Shown: positions 1 to 64,000 of the stretch, piece after piece
Numbering within the stretch: position 1 is the stretch's first letter
How the letters are laid out: each line of letters starts with the position of its first letter
Assembly (NCBI GenBank): GCA_001899805.1
Contig: MKWP01000010.1
Span: forward strand, 1-64,000
Origin: Lysobacterales bacterium 66-474
GTDB taxonomy: Bacteria > Pseudomonadota > Gammaproteobacteria > Xanthomonadales > Rhodanobacteraceae
Length of the DNA stretch: 64,000 nt
Direction of reading: 5' to 3'
The notes under the pieces: generated by a model
Database searches by the model: none
What the model saw: only the letters and a program-made list of their open reading frames with translations
Told to the model about the DNA's origin: nothing
Program-made: the position numbers and the translations under genes

Positions 1-1
1 G

Positions 2-76
2 CGCAAACTCGCGCAGGTCGCCTTTGGCGTCATCAAGTCGGGCAAACCGTTCAATCCGGCGCTTCACGGAGCTTGA
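2..76 (+). CDS. IS110-family transposase, C-terminal fragment (partial at window edge)
   Basis: The second frame is open from the window edge to a TGA at 74-76 and encodes RKLAQVAFGVIKSGKPFNP followed by ALHGA. A basic RKLAxxAxxxxKxGKPFxP tail is typical of the C-terminus of IS110/IS116/IS902 transposases, which are DEDD recombinases. Only about 24 residues are visible, so it cannot be told whether the element is intact to the left. Family assignment rests on this motif alone. Its stop lies 15 bp from the hemF stop, so the two genes converge. Confidence 0.5.
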   Translation, partial: RKLAQVAFGVIKSGKPFNPALHGA

Positions 77-91
77 CGCGGATAACAGTAT

Positions 92-2307
<2,216 letters not shown>

Positions 2308-2311
<4 letters not shown>

Positions 2312-3108
2312 GCGCGCCGCGCGCCATTGCAGTGGCCGGCATCGGCGCGTGGATGCAAGGCGCACCCGACTGGCCCGCGTTGCGCGGCGTGTTGCGCGGC
2401 GAACATGGCCTCGCCGGGGACGCACCCGCCAAACCGGCCGCCAACGCCTTGCCCGCGGCGGAACGCCGGCGTGCCCCCGACGGCGTGCGCCTCGCGGCGG
2501 AAGTCGCGACGCAGGCCTGCGCGATGGCGGGCTGCGATCCAGCCACGTTGCCCTGCGTATTCGCCTCCACCCACGGCGAACTCGCGATCACCGATTACGT
2601 GTGCGAAACCCTCGCGCGCGCGCCGCTCGAACTGTCGCCCACCAAGTTCCACAACTCGGTGCTGAACGCGCCCGCGGGCTACTGGACCATCGCCACCGGT
2701 TGCACGGCGGCATCCAGCGCCGTGACCGCGCACCACGCGAGTTTCGGCGCGGGCCTGCTGGAAGCCCTGGCGCTGGCTGCGGCGGACGACACGCCGGTGC
2801 TGTTTGCCTGCTGCGACGTGGCATCGTCCGGGCCGCTCGCGGAAATGACCCGTACCACGCTCGCGTTCGGCGTCGCGCTGGTGCTGTCGCCGGCAGCGGC
2901 CGGCGGCGCGCGCCTGCGCTGGTCCTTGCACCACGGCGACGCCGCTGCGCTGCCGCCCGCGGCGATGGCTTTGCGGACCGTTGCGGGCGACAATCCGGCC
3001 AACGCGCAGGCACTGGCGCTGCTCGCCGCGATCGCGGATCCACCTGCGGCCAGCCTGCACCTGCCGCTGTCACCGGAATTGTCACTGGACATGGAGATCA
3101 CGCCTTGA
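2308..3108 (+). CDS. Ketosynthase-like chain length factor (N-terminal KS domain only)
   Basis: The product is 266 residues and resembles the beta-ketoacyl synthase N-terminal family (Ketoacyl-synt_2) found next to the KS in aryl-polyene clusters. At the site matching the KS nucleophile (TACSSSA) it reads TAASSA, so the cysteine is replaced by alanine. It also lacks the two C-terminal active-site histidine motifs. It is therefore expected to be a non-catalytic partner that heterodimerises with the preceding KS and shapes chain length. ATGA overlap with the KS upstream and TTGA coupling with the glycosyltransferase downstream support co-translation. The CLF role is inferred from family and position. 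Confidence 0.82.
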
Positions 3109-3944
3109 GCGATGCCACCGCCCGACCCTGCGTGGTCATCCCCTGCCTCAACGAGGAACGGGCCATCGGCGCATTGCTGCAGGCGGTGCTGGCGCATTGC
3201 CGCGACGTGATCGTGATCGACGACGGTTCCACCGATCGCACCGCGGAGATCGTCGCCGCGTTGCCGGTGACCCTGATCCGGCATCGCGAACGGCGCGGCA
3301 AGGGCGAGGCGCTGCGCGCGGGTTTCCGCGAAGCGCTGAAGCGCGGAGCCAGCGGCGTGCTGACGATGGATGGCGACGGCCAGCACGATCCGGCCGACAT
3401 CCCGCGCCTGCTCGACGCCGCGCGCCGGTTCCCGGATGCGTTGATCGTGGGCGCACGCATGCTGGGCCGCGAACGCCAGCCGAACGCCCGCCGCCGCGCG
3501 AACGACTTCGCCGACTGGGGCATCAGCTGGGGCTGCGGCCAGCCGGTCGCCGACACCCAGAGCGGCCAGCGCTGGTACCCGCGTGCGGCGGTCGAGCTGG
3601 TCGACCCCGGATCAAGTCCGGGGCAGGCACTGCCGGCACAAGGCTTCGTGTTCGAGGCTGCGATCCTGATCGCCGCTTCGCGCGACCTGCGCATGCCGGT
3701 GGTGTCCGTTCCCATCGCCTGCCGCTACGACGACACGGCGCGCCACAGCCACTTCCGCCCGGTGCGCGACGTGCTGAGGATCACCTGGTACACGTTCCGG
3801 CGTGTGGTGCATTACGGCAGCGTGGTGAAGAGCTACCGTGCTTCGCACGACAGCCCGCCCGTCGTGCACGACCCCGACAACCGCCTCGGCCTGTCGCCGG
3901 AATCCCTGCCGCGGATGGGCGATCCGCCGCCTGCGCAGGATTGA
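3105..3944 (+). CDS. Family 2 glycosyltransferase in pigment operon
   Basis: This is a 279-aa GT-A enzyme with CVVIPCLNEERAIG at the N-terminus, the nucleotide-binding VIDDGSTDRT and the metal-binding TMDGDGQHDP. The ORF-track entry is N-terminally overextended. The likely start is TTG at 3105, overlapping the upstream TGA as TTGA. Such glycosyltransferases occur in aryl-polyene/xanthomonadin clusters and probably modify the lipid or sugar head of the pigment conjugate, but the substrate is unknown. Residues about 165-178 (VDPGSSPGQALPA) are encoded by a palindromic element also found between genes at 26377-26400, so this segment looks like a repeat insertion kept in frame. Confidence 0.85.
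   Translation: MSDATARPCVVIPCLNEERAIGALLQAVLAHCRDVIVIDDGSTDRTAEIVAALPVTLIRHRERRGKGEALRAGFREALKRGASGVLTMDGDGQHDPADIPRLLDAARRFPDALIVGARMLGRERQPNARRRANDFADWGISWGCGQPVADTQSGQRWYPRAAVELVDPGSSPGQALPAQGFVFEAAILIAASRDLRMPVVSVPIACRYDDTARHSHFRPVRDVLRITWYTFRRVVHYGSVVKSYRASHDSPPVVHDPDNRLGLSPESLPRMGDPPPAQD
3605..3628 (+). repeat. Palindromic repeat (family E) inside glycosyltransferase coding sequence
   Basis: CCCCGGATCAAGTCCGGGGCAGGC contains the perfect stem CCCCGGA/TCCGGGG around TCAAG. The same 24 nt occur in inverted orientation between genes at 26377-26400. Here it is read in frame as DPGSSPGQA. Confidence 0.8.
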
Positions 3945-3948
3945 GCGC

Positions 3949-5547
3949 ATGCCGGCCGCGACGACCAGCGATGTGTTGATCGTGGGCGGCGGCCTCGCCG
4001 GACTGACGCTGGCGTTGCAGCTTCGGCAACGCCTGCCCGGGATCTCCATCCGCGTGCTGGAACGCCGCGCGGGTCCGGCGCCCATCTCGGCGTTCAAGGT
4101 CGGCGAATCGACCGTCGAGATCGGCGCGCACTACTTCGCCGACACGCTGGGCCTGCGCGAACACCTGGACGCGGCACAGCTGCGCAAGTTCGGTTTCCGG
4201 TTCTTCTTCAGCGAAGGCTGCGCCCGGCTCGACGAAGCCTGCGAGCTCGGCATCAGCCGGGTATTGCCGACGCCGTCCTGGCAGCTCGAGCGCGGCAGCT
4301 TCGAGAACCTGCTCGCCGAACGCGCATTGCAACACGGCATTGCGCTGGAGACCGGCTGCTGCGTGCGCGCGATCGAACCCGGCCACGACGGCGCCGCGCA
4401 TGCGGTGCGCGTGCAATGCGATGGCGATACCCGGGCGCATCGTGCGCGTTGGCTGGTCGACGCATCCGGGCGTGCCGGCTTGCTGCGCCGGCAACTCGGG
4501 CTCGGCGAGGACAATGGCCACCGCATCGGCGCGGCATGGTTCCGCGTGGACGCGCGCCTCGGCCTCGACGACTGGTGCGACAACCCCGCATGGCGCGGAC
4601 TGTGCCAGCCGGCCGAACGCTGGCGTTCCACCAACCACCTGTGCGGCCCCGGCTATTGGGTGTGGCTGATCCCGCTGGCGTCGGGCGCGCATTCGGTCGG
4701 CATCGTCGCCGACGCGGAGGCGCACCCGGTCGAATCCTTCGACGACTTCGAGCGGGCGTTGGCTTGGCTGCAACGCCACCAGCCCGCGCTGGCGGAGCGG
4801 CTGGGCCGACACCGCGACGCGCTGCTCGATTTCCGGTTCCTGCGCGACGTCTCCTACGGTTGCCGACGGGTATTCAGCGCCGACCGCTGGGCGCTGACCG
4901 GCGAAGCCGGGGTGTTCCTCGACCCGTTCTATTCGCCGGGCTCGGATTTCATCGCGATCGCGAACGGCTACATCACCGAACTCGTCGCGCGCGATTTCGC
5001 GGGCGGGTTGCAGGCGCGCGACGTCCGCCATTTCCAGCAACTGTTCTTTTCCTTCTACCGCAACATGCTCAATCTGTACCGCGGCCAGTACGCGATGTTC
5101 GGCGATGCCCGCGTGATGAGCGCCAAGGTGCTGTGGGATTACGCGTATTACTGGGGTGTGTTGTGTCCGTTGGTGATCGGCGGCCGGCTCACCGACCTCG
5201 GGCTGTTCGCCGACCTGCAACCGGAATTGGCCGCGGCCGAATCACTGAACGTGCGCATGCAGGCGTTCTTCCGCGATTGGCATGCACGCGCCGGCGCGGG
5301 TGCCGCGCCGGCATGGATGGACCAGCAGGAGCTGGGCTGGTTCGCGCGCCTCAACGCGCGCCTGCACGACAGCCTCGACGATGCTCAGGTTCGAGCGCGC
5401 CTGCGCGAACACGTCGACTTGCTGCACGCGCTGGCCGCCGCACTGGCGGAAGACGCCGCGCGCGAGGCGCCCGAACTCGCCGTCGAATCGCTTTGCGCGA
5501 TCGCGGGCAACCGGGCGCGGCCCGTGCTTTTCCGCGCGGCGGCCTGA
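3949..5547 (+). CDS. FAD-dependent tryptophan-halogenase-like oxidoreductase (pigment operon)
   Basis: This is a 532-aa flavoprotein. It has an N-terminal Rossmann FAD motif, VLIVGGGLAGLTLALQL (about residues 9-25), then FKVGESTVE, the halogenase-type WxWxIP motif as GYWVWLIP (about 235), and a second FAD contact GEAGVFLDPFYSPGSDF (about 317). The family includes flavin-dependent halogenases and related monooxygenases. Homologues lie in flexirubin, aryl-polyene and xanthomonadin loci, where halogenation or hydroxylation of the aryl head is proposed. Start ATG 3949 is 4 nt after the glycosyltransferase stop; the ORF track extends further upstream. It ends the plus-strand operon and converges on the CsgG-like gene. 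Confidence 0.83.
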   Translation: MPAATTSDVLIVGGGLAGLTLALQLRQRLPGISIRVLERRAGPAPISAFKVGESTVEIGAHYFADTLGLREHLDAAQLRKFGFRFFFSEGCARLDEACELGISRVLPTPSWQLERGSFENLLAERALQHGIALETGCCVRAIEPGHDGAAHAVRVQCDGDTRAHRARWLVDASGRAGLLRRQLGLGEDNGHRIGAAWFRVDARLGLDDWCDNPAWRGLCQPAERWRSTNHLCGPGYWVWLIPLASGAHSVGIVADAEAHPVESFDDFERALAWLQRHQPALAERLGRHRDALLDFRFLRDVSYGCRRVFSADRWALTGEAGVFLDPFYSPGSDFIAIANGYITELVARDFAGGLQARDVRHFQQLFFSFYRNMLNLYRGQYAMFGDARVMSAKVLWDYAYYWGVLCPLVIGGRLTDLGLFADLQPELAAAESLNVRMQAFFRDWHARAGAGAAPAWMDQQELGWFARLNARLHDSLDDAQVRARLREHVDLLHALAAALAEDAAREAPELAVESLCAIAGNRARPVLFRAAA

Positions 5548-5567
5548 TTTGCCGCCGCGCAGGGATT

Positions 5568-6512
5568 TCAGTGCGCCAGTTCGAGCTTGCTGGAAACCAC
5601 CCAGCCGATGTTGCCGAGCTCGTCCGACACCTTCCACCAGACGCCGACCTTGTCGCCGGTGGGATACAACATCATGCCCGGCTTCAAGCTGCGCACCACC
5701 GACGAATGCAGGTTTGCATCCGAATACAACTTCGTCGGTTCCGTCAGCCGCACCGCCTGCTGCACGTTGTCCGCCTGGGCGTTCGGCGCATTCCTCTGCA
5801 GGTCCGCGACCATCTTGGTGTAGGCATCCAGATAGGCCATCGCGATGACCTGGCCGATCTCGGTGTTGGCGTAACCGCTGGCGCCACCCGCGGCGAAGCC
5901 GCCCCAGAATCCCGCGCCGCCGCCGCCCGCCCAGCCGATGTCGGTCTTGTCCGAATGGCCCTGCTCCAGCGCGACCTGCTCGGTCGAACGCACGTCGGTG
6001 AGGGTCAGCACCACATCGGCGGTCTTCTTGGACAGGCTGATTCCGCCCAGTACCGCCCCCGCGCCATGCCCGATCAGGCCGCCGAGGATGCCGCCGATGC
6101 GGTTGCCGCCGGCGTTCGAATTGCTGTTGGCGATGTCGGGCACCAGCACGTAATCCGCCGCCTTCATCTGGCCCTTGCCGATGTTCGAGCCCACGCGCAT
6201 CTCGCCTTCGCCGGCCAGTGCGCGTTCCTGTTCCGCCATCTGCAAGCCCTTGCCGCGATCGACCAGCGTGAAACATCCCGATTGCGAAACGTACACCTTG
6301 ATCAGCGCGGCCGGGGATTCGAGATTCATCGAAGTCCACCAGGGGTTGCCGTTCTGCGGTTCCTGCACCGCCAGCGTGCCGATCCTGCTGTTGCAGTGGG
6401 GCACCTGCGGCTGCGCGTTGGAGCTGGCATGACCCGTCGACGCGACGAGCATGCCCCCGCCGACCACCAGCAAACCGATCCGAAACCTCGCTCCCAAAAC
6501 ATTGGTGTTCAT
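5568..6512 (-). CDS. Secreted CsgG-like protein with C-terminal SH3-like domain
   Basis: The 314-aa product has a signal peptide (MNTNVLGARFRIGLLVVGGG...GHAS). A CsgG-like region follows (IGTLAVQEPQ..., CFTLVDRGKGLQMAEQERAL, ADYVLVPDI, VVLTLTDVRSTEQVALEQGHSDKTD), interrupted by Gly-rich stretches (GGILGGLIGHGAGAVLGG). The end resembles a bacterial SH3 module (KLYSDANLHSSVVRSLKPG...GWVVSSKLE). It probably acts in the periplasm or at the outer membrane; no catalytic role is visible. ATG 6512 has a clear GGGAGG 8 nt upstream. It is the last gene on the strand of the minus pigment operon but is separated by about 240 bp, so membership in that operon is uncertain. Confidence 0.72.
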   Translation of the reverse strand: MNTNVLGARFRIGLLVVGGGMLVASTGHASSNAQPQVPHCNSRIGTLAVQEPQNGNPWWTSMNLESPAALIKVYVSQSGCFTLVDRGKGLQMAEQERALAGEGEMRVGSNIGKGQMKAADYVLVPDIANSNSNAGGNRIGGILGGLIGHGAGAVLGGISLSKKTADVVLTLTDVRSTEQVALEQGHSDKTDIGWAGGGGAGFWGGFAAGGASGYANTEIGQVIAMAYLDAYTKMVADLQRNAPNAQADNVQQAVRLTEPTKLYSDANLHSSVVRSLKPGMMLYPTGDKVGVWWKVSDELGNIGWVVSSKLELAH

Positions 6513-6753
6513 GCGCAGCCTCCCTATGTGGCCTGCAAAAAACGTCATGGTTCGGCGACAAGATCCCGTCGCGCTGTTGCCCGGGCGGCACCTGTCGGTT
6601 GGTCTGATTGTGTGATGCAGTTCACAGTTACCCCTGCGGCTGTATACGCCCGCAGTGTTCGGGTGTCAATCGGGAGCCTCCAGCCGATCTGACGACGGGA
6701 ACGCAAGCCGGCTGTCTGGCGGCGGTGGAACAGCGACGGGCCCTGGAAGGCCC

Positions 6754-7485
6754 TCAGCCCATGCCACCGTTCACGCCGAGCACCTGGCCGTTGACGTAAC
6801 TGGCGGCATCCGAACACAGGAACGCCACCACGCCCGCGACTTCGGCAGGCGTGCCGGTGCGGCCGGCCGGAATCATCGCCTTGATCTGGTCCGGGGCGAA
6901 CAGGGCGTCGGTCAAGCGGCCTTCGATGATGCCGGGCGCAACCACGTTCGCGGTGATGTTGCGTGAAGCCATCTCGCGCGCCAGCGACTTCACGGCGCCG
7001 TGCAGCGCCGACTTCGCCGCCGCGTAATTGACTTGTCCGCGGTTGCCCAGCGTCGCCGCCACCGACGACACCGCGACCACGCGACCGAAGCGCGCACGTG
7101 CCATCGGCAGCAACAATGGCTGCGCGACGTGGAAAAACCCGTGCAGCGATACATCGATCACGCGCCGCCATTGTTCTTCGCCCATCCCTGCCATCGGCGC
7201 ATCGTCGTGGATGCCGGCGTTGTGCACCAACGCCTGGATGGGCGCGGCTTGCAACAGATCGTCGATCACCGCTCGTGTCGCGACGGCGTCGGTGAGATCG
7301 AATGTTGCGACTTCCGCGGCGCCACCGGCTTCGCCAATGCCGGCCGCCACCGCATCGGCGCGCCCGCGGTTCGCGTAGGCATGCACGATCACCCGCCAGC
7401 CGTCGCGCGCCAACGCGGCACAGATCGCGCTGCCGATGTCGCCGCTGCCGCCGGTGACCAGTACCCGTCTTGAGTCGTTCCTCAT
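6754..7485 (-). CDS. 3-ketoacyl-ACP reductase, FabG-type SDR (pigment cluster)
   Basis: This is a 243-aa short-chain dehydrogenase with TGGSGDIG for NADPH binding, HNAGI, and the Ser-Tyr-Lys site (VSSVAATLG...YAAAK). C-terminal VNGQVLGVNGGMG is FabG-like. It should reduce the beta-keto group after each condensation by the KS/CLF pair. The ATG at 7485 has GAGGA 9 nt upstream, whereas the ORF-track ATG at 7494 directly abuts that GAGGA and is less likely. It is the last tightly linked gene of the minus-strand operon, after the dehydratase. Confidence 0.9.
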   Translation of the reverse strand: MRNDSRRVLVTGGSGDIGSAICAALARDGWRVIVHAYANRGRADAVAAGIGEAGGAAEVATFDLTDAVATRAVIDDLLQAAPIQALVHNAGIHDDAPMAGMGEEQWRRVIDVSLHGFFHVAQPLLLPMARARFGRVVAVSSVAATLGNRGQVNYAAAKSALHGAVKSLAREMASRNITANVVAPGIIEGRLTDALFAPDQIKAMIPAGRTGTPAEVAGVVAFLCSDAASYVNGQVLGVNGGMG

Positions 7486-7497
7486 CACCGGCATTCC

Positions 7498-7932
7498 TCA
7501 ACGCCCCTGCTGCAGCATGACCGCCGCGCGCCCGCTCGCGAGCAAGCTTCCCCGATGTTCGACCCGGAAGCCATATTGCAGGCTGCCGGGCATCGCGATC
7601 AAGCATTCGACGTGCACCTGCAGGCGCCTTGGCAGGTCGTCGATGCGCTCGACGCGCAACACCACGTCACGCAACGCGACGAGCAACCCGGGCTGCGCCG
7701 GTCCGCCGGCCTGGCGTCCACGCAGCGCGCCATGCACCGCCATGGCCTGCGCCGCGTACTCGCACAGGTTGACGGCGTGCAACATGCCGTCGGCGCGCAG
7801 CGGATTGTCCGGGCGCAAATGCGAGGCGCTGCGTGCATGCAACCGCGTCGCATCCCAGTCCATCACTTCATCGAGCAGGCACATCGTGCCCGCGTGCGGG
7901 ATCAGTGACGCCCACTCCCTTTTTTCAAGCAT
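7498..7932 (-). CDS. Hotdog 3-hydroxyacyl-ACP dehydratase (ApeP/FabZ-like)
   Basis: This small hotdog protein (144 aa) starts MLEKREWASLIPHAGTMCLLDEV, the N-terminal signature of dehydratases in aryl-polyene clusters (ApeP-like). LCEYAAQAMAVHGAL carries the helix with the expected acidic residue. It probably dehydrates the 3-hydroxyacyl-ACP formed by FabG, building the conjugated polyene. The ORF track starts at an upstream TTG (7953); I prefer ATG 7932, which is closer to the domain start. It lies between the MMPL exporter and FabG with gaps of 45 and 12 bp. Confidence 0.82.
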   Translation of the reverse strand: MLEKREWASLIPHAGTMCLLDEVMDWDATRLHARSASHLRPDNPLRADGMLHAVNLCEYAAQAMAVHGALRGRQAGGPAQPGLLVALRDVVLRVERIDDLPRRLQVHVECLIAMPGSLQYGFRVEHRGSLLASGRAAVMLQQGR

Positions 7933-7977
7933 CCTCGAACTCCATCGCGGCAATGCGCATGGACTACCGCACGCGAA

Positions 7978-10392
7978 TCAGGCGCCCCGCTTCGGCGCTG
8001 GATTCGGCGAAGCCGGGTCCGGACCCGTGCCGGATTCGGCGCGCGCCGACGAATCGGGGAGGGATCCGTCCAGCGCACGAAGGTGCGCGGCCGGTGCCAT
8101 CAGTACCGACAGCGTGAAATGGAATGCCACGCCCAGCGCCACGGTCAAGCCGATCGCACGCAGCACCGGCACGCTGGACAACGCCAGCACGCCGAACACC
8201 AGCAACGCCGAGGCCACGCACACCAGCGTCGCGTGCAGGGTGCGCAGGTCTTCGCGCTCGTCGCCGGTGCGGCGCTCGAAGAACAGCGCGTAATGCAAAC
8301 CCAGGCCCGCCGCCAGCGTCAGCGACACCAGGTGGAACAGCGACAGCGGGATGCCTGCCCCACGCAACACCACCAGCACCAGCAAGGTCGCCAGCGTCAT
8401 CGGTCCCAGCACGTGGAGGGCACGCCGCGGGCTGCGCAATGCCAGCGTCACCGCCGCGCACAGCAGCAGCGCCGCGACGCCCAGTGCAACCAGGATGCGA
8501 TGGCGGTATGCCACCACCAGCGATTCGGTGGACGCCTTGAGGTCGAGCAGGTGCGCGGCGCCATGTGTGTCGCGCGACAATTGCGCGAACGCGGCAGGAT
8601 CGTTGACGCCGCTCAGCGCGCCGAGGCCCACCCAGCCATCACCCTGCCGCACCAGCATCGATTCCAGCCGGGTGCCCAGCGGTGACTGTTCGAACCCGGC
8701 CGGCGTCAACGGCGGCAACGTGCGCGCGGCTTCCACGTCGGCGACGAACGGCGCGAACACGCCAGCGCGGAACGGCAAATCCTGCATCGCCTGTTGCAAC
8801 GATGCTTCCAGATCGCCGCGATCCGGCAACCTGGACTGGCGTGCGCGCTGGGTCGCGACGCTGGGCAGGTAGCGCGAGGGCAATTCGAACCCGTCCACCG
8901 CGTGGTCCGCAACGAGCTTGCGCAACCGCGGGGCGACACGCTCGGAGAGCGCCAACACACCCTGCGCGTCCTTCGCGCGCAGCACCAGCAGGTAACGCAC
9001 GTCCGGCGCGCCGAGTGCAGCGCGCAGGCGCGCATCGCGCTGCAATTCCGCTGTCGGTATCGGCGTCAATGCCGACAAATCGTTCTGCCAGAACCCACCG
9101 GGCGCCAGCACGACCACGGCGCACCCCGCGACCGCCACCAGCCACGGCAGCCAACGCGGCCGCGGCAACCGCGCGAGGAAATGCCAAGCAGTGGCAAGAC
9201 CGGGTGTCGCGGCCATGTCGCGCCTGGCCGGCGGAACGACCCTCGGCAGCAGCCAACGCGTGCAGGCGCCGGCGGTGACCAGTCCGCCGATCGTGAACAC
9301 CGCGAGTTGTTGCAGGCCGGCCACCCCGGATGCGAAGAATGCGAGATAGGCGATGCATACCGACGCGATCGCGGTCGCCAGCAGTGGCCACAATTCGCGC
9401 ACGCACGTCGCAGTGTCCACACCGATGCGGCGATGGCTGAACACGCGCAGCGGATATTCCTGTGCGACCCCGAGCAGGGTGAAGCCGAACGCGACGGTGA
9501 TCCCGTGCGCGTGGCCGAAGACCAACGCCAGCAGCGCGAAGCCCACCACCGCGCCGGACAGCAACGGCAACGCCGTCACCAGCACCGGCACCGCGCTGCG
9601 ATAGGCGAGCAGCAACATGATCACGAATCCGACGGTGGTGATCGCGCCGAAACGGTCGGCCTCGGCGCGGGTGTTGCGACTCGCCTCGACGCCGAACCAG
9701 CCGGGGCCGCTGATCGCCAGCTTCGCGCCGGCGGCGCCGGGCAGTGCGGCGAAATGTTCCTGCAGCGATGCGATCGCCGCGGCCTGCGCGCCGGGATCGA
9801 ACCCGGCCGCCCTGGTTTCCGCGACAAGCAATGCCTCGCCGCGCTCCGAGAACCACACGCCATCGGCGAGCTTCGGCTGGCGTTGCGGTGCCCAAAGCTG
9901 CGCCAGCTTCAGCGTTTCCAGGGTCGGATCACGCCGCAGCCACGGCTCCAGCAGCGATGCCGCCGGGGAACTCAAGTCCTCGACACGCTGCTGCAACTGC
10001 GCGCGCAGGTACGCCGCGTCGAAGCGGTGGGTATCCAGCGTCGGCGACAATAGATAGCGATACGGAAGCAAATCGGACGCCACCTCCGCGAGGTCGCTTC
10101 CGCCGTTGGCAACGTGCGCGAATCCGGGATCGTGCGCGAGTGCGTCGTCCAGGCCACGCGACAGTTCGGCAAGCCGTGCCCGCGGCGCACCCGAGATCGC
10201 CAGCAACAGCAACCGCGAGCCCGGGCCCTTGCCGATTTCGTCCAGCAGCAACTTCTGGTCGGCGCTGCGCGCGGGCGGCACGAAATCGCGCAGGTCGGAA
10301 CTGATCTTCAGGTGCCGCGCGACGCCCCAGCCCACCGCGACGATCAGCGCGAGCCAGGCGCAGTACAGCGCAACCCGTGCGCCGCTGTTCAT
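7978..10392 (-). CDS. MMPL/RND-type lipid exporter (pigment export)
   Basis: The 804-aa inner-membrane protein has an N-terminal TM helix (ALYCAWLALIVAVGWGVA), a large periplasmic domain, then two TM bundles (about residues 245-390 and 635-780) with AFGFTLLGVAQEYPLRVFSHRR and GLGLHYALFFERR between helices. This duplicated RND/MMPL layout is standard in aryl-polyene clusters, where it is thought to move the lipid-linked polyene across the inner membrane. Its ATG overlaps the stop of the LolA-like gene (ATGA), so carrier and exporter are translated together. Substrate is inferred from context. Confidence 0.87.
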   Translation of the reverse strand: MNSGARVALYCAWLALIVAVGWGVARHLKISSDLRDFVPPARSADQKLLLDEIGKGPGSRLLLLAISGAPRARLAELSRGLDDALAHDPGFAHVANGGSDLAEVASDLLPYRYLLSPTLDTHRFDAAYLRAQLQQRVEDLSSPAASLLEPWLRRDPTLETLKLAQLWAPQRQPKLADGVWFSERGEALLVAETRAAGFDPGAQAAAIASLQEHFAALPGAAGAKLAISGPGWFGVEASRNTRAEADRFGAITTVGFVIMLLLAYRSAVPVLVTALPLLSGAVVGFALLALVFGHAHGITVAFGFTLLGVAQEYPLRVFSHRRIGVDTATCVRELWPLLATAIASVCIAYLAFFASGVAGLQQLAVFTIGGLVTAGACTRWLLPRVVPPARRDMAATPGLATAWHFLARLPRPRWLPWLVAVAGCAVVVLAPGGFWQNDLSALTPIPTAELQRDARLRAALGAPDVRYLLVLRAKDAQGVLALSERVAPRLRKLVADHAVDGFELPSRYLPSVATQRARQSRLPDRGDLEASLQQAMQDLPFRAGVFAPFVADVEAARTLPPLTPAGFEQSPLGTRLESMLVRQGDGWVGLGALSGVNDPAAFAQLSRDTHGAAHLLDLKASTESLVVAYRHRILVALGVAALLLCAAVTLALRSPRRALHVLGPMTLATLLVLVVLRGAGIPLSLFHLVSLTLAAGLGLHYALFFERRTGDEREDLRTLHATLVCVASALLVFGVLALSSVPVLRAIGLTVALGVAFHFTLSVLMAPAAHLRALDGSLPDSSARAESGTGPDPASPNPAPKRGA

Positions 10393-11036
10393 TTGGGGTT
10401 GCGACAGCGTGCCGCCAACGCCGATTCAAGGGGAGCGGCACTCCGCAGCCCCTGCTCCGCCATCGCGCCGACCAGCGTGATGCTGCTGTCGCCGTTGGCG
10501 TCGCTCACGGTCAGGCAGCGTGGTTCGTTGTCGCGGCCATCGATCACGATGGATGCGAGCTGCCGCTTCAGGGATTCGGTGTGCGGGGTCAGCGTGATCA
10601 CCCAATGCGCGGTTCCGCCGTCGGCCGTGAGCGTGAAGTCCTGCTGCAACGCCGCCACGTCGCCGCCCAGCAGCGCGCGGAATCCCGCCAGCATCGCGCC
10701 GGCTTGCGGCGCACGTGCCAGGGGCATGCGGTGCACCTCGCCGCCACCACGCTGGACCGAAAGCTCGCCGTCGCCGATTCTCGCGGTTTCGTTGAATGGC
10801 TTGTCGATGTCGCGCTGCATGCGGTCCCCGCCCAGCCATTGCAAGGTGCCGGACACGATCAACGGGCGCGCCAGCACCCCGCGGTAACTCACCTGCACGA
10901 ACGGCGTCGACACCGGCGGCGTCTTCGCCAGTGCCGCCAGCAGCGATTCGGCCATGGTCTGCGTCGGCGTCGCTGCCATCGCGGCGCCAGGCAGCAGCGA
11001 CACGATCAGGACCGCCACGCTATGCCACACGCGCAT
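10389..11036 (-). CDS. LolA-like outer-membrane lipid carrier
   Basis: The 215-aa product has a cleavable signal peptide (MRVWHSVAVLIVSLLPGAAMA). The LolA-type body then reads LLAALAKTPPVSTPFVQVSYRGVLARPLIVSGTLQW. LolA-like proteins in aryl-polyene clusters are proposed to ferry the lipid conjugate through the periplasm to the outer membrane. Start ATG 11036 was chosen because it opens the signal peptide; the ORF track extends 47 residues further into the acyltransferase gene. It overlaps the acyltransferase end by 17 nt and the exporter start by ATGA. Confidence 0.8.
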   Translation of the reverse strand: MRVWHSVAVLIVSLLPGAAMAATPTQTMAESLLAALAKTPPVSTPFVQVSYRGVLARPLIVSGTLQWLGGDRMQRDIDKPFNETARIGDGELSVQRGGGEVHRMPLARAPQAGAMLAGFRALLGGDVAALQQDFTLTADGGTAHWVITLTPHTESLKRQLASIVIDGRDNEPRCLTVSDANGDSSITLVGAMAEQGLRSAAPLESALAARCRNPK

Positions 11037-11979
11037 GCTCCAGGTTTTCGCTGGGCACCGACGGTTGTACCGCGGTCGCGCCATGCGGTTGCCAGAAATC
11101 GTAGAAGTTGAACCAGTTGCACGGCGCCTCGCGCAGGTAATGCTCCAGCCGCGCGGCGTAGCGCCCGATGTACGCATCCAGCGCCGCGTTGCGGCCGGTG
11201 CGCGGCAAGTCCACCTGTTCGGCCAGCGTTTCGAACACCAGGTCGTAACGGTTGCCGCCGCGGTACAGGCCCAGGCACAACACCACCGGCACCTTCAGCA
11301 ACGCTGCGATCAGCCACGGCGCCGCCGGGAAAGGCGCATCGGCACCGATGAACCGCGCGTCGCGCATCAATTCGTGCGGTCGCCCGCGATCGCCGAGCAA
11401 GGTGATCATCGCGCCTTCGCCGGCGGCTTCGGACAGCGCCAGCACGATGTCCATGCCTCCGCGCGCGGTGTCGATGACGCTGCCGGACAACTCCGGCGCC
11501 AGTGCTTCCAGCAGTTGCGTCAACGCCGGGGTCTTGCTCTTGTCCATCACCAGCTTGAGCTTGCACTCCGGTCTGCGCGCCGCCAGCACGCGCAGCACCT
11601 CGAAGCTTCCGACGTGCGCACCCAACAGCAGCACGCCCTGGCCGCGATCGAGGTGGCGATGCAGTTCATCCACGCCGCGCAGACCGACGCGGAACCCGTC
11701 GATGCCGCGCGCGAGCAGGAACACGCGGTCGAGGATGGTCGACGCAAACGCGTGGATCAGGCGCATCACCCGCCATGCATTGCCGGGCTGGCCGTCGATG
11801 CGCCGGAAGTAGTCGCGCGCGGCGAGGCGTTCCGGGCCGCGCCGGAAATAGAAGTAAAGCGTGATCGGATACAGGAACAGGCGCGCGAAGCCGCGCCCGA
11901 AATGCAGTCCGATGAAACGGATCAGCCAGATCGCGAACCAGCCGCCGGCTTCCGGACGATCCAGCCAGTGACCGCTCAC
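11020..11979 (-). CDS. LpxL-family lysophospholipid acyltransferase (pigment cluster)
   Basis: The 319-aa product carries the HX4E acyltransferase motif in LLGAHVGSFEVLR and a later LLGDRGRPHELMRDARFIG region, as in lipid A lauroyl/myristoyl transferases. A hydrophobic N-terminal stretch (FAIWLIRFIGLHFG) suggests association with the inner membrane. In such clusters it is proposed to attach the polyene or a fatty acid to a lipid carrier. The start is GTG 11979, overlapping the stop of the ApeI-like gene as GTGA; the 533-aa ORF-track call is overextended. Acceptor and donor are unknown. Confidence 0.83.
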   Translation of the reverse strand: MSGHWLDRPEAGGWFAIWLIRFIGLHFGRGFARLFLYPITLYFYFRRGPERLAARDYFRRIDGQPGNAWRVMRLIHAFASTILDRVFLLARGIDGFRVGLRGVDELHRHLDRGQGVLLLGAHVGSFEVLRVLAARRPECKLKLVMDKSKTPALTQLLEALAPELSGSVIDTARGGMDIVLALSEAAGEGAMITLLGDRGRPHELMRDARFIGADAPFPAAPWLIAALLKVPVVLCLGLYRGGNRYDLVFETLAEQVDLPRTGRNAALDAYIGRYAARLEHYLREAPCNWFNFYDFWQPHGATAVQPSVPSENLEHARVA

Positions 11980-12272
11980 GAACCCGCCCCCAGCGTGCCG
12001 CGCACGAGCGTCGTGCCGTCGGCACGGAGCACGCTGAAGCGCACCCCGGCGGCGTCCTCGCGCAATTCGATCACGGCGTCCTCGTCGGGCAACAATGGAT
12101 GCACGAACTTGGCGTCGAATTGGCTGGCCCGCGTCCCGCGCCACGCCTTCCATGCCGCGGCCACGCGTTCCAGCAGCACCACCCCCGGCACCACCGGGTT
12201 GCCGGGGAAATGGCCGGCCAACGCCGGATGCGACGCTTCGATCCGCAATGCGGTTTGATGCTGTGCGTTCAA
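11976..12272 (-). CDS. ApeI-like small hotdog dehydratase/thioesterase
   Basis: This is a 98-aa hotdog-fold protein with HPALAGHFPGNPVVPGVVLLERV, the FabA/FabZ-like core (HFPGNPVxPGV) with the catalytic His in place. It matches the short ApeI family of aryl-polyene dehydratases. The start is TTG 12272, which overlaps the upstream stop as TTGA; the ORF-track version is much too long and includes antisense or out-of-frame sequence. With the ApeP-like dehydratase this makes two dehydratase subunits in one operon, as in known aryl-polyene systems. TTG start is inferred from the overlap. Confidence 0.78.
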   Translation of the reverse strand: MNAQHQTALRIEASHPALAGHFPGNPVVPGVVLLERVAAAWKAWRGTRASQFDAKFVHPLLPDEDAVIELREDAAGVRFSVLRADGTTLVRGTLGAGS

Positions 12273-12994
12273 GCCGAACCGTCTCCACCGTGAAGCAACG
12301 CCGGCCAGCGCCGCACGACCTGGGCCACGAAGCGGCGCGGATCCGGATGCGGGATCGCCCGCAAATGCCAGCGCCGGAAAAGGTACTCGCCCACGAATGC
12401 CGCCAGCAACAGCGCCCAGCAACCGGCTTCCGGGTACCACGCCAGCAGCGACCCCGGCAGCGCGAACGGCGCACGCATGCCGAACGCCGCCAGCCAGCCG
12501 CCGGGCTGCGCCAGCAGCGCGATCGCAAGCGACAGCACCGCCATCGCGCCGAGCAGGCAGGCCCAGAACACCGTGACCCCGCGCGTGTACGCAGCCACGC
12601 CCGGCAAGGCCAGGCGCGCATCGCCTTCGACGAGGCGCACGAAGCGGGAAATCAGGGGTTCGCGTCCACGCCGCAACGTGCGCGCGAAAAACCATGCCAG
12701 GCTGCCGAGGAACACCACCGGCAATGCCATCATGGCAAGCTGCACGTGTCCCGACAATGCAGGGACCAGCAGCAACGTCGCCAGCACCACCCACGCCAGC
12801 AAGGCCGCCTTGCTGCGCCGCCGCCAGATCGACGGCAGCCACGCCAGCAACAACAGCAGTACCGCGGCGAGGCTCAACGCATGCCGATGCAACAATCCAC
12901 CCGCCAGGGCCAGCGCGCCGCAGGCCAGCAGCATCAGCGCGAGCCAGGGCACGCGTCGTGGCGCATCGGTGCGATGGGTTGCAGCGTCAGGCAT
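12269..12994 (-). CDS. COG4648-like inner-membrane protein, first gene of minus pigment operon
   Basis: The 241-aa polytopic membrane protein has about seven hydrophobic helices (PWLALMLLACGALALAGGLL, ALSLAAVLLLLLAWLPSI, ALLAWVVLATLLLVPAL, and others) and the segment RFVRLVEGDARLALPGVAAYTRGVTVFWACLLG. It resembles the COG4648 proteins that recur in aryl-polyene clusters and whose function is not known. ATG 12994 was chosen because the preceding part of the ORF is antisense to the divergent flavoprotein. It opens the seven-gene minus operon and shares an 85-bp divergent promoter region. Confidence 0.7.
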   Translation of the reverse strand: MPDAATHRTDAPRRVPWLALMLLACGALALAGGLLHRHALSLAAVLLLLLAWLPSIWRRRSKAALLAWVVLATLLLVPALSGHVQLAMMALPVVFLGSLAWFFARTLRRGREPLISRFVRLVEGDARLALPGVAAYTRGVTVFWACLLGAMAVLSLAIALLAQPGGWLAAFGMRAPFALPGSLLAWYPEAGCWALLLAAFVGEYLFRRWHLRAIPHPDPRRFVAQVVRRWPALLHGGDGSA

Positions 12995-12999
12995 TCGCA

Positions 13000-13075
13000 G
13001 GGTCGGCTCGGAAGCGGCGGGCGAGTGTATATGATAGTCGGCCGACCCAGTGGACCCTGAACGGGCCAGGAGCCA
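13000..13075. promoter_or_regulatory. Divergent promoter region of the two pigment transcription units
   Basis: This 85-bp gap between divergent starts contains the only AT-rich stretch nearby, GTGTATATGATAG. TATGAT (13030-13035) could serve as a plus-strand -10 and TATACA, on the other strand, as a minus -10. No convincing -35 is visible on either side. Confidence 0.25.
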
Positions 13076-13079
13076 ACAC

Positions 13080-14402
13080 GTGGACGGGAGCGCCAAGCCC
13101 CCCTTCGATTGCGATGTGCTGGTCGCGGGCGGCGGCCCGGGCGGCTCGACCATTTCCACCTTGCTGGCGCGACGCGGCTGGCGCGTCGCGATGCTGGAGA
13201 AATCCCGCCACCCGCGCTTCCATATCGGCGAATCGTTGCTGCCCGCCAACATCCCGCTGTTCGAGGAAATCGGTGCGCTGGAGAAACTGCGCGCGTTGGG
13301 GCGATTGAAGCTCGGTGCGGATTTCCCGCGCGACGACGGCAGCTACTACACCTTCCGCTTCGACCGCGCACTGGGCGACACGCCGCCCTACGCGTTCCAG
13401 GTCAAGCGCGAGGACATGGACCAGATGCTGTTCGAGCACGCCCGCGCCAACGGCGTGGACGCACGCGAGGAGACCGCGGTCCAGCGCGTCGAGTTCGACG
13501 CCGCCGGCGTCACCGCGCACATCGACGCGGGCGGCGCGAAATCGACGCTGCGTGCGCGCTACCTGGTCGACGCCTCGGGTCGCGACACCCTGCTCGGCAA
13601 GCAGCTGAAGCTGGTCGAACGCAGCGCCGCGCACCAGAGCGCGGCGATGTTCGCGCACTACAGGGGCGTCGCCTGGAACCCCGACGACCCCGGCGGCAAC
13701 ATCATCAGCGTCAACCGCTTCGCGCACGGCTGGGCCTGGTTCATTCCGTTGCCCGACGGCACCACCAGCGTCGGTTGCGTATGCAAACCGGGCTACCTCA
13801 AGACCCGGCAGGGCGCGAACCACGACGACTTCATGGCGAGCACGCTCGCGATCGTGCCGGGCGCCGGGCGCCGCATGGCAGGCGCAGAGCGTGTCACGCC
13901 GGTGCGCTTCACCGGCAACTATTCGTATGCGTGCCGGCGGATGGCCGGCCCGCGCTGGATCCTGGTCGGCGATGCCTGGGCCTTCCTCGACCCGGTGTTT
14001 TCCTCCGGCGTGTTCCTGTCGATGTATTCGGCGCGCCGCGCGCTGGACGTGGTGGACGGCGCCCTGCGCGAACCCGCGCGCGAAGCGCACCTGCAGAATC
14101 GGTACGCGAAACATTTGAGACAAGGCTATGCACGTTTTGCATGGTTCATCTACCGCTTCAACTCACCGGTGATGAAGGCGCTGTTCGCCGACCCGCGCAA
14201 CGTGATGCAGGTGGAACAGGGCGTGATCTCGATGCTGGCCGGCGACGTGTTCGACAACCGGCAGGTACTGTCGAAATTGCGCGTCTTCAAGACCATCTAT
14301 GCGATCGCGTCCCTGATCAACCTGCGACGCTGGGCCGCCGACCGCTTCGACCGCCACCGCCAGAACCGCATGCGCGTGGCGGCCGACGCCGCACCCGAAT
14401 GA
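13080..14402 (+). CDS. FAD-dependent tryptophan-halogenase-like oxidoreductase (second copy)
   Basis: This is a 440-aa flavoprotein with VLVAGGGPGGSTISTLLARRG (FAD Rossmann), FHIGESLLPANIPLFEEIG (typical of flavin-dependent halogenases), GWAWFIPLPDG (the WxWxIP element, about residue 217) and LVGDAWAFLDPVFSSGV (about 296). It differs from the first copy in length and in having His rather than Lys before IGES, so the two are distant paralogs. The start is GTG 13080, with AGGAG 7 nt upstream; the ORF track begins at an upstream GTG. It is divergent from the minus operon and followed after 7 nt by a hydrolase. Substrate unknown. Confidence 0.83.
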   Translation: MDGSAKPPFDCDVLVAGGGPGGSTISTLLARRGWRVAMLEKSRHPRFHIGESLLPANIPLFEEIGALEKLRALGRLKLGADFPRDDGSYYTFRFDRALGDTPPYAFQVKREDMDQMLFEHARANGVDAREETAVQRVEFDAAGVTAHIDAGGAKSTLRARYLVDASGRDTLLGKQLKLVERSAAHQSAAMFAHYRGVAWNPDDPGGNIISVNRFAHGWAWFIPLPDGTTSVGCVCKPGYLKTRQGANHDDFMASTLAIVPGAGRRMAGAERVTPVRFTGNYSYACRRMAGPRWILVGDAWAFLDPVFSSGVFLSMYSARRALDVVDGALREPAREAHLQNRYAKHLRQGYARFAWFIYRFNSPVMKALFADPRNVMQVEQGVISMLAGDVFDNRQVLSKLRVFKTIYAIASLINLRRWAADRFDRHRQNRMRVAADAAPE

Positions 14403-14409
14403 GCGCGGC

Positions 14410-15264
14410 GTGAGCGATCCCGTCGAACTCAGGGTGGCGACGGCAAGCGGCGCACTCGCCGCGCTGCAGTGGGGCGATGCTGCCGCGCCGCCGCTGCTGG
14501 CGCTGCATGGCTGGCTCGACAATGCGGCGAGCTTCACGCGCCTCGCGCCGTTCTTGTCCAGGCAGCGCAGCGTGATCGCGCTGGACCTGCCGGGCCACGG
14601 CCGTTCCGCGCACCTGCCCGAACACGCGCACCGTTACCACGTGGTCGACCAGGTGGACGCCGTGCTCGACTTCGCGGATGCGCTGGGGCTCGACCGTTTC
14701 GATCTGCTGGGCCATTCGCTCGGCGCGGGCATCGCCTCGCTCACCGCCGCGGCGGCGCCGACACGCATCGAACGACTGTTGCTGATCGAAGGACTCGGCA
14801 CCCTCGCCGACGACGACGCGCGCGTGCTGGTGCGCTGGCGCGATGCCCATGCGCAGCGCAACACCAACCGCCGCACCGCGCGCGTATTCCCGTCCATCGA
14901 AGATGCCAATGCGGCACGGGTCGCCGCCGGCGGGCTGGAACCCGACGAAGCGCGTCCCATCGTCATCCGCAACCTGCGCGAGACCGACGGTGGCTACATG
15001 TGGCGCAGCGATCCACGCCTTCGCCTCGCCACGCCGCTGCGCATCGACGAAGCACAGACACGCCGTCTGCTCGCCGGCATCACGGCCCCGACCCTGCTGC
15101 TGCTCGCCGAACCCGCAACGCCGTACCTGCCCAGCGCGATGATCGAGGCACGCGCCGCTTGCGTCCCGGGGATCCGCGTCGAACACGTGGCGGGGCCGCA
15201 CCACCTGCATGTCCATCATCCGGCCGAGGTCGCCGCACGCCTGTCGGCGCTGCTGGACGCGTAG
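14410..15264 (+). CDS. Alpha/beta hydrolase
   Basis: This is a 284-aa alpha/beta-fold hydrolase. The oxyanion region is LLALHGWLDNAASF, the nucleophile elbow GHSLGAG (Ser about 102), and a C-terminal GPHHLHVHHP supplies the catalytic His. The acid is probably in the segment before it. The start is GTG 14410, 7 nt after the flavoprotein stop, so the two genes are likely co-transcribed. It could release or edit acyl intermediates of the adjacent pathway, but nothing in the sequence fixes a substrate. Confidence 0.82.
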   Translation: MSDPVELRVATASGALAALQWGDAAAPPLLALHGWLDNAASFTRLAPFLSRQRSVIALDLPGHGRSAHLPEHAHRYHVVDQVDAVLDFADALGLDRFDLLGHSLGAGIASLTAAAAPTRIERLLLIEGLGTLADDDARVLVRWRDAHAQRNTNRRTARVFPSIEDANAARVAAGGLEPDEARPIVIRNLRETDGGYMWRSDPRLRLATPLRIDEAQTRRLLAGITAPTLLLLAEPATPYLPSAMIEARAACVPGIRVEHVAGPHHLHVHHPAEVAARLSALLDA

Positions 15265-15298
15265 TCCTCCCGCCTTCATCCTGCGCAACGCATCGAAT

Positions 15299-15318
15299 CC
15301 GGCCTTGAGAAAGGCCGG
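15299..15318 (+). terminator. Hairpin after hydrolase gene
   Basis: CCGGCCTT-GAGA-AAGGCCGG is a perfect 8-bp stem with a GNRA loop, 34 nt after the hydrolase stop. No T-run follows, so it may be a processing or stabilising hairpin rather than an intrinsic terminator. Confidence 0.35.
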
Positions 15319-15359
15319 GCCGGACGGCACGTTGTGTAAACGGACCGTGGAGCGCGTGC

Positions 15360-16115
15360 ATGAGTTGGCTGGACTGGTTGCCCGGGCGCCGCCCGCCGCC
15401 ACCGATCGAGGATGCGCTGTGGCGCGATGCACTGGCCGCGTGTCCGCTGGCACGCCGTCTGTCCGCGGATGACCGGCAACAGTTGCGCGCGCTGGCCGCA
15501 CGATTCCTGCAGCGCAAACGCTTCTACGCGAACGGCCTGGAACTGGACGCGTTGCAACGATTGCTGATCGCGATGCAGGCTTGTATCCCGATCCTGCACG
15601 TGGGTTTCCGCGCGCTGCGTGGCTGGACCGGCGTGATCGTGTATCCGGGCGAATTCAAGGCGCGCCACCAACACCACGACGCCAGCACCGGCGTGATCAC
15701 CGAAGGCGACCGCGTCCTGAGCGGCGAGGCCTGGCACATCGGCCCGCTGGTGTTGTCATGGGCGGCGGTGCAGCAGGACCTCGCGCAACCGTGGGACGGC
15801 TACAACGTGGTCGCGCACGAGATCGCGCACAAGCTGGACATGCTGGATGGCCCGCCCGACGGCGTGCCGCCGTTGCCGCGCGGCATGTCGCGACGCCGCT
15901 GGATCGAGGTGTTCCAGCGCGCCTACGATCGCCTCGCGCATGACGTGCACCGCGGCCACGCGACCTTGATCGACGAGTACGCCGCCACCGATGCCGGCGA
16001 ATACTTCGCGGTGGTCAGCGAATTGCATTTCTCCGATCCGGCGCAGCTCGATCGTGCTGAACCCGACGTTGCGGGATTGCTGCGCGCCTACTACGGCCCG
16101 TCGCCTGCGGCATGA
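15360..16115 (+). CDS. mtfA: MtfA-like zinc peptidase (Mlc/DgsA anti-repressor family)
   Basis: The 251-aa product has the metallopeptidase helix VVAHEIAHKLDMLDG (HEXXH about residue 153) plus the downstream AGEYFAVVSELHF, which supplies the third metal ligand. E. coli MtfA binds the glucose repressor Mlc and has aminopeptidase activity. The usual N-terminal WLPGRRP...DALWRDALAACPLARRLS is also seen. It stands alone between the pigment locus and hemB and converges on hemB. Regulation by Mlc in this organism is not shown. Confidence 0.9.
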   Translation: MSWLDWLPGRRPPPPIEDALWRDALAACPLARRLSADDRQQLRALAARFLQRKRFYANGLELDALQRLLIAMQACIPILHVGFRALRGWTGVIVYPGEFKARHQHHDASTGVITEGDRVLSGEAWHIGPLVLSWAAVQQDLAQPWDGYNVVAHEIAHKLDMLDGPPDGVPPLPRGMSRRRWIEVFQRAYDRLAHDVHRGHATLIDEYAATDAGEYFAVVSELHFSDPAQLDRAEPDVAGLLRAYYGPSPAA

Positions 16116-16118
16116 TTG

Positions 16119-16225
16119 TGCGATCGTCCTTGATCGCTGCACTACCAATCGCCATGCGAATTGGACCGGTTCGCTTGATTCAAGGCCAGAACGGGCTGCC
16201 CTGCCCTGACTTTCCACAACAGCCG
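16119..16225. repeat. Intergenic repeat family D, copy 1
   Basis: The convergent mtfA/hemB gap contains TGCGATCGTCCTTGATCGCTGC at the left and CCTGACTTTCCACAACAGCCGCTTCG at the right. Both ends recur, diverged, at 41910-42060. The middle is not conserved between copies. Confidence 0.55.
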
Positions 16226-16250
16226 CTTCGCACGAACACCTGAGAGCGGA

Positions 16251-17342
<1,092 letters not shown>

Positions 17343-17409
17343 TCAAGTCTGTCCCCGTTCGGTCGATAGGCTGAACAAGACGTTCTGCAGTCATGCCCAG
17401 GTCAGGTGC

Positions 17410-17438
17410 TTGCAGTTAAATTACAGTTAATGCACAAT
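17410..17438 (+). promoter_or_regulatory. Candidate sigma70 promoter upstream of band-7 gene
   Basis: TTGCAG (17410-17415), a 17-nt spacer and CACAAT (17433-17438) lie in an unusually AT-rich stretch (TTAAATTACAGTTAAT) 68 nt before the ATG. Spacing is ideal; the -10 is imperfect. Confidence 0.4.
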
Positions 17439-17506
17439 CGCTTCCAAGTGATGTGCAAGTTTCCGAAGGTCAAAACTCCAATTTGAACCCAAACTGCTGA
17501 TATCAC

Positions 17507-17986
17507 ATGATTTCCTCACTGGCCATCCTCCTGATTCTCGCGCTGCTCGCCATCGTGGCGATGTCAAGCATCAAGCGCATTCCGGAAGGCCAGGTCTACA
17601 CGTTGCGGCGGCTGGGCAAACCGGCCGGCATCCTGACCGCAGGCACGCATCTGGTGGTGCCGCTGGTCGAACGCATCGCCCACAAGATCAGCATCACCGG
17701 CTACACGCTCGCCGTCGACGAACGCCTCGAACGTGAAGCGGATGCACGTACCCTGCGCGGCCGTGTCTGGTGGCAGGTGCTCGATCCCGAGCGCGCGGAT
17801 TCGGTGATCGACCGCGCCGACGATTTGATTCGCCTGCGCCTGCGCGATGCCTTGCAAGACGTCGGCAGCGAGAGCGTCGATCCGGACTTGCGTGCGCGCA
17901 ACCAACGCATCAAACAAACCTTGAACGGCAGCTTGCGCGAGCGCGGCGTGCTGGTGACGCGGGTGGAACTGGACCTCGCCGCGTAA
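17507..17986 (+). CDS. Short SPFH/band-7 domain membrane protein
   Basis: The 159-aa product has an N-terminal TM helix (ISSLAILLILALLAIVAMS) followed by a band-7/stomatin-like domain (RIPEGQVYTLRRLGKPAGILTAGTHLVVPLVERIAHKISITGYTL). It ends soon after the SPFH fold and lacks the long coiled-coil tail of flotillins and HflK/C. Members organise membrane microdomains or regulate proteases; no partner is encoded next to it. A terminator hairpin follows closely, so it is a single-gene unit. Confidence 0.8.
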   Translation: MISSLAILLILALLAIVAMSSIKRIPEGQVYTLRRLGKPAGILTAGTHLVVPLVERIAHKISITGYTLAVDERLEREADARTLRGRVWWQVLDPERADSVIDRADDLIRLRLRDALQDVGSESVDPDLRARNQRIKQTLNGSLRERGVLVTRVELDLAA

Positions 17987-18012
17987 TTCAGGGACTGCCA
18001 GGGAGAAACGGT

Positions 18013-18040
18013 GAGCCCGCGCATGCGGGCTCCTGTTTTA
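18013..18040 (+). terminator. Rho-independent terminator after band-7 gene
   Basis: GAGCCCGC-GCAT-GCGGGCTC (18013-18032) is an 8-bp perfect stem with a 4-nt loop followed by CTGTTTTA, 27 nt after the stop. Confidence 0.75.
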
Positions 18041-18055
18041 GCGGAACCGCGAACG

Positions 18056-18137
18056 CCCTGCTGCGCTCGACAGCTTGGCCGTCGGCGCTGCTCGCCATGC
18101 TCACGTACTGCGTGTACGCTCCGCTGGCTGCGCTGCG
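18056..18137. repeat. Intergenic repeat family C, copy 1
   Basis: The stretch CCATGCTCACGTACTGCGTGTACGCTCC and its flanks occur in inverted orientation at 27838-27915 with few differences. The core CGTAC-ACGCA-GTACG forms a small hairpin. It fills most of the gap before rsmG. Confidence 0.75.
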
Positions 18138-18203
18138 GCGTCGGCCAATCTGTCATCGCTCGCAACGGGCCTTCAGCGGTTCCGTCAAGCCAGCCTGATC
18201 AGC

Positions 18204-18863
18204 ATGGAAAATCAGAGAACAGCCCTTGCCATCGCACGCCGTCTCGGCGGCGGCCTTGCCACGATGCAGCTTGATGTTCCTGCAGACGTGCAGGTGAAGT
18301 TGCTTGCGTACCTGGATTTGCTGGCGCGCTGGAACCGCACCTACAACCTGACGGCGGTGCGCGATCCCGCAGAAATGGTGTCGCGGCACTTGCTGGATTC
18401 GTTGGCGGTGTTGCCATTCGTGCGGGGAACGACGTTGGCTGACTTGGGCAGCGGCGCCGGGCTGCCCGGCATTCCGTTGGCGATCGCGCAGCCGGACCTC
18501 CGCGTCACGCTGGTCGAGAGCAACGGCAAAAAGGCGCGATTCCTGCGCGAATCCGTGCGCAGCTTGCCGCTGGCCAATGTCCGCGTGGAACAGTCGCGGG
18601 TACAGGACACCACCGGCAAGTTCGACACCGTCACCGCGCGCGCTTTCGCCAGCCTCACCGCCATGCTGGCGTGGGGCGGGCATTTGCTGGCGAACGACGG
18701 CCGCTGGCTGGCCTTGAAGGGCCACGCCGATCCTGCCGAAATCGCAGCCGTGCCGGATGATTTCCGCCTCGTGGCGGTGCATCCGCTGACGGTACCGGGT
18801 GTCGGTGGCGAGCGTTGCGTGGTCGAATTGGCCCGCGCCCGGTCCGCGTCGATGCTAGGCTAA
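18204..18863 (+). CDS. rsmG: 16S rRNA (guanine(527)-N7)-methyltransferase
   Basis: RsmG (GidB) methylates G527 of 16S rRNA using S-adenosylmethionine. The 219-aa product has YLDLLARWNRTYNLTAVRDPAEMVSRHLLDSLAVLPF, then the SAM motif LADLGSGAGLPGIPLAIAQP and VTLVESNGKKARFLRE. ATG 18204 was chosen because the upstream part of the ORF-track call is the intergenic repeat. It precedes parA-parB, the classic gidB-parA-parB arrangement; mnmG (gidA), often upstream, is absent here. Confidence 0.95.
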   Translation: MENQRTALAIARRLGGGLATMQLDVPADVQVKLLAYLDLLARWNRTYNLTAVRDPAEMVSRHLLDSLAVLPFVRGTTLADLGSGAGLPGIPLAIAQPDLRVTLVESNGKKARFLRESVRSLPLANVRVEQSRVQDTTGKFDTVTARAFASLTAMLAWGGHLLANDGRWLALKGHADPAEIAAVPDDFRLVAVHPLTVPGVGGERCVVELARARSASMLG

Positions 18864-18936
18864 TGGGTCCCGGCGCGCGCCTGACTTGGCTCGCGGCGGT
18901 TCCCGAGGGGTTTCCTGCACGATTTCCGGTCCGCCC

Positions 18937-19773
18937 ATGACGCGTATCATCGCCATCGCCAACCAGAAGGGCGGCGTCGGCAAAACCACCACCGCCGTCA
19001 ACCTCGCCGCCGCGCTGGCGGAGACGAAACGCCGCATCCTGCTGGTCGATCTCGACCCGCAGGGCAACGCCACTTCCTCCTCGGGCGTGGACAAGCGCAC
19101 CGCCAAGCCGAACGGTTGCGAAGTGCTGCTGGAAGAAGCGCCGATCGAGGATGCGATCATCACGACCGAAGCCGGCTTCGACCTGTTGCCCGGCAACCGC
19201 GACCTGACCGCCGCGGAAATCAAGCTCGCCGATGCCATCGCGCGCGAACAGCGTCTCAAGGAACAACTCGCCAAACTCGACGACCGTTACCAGATCATCC
19301 TGATCGACTGCCCGCCCTCGCTGCACCTGCTGACCCTGAACGCACTGGCTGCCGCCGACAGCGTGTTGATCCCGGTGCAATGCGAATCGATGGCGCTGGA
19401 AGGCCTGACCGACCTGCTCGACACCATCAAGGCCGTGCGCAAGCGACTGAACCCGGATCTCGAAGTCGAGGGCCTGCTGCGCACCATGTTCGACGTGCGC
19501 ACCGCGCTCGGCAACGACGTCTCGGCGGAACTGTCGAAGCACTTCGGCGACAAGGTGCTGCGCTCGGTGGTGCCGCGCAACGTTCGCCTCGCCGAAGCGC
19601 CCAGCCACGGCAAGCCGATCAACCTGTACGACCGCGAATCGCGCGGCGCCATCGCCTACCTCGGCCTCGCCGGCGAAATGATCCGCCGCTCGGGCGGCGC
19701 TGCCGGCGGACATTCGCCGCCGCCTCCACCGTCCGATCAGCCGCGCACTCCCTTGATGAAGGTATCCGCATGA
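18937..19773 (+). CDS. parA: Chromosome-partitioning ATPase ParA (Soj)
   Basis: The 278-aa Walker-type ATPase has the deviant Walker A NQKGGVGKTTTAVNLA, VDLDPQGNATSS (A') and IILIDCPPSLHLLTLNAL (Walker B). There is no N-terminal helix-turn-helix, so it is the chromosomal Soj-like class. Together with ParB and parS it segregates the origin region. A Pro-rich tail (HSPPPPPSDQPRTP) follows the domain. ATG 18937 was chosen from the conserved MTRIIAIANQKGGVGK start. It overlaps parB by ATGA. Confidence 0.97.
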   Translation: MTRIIAIANQKGGVGKTTTAVNLAAALAETKRRILLVDLDPQGNATSSSGVDKRTAKPNGCEVLLEEAPIEDAIITTEAGFDLLPGNRDLTAAEIKLADAIAREQRLKEQLAKLDDRYQIILIDCPPSLHLLTLNALAAADSVLIPVQCESMALEGLTDLLDTIKAVRKRLNPDLEVEGLLRTMFDVRTALGNDVSAELSKHFGDKVLRSVVPRNVRLAEAPSHGKPINLYDRESRGAIAYLGLAGEMIRRSGGAAGGHSPPPPPSDQPRTPLMKVSA

Positions 19774-20636
19774 GCGCAGCCAAGCGCCGGGGCCTCGGGG
19801 CCCGAGACCTCGACGTGCTGCTCGGCACGCCCGACTCCGACTCGGCACCGGAAACGGGCGAGGCCCTTGCCAGCATCGCGGTCGCATCGATCCGGCCCGG
19901 CCAGTACCAGCCGCGTCATCACTTCGACGAGGCGGCGCTGGAGGAACTGGCGGCGTCGATCAAGGCGCAAGGCCTGATCCAGCCCATCGTGGTGCGCGAC
20001 GTCGGGCGCGGCCAATACGAACTGGTCGCCGGCGAACGCCGCTGGCGCGCCGCGAAGATCGCCGGGCTCGCCGAAATCCCGGCGGTGGTGCGCGACATCC
20101 CTGCGCAATCGGTGCTCGCGGTCGCGCTGATCGAGAACATCCAGCGCGAGGAATTGACTGCACTGGAGGAAGCCCACGCGCTGCGTCGCCTGATCGACGA
20201 ATTCAGGCTCAGCCAGCAACAAGCGGCCGACGCGGTCGGCCGCTCGCGCGCCGCGGTCGCGAATCTGCTGCGTTTGCTGGAGCTGCCCGAAGCGATCCGC
20301 GAATTGCTGGATGAAGGCCGCATCGACATGGGCCACGCGCGCGCGCTGCTGACGCTGCCCGCGGCGCGTGCGATTGCGCTTGCGGAAAAAGCCGCCGACA
20401 AGGGCTGGTCGGTGCGCGAGCTGGAACAAGCGGTGCGCCTCGCACAGTTGCCCGGATCCTCCGGCAAAGCGAAGGCACGCAATGCTGATCCCGATATCGC
20501 GTCGCTGGAACGCGAGCTTTCCGACAAGCTCGGCACCCGCGTCGAAATCGCGCAGGGCAAGGGCAAGCGCGGCAAGCTGGTGATCCACTACCACAACGCC
20601 GACGCGCTCGAAGGCATCCTCGAAAAATTGAGGTAG
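19770..20636 (+). CDS. parB: Chromosome-partitioning protein ParB
   Basis: The 288-aa CTP-binding, parS-binding protein begins with KRRGLGARDLDVLLG. The ParB N-terminal domain contains IRPGQYQPRHHFDEAALEELAASIKAQGLIQPIVVR, YELVAGERRWRAAKIAGL (the CTP/GERR motif) and ALIENIQREELTALEEAHAL. A helix-turn-helix follows (LSQQQAADAVGRSRAAVANLLRLLEL), then a C-terminal dimerisation domain. ATG 19770 overlaps the parA stop. I saw no TGTTNCACGTGNAACA-type parS site in the window. Confidence 0.97.
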   Translation: MSAAKRRGLGARDLDVLLGTPDSDSAPETGEALASIAVASIRPGQYQPRHHFDEAALEELAASIKAQGLIQPIVVRDVGRGQYELVAGERRWRAAKIAGLAEIPAVVRDIPAQSVLAVALIENIQREELTALEEAHALRRLIDEFRLSQQQAADAVGRSRAAVANLLRLLELPEAIRELLDEGRIDMGHARALLTLPAARAIALAEKAADKGWSVRELEQAVRLAQLPGSSGKAKARNADPDIASLERELSDKLGTRVEIAQGKGKRGKLVIHYHNADALEGILEKLR

Positions 20637-20643
20637 CGTGGGA

Positions 20644-20736
20644 TCGCAGGTCGGGCCGACGCCGGCTCCATCGGCGGAAGCCCAACGTTTCCAACGAGTG
20701 TTGGGCTTCGCAAAGAGCGCTCAGCCCAACCTGCGA
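20644..20736. repeat. Nested inverted-repeat element (family F) after parB
   Basis: Outer arms TCGCAGGTCGGGC (20644-20656) and GCCCAACCTGCGA (20724-20736) pair with one mismatch. Inner arms GAAGCCCAAC (20677-20686) and GTTGGGCTTC (20700-20709) pair perfectly. The unit GCAGGTTGGGCTGAG...GAAGCCCAAC resembles REP-like elements widespread in gammaproteobacteria. It may also end parB transcription. Confidence 0.75.
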
Positions 20737-20796
20737 CAGGCACGCACCCGCCGCATCGGCGATAATCGCAGCTTCCCCGCGGCAAGGCCATGAAGC

Positions 20797-21513
20797 ATGC
20801 CCGATTTGTCCGTGGTCGTGCCCGTGTTCAACGAGCGCGACAACATCCCGCCGCTGCTCGCAGAGATCGCCTCCGCCTTGCGCGGGCAGGTCGATTACGA
20901 AGTCGTGTACGTCGACGACGCCAGCAAGGACGATTCGCTCGACGTATTGAAGTCCGAACGCGTCAAGCATCGTGAACTGCGCATCGTCCGGCACTTGCAA
21001 CAAAGCGGCCAGAGCACCGCAATCCGCAACGGCGTGCGCGCGGCGCGCGGCGCGTGGATCGCCACGCTGGATGGCGATGGCCAGAACGACCCCGCGGACA
21101 TTCCCAAGCTGATCGAAGCACGCAAAACCGCCAATCCGAGGGTGAAGCTGTTCGCCGGCTGGCGCACCACCCGCCGCGACAGCTTCAACAAGCGCATCTC
21201 CTCGAAGATCGCCAATGGCGTACGCTCGCGCATGCTGCGCGATTCGACGCCCGACACCGGCTGCGGCTTGAAACTGTTCGAGCGCGAAACCTTTCTCGCC
21301 CTCCCCTACTTCGACCACATGCACCGCTACCTGCCGGCGCTGGTGAAGCGCGCGGGGTTCCAGAGCGTCAGCATCCCGGTCGGCCATCGCCCGCGCACCC
21401 GCGGGGTTTCCAAATACGGGATGCTCGACCGCCTTTGGGTGGGCCTCGCCGACCTGCGCGGCGTGGCTTGGCTGATGCGGCGGGCCAAGGTGACGGACAC
21501 CGAGGAAATCTGA
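20797..21513 (+). CDS. DPM1-like family 2 glycosyltransferase
   Basis: This 238-aa GT-A enzyme has LSVVVPVFNERDNIPPLLAEI, VVYVDDASKDDS, and the metal-binding TLDGDGQNDPADIPKL. The end (SKYGMLDRLWVGLADLRGVAWLMRR) resembles polyprenyl-phosphate mannosyltransferase-like enzymes, so it may load a sugar onto undecaprenyl phosphate. No C-terminal TM domain is present. A GATAAT hexamer lies at 20761-20766. ATG 20797 was chosen over an upstream ATG in another frame. Typical partners (a LAB_N protein or PMT) are not adjacent. Confidence 0.86.
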   Translation: MPDLSVVVPVFNERDNIPPLLAEIASALRGQVDYEVVYVDDASKDDSLDVLKSERVKHRELRIVRHLQQSGQSTAIRNGVRAARGAWIATLDGDGQNDPADIPKLIEARKTANPRVKLFAGWRTTRRDSFNKRISSKIANGVRSRMLRDSTPDTGCGLKLFERETFLALPYFDHMHRYLPALVKRAGFQSVSIPVGHRPRTRGVSKYGMLDRLWVGLADLRGVAWLMRRAKVTDTEEI

Positions 21514-21709
21514 ACGCTGTTTCCGCTTCGTGACTTTCGTCGGATGCCACGCCCATTCCATCGCATTACGCTCCGACACCGCAAGACGAGCGTGCGTGAC
21601 GGCACCTGACTGATCCCGGGCAGCAACGCGCCTGCCTCCCAAGTCGCGACCTGCATGGCCTCCATTCGTCGCGGTGAATGCCTTCCAGGGCCCTGGATCG
21701 AGGCGAATC

Positions 21710-22612
21710 ATGAAACTTCCGTTGCTGTTGATGCTTTTGATGCCGGCGCTCGCCCCTTCCGCGCAAGCGGCTTCGTGCAGGCTATGCCTGTATGGGCCCG
21801 ACAACATGGCCTTCGATACTGCGGAGAATGTTTACCTGGTCGATACCGACCACAAGGCCCGTTCACGCGTGCTGAAACTGTCGCCACAGGGACGTGTACT
21901 CGCGGAGTGGCATGTGTTCGGAGCGACACCGGGACGCGACAACGGCCCGGATGGCATCGCGCTCGATCGCGAAGGAAACATCTTCGTCGTGGACCGGGGC
22001 AGCGATCACATCCTGAAGCTGTCGCCGGCCGGCAAGGTGGTGGCCAGGTTCGGAGGTTTCCCTCCCCATGCGTTCGACGGCGGTGGCCACGTGGCGGTCG
22101 ACAGGCACGGCAACATTTACGGTGTCGCCGCAACGTCGAACCTGATCCTGAAATTCTCGCCGCGGGGGAAACCCATCGCGGACTGGCAGCACGGCCCGGG
22201 CGCGGGGCCCGACCAATGGAATTGGCCGGAATCGATTTCCATCGACGCCAACGGCGACCTGGTGATCGACGATTTCCGCAACGTCCGCATCCTGACGCTT
22301 TCCCCGGAAGGACGGCCCGTTCGTGCATTCAAGAGTGTTCCGGACGAACCGTTGCAACGCGCCTCGGTGTCGGGTGCAGCCGTGGGCCCTGATGGCAATA
22401 TCCATGTCGCGGACTACCAGCTATACAGGATCCAGGAATTCGACCCGCACGGCCGCCTGCTTGCCACCTTGGGCAACACGCCCGGAAACACCCTGTTCAA
22501 GCAGGCGCCCAACAGCATCGCCGTCGATGGACAGGGGAACCTGTACGCCGCGGATGGCCTGAGCGTCGTCAAGTTTTCAAACGAAGGGAAATTGCTGGCG
22601 CGCTGGCAGTAA
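21710..22612 (+). CDS. Secreted NHL-repeat beta-propeller protein
   Basis: The 300-aa product has a signal peptide (MKLPLLLMLLMPALAPSAQAA) and about six NHL repeats, seen as recurring blocks such as PDGIALDREGNIFVVDRGSDHILKLSP, HVAVDRHGNIYGV and NSIAVDGQGNLYAADG. NHL propellers bind proteins, RNA or ligands; this one is periplasmic or extracellular. Its N-terminus has a CRLC pair. No catalytic motif is visible. It stands alone; base use matches its neighbours. Confidence 0.82.
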   Translation: MKLPLLLMLLMPALAPSAQAASCRLCLYGPDNMAFDTAENVYLVDTDHKARSRVLKLSPQGRVLAEWHVFGATPGRDNGPDGIALDREGNIFVVDRGSDHILKLSPAGKVVARFGGFPPHAFDGGGHVAVDRHGNIYGVAATSNLILKFSPRGKPIADWQHGPGAGPDQWNWPESISIDANGDLVIDDFRNVRILTLSPEGRPVRAFKSVPDEPLQRASVSGAAVGPDGNIHVADYQLYRIQEFDPHGRLLATLGNTPGNTLFKQAPNSIAVDGQGNLYAADGLSVVKFSNEGKLLARWQ

Positions 22613-22732
22613 AGCCGATCGGAAAAGCGGCGATTCGATGGGCCATCGAAGGTCCTGTCGAAATCCGTTCCGCTGGCGCGACATGGGATTGAGCAGGCAT
22701 CCCGCCCGCTTCCAGCCGATGAGGAGAACGCC

Positions 22733-23089
22733 ATGAAATATTCGATCCTGATCTTCGACGCCCCGGAGACCACCGCGCGGTTCCAGGGCCCTGACGGCCC
22801 ACGCTACATGTCGCAGTGGCAGCCCTTCATCAAGGCCTTGACCGACGCCGGCATCTACGTCACCGGTGCCGGCTTGCAGCCGCCGGATACCGCCACGACC
22901 TTGCGCTTCAACGGCGACAAGCGGCTGGTGCAGGACGGCCCCTACGCCGACACCAAGGAGCAACTCGGCGGCTTTTACATGATCGACGTGCCCGACCTCG
23001 ACGCCGCGCTGGAGTGGGCGGCGCGCACGCCGCGCCTGCAAGGCCAGGTCTTCGAGGTGCGGCCGAACCTCGTGGTTCCGGGCAACTGA
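22733..23089 (+). CDS. YCII/DGPF-domain protein, copy 1
   Basis: The 118-aa ferredoxin-like protein carries the family signature VQDGPYADTKEQLGGFYMIDVPDLDAALEWA. YCII (DGPF) proteins are habitually encoded beside ECF42 sigma factors, and one lies 770 bp downstream. Their biochemical role is unknown. It is 37% or more identical by eye to the second copy at 23501, suggesting duplication. ATG with GAGGAGAACGCC just upstream is convincing. Confidence 0.88.
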   Translation: MKYSILIFDAPETTARFQGPDGPRYMSQWQPFIKALTDAGIYVTGAGLQPPDTATTLRFNGDKRLVQDGPYADTKEQLGGFYMIDVPDLDAALEWAARTPRLQGQVFEVRPNLVVPGN

Positions 23090-23159
23090 GTCTTGGAGCG
23101 CACGCGCGAAGCCGCGCGTGCGTTGCCAGACCATTTCGCCAAGCGAAGAGATACGCCTC

Positions 23160-23504
23160 ATGCCTCGTGATCGCGCCATCGACTTGTTCCGCACCGTCGC
23201 TACCCATCACGGCGTGAAGTGGACGTATGACGATTCGCCGAAGTTCGGCTCGAACGCGCTGCGCGCCAACGGCAAGATCTACGCCGCACTGACGCGCTCG
23301 CACCGCCTGCTGCTGAAGCTGCCGCCGGCACGCGTCAAGGAATTGCTGGATGGCAAACGCGCCGAACCCATGGAAAGCGGCGGCCGGGTCATGAATGGCT
23401 GGATCACGTTGACGCCGGATCATGCCGACGCATGGACCGCGCTCTCGGACGAGGCACGCGCCTTCGCCACCACCCAAACGAAACGCAAGAGGAAATCCCC
23501 ATGA
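23160..23504 (+). CDS. TfoX N-terminal-domain-like protein
   Basis: This 114-aa protein contains IYAALTRSHRLLLKLPPARVKELLDGKRAEPMESGGRVMNGWITL, similar to the N-terminal domain of TfoX/Sxy (competence regulator) stand-alone proteins. It lacks the C-terminal TfoX domain. Such small proteins occur in ECF42 neighbourhoods. It ends in a basic tail (TKRKRKSP) and overlaps the next YCII gene by ATGA, so the two are co-translated. The function is not known. Confidence 0.62.
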   Translation: MPRDRAIDLFRTVATHHGVKWTYDDSPKFGSNALRANGKIYAALTRSHRLLLKLPPARVKELLDGKRAEPMESGGRVMNGWITLTPDHADAWTALSDEARAFATTQTKRKRKSP

Positions 23505-23863
23505 ACTTTTCCATCCTGATCCACGAAAACGCCGAGGTCTTCGTCAAGCGCAGCGATCCGGCCCAGCGCGCGGTGCTGTTCGCACCGATCGGCGCCTATC
23601 TCCAGGCCCTGCGCGATGCCGGCGTGTTCGTGGGCGGCGCGGGGTTGGAGCCGCCGCAAACCGCAACCGTGCTGAATCCGTCGGGCAACGGCTGGCAGGT
23701 GCAAGACGGCCCGTTCGCCGACACCAAGGAACAACTCGGCGGGCTGGTCATCATCGATGTGCCGGATCGGGAACGCGCACTGGAGTGGGCCCGACGCTTC
23801 CCGGCGCTGCCAGGGCGCAGGCTCGAATTGCGCGCCAACCTGATTCCGCCCCACCAGGTATGA
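23501..23863 (+). CDS. YCII/DGPF-domain protein, copy 2
   Basis: The 120-aa product has VQDGPFADTKEQLGGLVIIDVPDRERALEWARRFPAL, the DGPF signature. It is a paralog of the protein at 22733. It overlaps the TfoX-like gene upstream and the sigma factor downstream by ATGA, so sigma and YCII proteins form one translational unit. The ORF track extends it upstream; ATG 23501 with AGAGGAAATCCCC before it is preferred. Confidence 0.9.
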   Translation: MNFSILIHENAEVFVKRSDPAQRAVLFAPIGAYLQALRDAGVFVGGAGLEPPQTATVLNPSGNGWQVQDGPFADTKEQLGGLVIIDVPDRERALEWARRFPALPGRRLELRANLIPPHQV

Positions 23864-25083
23864 GCGAGGCCGCGCGGCTCGCGGTCGAGCGGGCGGCACG
23901 GGAAAGTTACGGCCGCCTGCTGGCCTTCCTCGCCGCGCGTTCGCGCGACATCGCCGCGGCCGAGGACGCGCTGGCCGACGCGTTCCATGCCGCGCTGGAA
24001 ACCTGGCCGCGGGATGGCGTGCCCGACAAGCCGGAGGCCTGGCTGCTGACCGCGGCGCGGCGGCGCCTGATCGATGCCGCGCGGCGCGCGCACGTCCGGC
24101 ACGCGGCCAGCGACGAACTGCAGCACGCGTTGGAACTCGCGCAGCACGATGCCGACGAGCCCGAGATGTTTCCCGATGAACGCCTGAAGCTGCTGTTCGT
24201 GTGCGCGCATCCGGCGATCGACGCGGCCGCGCGCACGCCGCTGATGCTGCAGACCGTGCTGGGACTCGACGCCGCGCGCATCGCCTCGGCGTTCCTGGTC
24301 AAGCCCGCCACGATGGGCCAGCGCCTGTCGCGCGCCAAGACCAAGATCCGCGACGCCGGCATCGCCTTCGCGGTACCGCGCACCGACGAATTGCCGGAAC
24401 GCCTCGACGCGGTACTGGAGGCGATCTACGCCGCCTACGGCAGCGGATGGGACGACATCGCCGGCGCCGATCCGCGCCGCAAGGGCCTGGCCAATGAAGC
24501 GCTGGAACTCGGCGCGCTGCTGGCGCGGCTGCTGCCGGCCGAACCTGAAGCGTGTGGACTGCTGGCCCTGATGCTGTATTGCGAATCGCGCCGCGAGGCC
24601 CGCCGCGACGCAGCCGGCGGCTACGTGCCGCTGGACGAACAGGACACCACGGCGTGGTCGCAGCCGATGATCGAGGAAGCCGATCGCATGCTGGTTCGCG
24701 CGCAACGCGCGCGGCGGATCGGACGCTTCCAGCTGGAAGCCGCGATCCAGTCCGCGCATGCGGCACGACGGCACGCGGATCAAGTCGATTGGGAAGCGAT
24801 CGCCTTGTTGTACGAGGGCCTCGCCCGCATCGCGCCGACCATCGGCGCACTGGTCGGCCGCGCCGCTGCGGTGGCCGAGGCACGCGACGCCGCGACGGGC
24901 CTCACCCTGTTGCAGTCCATCCCATCGAACGCGGTCGCGGGTTACCAACCCTACTGGGCGCTTGCCGCGCATTTGTTCGCGCGCCTTGGGCGGACCGATG
25001 ACGCACACGCCGCGCGCGAACGCGCGATCGGGCTGTGCGAAGACCCGGCGATGCGTGCGTTTTTGCTGCGGCGGCAAAACTGA
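23860..25083 (+). CDS. ECF42-type RNA polymerase sigma factor with long C-terminal extension
   Basis: The 407-aa protein has sigma region 2 (YGRLLAFLAARSRDIAAAEDALADAFHAALETWP, then WLLTAARRRLIDAARR) and region 4 (LMLQTVLGLDAARIASAFLVKPATMGQRLSRAKTKIRDAG). A roughly 230-residue helical extension (DUF6596/TPR-like) follows. This layout plus DGPF neighbours is diagnostic of group ECF42, where the extension is needed for activity and no anti-sigma factor is encoded. None is seen here either. The signal sensed is unknown. The ATG overlaps the YCII stop. Confidence 0.9.
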   Translation: MSEAARLAVERAARESYGRLLAFLAARSRDIAAAEDALADAFHAALETWPRDGVPDKPEAWLLTAARRRLIDAARRAHVRHAASDELQHALELAQHDADEPEMFPDERLKLLFVCAHPAIDAAARTPLMLQTVLGLDAARIASAFLVKPATMGQRLSRAKTKIRDAGIAFAVPRTDELPERLDAVLEAIYAAYGSGWDDIAGADPRRKGLANEALELGALLARLLPAEPEACGLLALMLYCESRREARRDAAGGYVPLDEQDTTAWSQPMIEEADRMLVRAQRARRIGRFQLEAAIQSAHAARRHADQVDWEAIALLYEGLARIAPTIGALVGRAAAVAEARDAATGLTLLQSIPSNAVAGYQPYWALAAHLFARLGRTDDAHAARERAIGLCEDPAMRAFLLRRQN

Positions 25084-25226
25084 AATCCGCGATGGTTGCC
25101 ATTCCGGCGCCAGCCGAAACCCAATGTGTCATCGCGAGCAGCCGCCCATGGCGCGCCTTCCTGTCGCCATCCATGGCCCACCGAAACTTCGGCTCGGCAT
25201 GCGCTTCCACGCGTGCCGAAAGCGCC

Positions 25227-25670
25227 TCAGGTTCGGCCCTTCGCCAGCGGCAGGTCGGCCTGCTTCCACGCATTGATGCCGCCGGCCAGCGTGGCCACGT
25301 TGCTGAAGCCGGCCTTGACCAGGCGCTTCGCGGCCTTGCCCGACTCCATGCCGTTGCGGCACACCGTCACGACCTGCAGGTCCCTGGCCTTGGCGAGGTC
25401 CTTGTTCTCCGGATCGAACTGGCTGGGCGCGACATGCTTCGAGCCCATGATGTGGCCTTTTTCGAAATCGGCGAACGCGGACAAGTCGACCACCAGCGGC
25501 GAACCGCGGTTGATCATCTGCACCAGCGATCCGGGCGTCAACTCGCGGAAGCCGCGGAATTTGCGCGACACTTCGAGCGCAACCAGCGCGAGGATGATCA
25601 CGACCAGGGTCGCGACCAGCAGGACGTGATTGGCGATGAAGTGCGGCAGGCGGGTCAGGGTTTCGTGCAT
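25227..25670 (-). CDS. Membrane-anchored rhodanese-like protein (YibN-like)
   Basis: The 147-aa product has an N-terminal TM helix (VLLVATLVVIILALVALEVSR) then a single rhodanese domain: LVVDLSAFADFEKGHIMGSKHV and the active loop CRNGMES (Cys about 113). The domain faces the cytoplasm if YibN-like. Rhodaneses transfer sulfane sulfur, but no acceptor gene is adjacent. The gap before it (25084-25226) has no gene, only repeat-like sequence. Confidence 0.88.
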   Translation of the reverse strand: MHETLTRLPHFIANHVLLVATLVVIILALVALEVSRKFRGFRELTPGSLVQMINRGSPLVVDLSAFADFEKGHIMGSKHVAPSQFDPENKDLAKARDLQVVTVCRNGMESGKAAKRLVKAGFSNVATLAGGINAWKQADLPLAKGRT

Positions 25671-25728
25671 CGGGGCGTCTTGGTCCGGTTGGAACCGCGC
25701 ATTATCGCGGATCGCGGCGCCGTGCGCC

Positions 25729-26139
25729 TCACTGTTGAGGCGAAATGTCCGGCAATCCCGACTCCAGCCACCAACGCTTGGCCGCGGCGTCCCAACGCCA
25801 TGTCTGGTGGTCGAGCACGCTGTACACGCGCTGGCTGGACTTCACGATCAGGCTGATCTGCGCGGTCTGCCGGACGCTGTCCGGGCCGCTCGCGGCCAAT
25901 CCGGAAGTGTCGTACTCGGCGACGCGCACGGTGTCGTAGAGCGCCTTTTGCTGCGCGGTCAGCGGATGCGCGGCGCGCACAGCCGGATCGACGTAGTTCC
26001 ATGCGCTCTGGAAATCGCCCCAGCGCAACGCGTCGGCGTAACCCTCCAGGGTGTCGTCGCGCAACTGGTCCTTCTTCTGCAGGGCGGCGCAACCCGACAG
26101 CAACAGCAGCATACAAACCGCGATCACGATACGGCGCAT
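25729..26139 (-). CDS. Hypothetical lipoprotein
   Basis: The 136-aa product has a lipoprotein signal (MRRIVIAVCMLLLLSGCAA) with lipobox LSGC. The mature part (LEGYADALRWGDFQSAWNYVDPAVRAAHPL...TWRWDAAAKRWWLESGLP) is NTF2-like in feel, but I do not recognise a family. ATG 26139 starts the signal peptide; the longer ORF-track start adds repeat sequence. It lies 58 bp upstream of the rhodanese gene on the same strand and may be co-transcribed. Confidence 0.75.
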   Translation of the reverse strand: MRRIVIAVCMLLLLSGCAALQKKDQLRDDTLEGYADALRWGDFQSAWNYVDPAVRAAHPLTAQQKALYDTVRVAEYDTSGLAASGPDSVRQTAQISLIVKSSQRVYSVLDHQTWRWDAAAKRWWLESGLPDISPQQ

Positions 26140-26140
26140 G

Positions 26141-26210
26141 CCGGGCCTGCCAACGCCATGCCAAACGAACCGCGTTGCTTTCGCAGCGGTCGCCAGACGA
26201 GGCGCGTGCC
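26141..26210. repeat. Intergenic repeat family B, copy 1
   Basis: TGCCAACGCCATGCCAAACGAACCGCGTTGCTTTCGCAGCGG and its flanks are about 80% identical to 32043-32108. Shorter related pieces (GGCATGGCG.TGGCAGG) are seen at 26415-26440 and 36265-36290. The whole 26140-26476 gap carries repeats and no gene that I can support. Confidence 0.65.
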
Positions 26211-26376
26211 GCAGCGCCAGAGTGGTTCTCTGGTCAAGGTGCGCACCGAAGGATGGCGGCCGCTGCGGAGCAACCCTTCGGGCCGGGGCTGTTTGCCCGC
26301 ATGGCTGCGTCATCGCTCGCCCATGTATCGACATACATCCTCCTCACTCTTCGTTGCCCTGCGGACAAACAGCCAA

Positions 26377-26400
26377 GCCTGCCCCGGACTTGATCCGGGG
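26377..26400 (-). repeat. Palindromic repeat family E, intergenic copy
   Basis: GCCTGCCCCGGACTTGATCCGGGG is the exact inverse of the segment inside the glycosyltransferase gene at 3605-3628. Confidence 0.8.
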
Positions 26401-26476
26401 GGCGCGGTCGCCTGGCACGGCGTTGGCAGGCCCGGACTCCTCGCAACGGATCGGTCGATTGTGCCCGATCGGGCGC

Positions 26477-26941
26477 CTATTTGCCGCGCAGCCTGGCGAA
26501 GAAGCGCGCGGTCAGCAGGGTCGCCGGCCGCTGCTTGCCGACGATTTCGCACACCACGTCGATGTGCCCCTTGCCGCGCGAGCGCAACGCGTGGGCCAGG
26601 CGCGCCAGCGCGTCGGACTCGACGAACCTCGCGATGCCGCGCAGTTCGCCCCACACCGGTTCCTGGTAGCGCAACTCCGAATTGCCGACGTAGATGTCGC
26701 AGTCCTGGCCCTCGGCGCGCAAGCCGAGCTCGATCAGTCCCCAGCCGGCCAGCGTCAGCAACGAGGCCATGCTGCCGCCGAATGCGCAGCCCTTGTCGTT
26801 GACGTTGGGTGCGAGCGGCGCGGTCATTTCAAGCAGATCGCCGGTGTAGCGCCGCAACTTCAGGTCCATGGCATCGGCCAGTGGAATGGTTCCGCGGATG
26901 TGGGATTCGAGGGCCGTGGCGGCGGAGTCGTTCGCGTTCAT
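26477..26941 (-). CDS. YiiD C-terminal-type hotdog thioesterase
   Basis: The 154-aa protein has PLAPNVNDKGCAFGGSMASLLTLAGWGLIELGL and SELRYQEPVWGELRG, the signature of the putative thioesterase domain found at the C-terminus of YiiD. As a stand-alone domain it probably hydrolyses an acyl-CoA or acyl-ACP. ATG 26941 fits the domain start. It is divergent from hemD with 65 bp between starts. Confidence 0.8.
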   Translation of the reverse strand: MNANDSAATALESHIRGTIPLADAMDLKLRRYTGDLLEMTAPLAPNVNDKGCAFGGSMASLLTLAGWGLIELGLRAEGQDCDIYVGNSELRYQEPVWGELRGIARFVESDALARLAHALRSRGKGHIDVVCEIVGKQRPATLLTARFFARLRGK

Positions 26942-26994
26942 CGCGCAAGTGTGTCGCGCCGCGGCCGGCGCGCGCAAGCCTCGCCGCGCCGGCC

Positions 26995-27006
26995 TATCAT
27001 CGGCGC
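26995..27006 (+). promoter_or_regulatory. -10-like element directly before hemD (leaderless candidate)
   Basis: TATCAT (26995-27000) is followed by 6 nt and the hemD ATG, and no Shine-Dalgarno is present. This spacing would put transcription start at or near the A of ATG. Confidence 0.35.
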
Positions 27007-27777
27007 ATGGTTCGATCCCGACCCCTCGCAGGCGCGCGCATCGCGATCACCCGCCCGGCCGGCACCGGCTCCGCGTGGGCGCGACGCATCCGCGAACTCG
27101 GCGGCACGCCGCTGTCGTTGCCGGGATCGAGCCTGCGCGCGGTCGACGACGCAGGTGCCGCGCGTGCGGCATTGAAGGCCGCGCTGGCGTGCGACGTGGT
27201 GATCTTCAGCAGCCCCGCCGCCGTGCGCTTCGCACGGCAACTGCTGGCGCTGCGCAGTCGTGGCGCCGTGCTGGCGCCGGGCGTGGGCACGCTGCGCGCG
27301 CTGCGCCGCGCGGGATGCGGGAACGCACAAGCCCCCGCGCGCGAAGACAGCGAAGGCCTGCTGGCCTTGCCGGCGCTGCGCGGCGTGCGTGCCCGTCGCA
27401 TCGGCATCGTCGGCGCCGCCGGAGGGCGCGGGCTGCTGGATCGCGAACTGGCCGCGCGCGGCGCGAAGGTCGTGCACGCGTACGTGTACCGGCGCCTGCC
27501 CGCGCGCATCGACCGTCGCCACGTCGACGCGCTGCGGCGCGATCCGCGCAAGCCGGCGTACCTGCTGCTGTCCAGTGCGGAAGCGCTGGCCAACATCCTC
27601 GCCGCGTTGCCGGAGGATGCACGCCGCATCCTCCGCGCGGGCACGGCGGTCGCAAGCAGCGATCGCCTCGCAGACGCGACGCGCGCGGCGGGTTTCGCAC
27701 GGACGCTGCGCGCCGCGTCGGCGCGTGGCGATGCGATGCTGGCCGCAATCATCGCCGACAACCACACAGCCCCCTGA
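27007..27777 (+). CDS. hemD: Uroporphyrinogen-III synthase
   Basis: HemD cyclises and inverts ring D of hydroxymethylbilane to give uroporphyrinogen III. The 256-aa product has the weakly conserved family features: an N-terminal ITRPAGTGSAWARRIRELGG, VVIFSSPAAVRF, a central GxxGGRGLL hinge and YVYRRLPA, and LLLSSAEALANIL near the end. Position before hemX and hemY strongly supports the call. hemC is not in the window. ATG 27007 matches the family start. Confidence 0.92.
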   Translation: MVRSRPLAGARIAITRPAGTGSAWARRIRELGGTPLSLPGSSLRAVDDAGAARAALKAALACDVVIFSSPAAVRFARQLLALRSRGAVLAPGVGTLRALRRAGCGNAQAPAREDSEGLLALPALRGVRARRIGIVGAAGGRGLLDRELAARGAKVVHAYVYRRLPARIDRRHVDALRRDPRKPAYLLLSSAEALANILAALPEDARRILRAGTAVASSDRLADATRAAGFARTLRAASARGDAMLAAIIADNHTAP

Positions 27778-27837
27778 ATAGCCGTCGCGAGCGAAGGCAG
27801 TGCCATCCATGGCCACAAACATTCCATGGTCGCCGGA

Positions 27838-27915
27838 GCGCAGCAAGCGGAGCGTACACGCCAGTACGTGAGCATTGCGAGCACCGCCGGCACGCAAGCT
27901 GCCGAGCGCAGCAGG
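27838..27915. repeat. Intergenic repeat family C, copy 2
   Basis: GCGGAGCGTACACGCCAGTACGTGAGCATTGCGAGCA is the inverse, with few changes, of the copy at 18056-18137. It sits between hemD and hemX and fills the 172-bp gap. Confidence 0.75.
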
Positions 27916-27949
27916 CTATTCAGAGGGCTGCCCCTGCTAGCATGCCTGC

Positions 27950-29008
27950 ATGAGCGCCGACACCGACGACAACACCGCGAAGCCGAAGCCGCCGAAACCG
28001 CGCGGACGCCCGCCCGGCCTCCCCAGCATCGCCATCATCGTGGCCCTCGTCGCGTTGGCCGTCGCCGCGTGGAGCGTGTGGCGCCTGCAACGCGCGACCC
28101 AGGCCGGACAGGCCGCGCGCAAACAGGACTCGGCGACCATCGCCGCCCTCGAAACCAGGCTTGCGGCGAACGACCAGCAATCGCAGACGGGCAATCACCG
28201 CCTCGGCGCACTCGAATCGGGACTGGACGACGTGCGCTCGAGCGTGCAGGGCCTGAACCGCCGCCTCGCCAATCTCGAAACCGCCTACACCAACCTGAGC
28301 GGGCAACAGCAATCGGGTCGCGACACGCTGCTGCTCAACGACGCCGAAATGCTGCTGCGCACCGGCCAGCAACGCTACGAACTGTTCCACGACAGCGCCG
28401 GCGCCCTGAAGGCCTATTCGCAAGCCATCGAGGTGCTGGCGCAGGTGCAGAACCCGGCCTACGCGCCGGTGCGCGCCAGCGCCACCACCGAACGCGACGC
28501 GTTGGCCGCGGCCGCGCCGCCTTCGCGCCAGGCCACGCTCGACAGCCTGTCCGGCCTGCGCGGCAAGGTGGCCTCGTTGCCGCTGGCGGAACCGGAAAGC
28601 ATGCCGCCATCGTCGGGCAAGCCCGGCTTCTGGTCGCGCGTCGGCAATGCCTTCAGCAGTGTCGTCAAGGTTTCGCGGGAAAACGGTCGAGGCGGTCCGC
28701 TCGCCGATCCGCGCTATGCGCGCCAGACGCTGGCGCTCGATCTCGCGCAGGCACAGGAGTCGCTGCTGGCTTTCGAGACCCCGGATTACCAGACCGCGCT
28801 GCAACACGCCGACACCACGCTGGCGGCGCAATTCGACGGCAACGACGCGGGCGTGAAGGACTTCGCCACGCAGTTGCGGAACCTGCTCGCGCAGCACGCG
28901 ACCGGTCCCGCACCGCAACTCGGCGGCGCGCTGGCGCAACTGCAGAGCCTGCGCGCCAGCCAACCGGCGGCGCCCGCCTCCGCCGGCAGCGGAGCGGCCA
29001 AGCCATGA
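27950..29008 (+). CDS. hemX: HemX-like uroporphyrinogen-III C-methyltransferase-family membrane protein
   Basis: The 352-aa protein has a Pro/Lys-rich cytoplasmic N-terminus, one TM helix (IAIIVALVALAVAAWSVWRL), a coiled coil (IAALETRLAANDQQSQTGNHRLGALESGLDDVRSSVQGLNRRLANLE) and the HemX domain (LNDAEMLLRTGQQRYELFHDSAGALKAYSQAIEVL). Though often annotated as a methyltransferase, no SAM motif is visible. It probably works with HemY in organising haem synthesis. TAGCAT lies 6 nt before the ATG without a Shine-Dalgarno. It overlaps hemY by ATGA. Confidence 0.9.
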   Translation: MSADTDDNTAKPKPPKPRGRPPGLPSIAIIVALVALAVAAWSVWRLQRATQAGQAARKQDSATIAALETRLAANDQQSQTGNHRLGALESGLDDVRSSVQGLNRRLANLETAYTNLSGQQQSGRDTLLLNDAEMLLRTGQQRYELFHDSAGALKAYSQAIEVLAQVQNPAYAPVRASATTERDALAAAAPPSRQATLDSLSGLRGKVASLPLAEPESMPPSSGKPGFWSRVGNAFSSVVKVSRENGRGGPLADPRYARQTLALDLAQAQESLLAFETPDYQTALQHADTTLAAQFDGNDAGVKDFATQLRNLLAQHATGPAPQLGGALAQLQSLRASQPAAPASAGSGAAKP

Positions 29009-30276
29009 AGGGCAAGCGCTGGCTGGTCCTGGCGATCACCGTGGTGGCGATCGCCGCGATCGCCTTCGTGTGGCTGGCCTCCGACCCCGGCTACGTCCTG
29101 ATCCGTTTCCGCGGCTGGCGCATCGAAGCCACGGTCGTCGGCGCGGTGGCGATCCTGGTCGCTGCGTGGATCGCGATCGGCATCGCGTGGTGGCTGCTGC
29201 GCTGGCCGTTCGGCGCGCTGTCGCGGCGGCATCGCCGGATCAGCCACGAACGCCTGCGCGACGGACTGGTCGCGATGAGCGAGGGCCGCAACGTCGAGGC
29301 CAATCGCACCCTGCAGCGGGCGGCGCAGTATTCGAGCTTGCGCGCGCCGGCCCTGCTGGCAGCGGCCGACGCCGCGCACCGGCACGGCGACACCACGCGC
29401 GCGCTGGAAGCGCTGGACGAAGCCGCGCAGCATGCACCGGACGCGGCGCGCATCCTGCGTGCACGCATCCTGCGCGAGAACGGCCGCGCCGAAGAAGCCC
29501 TGCAGTTGCTGGCGCCGGGCGCGGACGCCGGCAAGCTGCCGCCGGCCGGCTGGCACGAATACGCGCTCGCCGCGCTGGCCATCGACCAGCCGGACAAGGC
29601 GCGCGCGGCGCTGGAGCCGTTGCGCAAGACCGACATGCTGGGCAGCACCGGTTACGCCGATCTGGCCGACAAGACGCTCGGCGCCTTGCTGCGGCGCGCG
29701 CCCGACGCGGCCGCGTTGCAGGACCTGTGGAAGCGCGCCAACCGCCAGCAGCGCCAGATGCCTTCCCTGCTCGAAGCCTACGCACGCCGGGCAGCCGCGT
29801 TCGGAGTCGCGCACGACGCACTCGATGCCATCGAGGATGCGCTGAAGCGTGAATGGAATCCCGCGCTCGTCGCCGCCTACGGCGACGCCACGCCGCCCAC
29901 GGAAGCCACGGCGCGCCTGCGCAGCGCGGCGCGCTGGATGGATGCGCATCCCGGCGACAACGCCCTGCTGCGCACGCTTGGCGTGTTGTCGATGCGTGCC
30001 TCCGATCCGCGCGACGCCCGCGAATACCTGGTGCGTGCGCTGGCATTGCAGCCGTCCGCCGCGGGCTGGGCCGCGCTGGGCGACGTGCAGTCCGCCTCCG
30101 GCGAACCCGATGAGGCCATCCGCTGCTACGCCAATGCGTGGAAGTGCGCGCAGGGCGAGGACATCGCGCCGGGTCCGCACGAAGCCGGCATCGACACCGC
30201 GCACATCACGCTGGAAGAGCGCGACGAACACGGCATGCCGCGCCTGCCCGACGAACCCTCGCGCTCCGCGCGCTGA
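29005..30276 (+). CDS. hemY: HemY protein, TPR-containing inner-membrane protein
   Basis: The 423-aa product has two N-terminal TM helices (LVLAITVVAIAAIAFVWLASDPGYVLIRFRGWRIEATVVGAVAILVAAWIAIGIAWWLL), the HemY_N arrangement. TPR-like helical pairs follow (ARALEALDEAAQHAPDAARILRARILRENGRAEEALQLL and others). It is not the HemY protoporphyrinogen oxidase of Gram-positives. Its role is haem-associated but unresolved. It is translationally coupled to hemX and 5 bp from the thioesterase downstream. Confidence 0.93.
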   Translation: MKGKRWLVLAITVVAIAAIAFVWLASDPGYVLIRFRGWRIEATVVGAVAILVAAWIAIGIAWWLLRWPFGALSRRHRRISHERLRDGLVAMSEGRNVEANRTLQRAAQYSSLRAPALLAAADAAHRHGDTTRALEALDEAAQHAPDAARILRARILRENGRAEEALQLLAPGADAGKLPPAGWHEYALAALAIDQPDKARAALEPLRKTDMLGSTGYADLADKTLGALLRRAPDAAALQDLWKRANRQQRQMPSLLEAYARRAAAFGVAHDALDAIEDALKREWNPALVAAYGDATPPTEATARLRSAARWMDAHPGDNALLRTLGVLSMRASDPRDAREYLVRALALQPSAAGWAALGDVQSASGEPDEAIRCYANAWKCAQGEDIAPGPHEAGIDTAHITLEERDEHGMPRLPDEPSRSAR

Positions 30277-30281
30277 GCGCC

Positions 30282-30725
30282 ATGCCGATCTGGAAACAAG
30301 CCGCCGATCCCGACACCGTCAACGGCTGGAGCGCACGCACGCTGATGCGCGCGATCGACATCCGCATCACCGAGATCGGCGACGATTTCGTGCGCGGCAC
30401 GCTGCCGGTGGACGACCGCACCCGCCAGCCCTACGGCATCCTGCACGGCGGCGCTTCGGTGGCGCTGGCGGAAACCCTGGGCTCGACCGCGGCGATGCTG
30501 TGTTGCGAGGACGGCTTCGCGGCGGTCGGCCTCGACATCAACGCCAACCATGTGCGCGCCGTGCGCGAGGGGATCGTCACCGGCACCGCGCGCCCGATCC
30601 ACGTCGGCCGCAGCACGCAGGTGTGGGAAATCCGCATCGAGAACGCGGCCGGCGAATTGACCTGCATCGCGCGCCTGACCGTGGCGGTGGTGCCGCGGCG
30701 CGCGGTGGCGGCGAAACCTGCGTAG
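30282..30725 (+). CDS. PaaI/MenI-type hotdog thioesterase
   Basis: The 147-aa hotdog protein has QPYGILHGGASVALAETLGSTAAM, the PaaI-family motif with the catalytic Glu, and GLDINANHVRAVREGIVTGTARPIHVGRSTQVWEI. Nearest known roles are 1,4-dihydroxy-2-naphthoyl-CoA hydrolase (MenI) and EntH proofreading. The haem operon context gives no clear substrate. ATG 30282 lies 5 bp after hemY, so it is probably the last gene of hemD-X-Y. Confidence 0.86.
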   Translation: MPIWKQAADPDTVNGWSARTLMRAIDIRITEIGDDFVRGTLPVDDRTRQPYGILHGGASVALAETLGSTAAMLCCEDGFAAVGLDINANHVRAVREGIVTGTARPIHVGRSTQVWEIRIENAAGELTCIARLTVAVVPRRAVAAKPA

Positions 30726-30752
30726 CCATCTCATTGCGTGCGACGCCGGACG

Positions 30753-30788
30753 TTTACCGTCCCGCCACTCCTCCTACAATCCTGATCC
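30753..30788 (+). promoter_or_regulatory. Candidate leaderless promoter of rmuC
   Basis: TTTACC (30753-30758), a 16-nt spacer and TACAAT (30775-30780) are followed by 8 nt and the rmuC ATG. There is no Shine-Dalgarno. This is the clearest promoter of the leaderless-type set in the window. Confidence 0.5.
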
Positions 30789-32045
30789 ATGTCTGCCGAA
30801 CTGATCCTCCTGATCGTGTTGGTCGTGCTGGCCGCGGGCGTGTTGCTGTCGCAACTCGCGATGCTGGCGCGCGGTCGGGCCGACCCGGCGCTGCGTGAAA
30901 AACTCGATGCCCTGCGCAGCGACGGCCAGCGGCTCGACCAGACACTGCGCGACGAGCAACGCGCCGGCCGCGCCGAACTCGCGCAATCGCTGGACCGCCT
31001 CGGCGAGCGCCTGCAAAAGACGCTCGGCGAATTGGCGGACGGCAACGAGAAGCGCCTCGGCGAAGTGCGCGCCACGCTGGAAACGAAGCTGAAGGCGTTG
31101 CAGGACGACAACGCCGCGCAACTCGACAGGATGCGCGCCACCGTCGACGAAAAATTGCAGAGCAGCCTGCAGGAACGTTTCAACAAATCGTTCGGGATGA
31201 TTTCCGAACGCCTCGAAGCGGTGCAGCGCGGCCTTGGCGAAATGCAGACGCTGGCGACCGGCGTCGGCGACCTGAAACGCGTGCTCAGCAACGTCAAGAC
31301 CCGCGGCACCTTCGGCGAGGTGCAGCTCGGCGCATTGCTGGAACAACTGCTGTCCGCCGAACAATACGCCGCGAACGTCGCGACCGTGCCGGGTTCGAAC
31401 GAACGCGTCGAGTACGCGATCCGCCTGCCCGGCCGCGATGGCGACGCGCCGGTGTGGCTGCCGATCGACGCCAAGTTCCCGATCGAGGATCACCAACGCC
31501 TGCTGGACGCCCAGGAACGCGCCGACCCGGACGCCGCGGCGCAGGCGGCCGCCGCGCTGGAACGGCGCGTGCGCGACGAAGCGAAAACCATCCATGCCAA
31601 ATACGTTGCGCCGCCCTCCACCACCGACTTCGCGATCCTGTTCCTGCCGACCGAAGGCCTGTACGCCGAAGTGATCCGCCGCCCCGGCCTGTTCGAGGCC
31701 CTGCAACGCGACTGGCGCGTCACCGTGGCCGGACCGACCACGCTGACCGCGATCCTGAATGCGCTGCAGATGGGTTTCCGCACGCTCGCGATCGAGAAGC
31801 GTTCGAGCGAGGTGTGGCAGATCCTCGGCGCGGTCAAGACCGAGTTCGGCAAGTTCGGCGCGATCGTGGACAAGGCCAAGAACCAGCTCGACAGCGCGCG
31901 CAACAATCTCGACGAGCTGGTCGGTCGTCGTTCGCGCGCGATCGAGCGCAAGTTGCGCGGCGTGGAGTCGCTGCCCGATGACGCTTCGCACGCGTTGCTG
32001 GGCGACACCCCACCCGGCAACGGCGAAGACGAAGACCCGGACTAG
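30789..32045 (+). CDS. rmuC: DNA recombination protein RmuC
   Basis: The 418-aa product has an N-terminal TM helix (ELILLIVLVVLAAGVLLSQLA), a long coiled coil (residues about 40-160) and the RmuC domain: VKTRGTFGEVQLGALLEQLLSAEQYAANV, VWLPIDAKFPIEDHQRLLDAQERAD, FAILFLPTEGLYAEVIRRPGLFE and VTVAGPTTLTAILNALQMGFRTLAIEKRS. RmuC limits inversions at short repeats and carries a PD-(D/E)XK-like nuclease fold. It is monocistronic. Confidence 0.96.
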   Translation: MSAELILLIVLVVLAAGVLLSQLAMLARGRADPALREKLDALRSDGQRLDQTLRDEQRAGRAELAQSLDRLGERLQKTLGELADGNEKRLGEVRATLETKLKALQDDNAAQLDRMRATVDEKLQSSLQERFNKSFGMISERLEAVQRGLGEMQTLATGVGDLKRVLSNVKTRGTFGEVQLGALLEQLLSAEQYAANVATVPGSNERVEYAIRLPGRDGDAPVWLPIDAKFPIEDHQRLLDAQERADPDAAAQAAAALERRVRDEAKTIHAKYVAPPSTTDFAILFLPTEGLYAEVIRRPGLFEALQRDWRVTVAGPTTLTAILNALQMGFRTLAIEKRSSEVWQILGAVKTEFGKFGAIVDKAKNQLDSARNNLDELVGRRSRAIERKLRGVESLPDDASHALLGDTPPGNGEDEDPD

Positions 32046-32108
32046 GGCCCGTCAACGCCATGCCGCGCGAGCCGCGTTGCTTCCGCAGCGGTTGCCAGGC
32101 GGGGCGCC
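32043..32108. repeat. Intergenic repeat family B, copy 2
   Basis: GTCAACGCCATGCCGCGCGAGCCGCGTTGCTTCCGCAGCGGTTGCCAGGCGGGGCGC matches 26148-26204 in the same orientation. It starts at the rmuC stop and ends before the folE promoter region. Confidence 0.65.
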
Positions 32109-32183
32109 ATTTCGACAGTGCGCCATTCCAGCCGGCCTTGCAACGGCATTACACTCTGTGGTCGTCGTCAGCAGGAGTCCCTC

Positions 32184-32813
32184 ATGAGCGAACCCCACCA
32201 GCCCTCGACGTGCGCCGCGGCCACGCCAACTTCGCCGCCGGTCTCGCGCGAGCAGGCGATGGACGCGGTGCGCACGCTGCTGCGCTGGGCCGGCGACGAA
32301 CCGACCCGCGAAGGTCTGCACGACACGCCCAAGCGCGTGGTGGACGCCTATGCCGAGTGGTTCTCGGGCTACCACGAGGACCCGCAGGATTACCTGCGCC
32401 GCACCTTCGAGGAAGTCGCCGGTTACGACGAGATGATCGTGCTGCGCGGCATCCAGTTCGAATCGTTCTGCGAACACCACATGGCGCCGATCATCGGCCG
32501 CGCGCACGTGGGCTACGTGCCGAACGGGAAAGTCGTCGGCATCTCCAAGCTGGCGCGCGTGGTGGACGCCTTCGCGCACCGCTTCCAGGTGCAAGAAAAG
32601 CTCACCGCTCAGATCGCGGCCTGCATCAGTGCGGTGCTGCAACCGCAGGGGGTCGGCGTGGTGATCGATGCCACCCACCAGTGCATGACCACCCGCGGCG
32701 TGCACAAGCGCGGGGTGTCGCTGATCACCAGCCAGATGCTGGGCAGCTTCCGCGAAGACCCGCGCACCCGCAGCGAGTTCCTGAAGTTCATCGATATCGA
32801 CGGCGGGAAGTAG
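32184..32813 (+). CDS. folE: GTP cyclohydrolase I
   Basis: FolE converts GTP to 7,8-dihydroneopterin triphosphate, the entry step to folate. The 209-aa product has [22 protein letters not shown], the zinc-site [22 protein letters not shown] (Cys and His ligands), [20 protein letters not shown] and the third ligand in [19 protein letters not shown] 32184 has AGGAG 6 nt upstream; the ORF track extends further. A TACACT hexamer at 32150-32155 could be its -10. Confidence 0.97.
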
Positions 32814-32823
32814 GTCTTTTTGC

Positions 32824-33010
32824 TCGTCATCCCGGGGCTGGCCGCGCCGTTTGCGGACAGAACCCGGGATCGGTGCCGGCGGGGGCGGACACCGATCAAT
32901 CGAAACCGATTGCGGATCGCGCTGCGCGCGTCCGGAATGACCACCATGGGGGCTTCTTGCTCGTCATTCCGGGTTCCGATGCGATGGAGCCGCGTCGGCC
33001 CCGGAATGAC
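32824..33010. repeat. Intergenic repeat family A, copy 1 (split)
   Basis: CGTCATCCCGGGGCTGGCCGCGCCGTTTGCGGACAGAACCCGGGATC and, further on, CGTCATTCCGGGTTCCGATGC...CCCCGGAATGAC are halves of the element seen whole at 37274-37398. The 329-bp folE/MFS gap holds this and no gene. Confidence 0.75.
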
Positions 33011-33142
33011 AATGGAATGAACCTCAGCCGCCAATCAAGGCCGTGGCCCGGCGCGCGACAGGCTCCGATCCATCCAGCATCCGGTGCCGGAGCCGCATCG
33101 CACTAAACTTGTCCGCTTGTCCGCCCGCGCGCACTACGCCAC

Positions 33143-34417
33143 ATGACCGAACTCCAGCACCTCGACCACCCGCGCCGCCGCGCTGCGGTGATCTTCATCT
33201 TCGTCACCGTGACGATCGACATGCTGGCGTTCGGCATCATCATCCCGGTGCTGCCGCACCTGATCGTCGAGCTGATCGGCGGCAGCATTGCCAAGGCCGC
33301 GGTATGGTCGAGCGCCTTCAGCACCCTGTTCATGCTGATGCAGTTCGTGTCCTCGCCGATCCAGGGCGCGTTGTCCGACCGCTTCGGCCGCCGCACGGTG
33401 ATCCTGATTTCGAGCTTCGGTCTCGGCATCGATTTCATCGTGATGGCGCTGGCGCCATTCCTGTGGCTGCTGTTCGTCGGGCGCGCGGTATCCGGCATGT
33501 GCGCGGCCAGTTTCACCACCGCCAACGCCTACATCGCCGACATCACCCCGCGCGAGAAGCGCGCGGCCGCATTCGGTTTGCTGGGCGGCGCGTTCGCGGT
33601 CGGCTTCATCGTGGGACCGGCGCTGGGCGGGTTCCTGGGGCACCAGTGGATCCGCCTGCCATTCTGGGTCGCGGCGGGGCTGTGCCTCGTCAATTTCTGC
33701 TACGGCTGGTTCGTGCTGCCGGAATCGCTGCCGAAGGAACGCCGCGCGCCGAAGTTCGACTGGCGCCACGCCAACCCGCTGGGCTCGCTGTTGTTGCTGA
33801 AGCGCTATCCGCAGGTGCTGGCGCTGGCCATGGTCTTTTTCCTGCTGGCGCTGGCGCAGTTCTCGATCAATTCGACCTACGTGCTGTACACCGACTTCCG
33901 TTACGGCTGGGGGCCGCAGACGGTCGGCTACACGCTGGCGCTGGTCGGCGTGCTCACCGGCGTGGTGCAGGCGCTGCTGGTGCGGCGATTGATGCCGAAG
34001 CTGGGCGAGCGACGGATGATCCTCGCCGGTCTTGCGTTCCTGGTCGTCGGCTACTTCGTGTTCGGCTTCGCGCCGGAAGCGTGGATTTTCCTCTCCGGCA
34101 TCCCGTTCCTGTGCCTCGGCGGCCTCGCCGGTCCGCCCGCGCAATCGCTGATCACGCACCAGGTCGATCCTTCCGAGCAGGGCCGCCTGCAAGGTGCGCT
34201 GAGCAGCCTGCAGAGCCTCGCCGGCATCTTCGGCCCGGCGCTGTTCGCCAACCTGTTCGCGTTGTTCATCAGCAAGCATGCCCCGACCCCGCACCTGCCG
34301 GGCGTGGCCTACGTGCTGGCGGCGGTGTTGGTACTGGTGGCCCTGGTGCTGACCGTGCGCGCAACCCGCAACCTGCCCGCACACGTGCCGCCTGCCGCGG
34401 CCCCGGAGTCGACATGA
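33143..34417 (+). CDS. TetA-like MFS drug/metabolite exporter
   Basis: The 424-aa protein has 12 predicted TM helices and the MFS motif A as GALSDRFGRRTVILIS after helix 2, with GMCAASFTTANAYIADITPREKRAAAFGLLGGAFAVGFIVGPALGGFLG as the antiporter motif region. This pattern is that of the TCR/Tet subfamily (DHA1). It probably exports a small molecule in exchange for protons from the inner membrane. Whether it gives tetracycline resistance cannot be told. It is followed by a small membrane protein gene. Confidence 0.9.
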   Translation: MTELQHLDHPRRRAAVIFIFVTVTIDMLAFGIIIPVLPHLIVELIGGSIAKAAVWSSAFSTLFMLMQFVSSPIQGALSDRFGRRTVILISSFGLGIDFIVMALAPFLWLLFVGRAVSGMCAASFTTANAYIADITPREKRAAAFGLLGGAFAVGFIVGPALGGFLGHQWIRLPFWVAAGLCLVNFCYGWFVLPESLPKERRAPKFDWRHANPLGSLLLLKRYPQVLALAMVFFLLALAQFSINSTYVLYTDFRYGWGPQTVGYTLALVGVLTGVVQALLVRRLMPKLGERRMILAGLAFLVVGYFVFGFAPEAWIFLSGIPFLCLGGLAGPPAQSLITHQVDPSEQGRLQGALSSLQSLAGIFGPALFANLFALFISKHAPTPHLPGVAYVLAAVLVLVALVLTVRATRNLPAHVPPAAAPEST

Positions 34418-34481
34418 GCTTGCATTCGTCCCGTCAGGGCCTCATGTGGAACCTTTCCGCCCCCCACCGGAGCATGCCGCG

Positions 34482-34682
34482 ATGACGACCTTCCTGTTGT
34501 GGCTGGTGTTGCTGGTGTTCTGCTGGCCGATCGCGCTGCTGGCGCTGGTCCTGTACCCGCTGGTGTGGTTGATCGCGCTGCCGTTCCGGCTGCTCGGTTT
34601 CGCCGTCGACGGCGTGTTCGAATTCCTGCGCGCGCTTTTTCTTTTGCCGGCTCGCATTCTGCGCGGACCGCGCACGACCTGA
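34482..34682 (+). CDS. Small hydrophobic membrane protein
   Basis: The 66-aa product is almost all membrane: TTFLLWLVLLVFCWPIALLALVLYPLVWLIALPFRLLGFAVDGVFEFLRALFLLPARIL. One long or two short TM helices end in a basic tail (RGPRTT). ATG 34482 lies 64 nt after the MFS stop. The codon pattern is coding-like. I do not recognise the family; similar small proteins are common conserved hypotheticals in this group. Confidence 0.62.
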   Translation: MTTFLLWLVLLVFCWPIALLALVLYPLVWLIALPFRLLGFAVDGVFEFLRALFLLPARILRGPRTT

Positions 34683-34702
34683 TTTCCATAGTGACACCCG
34701 AT

Positions 34703-34771
34703 TCGTGGTTCGATACCTCACCACGAACGGGTTTCGTCCCACAACCGTTCGTCCCGAGGTATCGAAGGACG
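34703..34771. repeat. Inverted-repeat element family G
   Basis: TTCGATACCTC (34709-34719) pairs with GAGGTATCGAA (34756-34766), and inside them ACGAACGG (34723-34730) pairs with CCGTTCGT (34745-34752). The layout is that of the widespread GTTCGTGGTTCGA...TCGAAGGACG elements. It may also act as a terminator for the preceding genes. Confidence 0.75.
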
Positions 34772-34817
34772 GACGGACCAGTCGTTTTGTTTCCCTCCAT
34801 CAGCCAAGGAATCTTCC

Positions 34818-35324
34818 ATGACCATCTCGATGTACCAGGCTTCCGTTCCAGTGTTCGTGCGCGCGTTGAGCAACCTCTCCGAGGTGCTGAAGAAAGGCGA
34901 GGCGCACGCGAAGGCGAAAGGTGTCGAACCCGACAACCTGCTGCAGCAGCGGCTCATGTTCGACATGCTGCCGTTGATCAAGCAGATCCAGATCGCCTGC
35001 GACACCGCCGCGCGCGGCGCTGCGCGACTGGCGGGCGTCGAGCCCAAATCGTTCCCCGACAACGAGAAAACCCTCGCCGAAGCGCAGGCCCGCATCGCCG
35101 GCGCCATCGCCTACGCGCAATCCTTCGCGCCCGCACAGATCGACGGCAGCGAAGGCCGCAAGGTGGTGATGAAGACGCGCCACGGCGAAACGGAGTTCAC
35201 CGGCCTCGCCTACCTCACCGAATACACCCTGCCGAACCTGTTCTTCCACTGCACCACCGCCTACGACATCCTGCGCGTGGCCGGCACTCAGATCGGCAAG
35301 GCGGATTTCCTGGGCAATCGCTGA
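34818..35324 (+). CDS. DUF1993 family protein
   Basis: The 168-aa product matches the DUF1993 pattern: MYQASVPVFVRALSNLSEVLKKGEAHAKAKGVE, LLQQRLMFDMLPLIKQIQIACDTAARGAARLAG and LPNLFFHCTTAYDILRVAG. The family is a DinB-like four-helix fold with no assigned function. AAGGA lies 8 nt before the ATG. It is followed by a clear intrinsic terminator and stands alone. Confidence 0.88.
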   Translation: MTISMYQASVPVFVRALSNLSEVLKKGEAHAKAKGVEPDNLLQQRLMFDMLPLIKQIQIACDTAARGAARLAGVEPKSFPDNEKTLAEAQARIAGAIAYAQSFAPAQIDGSEGRKVVMKTRHGETEFTGLAYLTEYTLPNLFFHCTTAYDILRVAGTQIGKADFLGNR

Positions 35325-35410
35325 CCAGGTCGCGGCAAATCGGTCAGCCCAATCGCCCAAACCGATTCCTTGTGAAAATGCGCGCCGAGTTTTTCTCGAG
35401 ATGACCCAGA

Positions 35411-35438
35411 CGCCCCGCTTGCGAAAGCGGGGCGTTTT
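35411..35438 (+). terminator. Rho-independent terminator after DUF1993 gene
   Basis: CGCCCCGCTT-GCGA-AAGCGGGGCG is a perfect 10-bp stem with a GNRA tetraloop followed by TTTT, 87 nt past the stop. It is the strongest terminator in the window. Confidence 0.85.
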
Positions 35439-35527
35439 CCTGACGGGCGCACGGGATACCAAGCCGCGCGAAGCGGGAGGATGGCCGAAGCCAGAAACCA
35501 GTTCGAACGAAGCCGCCCATTCAATTC

Positions 35528-35554
35528 TTGCAATCCGCCCGGATAACTTACAAT
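35528..35554 (+). promoter_or_regulatory. Candidate promoter of NnrU gene
   Basis: TTGCAA (35528-35533), a 15-nt spacer and TACAAT (35549-35554) lie 30 nt before the ATG, just after the terminator. The spacer is short. Confidence 0.35.
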
Positions 35555-35584
35555 CCGGACTGACCCGCACGCAGGACCAGCCCC

Positions 35585-36163
35585 ATGCCTATCCTGATCC
35601 TCGGCCTCGTGATCTTCCTCGGCGCGCATTCCGTGCACATGCTGGCGCCGGGTTTCCGCGATCGCGCGGTGGCGCGGATCGGGCTGCTGCCGTGGAAGGG
35701 TTTGTACTCGCTGGTGTCGATTGCCGGTTTCGTGCTGATCGTGATCGGCTTCGGGATGGCGCGCGCGGATATGCATCTGTTGTACACGCCGCCCGCGTGG
35801 CTGAAACACTTGAACGCGCTGTTCACGCTGGTCGCGTTCGTGCTGGTGTTCGCGGCCTACGTGCCGCACAACCATTTCAAGGAAAAGCTCGGGCATCCGA
35901 TGCTGGCGGGCGTGAAGTTGTGGGCGCTGGGACACCTGCTGGCGACCGGCTACCTGCACGACGTGGTGTTGTTCGGTGCATTCCTGGTCTGGGCCATCGC
36001 GGATTTCGCGGTGTCGCGCCGGCGCGACCGCATCGCCGGCACGACGTACCCTCGCGGCACGCTGGCGTTCGACGCCGTTACCGTGGTGGTGGGTGTGGCG
36101 GCGTGGGCGATCTTCGCATTCATGTTGCACATACCCCTGATCGGCAGGAATCCTTTCATCTGA
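35585..36163 (+). CDS. NnrU family membrane protein
   Basis: The 192-aa protein has about six TM helices and begins MPILILGLVIFLGAHSVHMLAPGFRDRAVARIGLLPWKGLYSLVSIAGFVLIVIGFG. The NnrU signature GxHSxH...R continues with HPMLAGVKLWALGHLLATGYLHDVVLFGAFLVWAIADFAVSRRRDR. NnrU was named from nitric-oxide reductase loci; related enzymes include carotenoid isomerases. No denitrification gene is nearby, so the function here is open. Confidence 0.88.
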   Translation: MPILILGLVIFLGAHSVHMLAPGFRDRAVARIGLLPWKGLYSLVSIAGFVLIVIGFGMARADMHLLYTPPAWLKHLNALFTLVAFVLVFAAYVPHNHFKEKLGHPMLAGVKLWALGHLLATGYLHDVVLFGAFLVWAIADFAVSRRRDRIAGTTYPRGTLAFDAVTVVVGVAAWAIFAFMLHIPLIGRNPFI

Positions 36164-36323
36164 TGGAACCATTCGGCCGCGAGCGCATCCAATCAGGACC
36201 TGCTGACGCCATCCCAAGCGGTCGCAGCCCCGGACCGAGGCGTGGATGGAGCTTCGCCCGGCAATGCCATTCGCTTGGCATGGCGCCGGCAGGACCAGGA
36301 TCGTTTCAAGCTGTGGGGGCGAC

Positions 36324-37187
36324 GTGACTCGGCACAATTCGGCAAAAGGCAAGATCATCGGCGCGATCGTGGTGATCGTGATCGTCGCATTGGCGGCGTG
36401 GTGGTATTTCACGCGCATGCCGGGCGTGGACTTCACGCGCCACGGTCCCGAACCGTCGCCGCCGGCCAAGGCCAGCACCGCACCGCCGCCTATCGAGCAT
36501 CCGATCGAATCGGCACAGATCAATCCCGCGCCAGCCGGCACCGCGCCGTTGCCATCGCTGGATGCCAGCGACGATATCGTCGCGAAGGCGCTGTCGGAAT
36601 TGCCGGGTGCGGACGGCCTCGCCGGGCTGCTGCTGTCGCGCGGACTGGTGCCGCACATCGTGGCCACGGTGGACGCGCTGCCGCGCCGCACGATCGGCGC
36701 CAGCATCCTGCCGCTGCGGACGCCGCAGGGCGTGTTCGCGGTGGATACCTCCAACGGCCAGCCTGCGCTGGACGCGAAGAACTACGCGCGCTACGCGCCC
36801 TACATGAAGATCGTCGAGGCGGTGGATTCGCGCACGCTGGTGACGTGGTACGTGCATTGGTATCCGCTGTTCCAGGACGCCTACCGCCAGCTCGGTTATC
36901 CAAACGGCTACTTCAACGACCGCCTGATGGTCGCCCTCAACGACATGCTGGCGGCGCCCAACGCGCACACGCCGGTGGCGCTGGTCAAGACCACGGACGG
37001 CCACTACGCATTCGCCGATCCGACCTGGGAATCGCTGTCGGTCGGCCAGAAGCTGATGATCCGCATCGGCCCCGAAAACGAGCGCGAATTGAAGGCCAAG
37101 CTGCGCAGCATCCGCGCGCTGCTGCTGGGCCAGGCGCCGGCGTTGCATGGCACGCCAGCGGAGCCGGCGTCGGCATCCTCGCAGTAA
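36324..37187 (+). CDS. DUF3014 family membrane-anchored protein
   Basis: The 287-aa product has one TM helix (KIIGAIVVIVIVALAAWWYFT), a Pro-rich linker (EPSPPAKASTAPPPIEHP) and the DUF3014 domain (LPGADGLAGLLLSRGLVPHIVATVDALPRRTI...YARYAPYMKIVEAVDSRTLVTWYVHWYPLFQDAYRQLGYPNGYFNDRLMVALND). No function is assigned to the family. I chose GTG 36324 because it follows a G-rich stretch and opens MTRHNSAKGK; the upstream ATG of the ORF track would translate repeat-like sequence (MPFAWHGAGRTR). Confidence 0.82.
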   Translation: MTRHNSAKGKIIGAIVVIVIVALAAWWYFTRMPGVDFTRHGPEPSPPAKASTAPPPIEHPIESAQINPAPAGTAPLPSLDASDDIVAKALSELPGADGLAGLLLSRGLVPHIVATVDALPRRTIGASILPLRTPQGVFAVDTSNGQPALDAKNYARYAPYMKIVEAVDSRTLVTWYVHWYPLFQDAYRQLGYPNGYFNDRLMVALNDMLAAPNAHTPVALVKTTDGHYAFADPTWESLSVGQKLMIRIGPENERELKAKLRSIRALLLGQAPALHGTPAEPASASSQ

Positions 37188-37273
37188 TCTCACTTCGCGA
37201 CGCCGGTTCTGCCGGCACGTGGCTTGCACCGGCCTGCCTGATCTTCTTTCCACTTCCCGGGTCAAAGAAACGT

Positions 37274-37398
37274 CGTCATTCCGGGGCTGCCCGCGCTGTT
37301 TGCGGACAGAACCCGGAATCCAGCTCTTGCGCCGGTACACGAGAAGCTGGATTCCGGGTTCCATCGCCGATGAAGCAGGCGATGGCCCCGGAATGACG
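37274..37398. repeat. Nested inverted-repeat element family A, complete copy (MITE-like)
   Basis: Terminal arms CGTCATTCCGGGG (37274-37286) and CCCCGGAATGACG (37386-37398) pair perfectly over 13 bp. Inner arms GAACCCGGAATCCAGCT and AGCTGGATTCCGGGTTC pair over 17 bp. The 125-bp unit occupies the gap after the DUF3014 gene. Halves of the same unit lie at 32824-33010. Confidence 0.85.
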
Positions 37399-37456
37399 AG
37401 GTGTTTACGGGGCGCAGAAACCCGCTGACGAAGTGGACGTCGGATGCAACAACGGC

Positions 37457-38218
37457 CTACGTCCCGAAGTCGATCCGGGTTTCGCCCAGCGCCACGCCGT
37501 CCGGCCCGAAGCGACGCTCGACGATGCAGCCGCCGCCGGCGCGGTCGAGCGCCATCAGCGTGGTCGCGCGGGTGCCGTAGCGCGGGCCGCGCACGAACAT
37601 CGGCGAGATCTGCCGCTCCAGTTCGATGCCGATGCCGGTGTCGGGAAGTTCCGGGTCGGGTGCGGGCGTCTCGTCGGCGAAGGCGTCGAACAGCGGCGTG
37701 AAATCCTGCGCACCCGCATCGAGCCAGCTGCGCAAGGCCGCGGTCGCACGGCGCACCTTGGGCCACGGCGCGTCCAGATCGCCATTCGACAAGCCGTGCA
37801 CGCCGGGTTCGATCGCGCGCATCCGCGTGGCCGGATGGTTGGACACGAAGCGCGCGCCGGCGCTGTCGAACAGCAGCAGGTTGAACGGACGGTAGCGCGC
37901 GGCATCGGCGGTCAGCCTGCCGGCATGCCGGTCGGCGGTGTCGTCGCCGCGCAGGAAGTCGCTCACCAGCCAGCCGCGCGATGCGCCGTCCTGCGACGCG
38001 CGCGGATCGCGCACGTTGGTGACCACTGCGGCGCGATCCGGTCCGCGCACGCCCATCCATGTGCCGCCGGCCTCGAGGTCGCGGCCGGCGACGAGGCCGG
38101 GCGCATCCGCCCAGCGCGCCAGCGGCGCCGACGGGCGCGCGTGCGCCTCGTCGCGATTGCCGATCAGCAGCAGGCGCCAATGTGGATGCAGTTCACAAAC
38201 GAAAGCCAGGACACACAT
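37457..38218 (-). CDS. NRDE family (TANGO2-like) protein
   Basis: The 253-aa product begins with Cys2 (MCVLAFVCELHPHWRLLLIGNRDEAHARPSAPLARW), giving the NRDE motif as NRDE. GGTWMGVRGPDRAAVVTNVRDP, FNLLLFD and HGLSNGDLDAPWPKVRRA are also family features. TANGO2-like proteins are Ntn-fold-like with an N-terminal Cys and have been linked to haem trafficking in eukaryotes. A bacterial role is unproven; the presence of several haem genes in this window is suggestive only. Confidence 0.88.
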   Translation of the reverse strand: MCVLAFVCELHPHWRLLLIGNRDEAHARPSAPLARWADAPGLVAGRDLEAGGTWMGVRGPDRAAVVTNVRDPRASQDGASRGWLVSDFLRGDDTADRHAGRLTADAARYRPFNLLLFDSAGARFVSNHPATRMRAIEPGVHGLSNGDLDAPWPKVRRATAALRSWLDAGAQDFTPLFDAFADETPAPDPELPDTGIGIELERQISPMFVRGPRYGTRATTLMALDRAGGGCIVERRFGPDGVALGETRIDFGT

Positions 38219-38298
38219 GTCTACAAGATTAGCCGGTTCCCGAGGGGCGCCGCGGCGGCCCGGCGCGCGCCGGGTGCTAGACTCGAACCGAAGCTGAC

Positions 38299-39519
38299 AT
38301 GTTCGCCAAGGGGGCCGACATGAGGACGAAGCTTGCGCAAATCGCGGTGCTGGTGGTCGAGGACCATGACTTCCAGCGCCAGGTGGCGATCCGTCTGCTG
38401 CAGCAGATGGGGGTCGGCACGGTGCTGGAGGCCGCGGACGGCCGCGGCGCGCTGGCCGTGCTCGGCGAGCAGCGGCAACGCGTGGACGTGGTGCTGGTGG
38501 ACCTCGACCTGCCGCACATGGACGGGATCGAATTCATCGGCCACGTCGCCAAGCAGCGGCTGGCCTCGGCGGTGGTGGTGCTGACCGCGCTCGATCCCGC
38601 CCTGCTCAACACCGTCAGGATCATGGCGCGCGCGTCCGGCATGCGCGTGCTGGGCACGGTCGAGAAACCGCTGACCCACGCCAAGCTCGCCGAAGTGGTC
38701 GACCTGTACTTCACCGCCGATTCGCTGGCCGACAAGGAATCCTCGCCCGACATCGACGCGGGCCTGCTCGCCGAGGCGCTGGCCAGCGATGCCTTCGAGG
38801 CGTGGTTCATGCCGCAGGTCGCGATCGGCAGCGGCTACGTCACCGGCGTCGAGGCGCTGGCGCGCTGGTCGCTGGACGGACGCCAGGTTTCGCCGGCGCG
38901 CTTCATCCCCGAGCTCGAACGCGGCGGCCTGATCGACGCACTGACCGAGCGCATCCTCGCGCAGGCGTGCCGCTGGCGCAAACGCTGGCACGATGCCGGC
39001 ATGGACTTCGTCCTGTCGGTCAACATCTCGATGCACAACCTCGTGGACGTGACCGCCGCCGACCGCTACCAGGCGATCGTGCAGGACGCCGGCGTGGACC
39101 CGCACGATGTCACGCTGGAACTCACCGAGTCGGCGATGATGCACGAGGCCGCGCAGGCGCTGAACGTGCTGGCGCGCCTGCGGCTCAAGGGCTTCGGGTT
39201 GTCGGTGGACGACTTCGGCACCGGCTGGTCGTCGCTGTCGCAACTGGCGCAACTGCCGGTCACCGAAATCAAGATCGACCAGAGTTTCATCAACGGCGCG
39301 GCCGGGGATGCGCGCAACCGCGCGGTGGTCGAGGCCAGCATCCAGTTGGGCCGCAAGCTCGGGCTGGTCACGGTCGCCGAGGGCGTGCGCAACGTCGACG
39401 AGTGGCAGATGCTGGCCGAGATGGGCTGCAGCCGCGCGCAGGGCGAGCTGATCGGCATGGCGGTGCCGGGCGACCAGCTTGAAGCCGCCATCGAGAAATG
39501 GCGCCGCAGGAAACCATGA
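38299..39519 (+). CDS. REC-EAL response regulator, c-di-GMP phosphodiesterase (RocR-like)
   Basis: The 406-aa protein has a receiver domain (VLVVEDHDFQRQVAIRLL, phosphoacceptor in VVLVDLDLPHMDGIEF) and an EAL domain. The EAL catalytic set appears intact: GVEALARW, SVNIS, LELTES, VDDFGTGWSSLSQL, IKIDQSF, TVAEGVRN and QGE. It should cleave c-di-GMP to pGpG under control of phosphorylation. ATG 38320, preceded by AAGGGGGC, may be the true start, shortening it by 7 residues. It overlaps the hybrid kinase gene by ATGA, so the kinase is the likely phosphodonor. Confidence 0.92.
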   Translation: MFAKGADMRTKLAQIAVLVVEDHDFQRQVAIRLLQQMGVGTVLEAADGRGALAVLGEQRQRVDVVLVDLDLPHMDGIEFIGHVAKQRLASAVVVLTALDPALLNTVRIMARASGMRVLGTVEKPLTHAKLAEVVDLYFTADSLADKESSPDIDAGLLAEALASDAFEAWFMPQVAIGSGYVTGVEALARWSLDGRQVSPARFIPELERGGLIDALTERILAQACRWRKRWHDAGMDFVLSVNISMHNLVDVTAADRYQAIVQDAGVDPHDVTLELTESAMMHEAAQALNVLARLRLKGFGLSVDDFGTGWSSLSQLAQLPVTEIKIDQSFINGAAGDARNRAVVEASIQLGRKLGLVTVAEGVRNVDEWQMLAEMGCSRAQGELIGMAVPGDQLEAAIEKWRRRKP

Positions 39520-41906
39520 ACCGCCGCTTCTGGACCGTGCGGCGCCAACTGCTGTTGCTGTTCGGCGTGATGCTGGTCGCGGCCGGCAGCGTGCTGGCGC
39601 TGGACGCGCTCTACCAGCGCAGCCACGCGATCACCCTGAACCGTCTGTACAACAACGCGCTGGGTGGCCAGGCGCAGGTGAAGGCGTTGAGCGACGGCTA
39701 CGGCGTCACAGTCGTCGGCGTCACCTTCAAGGTACGCAACGGGCTGATGACGTTCGACGAAGGATTGCGCGACGTCGATCAGGCGCGGCAGCGCATCGAC
39801 CAGGCCTTCGCGGGGCTCGCGGCCGAGGAGATGCCCGCGCAGCAGGCCGAAATCTTCGCCGACATCCAGCGCGAGCACGCCACGGCCGATGCCGCGGTCG
39901 CGGAACTGCGCGCCCAGCTCGCGGCGCACAGCGTCCCCGGTGTCGGGCATTTCGCGGACACGCAACTGTTCCCGGCGCTGGACCCGATCCTCAGCGACCT
40001 CGGCCTGCTCGCCGACTTGAAGATCCTCGATGCGCAATCGCAGTTGCACGATGACCGCGTGCGCGCGCGGCGCCTGAACCTGTGGCGGATCGGCCTGTCG
40101 CTGGCTGCGCTGCTGATCGTGCTGGTGGCAGGACGGGAAGTGCTGAGCAACGTGTACCGCGGCATCGAACAGCTGGTGCGCATGACGCGGGGGATGCGCA
40201 CCGGCGATTACGACGTGCCGACAGGTGAACCTGTCAGGGGCGAAACCCGCGACGTGGTGGACGGCTTCCTCGCGATGCGCGAAGAGGTGAAGCGCAAGGA
40301 CGCCGCGCTGCGCGAGAGCGAGGCGCGCGCGCACGACGCCAGCCGCGCCAAGAGTGCGTTCCTCGCGACCATGAGCCACGAAATCCGCACGCCGATGATC
40401 GGCATCACCGGGATGCTGGAGCTGCTGGAACACACCCGGCTGGACGCCGAGCAGCGGCGCAGCGTCGCGATCGTGCAAAGCTCCGCGCAAAGCCTGCTGC
40501 AGATCATCGGCGACATCCTGGATTTCTCCAAGATCGAAGCCGGCCGTATGGAACTTGCCGCGCACGACATCGACCTGCGCACGTTGGTCGAGCACACCGC
40601 CGGCAACTACCTCGGCATCGCATCCAGCAAGGGCCTGACCCTGGAGGTCGCACTGGACCCCCGGCTCGCGCCGGCCTACGTCGCCGATCCCCTTCGGCTG
40701 CGGCAGATCCTTGCCAACTTCCTTTCCAATGCGCTCAAGTTCACCCGCACCGGCGGCATCACCGTGCGCGCCGATCGCGCGGACGTGCTCGACGATGGCC
40801 GCGAGAGCATCGCGTTGCGCGTGCGCGACAGCGGCATCGGCATCAGCGATGAACAACGCGAGATCCTGTTCCAGCCGTTTTCGCAAGCCGACAGCGGCAC
40901 CGCGCGCATCTTCGGCGGCACCGGGCTGGGACTCGCGATCTGCCGGCAACTCGCGGAAATGATGGGCGGGCGCATCGAGCTGGCCAGCAAACCCGGCAAG
41001 GGCAGCACCTTCAGCCTGGTCCTGCCGCTGGCGGTCGGCGATCCGGCGTGCATCGAACCGGAACGCGGCGATGCGCCCGCGGAGGATTTCCCGACGCGGC
41101 CGCTGCCCGGCGTGGAAAGCGCGCGGCAAGAGGGCAGCCTGATCCTGGTGGTGGATGACCACGCCACCAATCGCGAAGTGCTGACGCGACAACTCGCGCG
41201 CGCCGGGTTCGCCTGCGAAACCGCGACGAACGGCGAGGAAGGCCTGCGCCGCTGGCGCACCGGCGACTACGCGCTGGTGCTCACCGACATCCACATGCCG
41301 AAGCTGGACGGCTACGAGTTGACCGCCGCGATCCGCAAGGCCGAGCGCACGGAGCAACGCCCGCGCACCCCGATCATCGCGGTCACCGCCAACGTCAGCA
41401 AAGGCGAAGCCGAACACTGCCTCGCGCTCGGGATGGACGCATTCCTGGGCAAGCCGCTGCGCATCGTGCAACTGTCGGCGACGCTGCGGCAATGGCTGCC
41501 GCACGTGGCGTTCCCGGATCCGGGTGCCGCGCCGCAAACACCCTCGCAGGACGGGGACGGCGACGTGCTCGCCGCGCCCGCGGCGCCGGTGGACCGCGAG
41601 GTGCTCGGCGAGATCGCGGGCACGGATGCGACGCTGGCGCGCAACCTCCTGAACGATTTCCTGATCGCCGTGCGCAAGGACATCACCGGCCTGCGCGCGG
41701 CGCTGGCGGCCGGCGACCTGCCCGAGGCCACCCGCCACGCCCATCGCATCCGGGGCGCGGCCGCGCTGGTCGGCGCACGCGAGGTGCAAGCGGCCGCGGC
41801 GGAGGCGGAAGCCGCGGGGCGCAACCGTGACGTCGACGCGTTCGAACGCATGTCGCGTCCGCTGGCCGAGTCCATCGACGTGCTGGCGGTGTGGGTGGAA
41901 AGGTGA
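39516..41906 (+). CDS. BvgS/RocS-like hybrid sensor histidine kinase (HK-REC-HPt)
   Basis: This is a 796-aa protein. Its order is TM helix (LLLLFGVMLVAAGSVLALDAL), a periplasmic four-helix-type sensor (about 40-180), a second TM (IGLSLAALLIVLVAG) and a HAMP-like stretch. Then come HisKA with SHEIRTPM, HATPase (LANFLSNALKFT, DSGIGI, GTGLGLAI), REC (VLTDIHMPKLDGYEL) and C-terminal HPt with ATRHAHRIRGAAALVGA. The phosphorelay His-Asp-His to the REC-EAL partner is the obvious path, as in the Pseudomonas Roc system. The ATG overlaps the EAL stop; the signal is unknown. Confidence 0.93.
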   Translation: MNRRFWTVRRQLLLLFGVMLVAAGSVLALDALYQRSHAITLNRLYNNALGGQAQVKALSDGYGVTVVGVTFKVRNGLMTFDEGLRDVDQARQRIDQAFAGLAAEEMPAQQAEIFADIQREHATADAAVAELRAQLAAHSVPGVGHFADTQLFPALDPILSDLGLLADLKILDAQSQLHDDRVRARRLNLWRIGLSLAALLIVLVAGREVLSNVYRGIEQLVRMTRGMRTGDYDVPTGEPVRGETRDVVDGFLAMREEVKRKDAALRESEARAHDASRAKSAFLATMSHEIRTPMIGITGMLELLEHTRLDAEQRRSVAIVQSSAQSLLQIIGDILDFSKIEAGRMELAAHDIDLRTLVEHTAGNYLGIASSKGLTLEVALDPRLAPAYVADPLRLRQILANFLSNALKFTRTGGITVRADRADVLDDGRESIALRVRDSGIGISDEQREILFQPFSQADSGTARIFGGTGLGLAICRQLAEMMGGRIELASKPGKGSTFSLVLPLAVGDPACIEPERGDAPAEDFPTRPLPGVESARQEGSLILVVDDHATNREVLTRQLARAGFACETATNGEEGLRRWRTGDYALVLTDIHMPKLDGYELTAAIRKAERTEQRPRTPIIAVTANVSKGEAEHCLALGMDAFLGKPLRIVQLSATLRQWLPHVAFPDPGAAPQTPSQDGDGDVLAAPAAPVDREVLGEIAGTDATLARNLLNDFLIAVRKDITGLRAALAAGDLPEATRHAHRIRGAAALVGAREVQAAAAEAEAAGRNRDVDAFERMSRPLAESIDVLAVWVER

Positions 41907-41909
41907 TTC

Positions 41910-42060
41910 CTGCGATCATCCATGATCGCTGCGTGGCCAACCCTGCGATTCAACCCCTGGCACGTCGGCCGTGATGGTTCAGGACGGCCATCAGAGCTGC
42001 CATCCATGGCTGAGGGCTCCGTGGCCTGACTTTTCACGACAGCCGCTCCGAAACGAGTGA
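41910..42060. repeat. Intergenic repeat family D, copy 2
   Basis: TGCGATCATCCATGATCGCTGC and CCTGACTTTTCACGACAGCCGCTCCG match the two ends of the copy at 16119-16225 in the same order. The middle contains an additional CGTGATGGTTCAGGACGGCCATCA. Confidence 0.55.
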
Positions 42061-42090
42061 TGCAGCGACCCGGGTGCGAAAAAACGCGGC

Positions 42091-42104
42091 GATAATCGTC
42101 GCCC
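42091..42104 (+). promoter_or_regulatory. -10-like element directly before envC (leaderless candidate)
   Basis: GATAAT (42091-42096) is followed by 8 nt and the envC ATG with no Shine-Dalgarno, the same geometry as at rmuC. No good -35 is seen. Confidence 0.35.
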
Positions 42105-43286
42105 ATGAATGGCTCCCGCGTGATCGCAACCGCACTGGCCTGCGCCGCCGTGCTGCCGTCGCTGTTCGCCATACCGGCGGTTGCCGCGCCGGCGACCGAT
42201 GCAGGAACGTCCGCCGCCTCGACCTCCGGGCGCGAAGCGGCGACCCGCGCGCAACTGGCTACCGTGCGCGCGGAAATCGGGAAGATCGCCGAGGCCCAGC
42301 ACGCGACCGCCGCGCAGCGCGACGCGATCAACGCCAGGCTGGCCGAACAGGCCACGCAACTCAACCAGGCCGCCAACGCGGTGCGCGAAACCGACGCCGC
42401 GATCGCGGCCAAGTCCGCGTCGCTGGCCGACCTGCAGCAACAACGCGAACAACTGGAAACGAGACTCTCCGGTCAACGCGCCGCGCTGGCGGAACTGCTG
42501 CGCGCAACCTACACGCTGGATCGCGGCTCGGACCTTTCGCTGCTGCTCGGCGACGGCGACATCGCGAAGATCGATCGTGCGCTCGCCTATTCGCGCTACT
42601 TCCAGCACGACCGCGTCGCGCGCATCCGCGCCCTGCTCGGCGAAGTGGCGCAGCTCGACCAGGTCAAGGCTTCGATCGAGGCCGACACGCAGGCGCTGCA
42701 GCAGCAACGCGGGCAGCGCGCGGCGCAACAGGCGCAACTCGAGCAGGCACGCGACGCGCAACGCAAGCTGCTGGCCGAGGCCGACGCGCAACTCGCGCGG
42801 CAGAAGGACAAGCTCGCCGCGTTGCAGCGCGATGCCGACGCGCTGAACGAATTGCTGAAGCGCCTGCAGAACGTGTTCGCCGACATCCCGGCGCAACTCG
42901 GCCAGAACACCCCGTTCGCGCAACTGCGCGGCAAGCTCGACTGGCCGGTCGCCGGCGCGCCGCGCGCCGGCACCGGGACGCTGGCGCAAGGCATCGTGAT
43001 CGCGGCCAGGCCCGGCAGCGAAGTGCGCGCGGTTGCCTACGGACGCGTGGCGTGGGCGGATTTCATGCGCGGCTTCGGCATGCTGGTGATCGTCGACCAG
43101 GGCAACGGCTGGATGAGCCTGTACGGCGGCAACGAAGCAGCGCTGGTGTCGGCCGGCGACTGGGTGAAGCCCGGCCAGGCCATCGCGACCGTCGGCCGCG
43201 ATCCCGAACAGGGCGGCGCATGGTTCGGCCTGCGCCACGACGGCAAGCCGGTCGATCCGCGCGGCTGGCTCGCCGGCAAACAATGA
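42105..43286 (+). CDS. envC: Murein hydrolase activator EnvC
   Basis: The 393-aa periplasmic protein has a signal peptide (IATALACAAVLPSLFAIPAVAAPA) and a long coiled coil (residues about 45-270). A LytM domain follows (LDWPVAGAPRAGTGTLAQGIVIAARPGSEVRAVAYGRVAWADFMRGFGMLVIVDQGNGWMSLYGGNEAALVSAGDWVKPGQAIATVG). The LytM metal ligands are degenerate, so like EnvC it would activate amidases at the septum and not cleave murein itself. It is followed by ctpA, the common pair in this group. Confidence 0.93.
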   Translation: MNGSRVIATALACAAVLPSLFAIPAVAAPATDAGTSAASTSGREAATRAQLATVRAEIGKIAEAQHATAAQRDAINARLAEQATQLNQAANAVRETDAAIAAKSASLADLQQQREQLETRLSGQRAALAELLRATYTLDRGSDLSLLLGDGDIAKIDRALAYSRYFQHDRVARIRALLGEVAQLDQVKASIEADTQALQQQRGQRAAQQAQLEQARDAQRKLLAEADAQLARQKDKLAALQRDADALNELLKRLQNVFADIPAQLGQNTPFAQLRGKLDWPVAGAPRAGTGTLAQGIVIAARPGSEVRAVAYGRVAWADFMRGFGMLVIVDQGNGWMSLYGGNEAALVSAGDWVKPGQAIATVGRDPEQGGAWFGLRHDGKPVDPRGWLAGKQ

Positions 43287-43302
43287 GGCGCCGCGGACGG
43301 CC

Positions 43303-43308
43303 TACAAT
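43303..43308 (+). promoter_or_regulatory. Possible -10 for ctpA
   Basis: TACAAT lies in the short envC/ctpA gap, 56 nt before the ctpA ATG, without a clear -35. ctpA may be expressed both from here and by read-through from envC. Confidence 0.25.
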
Positions 43309-43364
43309 GAACCACCGCGCACGCACGCGGTCCTGATTCCTGTCGATCCGGCGGTACTCCTTCC

Positions 43365-44738
43365 ATGATCCGATATTCGCAAGGCTGGCTCGGTTGCATG
43401 CTCACCCTCTGCGCGGGCGTAGCCCTCGCCGCGCCACCGCCAAAGCCGGCGCCACCGGTCGCACCGGCCAGCGCATCCAGCGCCGCCGTGCCCGCCGCCG
43501 CGTCCAGTACGGGCACTGGCACGCCGAGCCTCGCCGACATCGAGGCCTTCACGCGCGCCTTCGAGCTGATCAAGCAGGCCTACGTCAGCCCGGTCGGCAA
43601 CAAGCGCCTGATGCAATCGGCGATCCGCGGGATGCTGGCGGGCCTCGACCCGCACAGCGAATTCCTCGACAAGAGTGAACTCACCGACCTGACCGAGGAC
43701 ACCTCCGGCGCGTACACCGGCCTCGGCATCCAAGTCGCGCAGGTCAACCATCAGCTGGTGATCATCGCGCCGCTGGACGGCGGACCGGCCAAGCGAGCCG
43801 GCGTGCTGGCGGGCGACGTGATCGTGGCGATCGACGGCATAGCTGTGCAGCCGGATGCGATCGACACCGCGATCAAGAAACTGCGCGGCCCGATCGGTTC
43901 GAAGATCACGCTGACGGTGGTGCACGCCGATGGCGGCAAGCCGATCCCGATCCCGCTGGTGCGCGAACGCATCCGGGTTGCCAGCGTCACCACCCGCATG
44001 CTGGAGCCGGGTTATGCCTACATCCGCATCAGCGAGTTCCAGGAAGACACCGCGAGCGAGCTCACCCGCAAGCTGGAAGCCTTGCAGAAAAAGGACGGGC
44101 CGCTGCGCGGCGCGGTGCTGGACCTGCGCTCGAATCCGGGCGGGCTTTTGACCAGCGCGGTCGGGGTCGCCGACGACTTCCTCGACGGCGGCCTGATCGT
44201 CAGCACCCGCGGGCGGCTGCCGCAATCCGACCTCAAGTTCAACGCAACGCCCGGCGACCTCATGCAAGGTGCTCCGATGGTGGTGCTGGTCGACAACGGC
44301 ACCGCCTCGGCCGCGGAAATCGTGACCGGCGCGCTGAAGGACCACCACCGCGCGCTGGTGATGGGGCGGCGCACCTTCGGCAAGGGCTCGGTGCAGACGA
44401 TCCTGCCGCTCGGCAACGGCGACGCGGTGAAGCTGACCACCGCGCGCTACTACACGCCGGACGGCACCTCGATCCAGGTGGCCGGGATCACGCCCGACAT
44501 CGCGCTGGGCAACGTCACGGTCTCGGCCAACCGCAACCCGTCGCCGGATGACGACGAACACGAGGGCGACCTGCCCAACCACCTGGCGGGATCGCCCTCC
44601 GAAAACGCCAGTCCCGACACCGGCGAACTCGCGGTACAGGACTACGCGCTCGCGGAAGCGCTGCACGTATTGAAGGGGCTTGCGCTGGCGCGGCACGCCG
44701 CGGCATCGCCGACGCCTGCGGTGTCTTCCGCGCACTGA
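43365..44738 (+). CDS. ctpA: C-terminal processing peptidase (S41, CtpA/Prc family)
   Basis: The 457-aa protein has a signal peptide (GWLGCMLTLCAGVALAAP), an N-terminal helical cap (LMQSAIRGMLAGLDPHSEFLD), a PDZ domain (YTGLGIQVAQ...GPAKRAGVLAGDVIVAIDG) and the S41 catalytic core: VLDLRSNPGGLL, nucleophile in VDNGTASAAEIVTGAL and general-base Lys in RTFGKGSVQT. It degrades or trims periplasmic proteins. Acidic residues DDDEHEGDLP lie in the tail. Adjacent envC suggests a role in cell-wall hydrolase control. Confidence 0.95.
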   Translation: MIRYSQGWLGCMLTLCAGVALAAPPPKPAPPVAPASASSAAVPAAASSTGTGTPSLADIEAFTRAFELIKQAYVSPVGNKRLMQSAIRGMLAGLDPHSEFLDKSELTDLTEDTSGAYTGLGIQVAQVNHQLVIIAPLDGGPAKRAGVLAGDVIVAIDGIAVQPDAIDTAIKKLRGPIGSKITLTVVHADGGKPIPIPLVRERIRVASVTTRMLEPGYAYIRISEFQEDTASELTRKLEALQKKDGPLRGAVLDLRSNPGGLLTSAVGVADDFLDGGLIVSTRGRLPQSDLKFNATPGDLMQGAPMVVLVDNGTASAAEIVTGALKDHHRALVMGRRTFGKGSVQTILPLGNGDAVKLTTARYYTPDGTSIQVAGITPDIALGNVTVSANRNPSPDDDEHEGDLPNHLAGSPSENASPDTGELAVQDYALAEALHVLKGLALARHAAASPTPAVSSAH

Positions 44739-44832
44739 ACCCCGCGCGGTCGGATACGACCTTTGCCACCTGTTAGTGCGGGCGCGTGCGCATCCCCGAT
44801 CCGCGGCCATTCCCTTCACGCGCGATGCGGCG

Positions 44833-46428
44833 TCACTGGCTTTGCAGCCGTTGCTGGATCGACTCCAGTTCGTGTCCGCTGGTTTCGACGCCGCCGCGCC
44901 ACAGCATCGTGCCGGCGATCGCCATCGGCACGGCGATGACCAGCGCCGACCACAGGAAACTGTCGAACAGTCCCGCCACGCCGAGCACGGCGCCGAGGAT
45001 GCCGCCGGCCTTGGAGCCCGCGGCGATCAGGCCCGAGCCGGTACCGCGCAGGTGCACGGGATAGATCTCGGCCGCATACGGGATCATGGTCGCGATCACG
45101 CCGCTGATCGCGATCAGCAGCAACACCGTCGCGGCGATCGTCAGCGATTGGGCGCGCAACCCGAACAGTTCGATCAGCGCGAATGCAAGCAGCGCCAACA
45201 CGGTCAGCGCGACGAACAACACCAGCGTCCTGAAACTGCTCCAGCGCTGGTAAAGCCACACCACCACCGCGATGCCGGGAATCGCCAGCAACGCGGACTT
45301 CGCCATCAGCACGCCGGCCGCGCCCGAATTCAACCCGAGCTTGTGCAGGTTGGCAGGCAACCACAACACGAACCCGAAATTCACCAGCCCCCACGCCAGC
45401 CCGCACGCCATCAAGGCCAGGGTGATGCGGGCATGGCGTCCGCGCAGCATCTCGCGCAGGCCGGCGCGCGGCTGGTGGATCTCCATGATCGGCGCATCGG
45501 TGGGCCCGGCGTCCTTCACCAGCGCGCTTGACGAACCCGCGAAGCGCGCCAGCACCCCGCGCGCCTGGTCTTCGAGCCCCGCGCTGGCGAGGAAGCGCGG
45601 CGACTCGGGGATGTAGCGGTTGAGCACCACGATCAATGCGCCGGTCGGCAGGTTCAGCAGCCACAGCGCGCGCCAGCTGAAACCCGGTTCCAGCAGGGCT
45701 GCGGCACCCGACGCGGCGAGGTAGCCTGCCGAAGTGCCGACGCCGCCCAGCGCCACCAGCAACCAGCCGCGATGCCGCGCGGGCACGGTCTCGGCCATCA
45801 GCGTGAATGCGATCGGCAACATGCCGCCCGCCGCCGCGCCCATCATGAAACACATCACCAGGTTCCACTCGAACGATGGCATCGTGCCGCAGATCGCGGT
45901 GCCCATGAACAAAAGCGCGGACAGCAGGATCGCCGCGCGCCGCCCGAACACGTCGGCCAGCCTCCCCCACACCACCGATCCGACCGCGGTGCCGATCAGC
46001 GCGGACAATGCGAGGTAACCCGCCTTCGACATCCCGATCGCGTATTCGCGCGCCATGCCCGGCATCACGAACGCGATCGACGCCGGCTTCATCACGTCGA
46101 TCGTCAGCGCCAGCGCCAGCACCGCCACCAGCTTCCAGTGCTCGACGTTCAACGGCACGTCGTCGGCGACGCGCCAGTGCAGGCGGCCGCCGCCACGCGT
46201 GGTCATGCGCACCTGCGCGAGGCGCGGCATCAACCCCCAGGCTGCCAGCAACACGCCCGCCGGAATCAGGACCATCCCCAGCAACATCTCCGCATCCATC
46301 GGCATGCCGGCGAGATGGAAGTGCATCGGCGCTGCCATCACGTACATCGGCAGGTGCAGGCACACGCCCGCTGCCACGATCAGGCAACCGAACCAGAACG
46401 CCACGGGATGATGGAAGGTGATGCGCAT
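44833..46428 (-). CDS. MFS transporter with extra N-terminal membrane segments
   Basis: The 531-aa protein is longer than a 12-TM MFS porter. About 110 N-terminal residues hold two additional TM helices (VAFWFGCLIVAAGVCLHLPMYVM and MLLGMVLIPAGVLLAAWGLM) with a Met/His-rich link (MHFHLAGMPMDAEM). The MFS core follows: VVWGRLADVFGRRAAILLSA, ETVPARHRGW, RYIPESPRFLASAGL and EIYPVHLRGTGSGLIAAGSKAGG, typical of the sugar-porter/organic-acid type. The substrate is unknown. ATG 46428 was chosen as the membrane domain start. Confidence 0.85.
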   Translation of the reverse strand: MRITFHHPVAFWFGCLIVAAGVCLHLPMYVMAAPMHFHLAGMPMDAEMLLGMVLIPAGVLLAAWGLMPRLAQVRMTTRGGGRLHWRVADDVPLNVEHWKLVAVLALALTIDVMKPASIAFVMPGMAREYAIGMSKAGYLALSALIGTAVGSVVWGRLADVFGRRAAILLSALLFMGTAICGTMPSFEWNLVMCFMMGAAAGGMLPIAFTLMAETVPARHRGWLLVALGGVGTSAGYLAASGAAALLEPGFSWRALWLLNLPTGALIVVLNRYIPESPRFLASAGLEDQARGVLARFAGSSSALVKDAGPTDAPIMEIHQPRAGLREMLRGRHARITLALMACGLAWGLVNFGFVLWLPANLHKLGLNSGAAGVLMAKSALLAIPGIAVVVWLYQRWSSFRTLVLFVALTVLALLAFALIELFGLRAQSLTIAATVLLLIAISGVIATMIPYAAEIYPVHLRGTGSGLIAAGSKAGGILGAVLGVAGLFDSFLWSALVIAVPMAIAGTMLWRGGVETSGHELESIQQRLQSQ

Positions 46429-46752
46429 CGTCGCGGAAGATGAACCGACGGCGCAGATTAGCAGGCGCCCGGCGGATGAATGGGCACCGAGCCGCAAACT
46501 TCGTGTTCATGCATCGTTGCCCGGTGCGTGCGCAATGTGGCTGCGCATGTTCAACGCAGGCATCGCCGTGCGAAAGCACTGGCTCGCTGCAGCGTTTTCC
46601 ACCGCCTTGCAGCTGGTAGGCCGAGGCGTGCGGCGGCCGTCAAGCAGGGTTGAACACGGTCGGATGGCAAGCCAACCATCGACACCGCGTTTCACTGCGA
46701 CCAATCCCGAAGGCTGGCGCGGGAACCGCGTCGGCTATTTCGCGCACGCGAA
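46429..46752. other. 324-bp gap without recognisable gene
   Basis: Short ORFs exist on both strands but none has a start signal, domain or coding-like composition that I can support. It separates the MFS gene from the Sel1-type gene on the same strand. Confidence 0.5.
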
Positions 46753-47634
46753 TCAAGCGTTAGGGGGGAGCTGTGTCGGTGGCGATGCGGAACCGTCCTT
46801 CTTCGAGGGTGGATGTTTATCGCTGCCGGATTTGATTTGCAGCAACGGTTCGACTGTCGCCGTGCCCGTACGATTCTTCAGGAAAATCGGATCGTACGGA
46901 TTGTCGCTTCGCTGGAATTGCCGGTAGGCGACGGAGCCGTCGATGGATCCGCCTTGCAACAAGCCTGCAGCCGTAGTCGTTACGCGAACGGGTCGGCCCG
47001 ACGTGCCGAGTGACACGGGTGTCTGCCCCTCATCCAGCACGCCAATCGAAAGCTCACCCGTCGTGCCGCCCGTCCGTGTGCCGGTCTGATGGGTCTTGAC
47101 CCATGTCCACTGCGCCTTGGCGCGCCTGAGCGCCACTTGGTCTCCATAGGTCTTTTTCAACTCGCCCCATAACTCGTCGGTTCGCGCGAACTCCGCTTTG
47201 CTCAACAACGTGACCATCTGATCGCGCACCGTTACATATTGCGACTCACTCCGCTCCGCTGCCAGCACCATCCAAGCCGCCCCCAACGGACGATCCACCG
47301 GAATACCCTGACCCTTGAAATACATCACCCCCAGGTTGTATTCGGCCGGCTTGTACGCCCACGACGCGGCGACCTTGTACATGTCGATCGCGTGCCGGTA
47401 ATCGCCCTTGCGGAATGCCTGCACGCCCAGCGTGAAGAACTTCACGCCCGGGCGCCCATCCGATTCCGGAGTGTTGAAGTCGCCATTGGACAAGCTGCCT
47501 GCGGACACACCCGACCCGTAACCCGGCGCGGAGATGACGTCAGAGGGTGCCCCGGTCTGGGCCATCGAAGCCAATGAGACGACGAGGGCAACCCCGCCGA
47601 CGATCGCAATGACGGACAACTTGCATGGCACCAT
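46753..47634 (-). CDS. Secreted Sel1-repeat-type protein, paralog 1
   Basis: The 293-aa product has a signal peptide (KLSVIAIVGGVALVVSLASMAQ) and a Sel1/TPR-like core (GVQAFRKGDYRHAIDMYKVAASWAYKPAEYNLGVMYFKGQGIPVDRPLGAAWMVLAAER). The C-terminal part has a conserved VAYRQFQRSDNPYDPIFLKNRTGTATVEPLLQ. The blocks FNTPESDGRPGVKF and VAYRQFQ...NPY are shared with the paralog upstream. ATG 47634 has GGAGG before it. Function unknown; Sel1 repeats usually mediate protein contacts. Confidence 0.75.
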   Translation of the reverse strand: MVPCKLSVIAIVGGVALVVSLASMAQTGAPSDVISAPGYGSGVSAGSLSNGDFNTPESDGRPGVKFFTLGVQAFRKGDYRHAIDMYKVAASWAYKPAEYNLGVMYFKGQGIPVDRPLGAAWMVLAAERSESQYVTVRDQMVTLLSKAEFARTDELWGELKKTYGDQVALRRAKAQWTWVKTHQTGTRTGGTTGELSIGVLDEGQTPVSLGTSGRPVRVTTTAAGLLQGGSIDGSVAYRQFQRSDNPYDPIFLKNRTGTATVEPLLQIKSGSDKHPPSKKDGSASPPTQLPPNA

Positions 47635-47741
47635 GACGAGCCTCCATGTTGATCGTGATCCTGCCTGCATTTTTTCCGGACGCTGCCCATTCGGGGTTCG
47701 GAAGAACCGGGAGAGCGCCGAAACGCCTTCACCGGCAACCA

Positions 47742-48650
47742 TCAACCTCGGTTTTCATGCGACGAATCATCACCCTTCTGCGGCGGCTGGCCGGATTTGG
47801 AGGATGTTGGCGGGAGCGTCTTCACTCCCTTCTTGTCGACTTGTTGCAGTGGACCCACCGTCGCCGTGCCTTTGGGGTTCTTCAGGAAAACGAGGCTGTA
47901 CGGATTGCTGCTTTCCTGGAATTGCCGATAAGCCACGGCTCCGTCCACGGAACCACCGGTCAGCACTTGCGCCGCGGTTGTAATGCTGCGACCGCCCGAA
48001 CCACCTCCCCCAGGGGTTTGCGTGTGAAGTTGGCCTTGCACGTCCTGGATCCCCACCTGCAGATTCCCGACCGTTCCGCCGACCCGCGTGCCCGTCTCCT
48101 GGCTTTTTGCATAAGCCCATTGGGACTTGGCGCGTCGCATCGCCGTCTTGTCCCCGTACTTCGGCTCGAGTTGCTGCAGCAGGTCGTAGGCCCGGGTGCG
48201 TTCCGCGGAATCCAGCCCGGTAACCATCATGTGGCGTGCACTGACGTAGTCGGATGCACCGCGCTCGGCCGCGATGAACATCCAGGCGGTTCCCAGGGGC
48301 CTGTTCACCGGAACCCCGCCCTCGCCCTGGAAGTACATGACACCGAGGTTGTAAGCAGCCGGCGCGTAGGCCCAAAAAGCAGCCAGCTTCAACATGTAAA
48401 TGGCGTGCTCGTAATGGCCATGGTGATAGGCATCCATGCCTTCCATGTAGAACTTCACGCCAGGCCGGCCATCCGATTCCGGCGTATTGAAATTGGTGTT
48501 GGACAGGAACCCGCTGCTGGCGCCGGAACTGTAATCGGGGCGAGCGATCTCGCCATTCTTTGTGGAGAGTTGTGCCGAAGCCGGGAGAGCGAGGGCCAAC
48601 GAAACCGCGGCAGGCAGCAGCACCGTGAACAATCCGTGATGGCGCTTCAT
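47742..48650 (-). CDS. Secreted Sel1-repeat-type protein, paralog 2
   Basis: The 302-aa product has a signal peptide (HHGLFTVLLPAAVSLALALPASAQ) and the same layout as its neighbour: SNTNFNTPESDGRPGVKFYMEGMDAYHHGHYEHAIYMLKLAAFWAYAPAAYNLGVMYFQGEGGVPVNRPLGTAWMFIAAERG, a helical segment, then VAYRQFQESSNPYSLVFLKNPKGTATVGPLQQ. The two genes are tandem on the same strand 107 bp apart and arose by duplication. ATG 48650 is preceded by GAGGTGTGCC. Partner and function are unknown. Confidence 0.75.
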   Translation of the reverse strand: MKRHHGLFTVLLPAAVSLALALPASAQLSTKNGEIARPDYSSGASSGFLSNTNFNTPESDGRPGVKFYMEGMDAYHHGHYEHAIYMLKLAAFWAYAPAAYNLGVMYFQGEGGVPVNRPLGTAWMFIAAERGASDYVSARHMMVTGLDSAERTRAYDLLQQLEPKYGDKTAMRRAKSQWAYAKSQETGTRVGGTVGNLQVGIQDVQGQLHTQTPGGGGSGGRSITTAAQVLTGGSVDGAVAYRQFQESSNPYSLVFLKNPKGTATVGPLQQVDKKGVKTLPPTSSKSGQPPQKGDDSSHENRG

Positions 48651-48825
48651 GGCACACCTCCTCTCGATTGAGCCGATATCGATGTTGTACGCCTGGACTG
48701 GCGCAAGGGCAAGCACCAGCCTGCACTGCGTGGGCTATTGCCCTACAACACACGGGGTCGGGAGCCGATGGCGGGCGTGCAGTCGCACTCGCAGTATCGA
48801 TGGCCGTCCACTGGGAGACTTGTCG

Positions 48826-49488
48826 ATGACACGCAACCACCGCGATTTCACTTCGATCGGCCCACGACCGTGCTGGGGAGCTCGCAATGTTTTCCGCGCC
48901 GCGTGGCGAATGTCATCGGCGTTGTTCCCGTTGATACTGCTGGCGGTTGCAGGGCACGCTCGTGCGGCTTCCGTTTATCGATGCGTGGATGCGCACGGGC
49001 ATCTTGCGTATCAGGACACATCATGTGCAGGGCATGCGCAGCAGACGAAGCTGGATCTCACGGGCCAACCGCTGATCGATGCCAACGCGCCACGCCAACC
49101 GGCATCGACGCAGGCGTCGAAATCGGGCAGCGCGCACTCGCGACGTGCTGCCGTCACCGCACGCAAACGCAAGAGCGATCCACCGACGTCATGGGAATGC
49201 CGAGCCGCCGACGGCGAAGTGTTCTATCGACACTCGCGTTGCCCGGGCTCGGTGCCCGGCGACGGCGTGGTGCGCAGCCGCTACGCCGAAAAAATGTCGA
49301 GCACGCATGCGCGTGGACGCCACGATGCCTGGAGTCGCGTGCGCGTGCACGGCGAAAAGGTTTCCCGGGCCGAAGCCTGCAGGCGCATCCGTTCGCCCTC
49401 CGCGGCGGGCCGCGACGGCCACCAGCGCGACGAGAAAGTCGATACCTACGCGCGCCTGACCGGACACGATCCCTGCCACGGTGCATGA
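48826..49488 (+). CDS. DUF4124-domain secreted protein
   Basis: The 220-aa protein has a long basic N-terminus and a signal-like helix (SSALFPLILLAVAGHARAAS). The DUF4124 motif follows (VYRCVDAHGHLAYQDTSCAGHAQQTKLDL), and a basic C-terminal region with several Cys (WECRAADGEVFYRHSRCPGS) could be a second, shorter copy. ATG 48826 has GGGAG 8 nt upstream; ATG 48910 directly before the signal helix is an alternative. The stop lies 1 nt from the LysR stop on the other strand. Confidence 0.72.
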   Translation: MTRNHRDFTSIGPRPCWGARNVFRAAWRMSSALFPLILLAVAGHARAASVYRCVDAHGHLAYQDTSCAGHAQQTKLDLTGQPLIDANAPRQPASTQASKSGSAHSRRAAVTARKRKSDPPTSWECRAADGEVFYRHSRCPGSVPGDGVVRSRYAEKMSSTHARGRHDAWSRVRVHGEKVSRAEACRRIRSPSAAGRDGHQRDEKVDTYARLTGHDPCHGA

Positions 49489-49489
49489 T

Positions 49490-50431
49490 TCATGCGCGCT
49501 TGCGAATCCGTGCCGCGCGCGCCGTTTGGCGCGGACGCTTCACAAGTCCGGCGGGCGGCACCGCGCGAAAACGCGCGGCCTCGTCGAGCAGCCATTCGCG
49601 GAAGGCCATGAAGCCGGCGTGCTTGCGCGAGCGTTCGGGATACACGAGGTAATGCGCCCGGTTTCCCTTCATCATCTCCGGGAATAGCGTGACAAGCTGT
49701 CCCGCCTCGATCAGCGGGCGCACCATCGTCGTGCGCCCGAGCGCAACGCCGAGCCCTCCCAGCGCCGCGCGCTGGCGCGATTCGGCATCGTTGAACGACG
49801 CCACGTAGCGCCGCGGCGCGCGTCCGCCGTGCAACGCGAACCAGTTTTGCCAGATGTCCTCGGGGCCCAGCAGCGGCAGCTTGCCGAGTTCTCCCAGCCT
49901 GGGCGGTTTGCGCCCGGCCAGCAATGCAGGGCTCGCCACCGGAGTCAGCCACTCCTCGATCAGCAGCTCAACGATGAGCCCGGGCCATTCCCCCATGCCG
50001 TAGCGCAACGCGGCGTCGCAACGGCCGTCCGCAAAATCCACCAATTCGATCGATGAGTCGAGGTTCAATTCGACCTCCGGGTGGTTCGCGACAAACCCCG
50101 GCAGCCGCGGCAGCAGCCAGCTGGAAGTCATCGATGGCATCGAGGACAGCGACAACGTGTTGTCGCAACGTGCGCACAGCGGCTTCAGCGCGTCCTCAAT
50201 CGCTTCCAGGTGCGGCGCGACGTTGTCGAGCAGGCGCTGGCCCTCGGCGGTGAGCTTCAGGCCGCGCGGGCCACGCACGAACAACTTGCAATCGACCCGC
50301 TCCTCCAGCAGCCGCATCTGGTGGCTGAGCGCACTCACGGTCAGGTGCAGGCGTTCGGCGGCGCGGGTCAGGTTCTGCGCCTGCGCGGCCGCGACGAAGG
50401 TTTGCAGGGAATTCAGCGGTGCGCGTGCCAT
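49490..50431 (-). CDS. LysR-family transcriptional regulator (GcvA-like)
   Basis: The 313-aa product has an N-terminal winged helix-turn-helix (LNSLQTFVAAAQAQNLTRAAERLHLTVSALSHQMRLLEERVDCKLFVRGPRGLKLTAEG) and a periplasmic-binding-like effector domain. SALSHQ and the GcvA-type effector region fit the GcvA/AmpR branch. It is divergent from the small MLKEL ORF and the EamA exporter, so it probably controls them. The effector is unknown. Confidence 0.9.
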   Translation of the reverse strand: MARAPLNSLQTFVAAAQAQNLTRAAERLHLTVSALSHQMRLLEERVDCKLFVRGPRGLKLTAEGQRLLDNVAPHLEAIEDALKPLCARCDNTLSLSSMPSMTSSWLLPRLPGFVANHPEVELNLDSSIELVDFADGRCDAALRYGMGEWPGLIVELLIEEWLTPVASPALLAGRKPPRLGELGKLPLLGPEDIWQNWFALHGGRAPRRYVASFNDAESRQRAALGGLGVALGRTTMVRPLIEAGQLVTLFPEMMKGNRAHYLVYPERSRKHAGFMAFREWLLDEAARFRAVPPAGLVKRPRQTARAARIRKRA

Positions 50432-50541
50432 GTTCGATATTCCTCAACATTCGTTTGAAAAATCGTCGCTACCGGCGGACGCGATGGCTCCCTATTCTTG
50501 CGCCTCACACTGCTTCCATGCAACACGGCATGAGGTGTCAC

Positions 50542-50730
50542 ATGTTGAAGGAATTGATAGGGCATTTTGGCGGCACGCAACCCCACGGCCGCAACATGGA
50601 CGACCAGTCGACCACCTGCGGCAAGGCTTGCGAGGCCGCGCGCCCGGGGTCGAACGGACCCCGGCAAAAAATTTCGGACGCCGCGAAAACGGCCGTCCAT
50701 CGGGATTGGCGCCCCCGCCTGTATTGGTAA
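50542..50730 (+). CDS. Small ORF with MLKEL...GG start, similar to the N-terminus of the EamA gene
   Basis: The 62-aa ORF begins MLKELIGHFGG and has GAGGTG just before the ATG. Its first 15 nt (ATGTTGAAGGAATTG) are identical to the start of the EamA gene exactly 200 nt downstream. The rest (RNMDDQSTTCGKACEAARPG...) has no recognised domain and is Cys-containing and polar. It may be a decayed duplicate or a leader peptide; translation is not proven. Confidence 0.35.
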   Translation: MLKELIGHFGGTQPHGRNMDDQSTTCGKACEAARPGSNGPRQKISDAAKTAVHRDWRPRLYW

Positions 50731-50741
50731 GGAGGTATCCC

Positions 50742-51818
50742 ATGTTGAAGGAATTGGCAAAACTGTCCGGCGGCATGCTGTTCCTCGGCGGCTATATCGC
50801 GAATGCGGACGACCTGCGGCGTTGGTCGCGCGACGAAGCAGCGCCTCCGACGCAACCCCCGCGTCGGGCAGGACATGTCCGCAACGACACCCCGCGTGAA
50901 CGGGACTGGCGTACCCCGGTTGAACTGCTGCTGCTCGCCGCGATCTGGGGCGGCTCGTTCCTGTTCCTCAGGATCTCCGCACCGAAATTCGGTCCCGTGC
51001 CCCTGGTGGACGTACGGCTTGCGCTGGGCGCGCTGGTGCTATCGCCGTTCCTGTGGCGGGCGCGCCGGCAACTCGCCGCCGTCGGCTGGTTCAAGATCAT
51101 CGCGATCGGCCTGCTCAACACCTTGCTGCCGTTCCTGCTGTTTGCATGGAGCGCGGAACGCGCGCCGGCCGGCGTCAGCGCGATCGTCAACAGCATGGCG
51201 GTTCCGTTCGCGGCGCTCGCGGCCTTCGCGCTGTTCGGCGAAACGATCGGCGGTCGCCGTGTGACGGGCCTGTCGATCGGGCTGGTGGGCGTGGCGGTGT
51301 TGGCGAGCGGCAATGTCCACGGCGCCGGGCTGGTGCCGGCGGTTGCGGCCGGCACCGTCGCCGCGTTGCTGTATGGCGTGTCCGCGAACCTGGTGAAGCG
51401 CTACTTCTCGGGCCTGCCGCCGGCGGCGGTTGCCGCGGCCACGTTGGCGTGGGGCGCGGTGCTGCTGGCGCCCTTCGCGGCATGGCAGTGGCCGTCCGCG
51501 CGCGTGCCCGCGCAGGCATGGTTCAGCCTGGTCGCGCTCGGTGTGGCCTGCACGGGATTTGCCTATGCGATCTACTACCGCCTGATCCAGCGCGTCGGCG
51601 CGCCGCGCGCGACCACGGTCACTTACCTCGTGCCGATCTTCGGCGTGGTGTGGGCGTGGCTGGCGCTGGGCGAACCCTTGACGGTCAGCATGGCCTTGGG
51701 TGGTGCCTTGATCCTGGGCGGCATGGCGTACGGACAATCGCAGCCGCGCCTGCGGATGGTGCGGCGCCTCGCCGTGACGCACGCTTCCGCGCAGGCGGGT
51801 ACGGAATGCCGCAACTGA
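50742..51818 (+). CDS. EamA/DMT-superfamily exporter with unusual N-terminal extension
   Basis: The 358-aa product carries two EamA repeats with about ten TM helices (PVELLLLAAIWGGSFLFLRISAPKFGPVPLVDVRLALGALVL and, later, GVACTGFAYAIYYRLIQRVGAPRATTVTYLVPIFGVVWAWLALGEPL). These transporters usually export amino acids or metabolites. About 57 residues precede the first helix: MLKELAKLSGGMLFLGGYIANADDLRRWSRDEA and a Pro/Arg-rich linker. AAGGAGG 6 nt before ATG 50742 supports this start. It is divergent from the LysR gene. Confidence 0.83.
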   Translation: MLKELAKLSGGMLFLGGYIANADDLRRWSRDEAAPPTQPPRRAGHVRNDTPRERDWRTPVELLLLAAIWGGSFLFLRISAPKFGPVPLVDVRLALGALVLSPFLWRARRQLAAVGWFKIIAIGLLNTLLPFLLFAWSAERAPAGVSAIVNSMAVPFAALAAFALFGETIGGRRVTGLSIGLVGVAVLASGNVHGAGLVPAVAAGTVAALLYGVSANLVKRYFSGLPPAAVAAATLAWGAVLLAPFAAWQWPSARVPAQAWFSLVALGVACTGFAYAIYYRLIQRVGAPRATTVTYLVPIFGVVWAWLALGEPLTVSMALGGALILGGMAYGQSQPRLRMVRRLAVTHASAQAGTECRN

Positions 51819-51894
51819 CATGGTCGCCTCGCAGCCACGAACGGCGGACGGCAATGTTCTCCCCCGGTCTGCCGATTCGCCATCGGAGAAACCA

Positions 51895-52350
51895 ATGAAA
51901 ACGCGCTTTCCCTCCGCGGACGAGTACACGACACAGGAAGCCCGCTACCCCGATTCCACGGTCGTCGACATACAGGCCTGCCAACGGACCATCAACGAGC
52001 CGTATCGAAACGACGTGCTGTCCAACGTCAACGGCGAGTGCCTGAGGCTGGCGGTGTTCGAGGGTGAGTACCGCTGGCATTGCCACCCGGACTCGGACGA
52101 ACTTTTTCTGGTGGCGGCCGGCAAGTTGCAAATCGACTTGGCCGGCAACCGCACCGTGGAGTTGGGCGAGTGGCAGTATGCGGTCGTGCCGGCGGGCACG
52201 GCGCACCGCACCCGTGCGATCGGACGTACCGTCAACATCACGTTCGAGAAGCAGCACGCGGGAACCGTGTTCATCGAGCCGGCGGCGGGTGGTTTGCCAG
52301 CATCGAATCCGCAACCACCGGGCATCGGCACACGTCGGGAGAACCCATGA
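51895..52350 (+). CDS. Cupin-domain protein
   Basis: The 151-aa single-domain cupin has WHCHPDSDELFLVAAGKLQIDL and PAGTAHRTRAIGRTVNITFE, giving metal ligands His-His-Glu and His. It may be a small-molecule sensor or dioxygenase-like enzyme, but the substrate is not evident. ATG 51895 has CGGAGA upstream. It overlaps the ABM-like gene by ATGA and lies 76 bp after the EamA gene, so all three may share a transcript under the LysR regulator. Confidence 0.85.
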   Translation: MKTRFPSADEYTTQEARYPDSTVVDIQACQRTINEPYRNDVLSNVNGECLRLAVFEGEYRWHCHPDSDELFLVAAGKLQIDLAGNRTVELGEWQYAVVPAGTAHRTRAIGRTVNITFEKQHAGTVFIEPAAGGLPASNPQPPGIGTRRENP

Positions 52351-52661
52351 TTTGCCGCATGTGGCATGGCGTCACCCCGCGCTCGAAAGCCGACGATTAC
52401 ACGCTTTTCCTGGAACAGCGCGCCATCCCCGACTATCGCTCGGTCGCGGGCAACCTTGGCGCGGCCGTGCTGCGCCGGGACGAGGGCGATGTCACGCACT
52501 TCATGACCGTTACCCATTGGCAGACGGAAGAGCACATCCACGCATTCGCCGGCAACGACCTGTTGCAGGCCAAATACTATCCCGAGGATCGGGAATTCCT
52601 TCTGGAATTCGAACCGCAAGTCCGACATTTCGTGGTGTCTGCCCAGGCCGGCATGCGATAA
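52347..52661 (+). CDS. Antibiotic-biosynthesis-monooxygenase-like (dimeric alpha/beta barrel) protein
   Basis: The 104-aa product reads WHGVTPRSKADDYTLFLEQRAIPDYRSVAGNLGAAVLRRDEGDVTHFMTVTHWQTEEHIHAFAG and has the length and pattern of ABM/DUF4188-type ferredoxin-like proteins. Such proteins act as monooxygenases, haem-degrading enzymes or structural partners. Overlap with the cupin gene (ATGA) suggests they act together. The reaction is not assigned. Confidence 0.72.
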   Translation: MICRMWHGVTPRSKADDYTLFLEQRAIPDYRSVAGNLGAAVLRRDEGDVTHFMTVTHWQTEEHIHAFAGNDLLQAKYYPEDREFLLEFEPQVRHFVVSAQAGMR

Positions 52662-52728
52662 CAGTCCACGGAAAAGGGCCGCTCCTTGCGTGTACGACCC
52701 TCGGCGGGCAGCTTGGCGGTGCAACGGG

Positions 52729-52740
52729 TACACTCCCCGG
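52729..52740 (+). promoter_or_regulatory. -10-like element directly before lipoprotein gene (leaderless candidate)
   Basis: TACACT (52729-52734) is followed by 6 nt and ATG 52741, without a Shine-Dalgarno. It belongs to the set noted at hemD, hemX, rmuC and envC. Confidence 0.3.
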
Positions 52741-53475
52741 ATGAACACGTCCTCCCGCTGGACCCCCGCGCCGTTCACTCTCTTTTTCATGGTTTGCCTG
52801 CTCGGCGCCTGCTCGCAACAGGGCCCCACGCCGCCGGCCGCGCCTTCCGCGTCCGCTGTCGCGGCTGCCAACGAGGCCGCTGCAGACAAGGAATTGAAGC
52901 TCTACCAGCAGATGCTGGCCGAACACAGCGAAGCACTGGCCGCGCCGGTGGGCGAGGAAATCGTCCAGAAGTACCCCGGCACCGCGGCGGCCGCCGAAGT
53001 GCAGAAAACCCTGCCGCAGATCCAGGCGGAAGCGAAAGCCAAGGCCGAGCACGAACGCCTCGCGAACCTGTGGTATTACCAGACCGCGAACGTGGACGGC
53101 ATGCAGAACACCGCGAGCATCTATTCCGCTCCCGCCAGCGCGAACAGCGTGCGGCTGGTGCTGCGCCGGCACGTGAAGTGGGGCCAGAGCGTGTACCTGT
53201 TCGCGCCCGACGGCAGCAAGGGTTTCGTGTGCAGGGACGAATGCAACGTCGTGATGCGTTTCGACGGCAAGCGCGAAACCTGGAAAGCGTACCTGCCCAA
53301 GACCGGCGAGCCCGCGATGTTCATCAAGGACGACAAGCGCTTCATCGCGGCGATGCAGAAAGCCAGGGCCATCGAGATGGACGTGACCAGCCGGGACCAC
53401 GGCAAGCAGACCCTGAAGTTCGAGGTAGGCGGTTACGATCCCGCAAAATTCCTGCCGCAGCCGAAGAAACGCTGA
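52741..53475 (+). CDS. Hypothetical lipoprotein
   Basis: The 244-aa product has a lipoprotein signal with lipobox LLGACS, an Ala-rich linker, a helical stretch with TPR-like spacing (KELKLYQQMLAEHSEALAAPVGEEIVQKYPGTAAAAEVQKTLPQIQAEA) and a C-terminal beta domain (VRLVLRRHVKWGQSVYLFAPDGSKGFVCRDECNVVMRFDGKRETWKAYLP). No named family is recognised. It is a single gene between the cupin unit and the M1/ABC genes. Confidence 0.78.
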   Translation: MNTSSRWTPAPFTLFFMVCLLGACSQQGPTPPAAPSASAVAAANEAAADKELKLYQQMLAEHSEALAAPVGEEIVQKYPGTAAAAEVQKTLPQIQAEAKAKAEHERLANLWYYQTANVDGMQNTASIYSAPASANSVRLVLRRHVKWGQSVYLFAPDGSKGFVCRDECNVVMRFDGKRETWKAYLPKTGEPAMFIKDDKRFIAAMQKARAIEMDVTSRDHGKQTLKFEVGGYDPAKFLPQPKKR

Positions 53476-53547
53476 AACGGTTGAATCCCCTGCCGGGCCG
53501 GCGCACTATCCGCCGGCGGCGGTCGACCAGCGCGGTGGGGATCGGGG

Positions 53548-53835
53548 ATGGACGAGAAAGTCTGCGCCTTCGATGACGTCTGCAACGATGTTTCGGCGCG
53601 CGCGCTCGGCAGCCGCGACAACCTGTTCGACCTCGGCGCGGATTTCGCCGGCACGCTGGTGCCGCGTGGCACCATCGTGGTCAAGTTGATCGACAAGCTT
53701 TCCAGGAAAACCAGGCCTGACGCGAAAGCGTTGTCGCACGGGCCTTGGCATGTCTATTCGATCGTCACCGGCGCGCGGTTGTCGTTGCTCACGCGATCCA
53801 CCAGTTCGTTGAACGGATCGATGCCGGCCTCGTAA
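53548..53835 (+). pseudogene. Possible acyl-carrier-protein-like relic
   Basis: The 95-aa ORF reads MDEKVCAFDDVCNDVSARALGSRDNLFDLGADF followed by AGTLVPRGTIVVKLIDKLSRK. The RDNLFDLGAD-F segment resembles the phosphopantetheine-site motif of ACPs (DNLFDLGADSL), but the Ser is Phe and the downstream helix is spaced out. The last third runs antisense into the M1 gene. I suspect a decayed ACP gene; a chance ORF is possible. The rest of the 53476-53753 gap holds nothing else. Confidence 0.25.
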
Positions 53836-56800
53836 GGCTTGCCATCCACCGTCACCGTGATGGTGCTGTCGCCGTCCTTCACCGGCACCTTCGCGAGATA
53901 AAGCGGCTTCTCGTCCTGCTCCACGCCGTCCTTCGCCTCGGCGAACACCCCGATCTCGATCGGGATGTCGACCCTGGCACGCGTCTCCTTGCCCTTGCCA
54001 TCGGCGTAGTACTTGGCCGCGTGCACGTGCATCGTGACTTCGTACTTGCCATCCGCGAGTTTCTTCGCGGTCGCCGACACCATGCGGTTGTCGAACAGGG
54101 TGATCTTGTCGAAGAAGTCGGTGATGAGGTTCTGGTATTCGGGCCCGGCTACCGCGCGCAGGTCGGCGATCAGCTCGCGGGTATCGGTGTACGGAGGCTG
54201 CTGGAACTTCACCTTGTCCAGCCATGTGCGCAGCGCCGCGTTGACCTTGTCCTCGCCGATGTAATCGGCCAGTGCGTAGAAGATCACCGAGGCCTTGCGG
54301 TAATGGATGTAGGGCTGGTTCTCCACCAGCGCCAGCGGCATTTCCTCGACGCGTTCGCCGGCGCGGCCGCCGAGATAGCGGTCGAGCTCGTATTTCAGGA
54401 ATTTGCGCATCTTGGTGGGACCGTACAGGTGCTTCATCACCATCAGCGCCGAATACTGCGCCACCGATTCGTCCAGCATGGTCACGCCCTGCACGTCGGC
54501 GCCGATCGCCTGGTGCACCCACCACTGGTGGCCGATTTCGTGCGCGGTCACGTAGGTGACGTAATCGATATCGGTAGGCTTGCGCAGGTCCGCGATGAAG
54601 CCGATCGATTCGGAAAACGGCACGGTATTGGCGAACGACTGCGCAAACGACGCGTAATCGGGAAACTCGAGGATGCGCAACTGGCGGAACTGGTACGGAC
54701 CGAAGTGCTGCGTGTAGTAATCCAGCGACAACCGCATCGCCTTGAACATGCGCTGGACGTTGTACGGATGCTGCGGGTCGTAATAGATCTCCAGGTTCAC
54801 GTCGTGCCACTTTTCGCGCGCCACCTCGTAGCGCGCCGACTGGAACGAGAAGAAGTCCAGGATCGGCGTGTCCTGGACGTAGTGGAAGTAGCGGCGGCCG
54901 CCCTCGGTCCACTCCTTCTGCAGGTACCCCGGCGCCAGCGCGATCTGGTCGGGGCTGGTCGAAAGCGTGGCCTCGAAGTGCACCCAGTCGGCGTCGCAGG
55001 AAATCAGGTTGTTCCCGTGCGCTGCCGCGTCGTCGCGCTTCGGCAAGCGCTGCGCCGGACCCAACCCGTACTTCCGGCGATCGTTGTTGTCGCTGAGTTC
55101 GCGGCTGCGGTCGTAGCAGAAATGCGGGAATGCGAAACTGTCGAAGAAGGTACCGTTGTGGACGAATTGTTCGCCGGCGGGTTCGTTGGAGAAACCGTCG
55201 TAGGCAACGTGCATCCTGAATCCGAAGTCCATCGACGCGCCCGGCGCCAGCGGGGTCGCGAGCTTGTAGAGATAGAAGCCCTGCTTCGGATCGGCGTGCT
55301 CGACGGTGTGCGCCGGGAAATCCAGGTCGATCCTGGCTTCGCGGGTATCCGGCACCGGCAACTGCACCAGCAATTCGTCGATCGGCTTGGCGTGCCTGTT
55401 CACCAGCACGTAGTGGCCGTCGATGTCGACGCGCCGCCGGGCGGGATACATCGCGACATTGACCTTGACGTCGGTGATGCGCGGTTGTGCCATGCCCATG
55501 TACTTGCGGTAGTCCTTTTCGTAATTGGCCTGCAGCCGCTGGCCTTCGTCGTAGGTCTGGTAGTGGTACAGGCCGTGCGTGTTGTGGAAGTTGAAAATGC
55601 CAAGCGCGATGAAGCCAGCAATCGCGGCCACGAGCACGCCCCGCGCCGGCCACCCGAAACGCTGCAGCGCCACCCGCCCGCGCGCGCGCCAGCCGCTGGT
55701 GGTGCCGCGCACCCAATACAACGCGGCCGACACCAGCAACGCGATCGCGAAGCAGTACCAATAGGCGCGGAACCACAGGGTGCCGATCCAGAACGAGCCG
55801 AACCCGTTCATGTCCGAATACGGTGTTGCCGGCGCGCTGCCGTAACGATACAAGTGATCGGAGAGGTGGAACTGCGACAAGGCGATCATCGCTACGAAAA
55901 ACGCCACCACCAGCGCGTAGCCGACGAACTTGTTGTTGGCCCACACCTGCAACACCACGGCAAGGATGCCGAACAGCAGGAACGAAAGCAGGTCGAGCCC
56001 GATGAACTGCAGATACAACAGCGGCTGCAGATGGTGGTAGCCGCGCAACAACTGGTAAGCCATGCAGAACAGCGAGCCCGCCGCGAGGAACAGCACCGTC
56101 ACCACCGCCAGCGCGCACACCTTCGACAGCAACGGTATCCAGTCCGGCATCGGGAACGCGTCGACGACTTCCCCCACCCGTCGGTCGCGCTCGCGCCACA
56201 CCAGTTCGCCGGCGTAGAAGGCCAGCACGAACGGCAACAGCCAGGTGAAGCTGGTGTCCATCGCCCGCGCCATCAGGTGCGTCACCGGCCATACGCTGGT
56301 GCCGTAGATTTCACCGCTGAAGGCAAGGCTGCCGCCCAGGTTGGCCAGCCCGAACGCCAGCATCACCAGGAACGGAACGCCGCGCAGCACGAAACGGGTA
56401 TCGAACCACGCGAGCTTCCGGAACTGCCGGCTGCGCGCAACGAAGCCGCTGCGCAGCGCCACCACAGGCAACACGATCGGCGCGACGTTGATGGTGGGCA
56501 CCGCATCCGGCACGTTCGAGTGCTTGCGCCGGCGGAACCACCGCAGGCCTTCGCGATCCGGCTTGAACAGCAGGAAGGTCGCGGCCAGCAAACCTGCCCC
56601 CGCCGCCAACCACAACCCGCGATTGCCCAGCAACATGCCGGCAAGTTCCGGGATGCGCACGTTCTGGTCAGACGGCGTCCAGTAGCGCGTCGCCAGGTCC
56701 AGCGCGCCGAGGCCGAACGGGTCGATGATGGCGCCGACAGTCTGGTGCTCGATGTTGCCGTTGCCGAGCGTGACCAAGGCGATCTGCCACAGCACGAAGA

Positions 56801-57353
56801 ACGCGATCACGCCGATGTAGGTGCCCAGCATCGAGCGGGTCAGCGTCGCCAGCAGAAACAGCAAGGCGCCGATGAAGAACAGGTTGGGCAGCACGACCAC
56901 GGCCAGCGCCCAGCCGTAGGCGCGCCACGGTGTCGGGCCGAGCCGCGCCGGATCAAGCCACGGCATCATCGAACCCAGCCACATCCCGATCGCAACCACC
57001 ACCAGCACGACCACGCTGACCAGCCAGCCCGCGGCGAAGCGCCCGCCGAGGTAAGCGCCGCGCGACATCGGCGTTGCGAACATCAACTCGGCCGTGTTCG
57101 CGCCGAAATCGCGCAGCGCCGCACCGGCCACGAAGATCGTGATCAGGAACAGGCCGAGCACCGAGAAGAACGCCAGCATGGTGATCACCACCATCGGCGC
57201 GTTGCGATGCACGTTGCCGACGCCGCCGCCGATCTGGATCGTGTCTGAACTTGCGGCGCCGAAGGCCAGCGCGGCGAGCGCGACCGCGACCAGCCAGAAC
57301 AGCGGGCTCCTGAGCTGCTGGCGCAACTCGAATCGGAAGATCTCGCGGAACAT
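53754..57353 (-). CDS. ABC-2 permease fused to M1-family aminopeptidase
   Basis: This 1199-aa membrane protein starts MFREIFRFELRQQLRSPLFWL with about 12 TM helices in two ABC-2-like halves (to about residue 590). A long extracytoplasmic domain with the M1 metallopeptidase signature follows: TAHEIGHQWWVHQ (about 935) and the third ligand in TMLDESVAQYSALMVM. The GAMEN exopeptidase motif is not obvious. The preceding ATPase gene is 1 bp away. Together they form an ABC transporter with a built-in peptidase; a substrate is not known. Confidence 0.88.
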   Translation of the reverse strand: MFREIFRFELRQQLRSPLFWLVAVALAALAFGAASSDTIQIGGGVGNVHRNAPMVVITMLAFFSVLGLFLITIFVAGAALRDFGANTAELMFATPMSRGAYLGGRFAAGWLVSVVVLVVVAIGMWLGSMMPWLDPARLGPTPWRAYGWALAVVVLPNLFFIGALLFLLATLTRSMLGTYIGVIAFFVLWQIALVTLGNGNIEHQTVGAIIDPFGLGALDLATRYWTPSDQNVRIPELAGMLLGNRGLWLAAGAGLLAATFLLFKPDREGLRWFRRRKHSNVPDAVPTINVAPIVLPVVALRSGFVARSRQFRKLAWFDTRFVLRGVPFLVMLAFGLANLGGSLAFSGEIYGTSVWPVTHLMARAMDTSFTWLLPFVLAFYAGELVWRERDRRVGEVVDAFPMPDWIPLLSKVCALAVVTVLFLAAGSLFCMAYQLLRGYHHLQPLLYLQFIGLDLLSFLLFGILAVVLQVWANNKFVGYALVVAFFVAMIALSQFHLSDHLYRYGSAPATPYSDMNGFGSFWIGTLWFRAYWYCFAIALLVSAALYWVRGTTSGWRARGRVALQRFGWPARGVLVAAIAGFIALGIFNFHNTHGLYHYQTYDEGQRLQANYEKDYRKYMGMAQPRITDVKVNVAMYPARRRVDIDGHYVLVNRHAKPIDELLVQLPVPDTREARIDLDFPAHTVEHADPKQGFYLYKLATPLAPGASMDFGFRMHVAYDGFSNEPAGEQFVHNGTFFDSFAFPHFCYDRSRELSDNNDRRKYGLGPAQRLPKRDDAAAHGNNLISCDADWVHFEATLSTSPDQIALAPGYLQKEWTEGGRRYFHYVQDTPILDFFSFQSARYEVAREKWHDVNLEIYYDPQHPYNVQRMFKAMRLSLDYYTQHFGPYQFRQLRILEFPDYASFAQSFANTVPFSESIGFIADLRKPTDIDYVTYVTAHEIGHQWWVHQAIGADVQGVTMLDESVAQYSALMVMKHLYGPTKMRKFLKYELDRYLGGRAGERVEEMPLALVENQPYIHYRKASVIFYALADYIGEDKVNAALRTWLDKVKFQQPPYTDTRELIADLRAVAGPEYQNLITDFFDKITLFDNRMVSATAKKLADGKYEVTMHVHAAKYYADGKGKETRARVDIPIEIGVFAEAKDGVEQDEKPLYLAKVPVKDGDSTITVTVDGKPYEAGIDPFNELVDRVSNDNRAPVTIE

Positions 57354-57354
57354 G

Positions 57355-58239
57355 TCAGGCCGCCTTGTTCGAGGCGGCGTGGTGCAGTTGCCCGAAATAC
57401 ACGTCTTCAAGATCCGGCGACACGCTCTCGAAACCGTCTTCCGGTTTGGCCTCGGCCAGCACGTGGATCAGCGTCGCGCCGCCCGCGAGGCGCGTGGACA
57501 GCACGGTCATGCGCTCGCGGTACTGTGGCAGCGCGGCCTTGTCGATCGCACGTCGCCAGACGCGGCCCTCCAGCGCGCGGATGGTTTCGCGCGGCTCACC
57601 GGCAAGGCGCACCCGTCCCTGCGCGATGATCGCCATGCGCGGGCAGAGCTCGGTCACGTCCTCGACGATGTGGGTGGACAGGATCACCACCACGCGTTCG
57701 CCGATTTCGGCGAGCAGGTTGAGGAAGCGTTGGCGTTCCTCGGGATCGAGTCCCGCGGTGGGTTCGTCGACGATCACCAGTTTCGGATCGCCGATCAACG
57801 CCTGCGCGATGCCGAAACGCTGGCGCATGCCGCCGGAAAATCCGCCGAGCTTGCGCTTGCGCACGTCCCACAGGTTGACCTGCTTCAGCAGCGCGTCGAC
57901 GAGGTCGCGGCGTTCGCCGCGACGGGTCACGCCTTTCAGCACCGCGAAATGATCGAGCATCGCCTCGGCGCTGACCTTGGGGTACACGCCGAATTCCTGC
58001 GGCAGGTAACCGAGCACGCGCCGTGTCGCGGGCTTGTCGGCCAACACGTCGAGGTCGCCCAGCCTGATGCTCCCCGAATCAGGGTCCTGCAAGGTCGCGA
58101 TGGTCCGCATCAGCGTGGATTTGCCCGCGCCATTCGGTCCCAGCAGCCCGAACATGCCGTTCGGGATGTCCAGCGACACTTCGCTGAGCGCGCGCACGCC
58201 GTTGGGGTAGGTCTTGGAAAGATTGCGGATCGTCAGCAT
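57355..58239 (-). CDS. ABC transporter ATP-binding protein
   Basis: The 294-aa ATPase has Walker A GLLGPNGAGKSTLMRTI, Q-loop YLPQEFG, signature FSGGMRQRFGIAQALIGDPKLVIVDEPTAGLDPEERQRFL (LSGGQ-like and Walker B) and H-loop STHIVED. The CcmA/NatA-type sequence suits ABC-2 exporters. ATG 58239 has GGAGATGCTCG upstream. The gene is separated by 1 bp from the permease-peptidase gene, so they form one complex. Confidence 0.93.
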   Translation of the reverse strand: MLTIRNLSKTYPNGVRALSEVSLDIPNGMFGLLGPNGAGKSTLMRTIATLQDPDSGSIRLGDLDVLADKPATRRVLGYLPQEFGVYPKVSAEAMLDHFAVLKGVTRRGERRDLVDALLKQVNLWDVRKRKLGGFSGGMRQRFGIAQALIGDPKLVIVDEPTAGLDPEERQRFLNLLAEIGERVVVILSTHIVEDVTELCPRMAIIAQGRVRLAGEPRETIRALEGRVWRRAIDKAALPQYRERMTVLSTRLAGGATLIHVLAEAKPEDGFESVSPDLEDVYFGQLHHAASNKAA

Positions 58240-58420
58240 CGAGCATCTCCGGATAATGGCTGGCGAGGGTTTCCGGGCAGTCTGCCTGCAGCGCGGCGCG
58301 CGTGTCCATCGGCCACTGGTCACTGTGACTTTCGGCTCTGGGCATCCCCGTACATGACGAACGCCGCCAAATGCGCGAAACTGGGCGTCTTGCAGATCCC
58401 TGGAATCGAAGGAGCCGGGC

Positions 58421-59809
58421 ATGGCAGACGTTCACGAGGCGAAGGTGCCGGACATCGGCGATTTCCAGGGCGTGCCGGTGATCGAGGTCATGGTCAAGCC
58501 CGGCGACCATGTCGACAAGGATCAGGGTCTCGTCACGCTGGAGTCGGCCAAGGCCACCATGGAAGTCCCGGCAGAGTTCGCGGGCACCGTGAAGGAGGTC
58601 AAGGTCAAGGTCGGCGACGAGGTTTCCGAGGGCAGCGTGGTCGCGACGATCGAGGCCGAAGCGGGCGAAACCGCCAAGGCGCCTGCGCCGAAGCCGTCCC
58701 CCGAAGCATCCACTTCCTCGAATCAGAGTCCTCCCCCGGCACAGCGGGGGGAGGTGCCGAAGGCGGAGGGGGGCAACAAGCAGCCACCCCCATCAGCCCT
58801 TCGGGCAGCTTCCCCCGCAAACGGGGGAAGCGAACCCACGGCCGAGCGTCGCGCACCTCCGGTTCCGTTCGACGCCGATTCGATCATGCCCGACAAGGTG
58901 CCGTACGCGAGCCCCGCGGTGCGCGCGTTCGCGCGCGAACTGGGTGTGGACATTGCACGCGTCAGCGGCAGCGAGCGCGGCGGCCGCATCACCCGGGAAG
59001 ACGTGCAGCAATTCGTGAAGTCGGTGATGGCGGGCGGCGGCGCACCTGCCGCCGGCGCGGGAGGCGGCGGGCTGAACCTGCTGCCATGGCCGCAGATCGA
59101 CTTCACCAGGTTCGGCGAGGTCGAGACCAAGCCGCTGTCGCGGATCAAGAAACTGTCCGGCGCCAACCTCGCGCGCAATTGGGCAATGATCCCACACGTC
59201 ACGCAATTCGAGGACGCCGACATCACCGACCTCGAAGCCCTGCGTGTCGCGCTCAACAAGGAAAACGAGAAGGCCGGCATCAAGGTGACGATGCTCGCGT
59301 TCCTGATCAAGGCCTCCGTCGCCGCCCTGCAGAAATATCCCGACTTCAACGCTTCGCTCGATGCCTCGGGCGAAAACCTGGTGATGAAGAAGTATTTCAA
59401 CATCGGTTTCGCCGCCGACACGCCGAACGGACTTGTGGTGCCGGTGATCCGCGACTGCGACAAGAAGGGCGTGCTGGACATCGCGCAGGAAATGTCGGCG
59501 CTGGCGAAGAAGGCTCGCGACGGCAAACTGACACCGGGCGAAATGTCGGGCGGGTGTTTCTCGATCTCATCGCTGGGCGGGATCGGCGGCACCATGTTCA
59601 CGCCGATCATCAACGCCCCCGAAGTGGCCATCCTCGGCGTCTCGCGTTCTTCGACAAAACCCGCATGGAACGGCAAGGAATTCGAGCCACGACTGACCTT
59701 GCCGTTGTCGCTTTCCTACGACCACCGCGTGATCGATGGCGCCGCCGCCGCACGCTTCGCCGTTTACCTCTCGCAACTGCTCGGCGACATGCGCCGGGCC
59801 TTGCTGTGA
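58421..59809 (+). CDS. aceF: Pyruvate dehydrogenase E2, dihydrolipoyllysine acetyltransferase
   Basis: The 462-aa core of the PDH complex transfers acetyl from lipoyl-Lys to CoA. It has one lipoyl domain (VTLESAKATMEVP, Lys modified), a linker, an E3/E1-binding domain (YASPAVRAFARELGVDIARVSGSERGGRITREDVQQF) and the catalytic domain with SYDHRVIDGAAAARF (His and Asp). The linker (about 100-150) is SNQSPPPAQRGEVPKAEGG and PPPSALRAASPANGG, encoded by a G/C-rich intergenic-repeat sequence also in the E3 gene. E1 (aceE) is not in the window. The E3 gene starts 14 nt later. Confidence 0.95.
   Translation: MADVHEAKVPDIGDFQGVPVIEVMVKPGDHVDKDQGLVTLESAKATMEVPAEFAGTVKEVKVKVGDEVSEGSVVATIEAEAGETAKAPAPKPSPEASTSSNQSPPPAQRGEVPKAEGGNKQPPPSALRAASPANGGSEPTAERRAPPVPFDADSIMPDKVPYASPAVRAFARELGVDIARVSGSERGGRITREDVQQFVKSVMAGGGAPAAGAGGGGLNLLPWPQIDFTRFGEVETKPLSRIKKLSGANLARNWAMIPHVTQFEDADITDLEALRVALNKENEKAGIKVTMLAFLIKASVAALQKYPDFNASLDASGENLVMKKYFNIGFAADTPNGLVVPVIRDCDKKGVLDIAQEMSALAKKARDGKLTPGEMSGGCFSISSLGGIGGTMFTPIINAPEVAILGVSRSSTKPAWNGKEFEPRLTLPLSLSYDHRVIDGAAAARFAVYLSQLLGDMRRALL
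58728..58833. repeat. Repeat family H within the E2 linker
   Basis: CTCCCCCGGCACAGCGGGGGGAGGTGCCGAAGGCGGAGGGGGGCA and CTTCCCCCGCAAACGGGGGAAGC are hairpin-forming segments read in frame. GGGGGGAGGTGCCGAAGGCGGAGGGGGGCA is repeated exactly in the E3 gene at 60146-60175. Confidence 0.85.
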
Positions 59810-59823
59810 CGCGGGAGGACGAC

Positions 59824-61686
59824 ATGGCCAACACGATCGAACTCAAGGTCCCCGACATCGGCGATTTCCAGGACGTCCCGGTGATCGAGGTGATGGTCAA
59901 ACCCGGCGACCGTGTGGAAAAAGACCAGGGCCTGGTCACGCTGGAATCGGCCAAGGCCACGATGGAGGTGCCCGCGAGCGCGGCGGGCGTCATCAAGGAA
60001 GTGAAGGTGAAGGTCGGGGACAACGTGCAGCAGGGTACGGTGGTTGCGGTTGTCGAAGCGGAAGGCGATGCGCAAGCATCGCCCTCATCCCAGCCTTCCC
60101 CCGCAAGCGGGGGAAGGAACCAATCTGTCCCTCCCCCCGCGCCGCGGGGGGAGGTGCCGAAGGCGGAGGGGGGCAGCACTTCGCACGCCCCACCCCCATC
60201 CCAACCTTCCCCCGCAAGCGGGGGAAGGAGTCAGTTCGCGCCGCAAGCCGCCACGGCAACCGGCCGCAAGGCCGACATGGAATGCGCGATGCTGGTGCTG
60301 GGCTCCGGTCCCGGCGGTTACAGCGCGGCGTTCCGCGCCGCCGATCTTGGTCTCGACACGGTCCTGGTCGAGCGCTACGACACACTCGGCGGCGTATGCC
60401 TCAACGTGGGCTGCATTCCGTCCAAGGCGCTGTTGCACGCGGCCGAAGTGATCGACGCGGCCGAAGGGATGGGCGCGCACGGCATCGCGTTCGGCAAACC
60501 GAAGATCGATCTCGACAAGCTGCGCGACTTCAAGGACAAGACCGTCGGCAAGCTCACCGGCGGGCTCACGTCGATGGCCAAGCAGCGCAAGGTGCGCGCG
60601 GTGCAAGGCGTCGGCACCTTCGTGTCGCCGCACGAACTGGAAGTCGTGCATGGCAAGGACAAGAAGCTGATCCGCTTCGAACAAGCCATCATCGCGGCCG
60701 GCTCGCAGGCCGTGCGCCTGCCGATGTTCCCGTGGGACGACGAACGCGTGATGGATTCCACCGGCGCGCTGCAATTGCGCGACGTGCCGAAAAGCCTGCT
60801 GGTGGTCGGCGGCGGCATCATCGGTCTCGAAATGGCGACGGTGTACCGCGCGCTCGGCAGCAACGTCACCGTGGTCGAGTTCATGGACCAATTGATGCCC
60901 GGCGCGGACGCGGATCTGGTGCGCCCGCTCGCCACGCGGTTGAAGAACCAGGGCGTCGCGGCGCACCTCAAGACCAAGGTCACCGCCGCCAAGGCGCAGA
61001 AGAATGGCATCACCTGCGAATTCGAGGGCGACAGCATTCCGGAGAAGAAAACCTTCGACCGCGTGCTGGTGTCGGTCGGCCGCAGCGCCAATGGCAACAA
61101 GATCGGCGCCGACAAGGCCGGCGTCAGCGTCACCGAGCGCGGACTGATCCCGGTCGACACGCAGATGCGCACGAATGTCCCGCACATCTTCGCGATCGGC
61201 GATCTGGTCGGCCAGCCGATGCTCGCGCACAAGGCCGTGCACGAAGGTCATGCGGCGGCGGAAGCCGCGGCCGGCCAGAAACGCCACTTCGACGCGCGCG
61301 TGGTGCCGTCGGTCGCGTTCACCGATCCGGAGATTGCGTGGGTGGGCGTCACCGAGCGCGAGGCCAAGGACAAGAACCTCGACATCGGCGTCGGCAAGTT
61401 CCCATGGGTGGCGTCCGGTCGCGCATTGGGCATGGATCGTGCGGAAGGTTTCACCAAGCTGATCTACGACAAGGCCACGCACCGCGTGATCGGTGGCGGC
61501 ATCGTCGGCGTGCACGCCGGCGACTTGATTTCCGAAGTCGCGCTGGCGATCGAGATGGGCGCCGAGATCGCCGACATCGCGCTCACCATCCACCCGCACC
61601 CGACCCTCGGCGAATCCGTCGGCATGGCGGCCGAGGTGGCCGAAGGCACCATCACCGATTTGTACATTCCCAAAAGGAAAACCTGA
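59824..61686 (+). CDS. lpdA: Dihydrolipoyl dehydrogenase E3 with N-terminal lipoyl domain
   Basis: The 620-aa E3 re-oxidises dihydrolipoate with FAD and NAD+. A lipoyl domain (VTLESAKATMEVP) comes first, then a repeat-derived linker (SQPSPASGGRNQSVPPPAPRGEVPKAEGG, PPPSQPSPASGGRSQ, about 83-148). The flavoprotein core follows: LGSGPGGYSAAFRAADLG, the redox disulfide GGVCLNVGCIPSKALL, VVGGGIIGLEMATVYRALG and the dimer-partner base HPHPTLGES. A lipoyl-bearing E3 is known in this group and in Neisseria. ATG 59824 follows GAGGACGAC. Confidence 0.95.
   Translation: MANTIELKVPDIGDFQDVPVIEVMVKPGDRVEKDQGLVTLESAKATMEVPASAAGVIKEVKVKVGDNVQQGTVVAVVEAEGDAQASPSSQPSPASGGRNQSVPPPAPRGEVPKAEGGSTSHAPPPSQPSPASGGRSQFAPQAATATGRKADMECAMLVLGSGPGGYSAAFRAADLGLDTVLVERYDTLGGVCLNVGCIPSKALLHAAEVIDAAEGMGAHGIAFGKPKIDLDKLRDFKDKTVGKLTGGLTSMAKQRKVRAVQGVGTFVSPHELEVVHGKDKKLIRFEQAIIAAGSQAVRLPMFPWDDERVMDSTGALQLRDVPKSLLVVGGGIIGLEMATVYRALGSNVTVVEFMDQLMPGADADLVRPLATRLKNQGVAAHLKTKVTAAKAQKNGITCEFEGDSIPEKKTFDRVLVSVGRSANGNKIGADKAGVSVTERGLIPVDTQMRTNVPHIFAIGDLVGQPMLAHKAVHEGHAAAEAAAGQKRHFDARVVPSVAFTDPEIAWVGVTEREAKDKNLDIGVGKFPWVASGRALGMDRAEGFTKLIYDKATHRVIGGGIVGVHAGDLISEVALAIEMGAEIADIALTIHPHPTLGESVGMAAEVAEGTITDLYIPKRKT
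60083..60230. repeat. Repeat family H within the E3 linker (three tandem units)
   Basis: CAGCCTTCCCCCGCAAGCGGGGGAAGG, CCCTCCCCCCGCGCCGCGGGGGGAGGTGCC and CAACCTTCCCCCGCAAGCGGGGGAAGG are successive hairpins translated as PSPASGGR, PPPAPRGEVPKAEGG and PSPASGGR. Confidence 0.88.
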
Positions 61687-61725
61687 CGGTTTTCACGTTC
61701 CCATTCAACGCAGGCATTGCACGCC

Positions 61726-62916
61726 TCAGAATGCAATCTGCGCGCGCAGTTCCACGATGCGCGGATCGATGGCGAGGTCCTTGCGATCGCTGAAGGCGCG
61801 GATGTAGTTCGCCTGCAGTTTCAGGTGTTGGCCCAGGTACCAGTTGGCACCCAGCGTCCAGTCGTGCTCACGCCCGCCCAGGATTGCGCCGTCGTCGAGA
61901 TCGAGCGTGCTGTAGCGCAACAACAATTCCACGGCGCCCCATGGTCGTGACGGTGCGACGTTGCCGACATTGCCGTCCTTGTACGGCCGCGATTCGCCCG
62001 TCGCGACCCAGCTCGCGAATGCGTACCAGCCGTCGATGCGGTACGCAGGCTTGCCGTCATCGAAGGAAGTGTTTGCGTGCAGATATTCGCCCTGCAGCGA
62101 CCACGACCCGCGTATCCACAGCCCTTCCAAGCCGTAGCGGTCGATCTCGTCGACATGCTTCAGCGCGCCCGAATCGACGAGGTACAGCGGCGAAAGGCCG
62201 GCTTCCGGCGTGGAACGAAACCGCGCGGACGGCACGTTGGTCAGCCCCAATCCGTTCACGCTCGACTCGGGCGATTCACGTGATGCGGCCAGGCCGAGAT
62301 GCAACACGTCGCCGGGCTGATGCCATGGCGCCCACGCCACGCGGCCGGCCAGCGTGTGTCCGTCGTTGTCGCCTTGAAGGTCGCCGCCGTAGTAACCGAG
62401 GGCCGCCAGCCATGCGGGTCGCAACAAGGTCCAGTCCACGCCGACACGGCGGTTTTCATAGACGGCCTGGGTGGGCAATGCGGATTCGATGAAGGTGGCG
62501 GCATTGGTGCTGGTGTTGCCCTCGAACCCCACCGGCAGCTTGCCCTGGCCGATACGGAATGCGCCGACGTCCTTGCCCAGCAAGGCTTTCGATTGCACGC
62601 GCAGATATGCGTCCTGCCATTTCTTCGACTGGAAATCGAATTCCGCCTTGGCGTCGTAGACGCCCTTTTTCTTCAGGTAGGCGCCGAAATATTTGCGCCG
62701 GTTGGTGTGCGCGTCGCGCAAAAGTCCGCCGTCGTGCGAAAAATCGTTGACGTCGTATTGATACAGTCCGCCGACGCCGAAGTCGGTGCCATCCGCGAAA
62801 GTGTGGCGCGTGGGCCAGTCGCCCAGGAACGAGTAGCCCTGCGCCATGGCGGGCGAGGCAGCCAAAGCCATCGCCACGGCGACGCCGCACAAACGCAGTT
62901 TGCGTCCAAATCGCAT
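61726..62916 (-). CDS. OprO/OprP-like outer-membrane porin
   Basis: The 396-aa protein has a signal peptide (KLRLCGVAVAMALAASPAMAQ) and a beta-barrel pattern ending in an aromatic C-terminus (VELRAQIAF). RKYFGAYLKKKGVYDAKAEFDFQSKKWQDAYLRVQSKALLGKDVGAFRIGQGKLPVGFEGNTSTN matches phosphate-selective porins. It lies 14 bp after the cysA stop on the same strand, so it may serve sulfate or another anion in this context. AAAGGGG precedes the ATG. Confidence 0.87.
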   Translation of the reverse strand: MRFGRKLRLCGVAVAMALAASPAMAQGYSFLGDWPTRHTFADGTDFGVGGLYQYDVNDFSHDGGLLRDAHTNRRKYFGAYLKKKGVYDAKAEFDFQSKKWQDAYLRVQSKALLGKDVGAFRIGQGKLPVGFEGNTSTNAATFIESALPTQAVYENRRVGVDWTLLRPAWLAALGYYGGDLQGDNDGHTLAGRVAWAPWHQPGDVLHLGLAASRESPESSVNGLGLTNVPSARFRSTPEAGLSPLYLVDSGALKHVDEIDRYGLEGLWIRGSWSLQGEYLHANTSFDDGKPAYRIDGWYAFASWVATGESRPYKDGNVGNVAPSRPWGAVELLLRYSTLDLDDGAILGGREHDWTLGANWYLGQHLKLQANYIRAFSDRKDLAIDPRIVELRAQIAF

Positions 62917-62930
62917 GCATTGCCCCTTTG

Positions 62931-64000
62931 TCAGGATTTGCGGTCAAGCGGGATCGCGCGCAGCCTGGCAGCCGGATCCGCGCCCGCTTCATGTTGCCAC
63001 AACCAGCGTGCCTTGCTCGCGGCAGCCGTGCATGGCGAATCACCTGACGGAAACACGATGGCGCGCCGCGGGCCCACGCGCAGGTCCATCCCTGCGCGCA
63101 AACCGAGTCGCGCCAGATCCTCGCTGGCGACCTGCGCTTCCAGACGCTGCCCCAACGTGGGTGCGTCGAGCTCGAGGTGCGCCACACTGCCCGCGAGATA
63201 GATGTGGCGCACCTGTGTCGGCCAACCCGGCCCCGCTGATGACGCGCACAGCTCAAGCTGCTCCGGCCGGACGTACGCCAGCGCGCGCTTCACTTCGGTA
63301 CCCCACGGAGCCTCACCGAAGTTCCACTCCGCCGCGGCCATGGCTCGGCCGGCGCGCTGCAGGTGGATCTTGTTGGCCTTGCCGATGAATTCGCACACGA
63401 ACGGCGTGGCCGGATCGTGGTAGATCGTCTCGGGCGCGCCGACCTGCTCGATGCGGCCGCGATTCATCACGGCGACGCGGTCGGCCAGTTCCAGCGCCTC
63501 TTCCTGGTCGTGGGTCACGAACACGGTGGTCAGGCCCAAGTCGTCGTGCAGCTCGCGCAACCAGCGACGCAGGCTTACCCTCACCTGCGCGTCGAGCGCA
63601 CCGAACGGTTCGTCGAGCAACAGCAGGTCGGGTTCCACCGCCAGCGCACGCGCCAACGCGACGCGCTGGCGCTGGCCGCCGGAAAGCTGCGCGGGATAGC
63701 GCTTGCCCAGGCCATCCAACTGCACGCGTTGCAACAGGCGCTCGACGCGCGCGGCGATGTCGGCACGCTTCGGGCGCGTGCGCCATGGCCGCACGCGCAG
63801 TCCGAAGGCCACGTTGTCGGCCACGGTCAGGTGCCGGAACAACGCGTAATGCTGGAACACCAGGCCCACCTTGCGGCGGCGCGCATCGAGCGCCAGCAGG
63901 TCGCGGCCCTCCTGGCGCACGCTGCCGGAGTCGGGATAATCGAGGCCCGCCAGGATACGCAGCAGCGTGGTCTTGCCGGAGCCGGACGGCCCGAGCAGCG
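62931..64000 (-). CDS. cysA: Sulfate/thiosulfate ABC transporter ATP-binding protein CysA (partial, runs off the right end)
   Basis: The visible 356 codons include Walker A ([18 protein letters not shown]), [22 protein letters not shown], signature [36 protein letters not shown] and H-loop [19 protein letters not shown]. The C-terminal TOBE-like part has [35 protein letters not shown] fits the CysA family closely. The ORF-track start at 63920 is artificial; the frame continues past 64000. The permeases and binding protein would lie further right. The porin gene follows directly. Confidence 0.92.

Follow-up and report, generated by a model that had tools for sequence, protein, structure and literature searches.

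A 24 bp segment within a glycosyltransferase gene of Lysobacterales bacterium 66-474 very probably records the recent insertion of a small, non-autonomous, REP-like palindromic element, CCCGGATCAAGTCCGGGGCAGGCT. Comparison with orthologous sequences establishes the insertion itself, and we infer that a dedicated enzyme carried it out. The window, that is, the whole stretch of DNA analysed, is 64 000 nucleotides long.

The insert in the glycosyltransferase gene

The gene (Table 1) encodes a GT2-family enzyme, the fold of which resembles ArnC and dolichyl-phosphate mannose synthase in structure matching. Homologues are present in all 148 family genomes searched, and the named relatives are mostly metagenome assemblies of Rhodanobacteraceae. 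Its neighbours are two genes for ketoacyl synthases and one of FAD/halogenase-like type, a setting that would probably make this an aryl-polyene or xanthomonadin-type cluster, judging by the families involved.

A sequence-only reading had described a 24 nt palindromic repeat at 3605–3628, CCCCGGATCAAGTCCGGGGCAGGC, in frame within a glycosyltransferase and the exact inverse of an intergenic segment at 26377–26400. The frame and the inverted pair are both confirmed, the two copies being 100% complementary over 24 nt. The palindrome proper is shorter: 19 nt, with stem arms CCCCGGA and TCCGGGG of 7 bp, followed by CAGGC as an unpaired tail. This core occurs twice in the window compared with 0.04 occurrences expected from shuffled sequence. 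The genome survey that had been proposed, made with pattern searches and targeted stretches, found seven exact cores, a number that rises to 12 if one mismatch is allowed; the reversed pattern, used as a control, gave no exact match.

Of the decapeptide VDPGSSPGQA, which had been assigned to the repeat, the eight residues PGSSPGQA are repeat-encoded, while V and D are the gene's own. In the closest orthologue (genome G024, 89% identical) the stretch that corresponds to ELVDPGSSPGQALPAQGF of the window is ELVD-LPAQDF, and exactly PGSSPGQA (24 bp) is missing. A clean eight-residue gap is found at this position in every family orthologue fetched. The span between fixed residues is 27 residues in the window protein and 18–21 in 108 of 108 other homologous loci, a pool of two collections in which some species are possibly counted twice. 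Orthologues without the repeat that have the same residues were sought as counter-evidence to an insertion, and there were none among the 108. At the DNA level the empty site reads GAC^CTG or GAT^CTG. The insert is identical to other genomic copies save for its last base, whereas synonymous sites of the gene differ from those of G024 by about 0.26 per site (about 26%) and dN/dS is about 0.15, so that on sequence grounds the insertion would be either recent or well kept. The gene as a whole is under constraint and is intact, its reading frame uninterrupted despite the insert.

In an AlphaFold model of the protein (mean pLDDT 85) the insert lies between helices 160–166 and 182–194, with pLDDT below 50 at residues 170–173. 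The DGD motif occupies residues 89–91, in agreement with the earlier placement of the segment in a surface-like stretch after the catalytic DGD. Since 24 bp correspond to eight codons and the unit is open in five of its six frames, most landings would be harmless to the reading frame; here the landing place is in addition a low-confidence inter-helix loop. The insert is thus probably a tolerated, neutral extension of that loop, the retention of the 24 bp is most likely neutral and the enzyme is probably still active.

The same reading had counted three genes in the window with repeat-derived protein segments, and this holds. In the PDH E2 gene and the lipoyl-domain E3 gene it is the linkers that derive from repeats, but from other ones (CCTCCCCC...GGGGGGAGG and CTTCCCCCGCAAGCGGGGGAAGG), a family different from that of the 24 bp element. 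Two further intergenic repeats, at 32824–32871 and 37273–37320, are 92% identical, start with CGTCATYCCGG, end with AACCCGGRATC and look like CGTC-tagged elements.

Table 1. Features in the window, and genes and repeats of related genomes with filled and empty sites
Feature	Position	Strand	Details
GT2-family glycosyltransferase gene	3105–3944	+	TTG start, 279 aa; Pfam Glycos_transf_2, E = 1e-24
Palindromic core CCCCGGATCAAGTCCGGGG	3605–3623	+	19 nt: 7 bp stem, 5 nt loop
24 bp insertion CCCGGATCAAGTCCGGGGCAGGCA	3606–3629 (equally 3607–3630)	+	PGSSPGQA, residues 168–175; missing from all orthologues
Unpaired tail and right target flank, CAGGCA-CTG	3624–3632	+	Family consensus CAGGCTCTG
Second element copy, inverted	26377–26400	-	Intergenic; sequence match to 3605–3628
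PDH E2 gene	58421–59809		Linker with in-frame intergenic-type palindromic repeats
Lipoyl-domain E3 gene	59824–61686		Linker with in-frame intergenic-type palindromic repeats
CorC			Unit CCCGGATCAAGTCCGGGGCAGGCT; filled in G000 and G056; orthologues without unit
ThiC			Unit CCCGGATCAAGTCCGGGGCAGGCT; filled in G119 only; orthologues without unit
Penicillin acylase			Unit CCCGGATCAAGTCCGGGGCAGGCT in another reading frame (SPDQVRGRL); filled in G129 only; orthologues without unit
GAGCGCAC-CCTG-TGCGCGA			Intergenic repeat, GTAG-type REP; 7 filled (in another genus), 12 empty; 24 bp difference
GGATTCGGG-CCTG-CGGCCCG			Intergenic repeat; about 7 filled, 2 empty; 24 bp difference
CGTTTGCAAT-CCTG-CAAACGC			Intergenic repeat; 2 filled, 8 empty; 24 bp difference
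CCCCCTCAC-CCC-AACCC			Intergenic repeat, entered at CCC, not CCTG; 3 filled, 5 empty; 24 bp difference

Filled and empty sites

About 104 distinct copies of the element were read in the genus, several of them inside genes. Three further genes, which the earlier reading had not noted, have base-exact empty sites in genus orthologues, each differing by exactly 24 bp or eight amino acids. In all four genes the orthologues without the insert read C^CTG (GACCTG in relatives of the glycosyltransferase, CorC and ThiC; GCATCCTGC in the acylase). The filled site equals the empty site plus 24 bp, with an ambiguity of at most 1 bp and no longer duplication. Because filled and empty pairs from genes and from intergenic repeats agree on 24 bp, the mobile unit can be defined from these alignments as CCCGGATCAAGTCCGGGGCAGGCT, with a one-base ambiguity at its ends. 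The target would nearly always be C^CTG, entered between the first C and CTG. CCTG begins at 0.70% of positions in the window, and four of four sites would be expected by chance with a probability of about 2e-9, for a pattern that was spotted post hoc.

The CorC insertions of G056 (L252) and G000 (L253) occupy the same site in species that lie apart in the gene tree, a possible hotspot. A single ancestral insertion common to both finds no support in the gene tree (0% of 200 bootstrap trees), but this tree is weak and parallel insertion is only suggested.

Other genes show more complex arrangements. Penicillin acylase (L310–L313) carries in several species a second, different repeat-like insert, PGSSHVPVLAGT, which is duplicated in G084, and in G129 the 24 bp element landed within it. 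The RecD gene of the genome under study (L289, C7:90171-91964) contains a copy read in reverse (EPAPDLIRGR) within a longer, hypervariable, repeat-derived linker; RecD of relatives has other inserts or none at this position. In G056 a copy near the 3' end of a gene (L118, contig C7) is associated with an apparent early stop (GDYPGSSPGQA*).

Exact cores were found in 30 of 148 family genomes, representing 12 of 26 genera, and within the genus the number of copies per genome ranges from 0 to 23 at no more than one mismatch. In a phylum sample of 399 genomes 19 had core matches. The other 18 all come from one other class, and none of the sampled genomes of the same order or class outside the family contains the core. 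In that other class TGACG, which is complementary to CGTCA, comes after many of the copies; this would be expected of CGTC-tagged REPs, described mainly from Alphaproteobacteria (PMC3733652).

The unit also enters other repeats. The loops of three CCTG-type repeat families, GTAG-type REPs among them, host it. In GTTGGGC/GTTGGGT hairpins (GTAG-type REPs; L342-L356, L066, L083 and others) the core palindrome replaces the usual loop, which has the look of an exchange of loops and not of an insertion at CCTG. Thirteen copies have outer arms of at least 7 bp, against 3.4 expected and a maximum of nine in 200 shuffles, with repeat families partly responsible. The excess of elements within hairpins is real and driven in part by these families.

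Candidate modes of movement

A putative dedicated enzyme would act on single-stranded DNA, recognize the hairpin together with CAGAGCCTG on its 5' side (lower strand) and join it at C^CTG, after the mode of REP movement proposed for HUH/Y1 transposases. Enzymatic, site-specific joining is indicated because the ends are constant and the target is common. The chances seem to us roughly even that the complete scheme is correct, in which such an enzyme joins, at C^CTG, a 24 bp mobile unit that ranks with the smallest known, and in which this unit nests in loops belonging to other REPs and serves as a frame-neutral eight-residue cassette that yields frame-dependent peptides. The repeat family entered at CCC and the resemblance of GTTGGGC-type copies to loop exchange count against the C^CTG insertion model, as do the negative transposase searches described below.

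The main rival of enzymatic joining dispenses with a dedicated enzyme: the 24 bp would have been copied from an existing copy by template switching or microhomology-mediated repair, with CTG(C) as the microhomology. Donor copies mostly end in CAGGCTCTG and targets start with CTG, hairpins stall replication and a profile search found no Y1/RAYT transposase (PF01797) in the genome itself. Such copying is, however, expected to give variable ends and to carry donor flanks along, whereas the ends are base-identical in every case, across the four genes and as many repeat families. We regard it as possible but tentative.

A resident RAYT was rejected as the mover, since the genome has no PF01797 and no exact element lies beside a Y1 gene of the genus. 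Y1 genes occur in seven of 16 genus genomes, at 13 loci, and the exact element is missing from all the fetched flanks of these loci; PF01797 is also missing from G129 and G056, both of which have in-gene copies. An ordinary REP may instead have been moved in trans by a RAYT that has since been lost from the lineage or is supplied by relatives. Size, hairpin and tail are REP-like, and some members of the genus possess Y1 genes. TnpA-REP enzymes cut beside the hairpin at CT dinucleotides (PMC8266576), and CT is also the pair of bases that closes the unit on its top strand. Set against this, the unit has no GTAG tag, its genome has no Y1_Tnp and none of the genus Y1 genes is flanked by the exact element, which makes movement in trans rather unlikely.

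Selection of the insertion for an altered enzyme is very improbable: the region is otherwise conserved in length, but the unit also resides in unrelated proteins in different frames, and the low-confidence prediction for the segment is what a flexible loop would give. That these are old functional residues matched by chance in an intergenic region, for which an intact and constrained gene might speak, can be dismissed given their absence from all 108 homologues, the exact 24 nt match and the dispersed exact copies.

Relation to known palindromic elements

Intragenic palindromic elements are as a kind already known, as Rickettsia palindromic elements (RPEs) and as intragenic GTAG or CGTC REPs. 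RPEs are palindromic repeats inserted, without loss of frame, into functionally unrelated genes, as summarized in PMC10969869 (citing Ogata et al., 2000, 2002). With the unit described here they share the in-frame position. In the glycosyltransferase, CorC, ThiC and the acylase the unit is missing from orthologues and is, in this functional sense, an RPE-like protein-coding palindromic element. Compared by size and description, RPEs were first reported as about 150 bp long in Rickettsia, while the present unit is 24 bp, occurs in Rhodanobacteraceae relatives and has a CCTG target.

CGTC-tagged REPs are short stem-loops without a dedicated transposase that occur mostly in Alphaproteobacteria and can lie in genes (Di Nocera et al., 2013; PMC3733652). 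The short stem-loop, the loop of 5 nt (4–5 nt in CGTC REPs) and the lack of a dedicated transposase are common to both, and copies of the core palindrome are also present in another class of the phylum, where TGACG often follows. In contrast, the unit has no unpaired CGTC, TGTC or CCTC at either end (lower-strand flank CAGAGCCTG; consensus CAGGCTCTG). Its stem is 7 bp, CCCCGGA/TCCGGGG, and has no AT pair at the base, where CGTC REPs have 8–9 bp of which the first two are AT pairs; its tail is CAGGCT and it inserts at C^CTG. Nesting of REPs inside other palindromes is on record (PMC3733652).

GTAG REPs with their RAYTs are likewise REP-sized mobile palindromes. They carry a GTAG tag, whereas the 24 bp unit has no GTAG beside its hairpin and no resident RAYT, and uses GTAG-type hairpin loops as targets; a REPtron, with a cognate RAYT flanked by the element, is likewise lacking in its genome and at the 13 genus Y1 loci. 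The joining of a single-stranded hairpin is a possible parallel with TnpA-REP systems (PMC8266576). In Opitutus terrae, Rickettsia conorii and others, intragenic REPs encode residues inside conserved proteins (PMC3733652). More than half of those are dimers or clusters coding for 20–30 residues, whereas here single eight-residue units have base-exact empty sites. The unit also differs from a MITE, which has terminal inverted repeats and a target-site duplication from a parent IS: its filled sites show at most the 1 bp ambiguity and no longer duplication. In a literature search of limited breadth we found no match to the element sequence or to DPGSSPG, and no description of the 24 bp unit size, the C^CTG target or the nesting in GTAG-type loops.

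How transposase-less REP-like palindromes spread, and whether their movement continues, is a question posed for the CGTC superfamily (PMC3733652). The present family offers base-exact filled and empty gene sites, a candidate target, C^CTG, and close genomes with 0–23 copies, and therefore makes the question testable. It also provides clean cases in which mobile DNA has lengthened conserved enzymes, ThiC and CorC among them, by a short peptide and left them unbroken, and the 24 bp unit behaves like a mobile element that ranks among the smallest known.

Follow-up and report, generated by a model that had tools for sequence, protein, structure and literature searches.

In Methylomonas sp. DH-1, the LysR-type regulator WatR controls the unannotated ORFs WatS1-5 of about 50 aa together with an efflux pump, and the WatS small proteins have been proposed to alter the specificity of this pump (PMC10355033). 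With its LysR-type regulator, small proteins and efflux, WatR/WatS is the closest characterised parallel to the locus presented here (PMC10355033); the two are likened by description, and no sequence kinship is claimed. WatS1-4 are separate proteins with a predicted transmembrane segment, are associated with an RND pump and are encoded by genes scattered in the genome (PMC10355033), whereas the family found in our study has another core, is encoded beside the LysR gene and occurs fused to an EamA protein. A second parallel comes from Brucella, where very small DUF1127 proteins are among the main targets of the LysR-type regulator VtlR (PMC12595884). Here too the likeness lies in this kind of regulation, and no sequence kinship is claimed. 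The small proteins described here, which have no Pfam match, belong to another family than DUF1127, and a fusion to an exporter is not described for VtlR (PMC12595884). AcrZ of E. coli, in the form in which it is cited in PMC10355033, is a separate short polypeptide binding the RND pump AcrB. By analogy, we propose that a short polypeptide may tune an exporter at our locus as well, but the segment there is joined covalently to the EamA protein and its docking on the transporter core is only proposed.

EamA proteins form a family of small-molecule exporters. With EamA/DMT exporters (PF00892), such as YedA-like proteins, the exporter described here has two EamA stretches in common. Compared with its unfused orthologs, N- and C-terminal additions are present only in the fused form. 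The locus lies in a window of 64,000 nucleotides from Lysobacterales bacterium 66-474 (genome G000), which is the whole stretch of DNA analysed. Genome comparison established, at the level of sequence, a small-protein family, its linkage to a regulator, its fusion to an exporter and a tandem duplication, and suggests that small-protein control may be wired directly into the exporter.

A small-protein family linked to a LysR-type regulator

The window contains the gene of a GcvA-like LysR-type regulator (49490..50431, minus strand; PF03466 and PF00126), to which, among solved structures, a GcvA-type activator (8y6u) is closest. Divergent from it, on the plus strand, lie a first ORF of 62 aa (50542..50730) and an exporter gene encoding 358 aa (50742..51818), which is open and conserved in 10 genomes. 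The exporter gene begins with an extension of 57 codons (50742..50912), which is matched by profile to standalone proteins and is absent outside the genus.

A profile built from extension rows of this genus only (A2) detected standalone small ORFs throughout the order, with E-values down to 5e-9, and these carry a core like MSSLWTDLLFLHGHITDPELARRLA. A search for standalone proteins had been named in advance as a check on the sequence-only reading of this locus, and such proteins exist in numbers. The combined, order-wide profile (A3) includes the window row, so that its match to positions 50757-50876 of the window (E 2e-16) has the row itself inside the profile. With this combined profile the family was present in 139 of 399 Lysobacterales genomes. 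Its proteins are mostly 47-90 aa long and share the core LLFLHGHI. A class-wide sample of Gammaproteobacteria gave three hit genomes, all of them Lysobacterales, and none among about 270 genomes of other orders. Since the extension itself is a member of this widespread family, the notable event at the locus is a gene fusion; this membership had escaped the sequence-only reading. Neither Pfam nor NCBIfam held a family for any of the small proteins tested, the family profile had no meaningful match in the PDB, and no paper on the family was found in the open-access literature; it is uncharacterised and undescribed. AlphaFold2 predicted two short helices (residues 4-11 and 18-26) and a coil tail for the small protein, the helices with moderate confidence; the model as a whole (pTM 0.29) is too weak to support a fold search. 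As modelled, neither helix would be long enough to span a membrane.

Of 88 loci examined, 72 have the small ORF head-to-head with a LysR gene whose product is 47-57% identical to that of the window. The distance between the LysR start and the small-ORF start usually is 94-123 nt. In the window, 110 nt separate the LysR start from that of the first ORF, and in members that lack the first ORF (e.g. G108) it is the fused gene that lies at the usual distance. A reverse search, seeded with 29 LysR orthologs, led to the small ORF or its fusion in 28 cases, 25 of them core-bearing. The other three of these 28 were diverged small ORFs, one of them in G026, and the last locus had a GST-like gene in place of the small ORF. 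Within the intergenic region, an inverted repeat TCAA-N7-TTGA was read by eye at 50444..50458 (no strand assigned), and it recurs at the corresponding position in G024, G108 and G071. It is a possible LysR operator, to which the regulator would bind.

Not all members follow this arrangement. A second member in the genome of the window (L116, contig C14, near 404301) comprises 34 aa (MSSPWTNLLLLHGHIHDPEVVRRLGDMPSAPPPG), has no head-to-head LysR gene and is possibly truncated. A second subfamily without a neighbouring LysR gene was observed in L135, L148, L149, L156, L161, L171, L204 and L021; its tail often resembles RLCLGIGDGxxxTQ, and in some of these loci a GST-like gene precedes or follows.

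The genes downstream of the small gene vary. A co-directional gene following it usually encodes an aldo/keto reductase (about 22 loci) or an MDR oxidoreductase (3-4 loci). In three genomes a separate EamA gene follows, either adjacent (G300) or nearby (G413 and G437). Elsewhere the following gene is often convergent. There are also many loci in which no divergent target other than the small gene is evident. Because LysR is the constant partner while the downstream genes vary or are absent, the regulator is no less plausible a target of the small protein than the exporter. The small protein might thus act back on LysR as a co-factor, anti-regulator or feedback sensor, and the fusion would then link this feedback to the membrane without the exporter being the target. 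The many loci with the small gene as sole divergent target favour such feedback, but closeness to the regulator is expected of any regulated gene, and the EamA fusion, the adjoining separate EamA genes and a further fusion point to effectors instead. We regard feedback on LysR as possible and no more than tentatively so. The further fusion was found in another family of the order, in L246:2525-3091:+ (G211), where the core is followed by a SnoaL-like polyketide cyclase domain and the protein ends in SACA; it apparently is independent of the EamA fusion.

Fusion to an EamA exporter

The exporter matches PF00892 with an E-value of 3e-38 and 131.4 bits (gathering score 28.2) in two EamA stretches. 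NCBIfam models of YedA and other DMT exporters match it weakly, all below their curated cut-offs, and therefore no substrate can be assigned. The 57-aa extension was present in 10 out of 10 orthologs found in the genus, a lineage known largely from Rhodanobacteraceae-type metagenome-assembled genomes, and in none of 22 orthologs from other genera. The earlier claim that it is missing from usual EamA members therefore holds outside the genus, while inside it the extension is universal among the orthologs found.

The closer non-genus orthologs, which belong to the same family, are 50-61% identical, mostly carry a DWxTPxEL motif and begin about 11-20 residues before it with short, unrelated N-termini. 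More distant orthologs start at the first helix. As the unfused orthologs mostly carry DWxTPxEL and begin shortly before it, DWR is part of the ancestral exporter, and the stretch ahead of it is an addition of this genus. Codons 1 to about 53 of the extension are the fused LysR-linked small protein plus its linker, and RDWR is ancestral exporter sequence. In G026, a small ORF that starts with MLKEL, as do both copies in the window, and an unextended EamA ortholog lie on different contigs, which represents the pre-fusion state.

The extension could in principle be a start-site artefact, with the exporter beginning at a downstream codon. M12 is an in-frame ATG, and the orthologs outside the genus are shorter. 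On the other hand, the purine-rich ribosome site AAGGAGGT precedes M1, the residues M1, L2, E4, A6, G10, G11, M12, L15, G17 and R26 are invariant in the 10 fused orthologs, and the extension is a member of a protein family in its own right. An artefact is thus very improbable, and we keep to the reading as a fusion. In the AlphaFold2 model of the exporter the extension was not confidently modelled (pLDDT below 50).

Two observations concern the surroundings of the exporter gene. A gene for a cupin protein (PF07883; 51820-52350, plus strand) follows it and adjoins the exporter gene also in G024 and G139; the two possibly form one operon. In G149 (L018), a standalone version of 79 aa beginning with MLKELARLSTDLLFMHGHIAV lies beside LysR at the same place without an exporter, and could be either the unfused state or a remnant of a lost exporter.

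The fused exporters also differ from their unfused orthologs at the C-terminus. A tail with a C-terminal Cys (51738..51815, plus strand) is absent from the unfused orthologs (0 of 22) and was found in all 10 fused exporters, in five of them as CxxC. Standalone proteins likewise are rich in such residues: in 49 out of 72 at least one of the last 14 residues is a Cys (25 expected from shuffled tails), and C-x(1-4)-C occurs in 13 (1.8 expected from the same shuffling of the 72 tails). A kinship of the exporter tail with the standalone tails is suggestive only, the tails being low in complexity, and hints that an effector domain may have been inserted between core and Cys tail. This leads to a broader interpretation, in which a Lysobacterales-specific small protein with N-terminal core, flexible linker and C-terminal Cys or CxxC would be the dedicated output of the GcvA-like LysR regulator and serve as an adaptor responsive to stress or redox state, the EamA and SnoaL-like effectors having been inserted between core and tail. 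We consider this interpretation unlikely as a whole; if it were true, the adaptor would have become part of the effector.

Tandem duplication and the first ORF

The exact direct repeat CATGTTGAAGGAATTG of 16 nt lies at 50541..50556 and 50741..50756 (both plus strand), with a spacing of exactly 200 nt. A search of the 3.73-Mb genome that allowed up to one mismatch gave no further copy of its 15-mer. Because the window contains two further exact direct repeats (32333/32555 and 60094/60205) that are at least 15 nt long and have their copies within 300 nt of each other, the 16-nt repeat alone is not decisive. We therefore compared the DNA between the copies, excluding the shared start and DWR, at offset 200 and at 100 other in-phase offsets as controls (101 in all). 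Identity was 41.5% at offset 200 and 27.6 +/- 3.3% at the control offsets, so that offset 200 held rank 1. In relatives, the test gave rank 1 for G024 at its own spacing of 194 nt and rank 8 for G084 at 197 nt. In both products of the window genome, RDWR is reached at equal distance from the start. The repeat pair thus marks an old, diverged tandem duplication of about 200 bp, and the duplicated unit comprises the ribosome site and some 57 codons from the start of the exporter gene. The sequence-only reading had proposed a start duplicated 200 nt apart with its own ribosome site for each copy. This was borne out, with an exact match of 16 nt.

Elsewhere in the window, two adjacent ORFs of 330 and 324 aa (46753-48716, minus strand) resemble tandem paralogs, with FNTPESDGRPGVKF among the stretches that they share.

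The first ORF is headed by repeat copy 1 behind the purine-rich ribosome site GAGGTG and is the truncated duplicate of the exporter 5'-end, with its best DNA match at offset 200. It was found in G000, G024 and G084 only. In genus members without it (e.g. G108), the exporter starts directly behind a ribosome site of the first-ORF type. The LysR tree rejected a single clade of the three carriers (AU p 7e-5), and the EamA tree did so weakly (p 0.04). Hence, loss, strain-to-strain exchange or repeated duplication has to be considered, and recombination between the direct repeats is a possible route of loss.

An LLFLHGHI-like core was not found in the first ORF, and the extension profile scored it no better than shuffled decoys. 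Since the profile misses it, its origin rests on the DNA register and the shared ends, by which it is best described as a paralog by register and not as a family member by motif. As side observations, a W-P-R-L-like C-terminus is common to the first ORF and some standalone proteins, and L192 (G428, another genus) has the same layout as the window, with LysR followed by a diverged ORF beginning with MNIWTQLLSLNGHPLD and a core-bearing ORF beginning with MNLFKSLLFLHGYV. The latter is preceded by an AAGGAG site and holds a second internal core copy; the observation concerns the region upstream of the 103-aa ORF. Two core copies within one ORF were also seen in L197 and L206. A CGKAC string common to the first ORF of the window and a standalone protein in L124 is not kept in G024 and G084 and was taken as chance.

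The first ORF might be a decaying duplicate without function. The core LLFLGGH is lost, the ORF is scattered over three genomes only, pairwise dN/dS among these is 0.43-0.66, and the middle of the protein is variable and barely alignable. Against decay, the start and ribosome site are kept and the frame survives two indels, both multiples of three. Moreover, the three genomes agree in the last ten residues and in the stop, the DNA there showing synonymous differences only; the C-terminus RDWRPRLYW-stop is the most conserved part. Because of this unchanged C-terminus and the in-frame indels, translation of the first ORF is favoured, and the pattern of substitutions suggests that it is translated. 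Decay without function is in our view rather doubtful. Of the earlier proposal of a decayed paralog, the paralogy and the loss of the family core stood, while frame and C-terminus proved to be kept.

The end of the first ORF bears on its relation to the exporter. Its stop overlaps the exporter Shine-Dalgarno site in TAAGGAGGT (50728..50736, plus strand), which is identical in G024 and reads TAAGGAGACC in G084. A stop inside the Shine-Dalgarno site of the next gene is the usual geometry of translational coupling, and the first ORF and the exporter may be coupled in this way. The same overlap, together with the conserved C-terminus behind a variable middle, would also suit a regulatory leader, in which translation of the first ORF, or a pause at RDWRPRLYW-stop, sets the translation of the exporter. 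No RNA structure, attenuator or terminator signal above shuffles was found in the first ORF, however, and in most genus members the ORF is absent and the exporter is read directly. A leader of this kind is therefore a possibility on which we place limited weight.

A small secreted peptide was the remaining proposal for the first ORF, considered here as a double-glycine peptide exported by its neighbour. GG at residues 10-11 would speak for it and had been noted near these positions in both copies. This is correct for G000, and G024 has the GG in the first ORF as well, but the first copy of G084 reads LGD. Furthermore, the co-encoded transporter is of the EamA type, no conserved mature peptide beyond the C-terminus was seen, and no pointer to secretion was found. 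We consider a secreted peptide hardly credible. What the tandem duplicate does offer is an example of how the 5'-end of a longer gene can give rise to a new small ORF that brings along a ribosome site of its own.

Proposed mechanism and implications

The joint explanation that we put forward, and to which we give about an even chance, is that of a divergent LysR/small-protein module that was fused to an exporter and tandemly duplicated, that is driven by LysR and translated in a coupled manner, and whose small-protein segment modulates the exporter or docks on it. The LysR protein would respond to a stress metabolite or electrophile, drive both ORFs from the shared intergenic promoter and thereby turn on the small protein together with a detoxifying or exporting output. 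The segment of 200 nt with ribosome site and N-terminal region was duplicated, copy 1 giving rise to the 62-aa ORF, the translation of which would be coupled to that of the exporter. In DMT proteins the N-terminus is cytoplasmic. The fused small protein would lie at the cytoplasmic side of the exporter, modulating it or serving as a docking segment, and free members of the family may work on other products under the same regulator, i.e. aldo/keto reductases, MDR oxidoreductases and separate EamA exporters. From linkage and fusion we infer that the small protein functions as a LysR-controlled modulator, here tethered to a stress exporter.

To our knowledge, a partner is known for only a minority of bacterial small proteins. 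In this case, comparison connects a family not described before with one particular regulator, with detoxifying enzymes and, via the fusion, with an exporter. The natural fusion thus gives a direct and testable pointer to a partner, as well as a ready construct.
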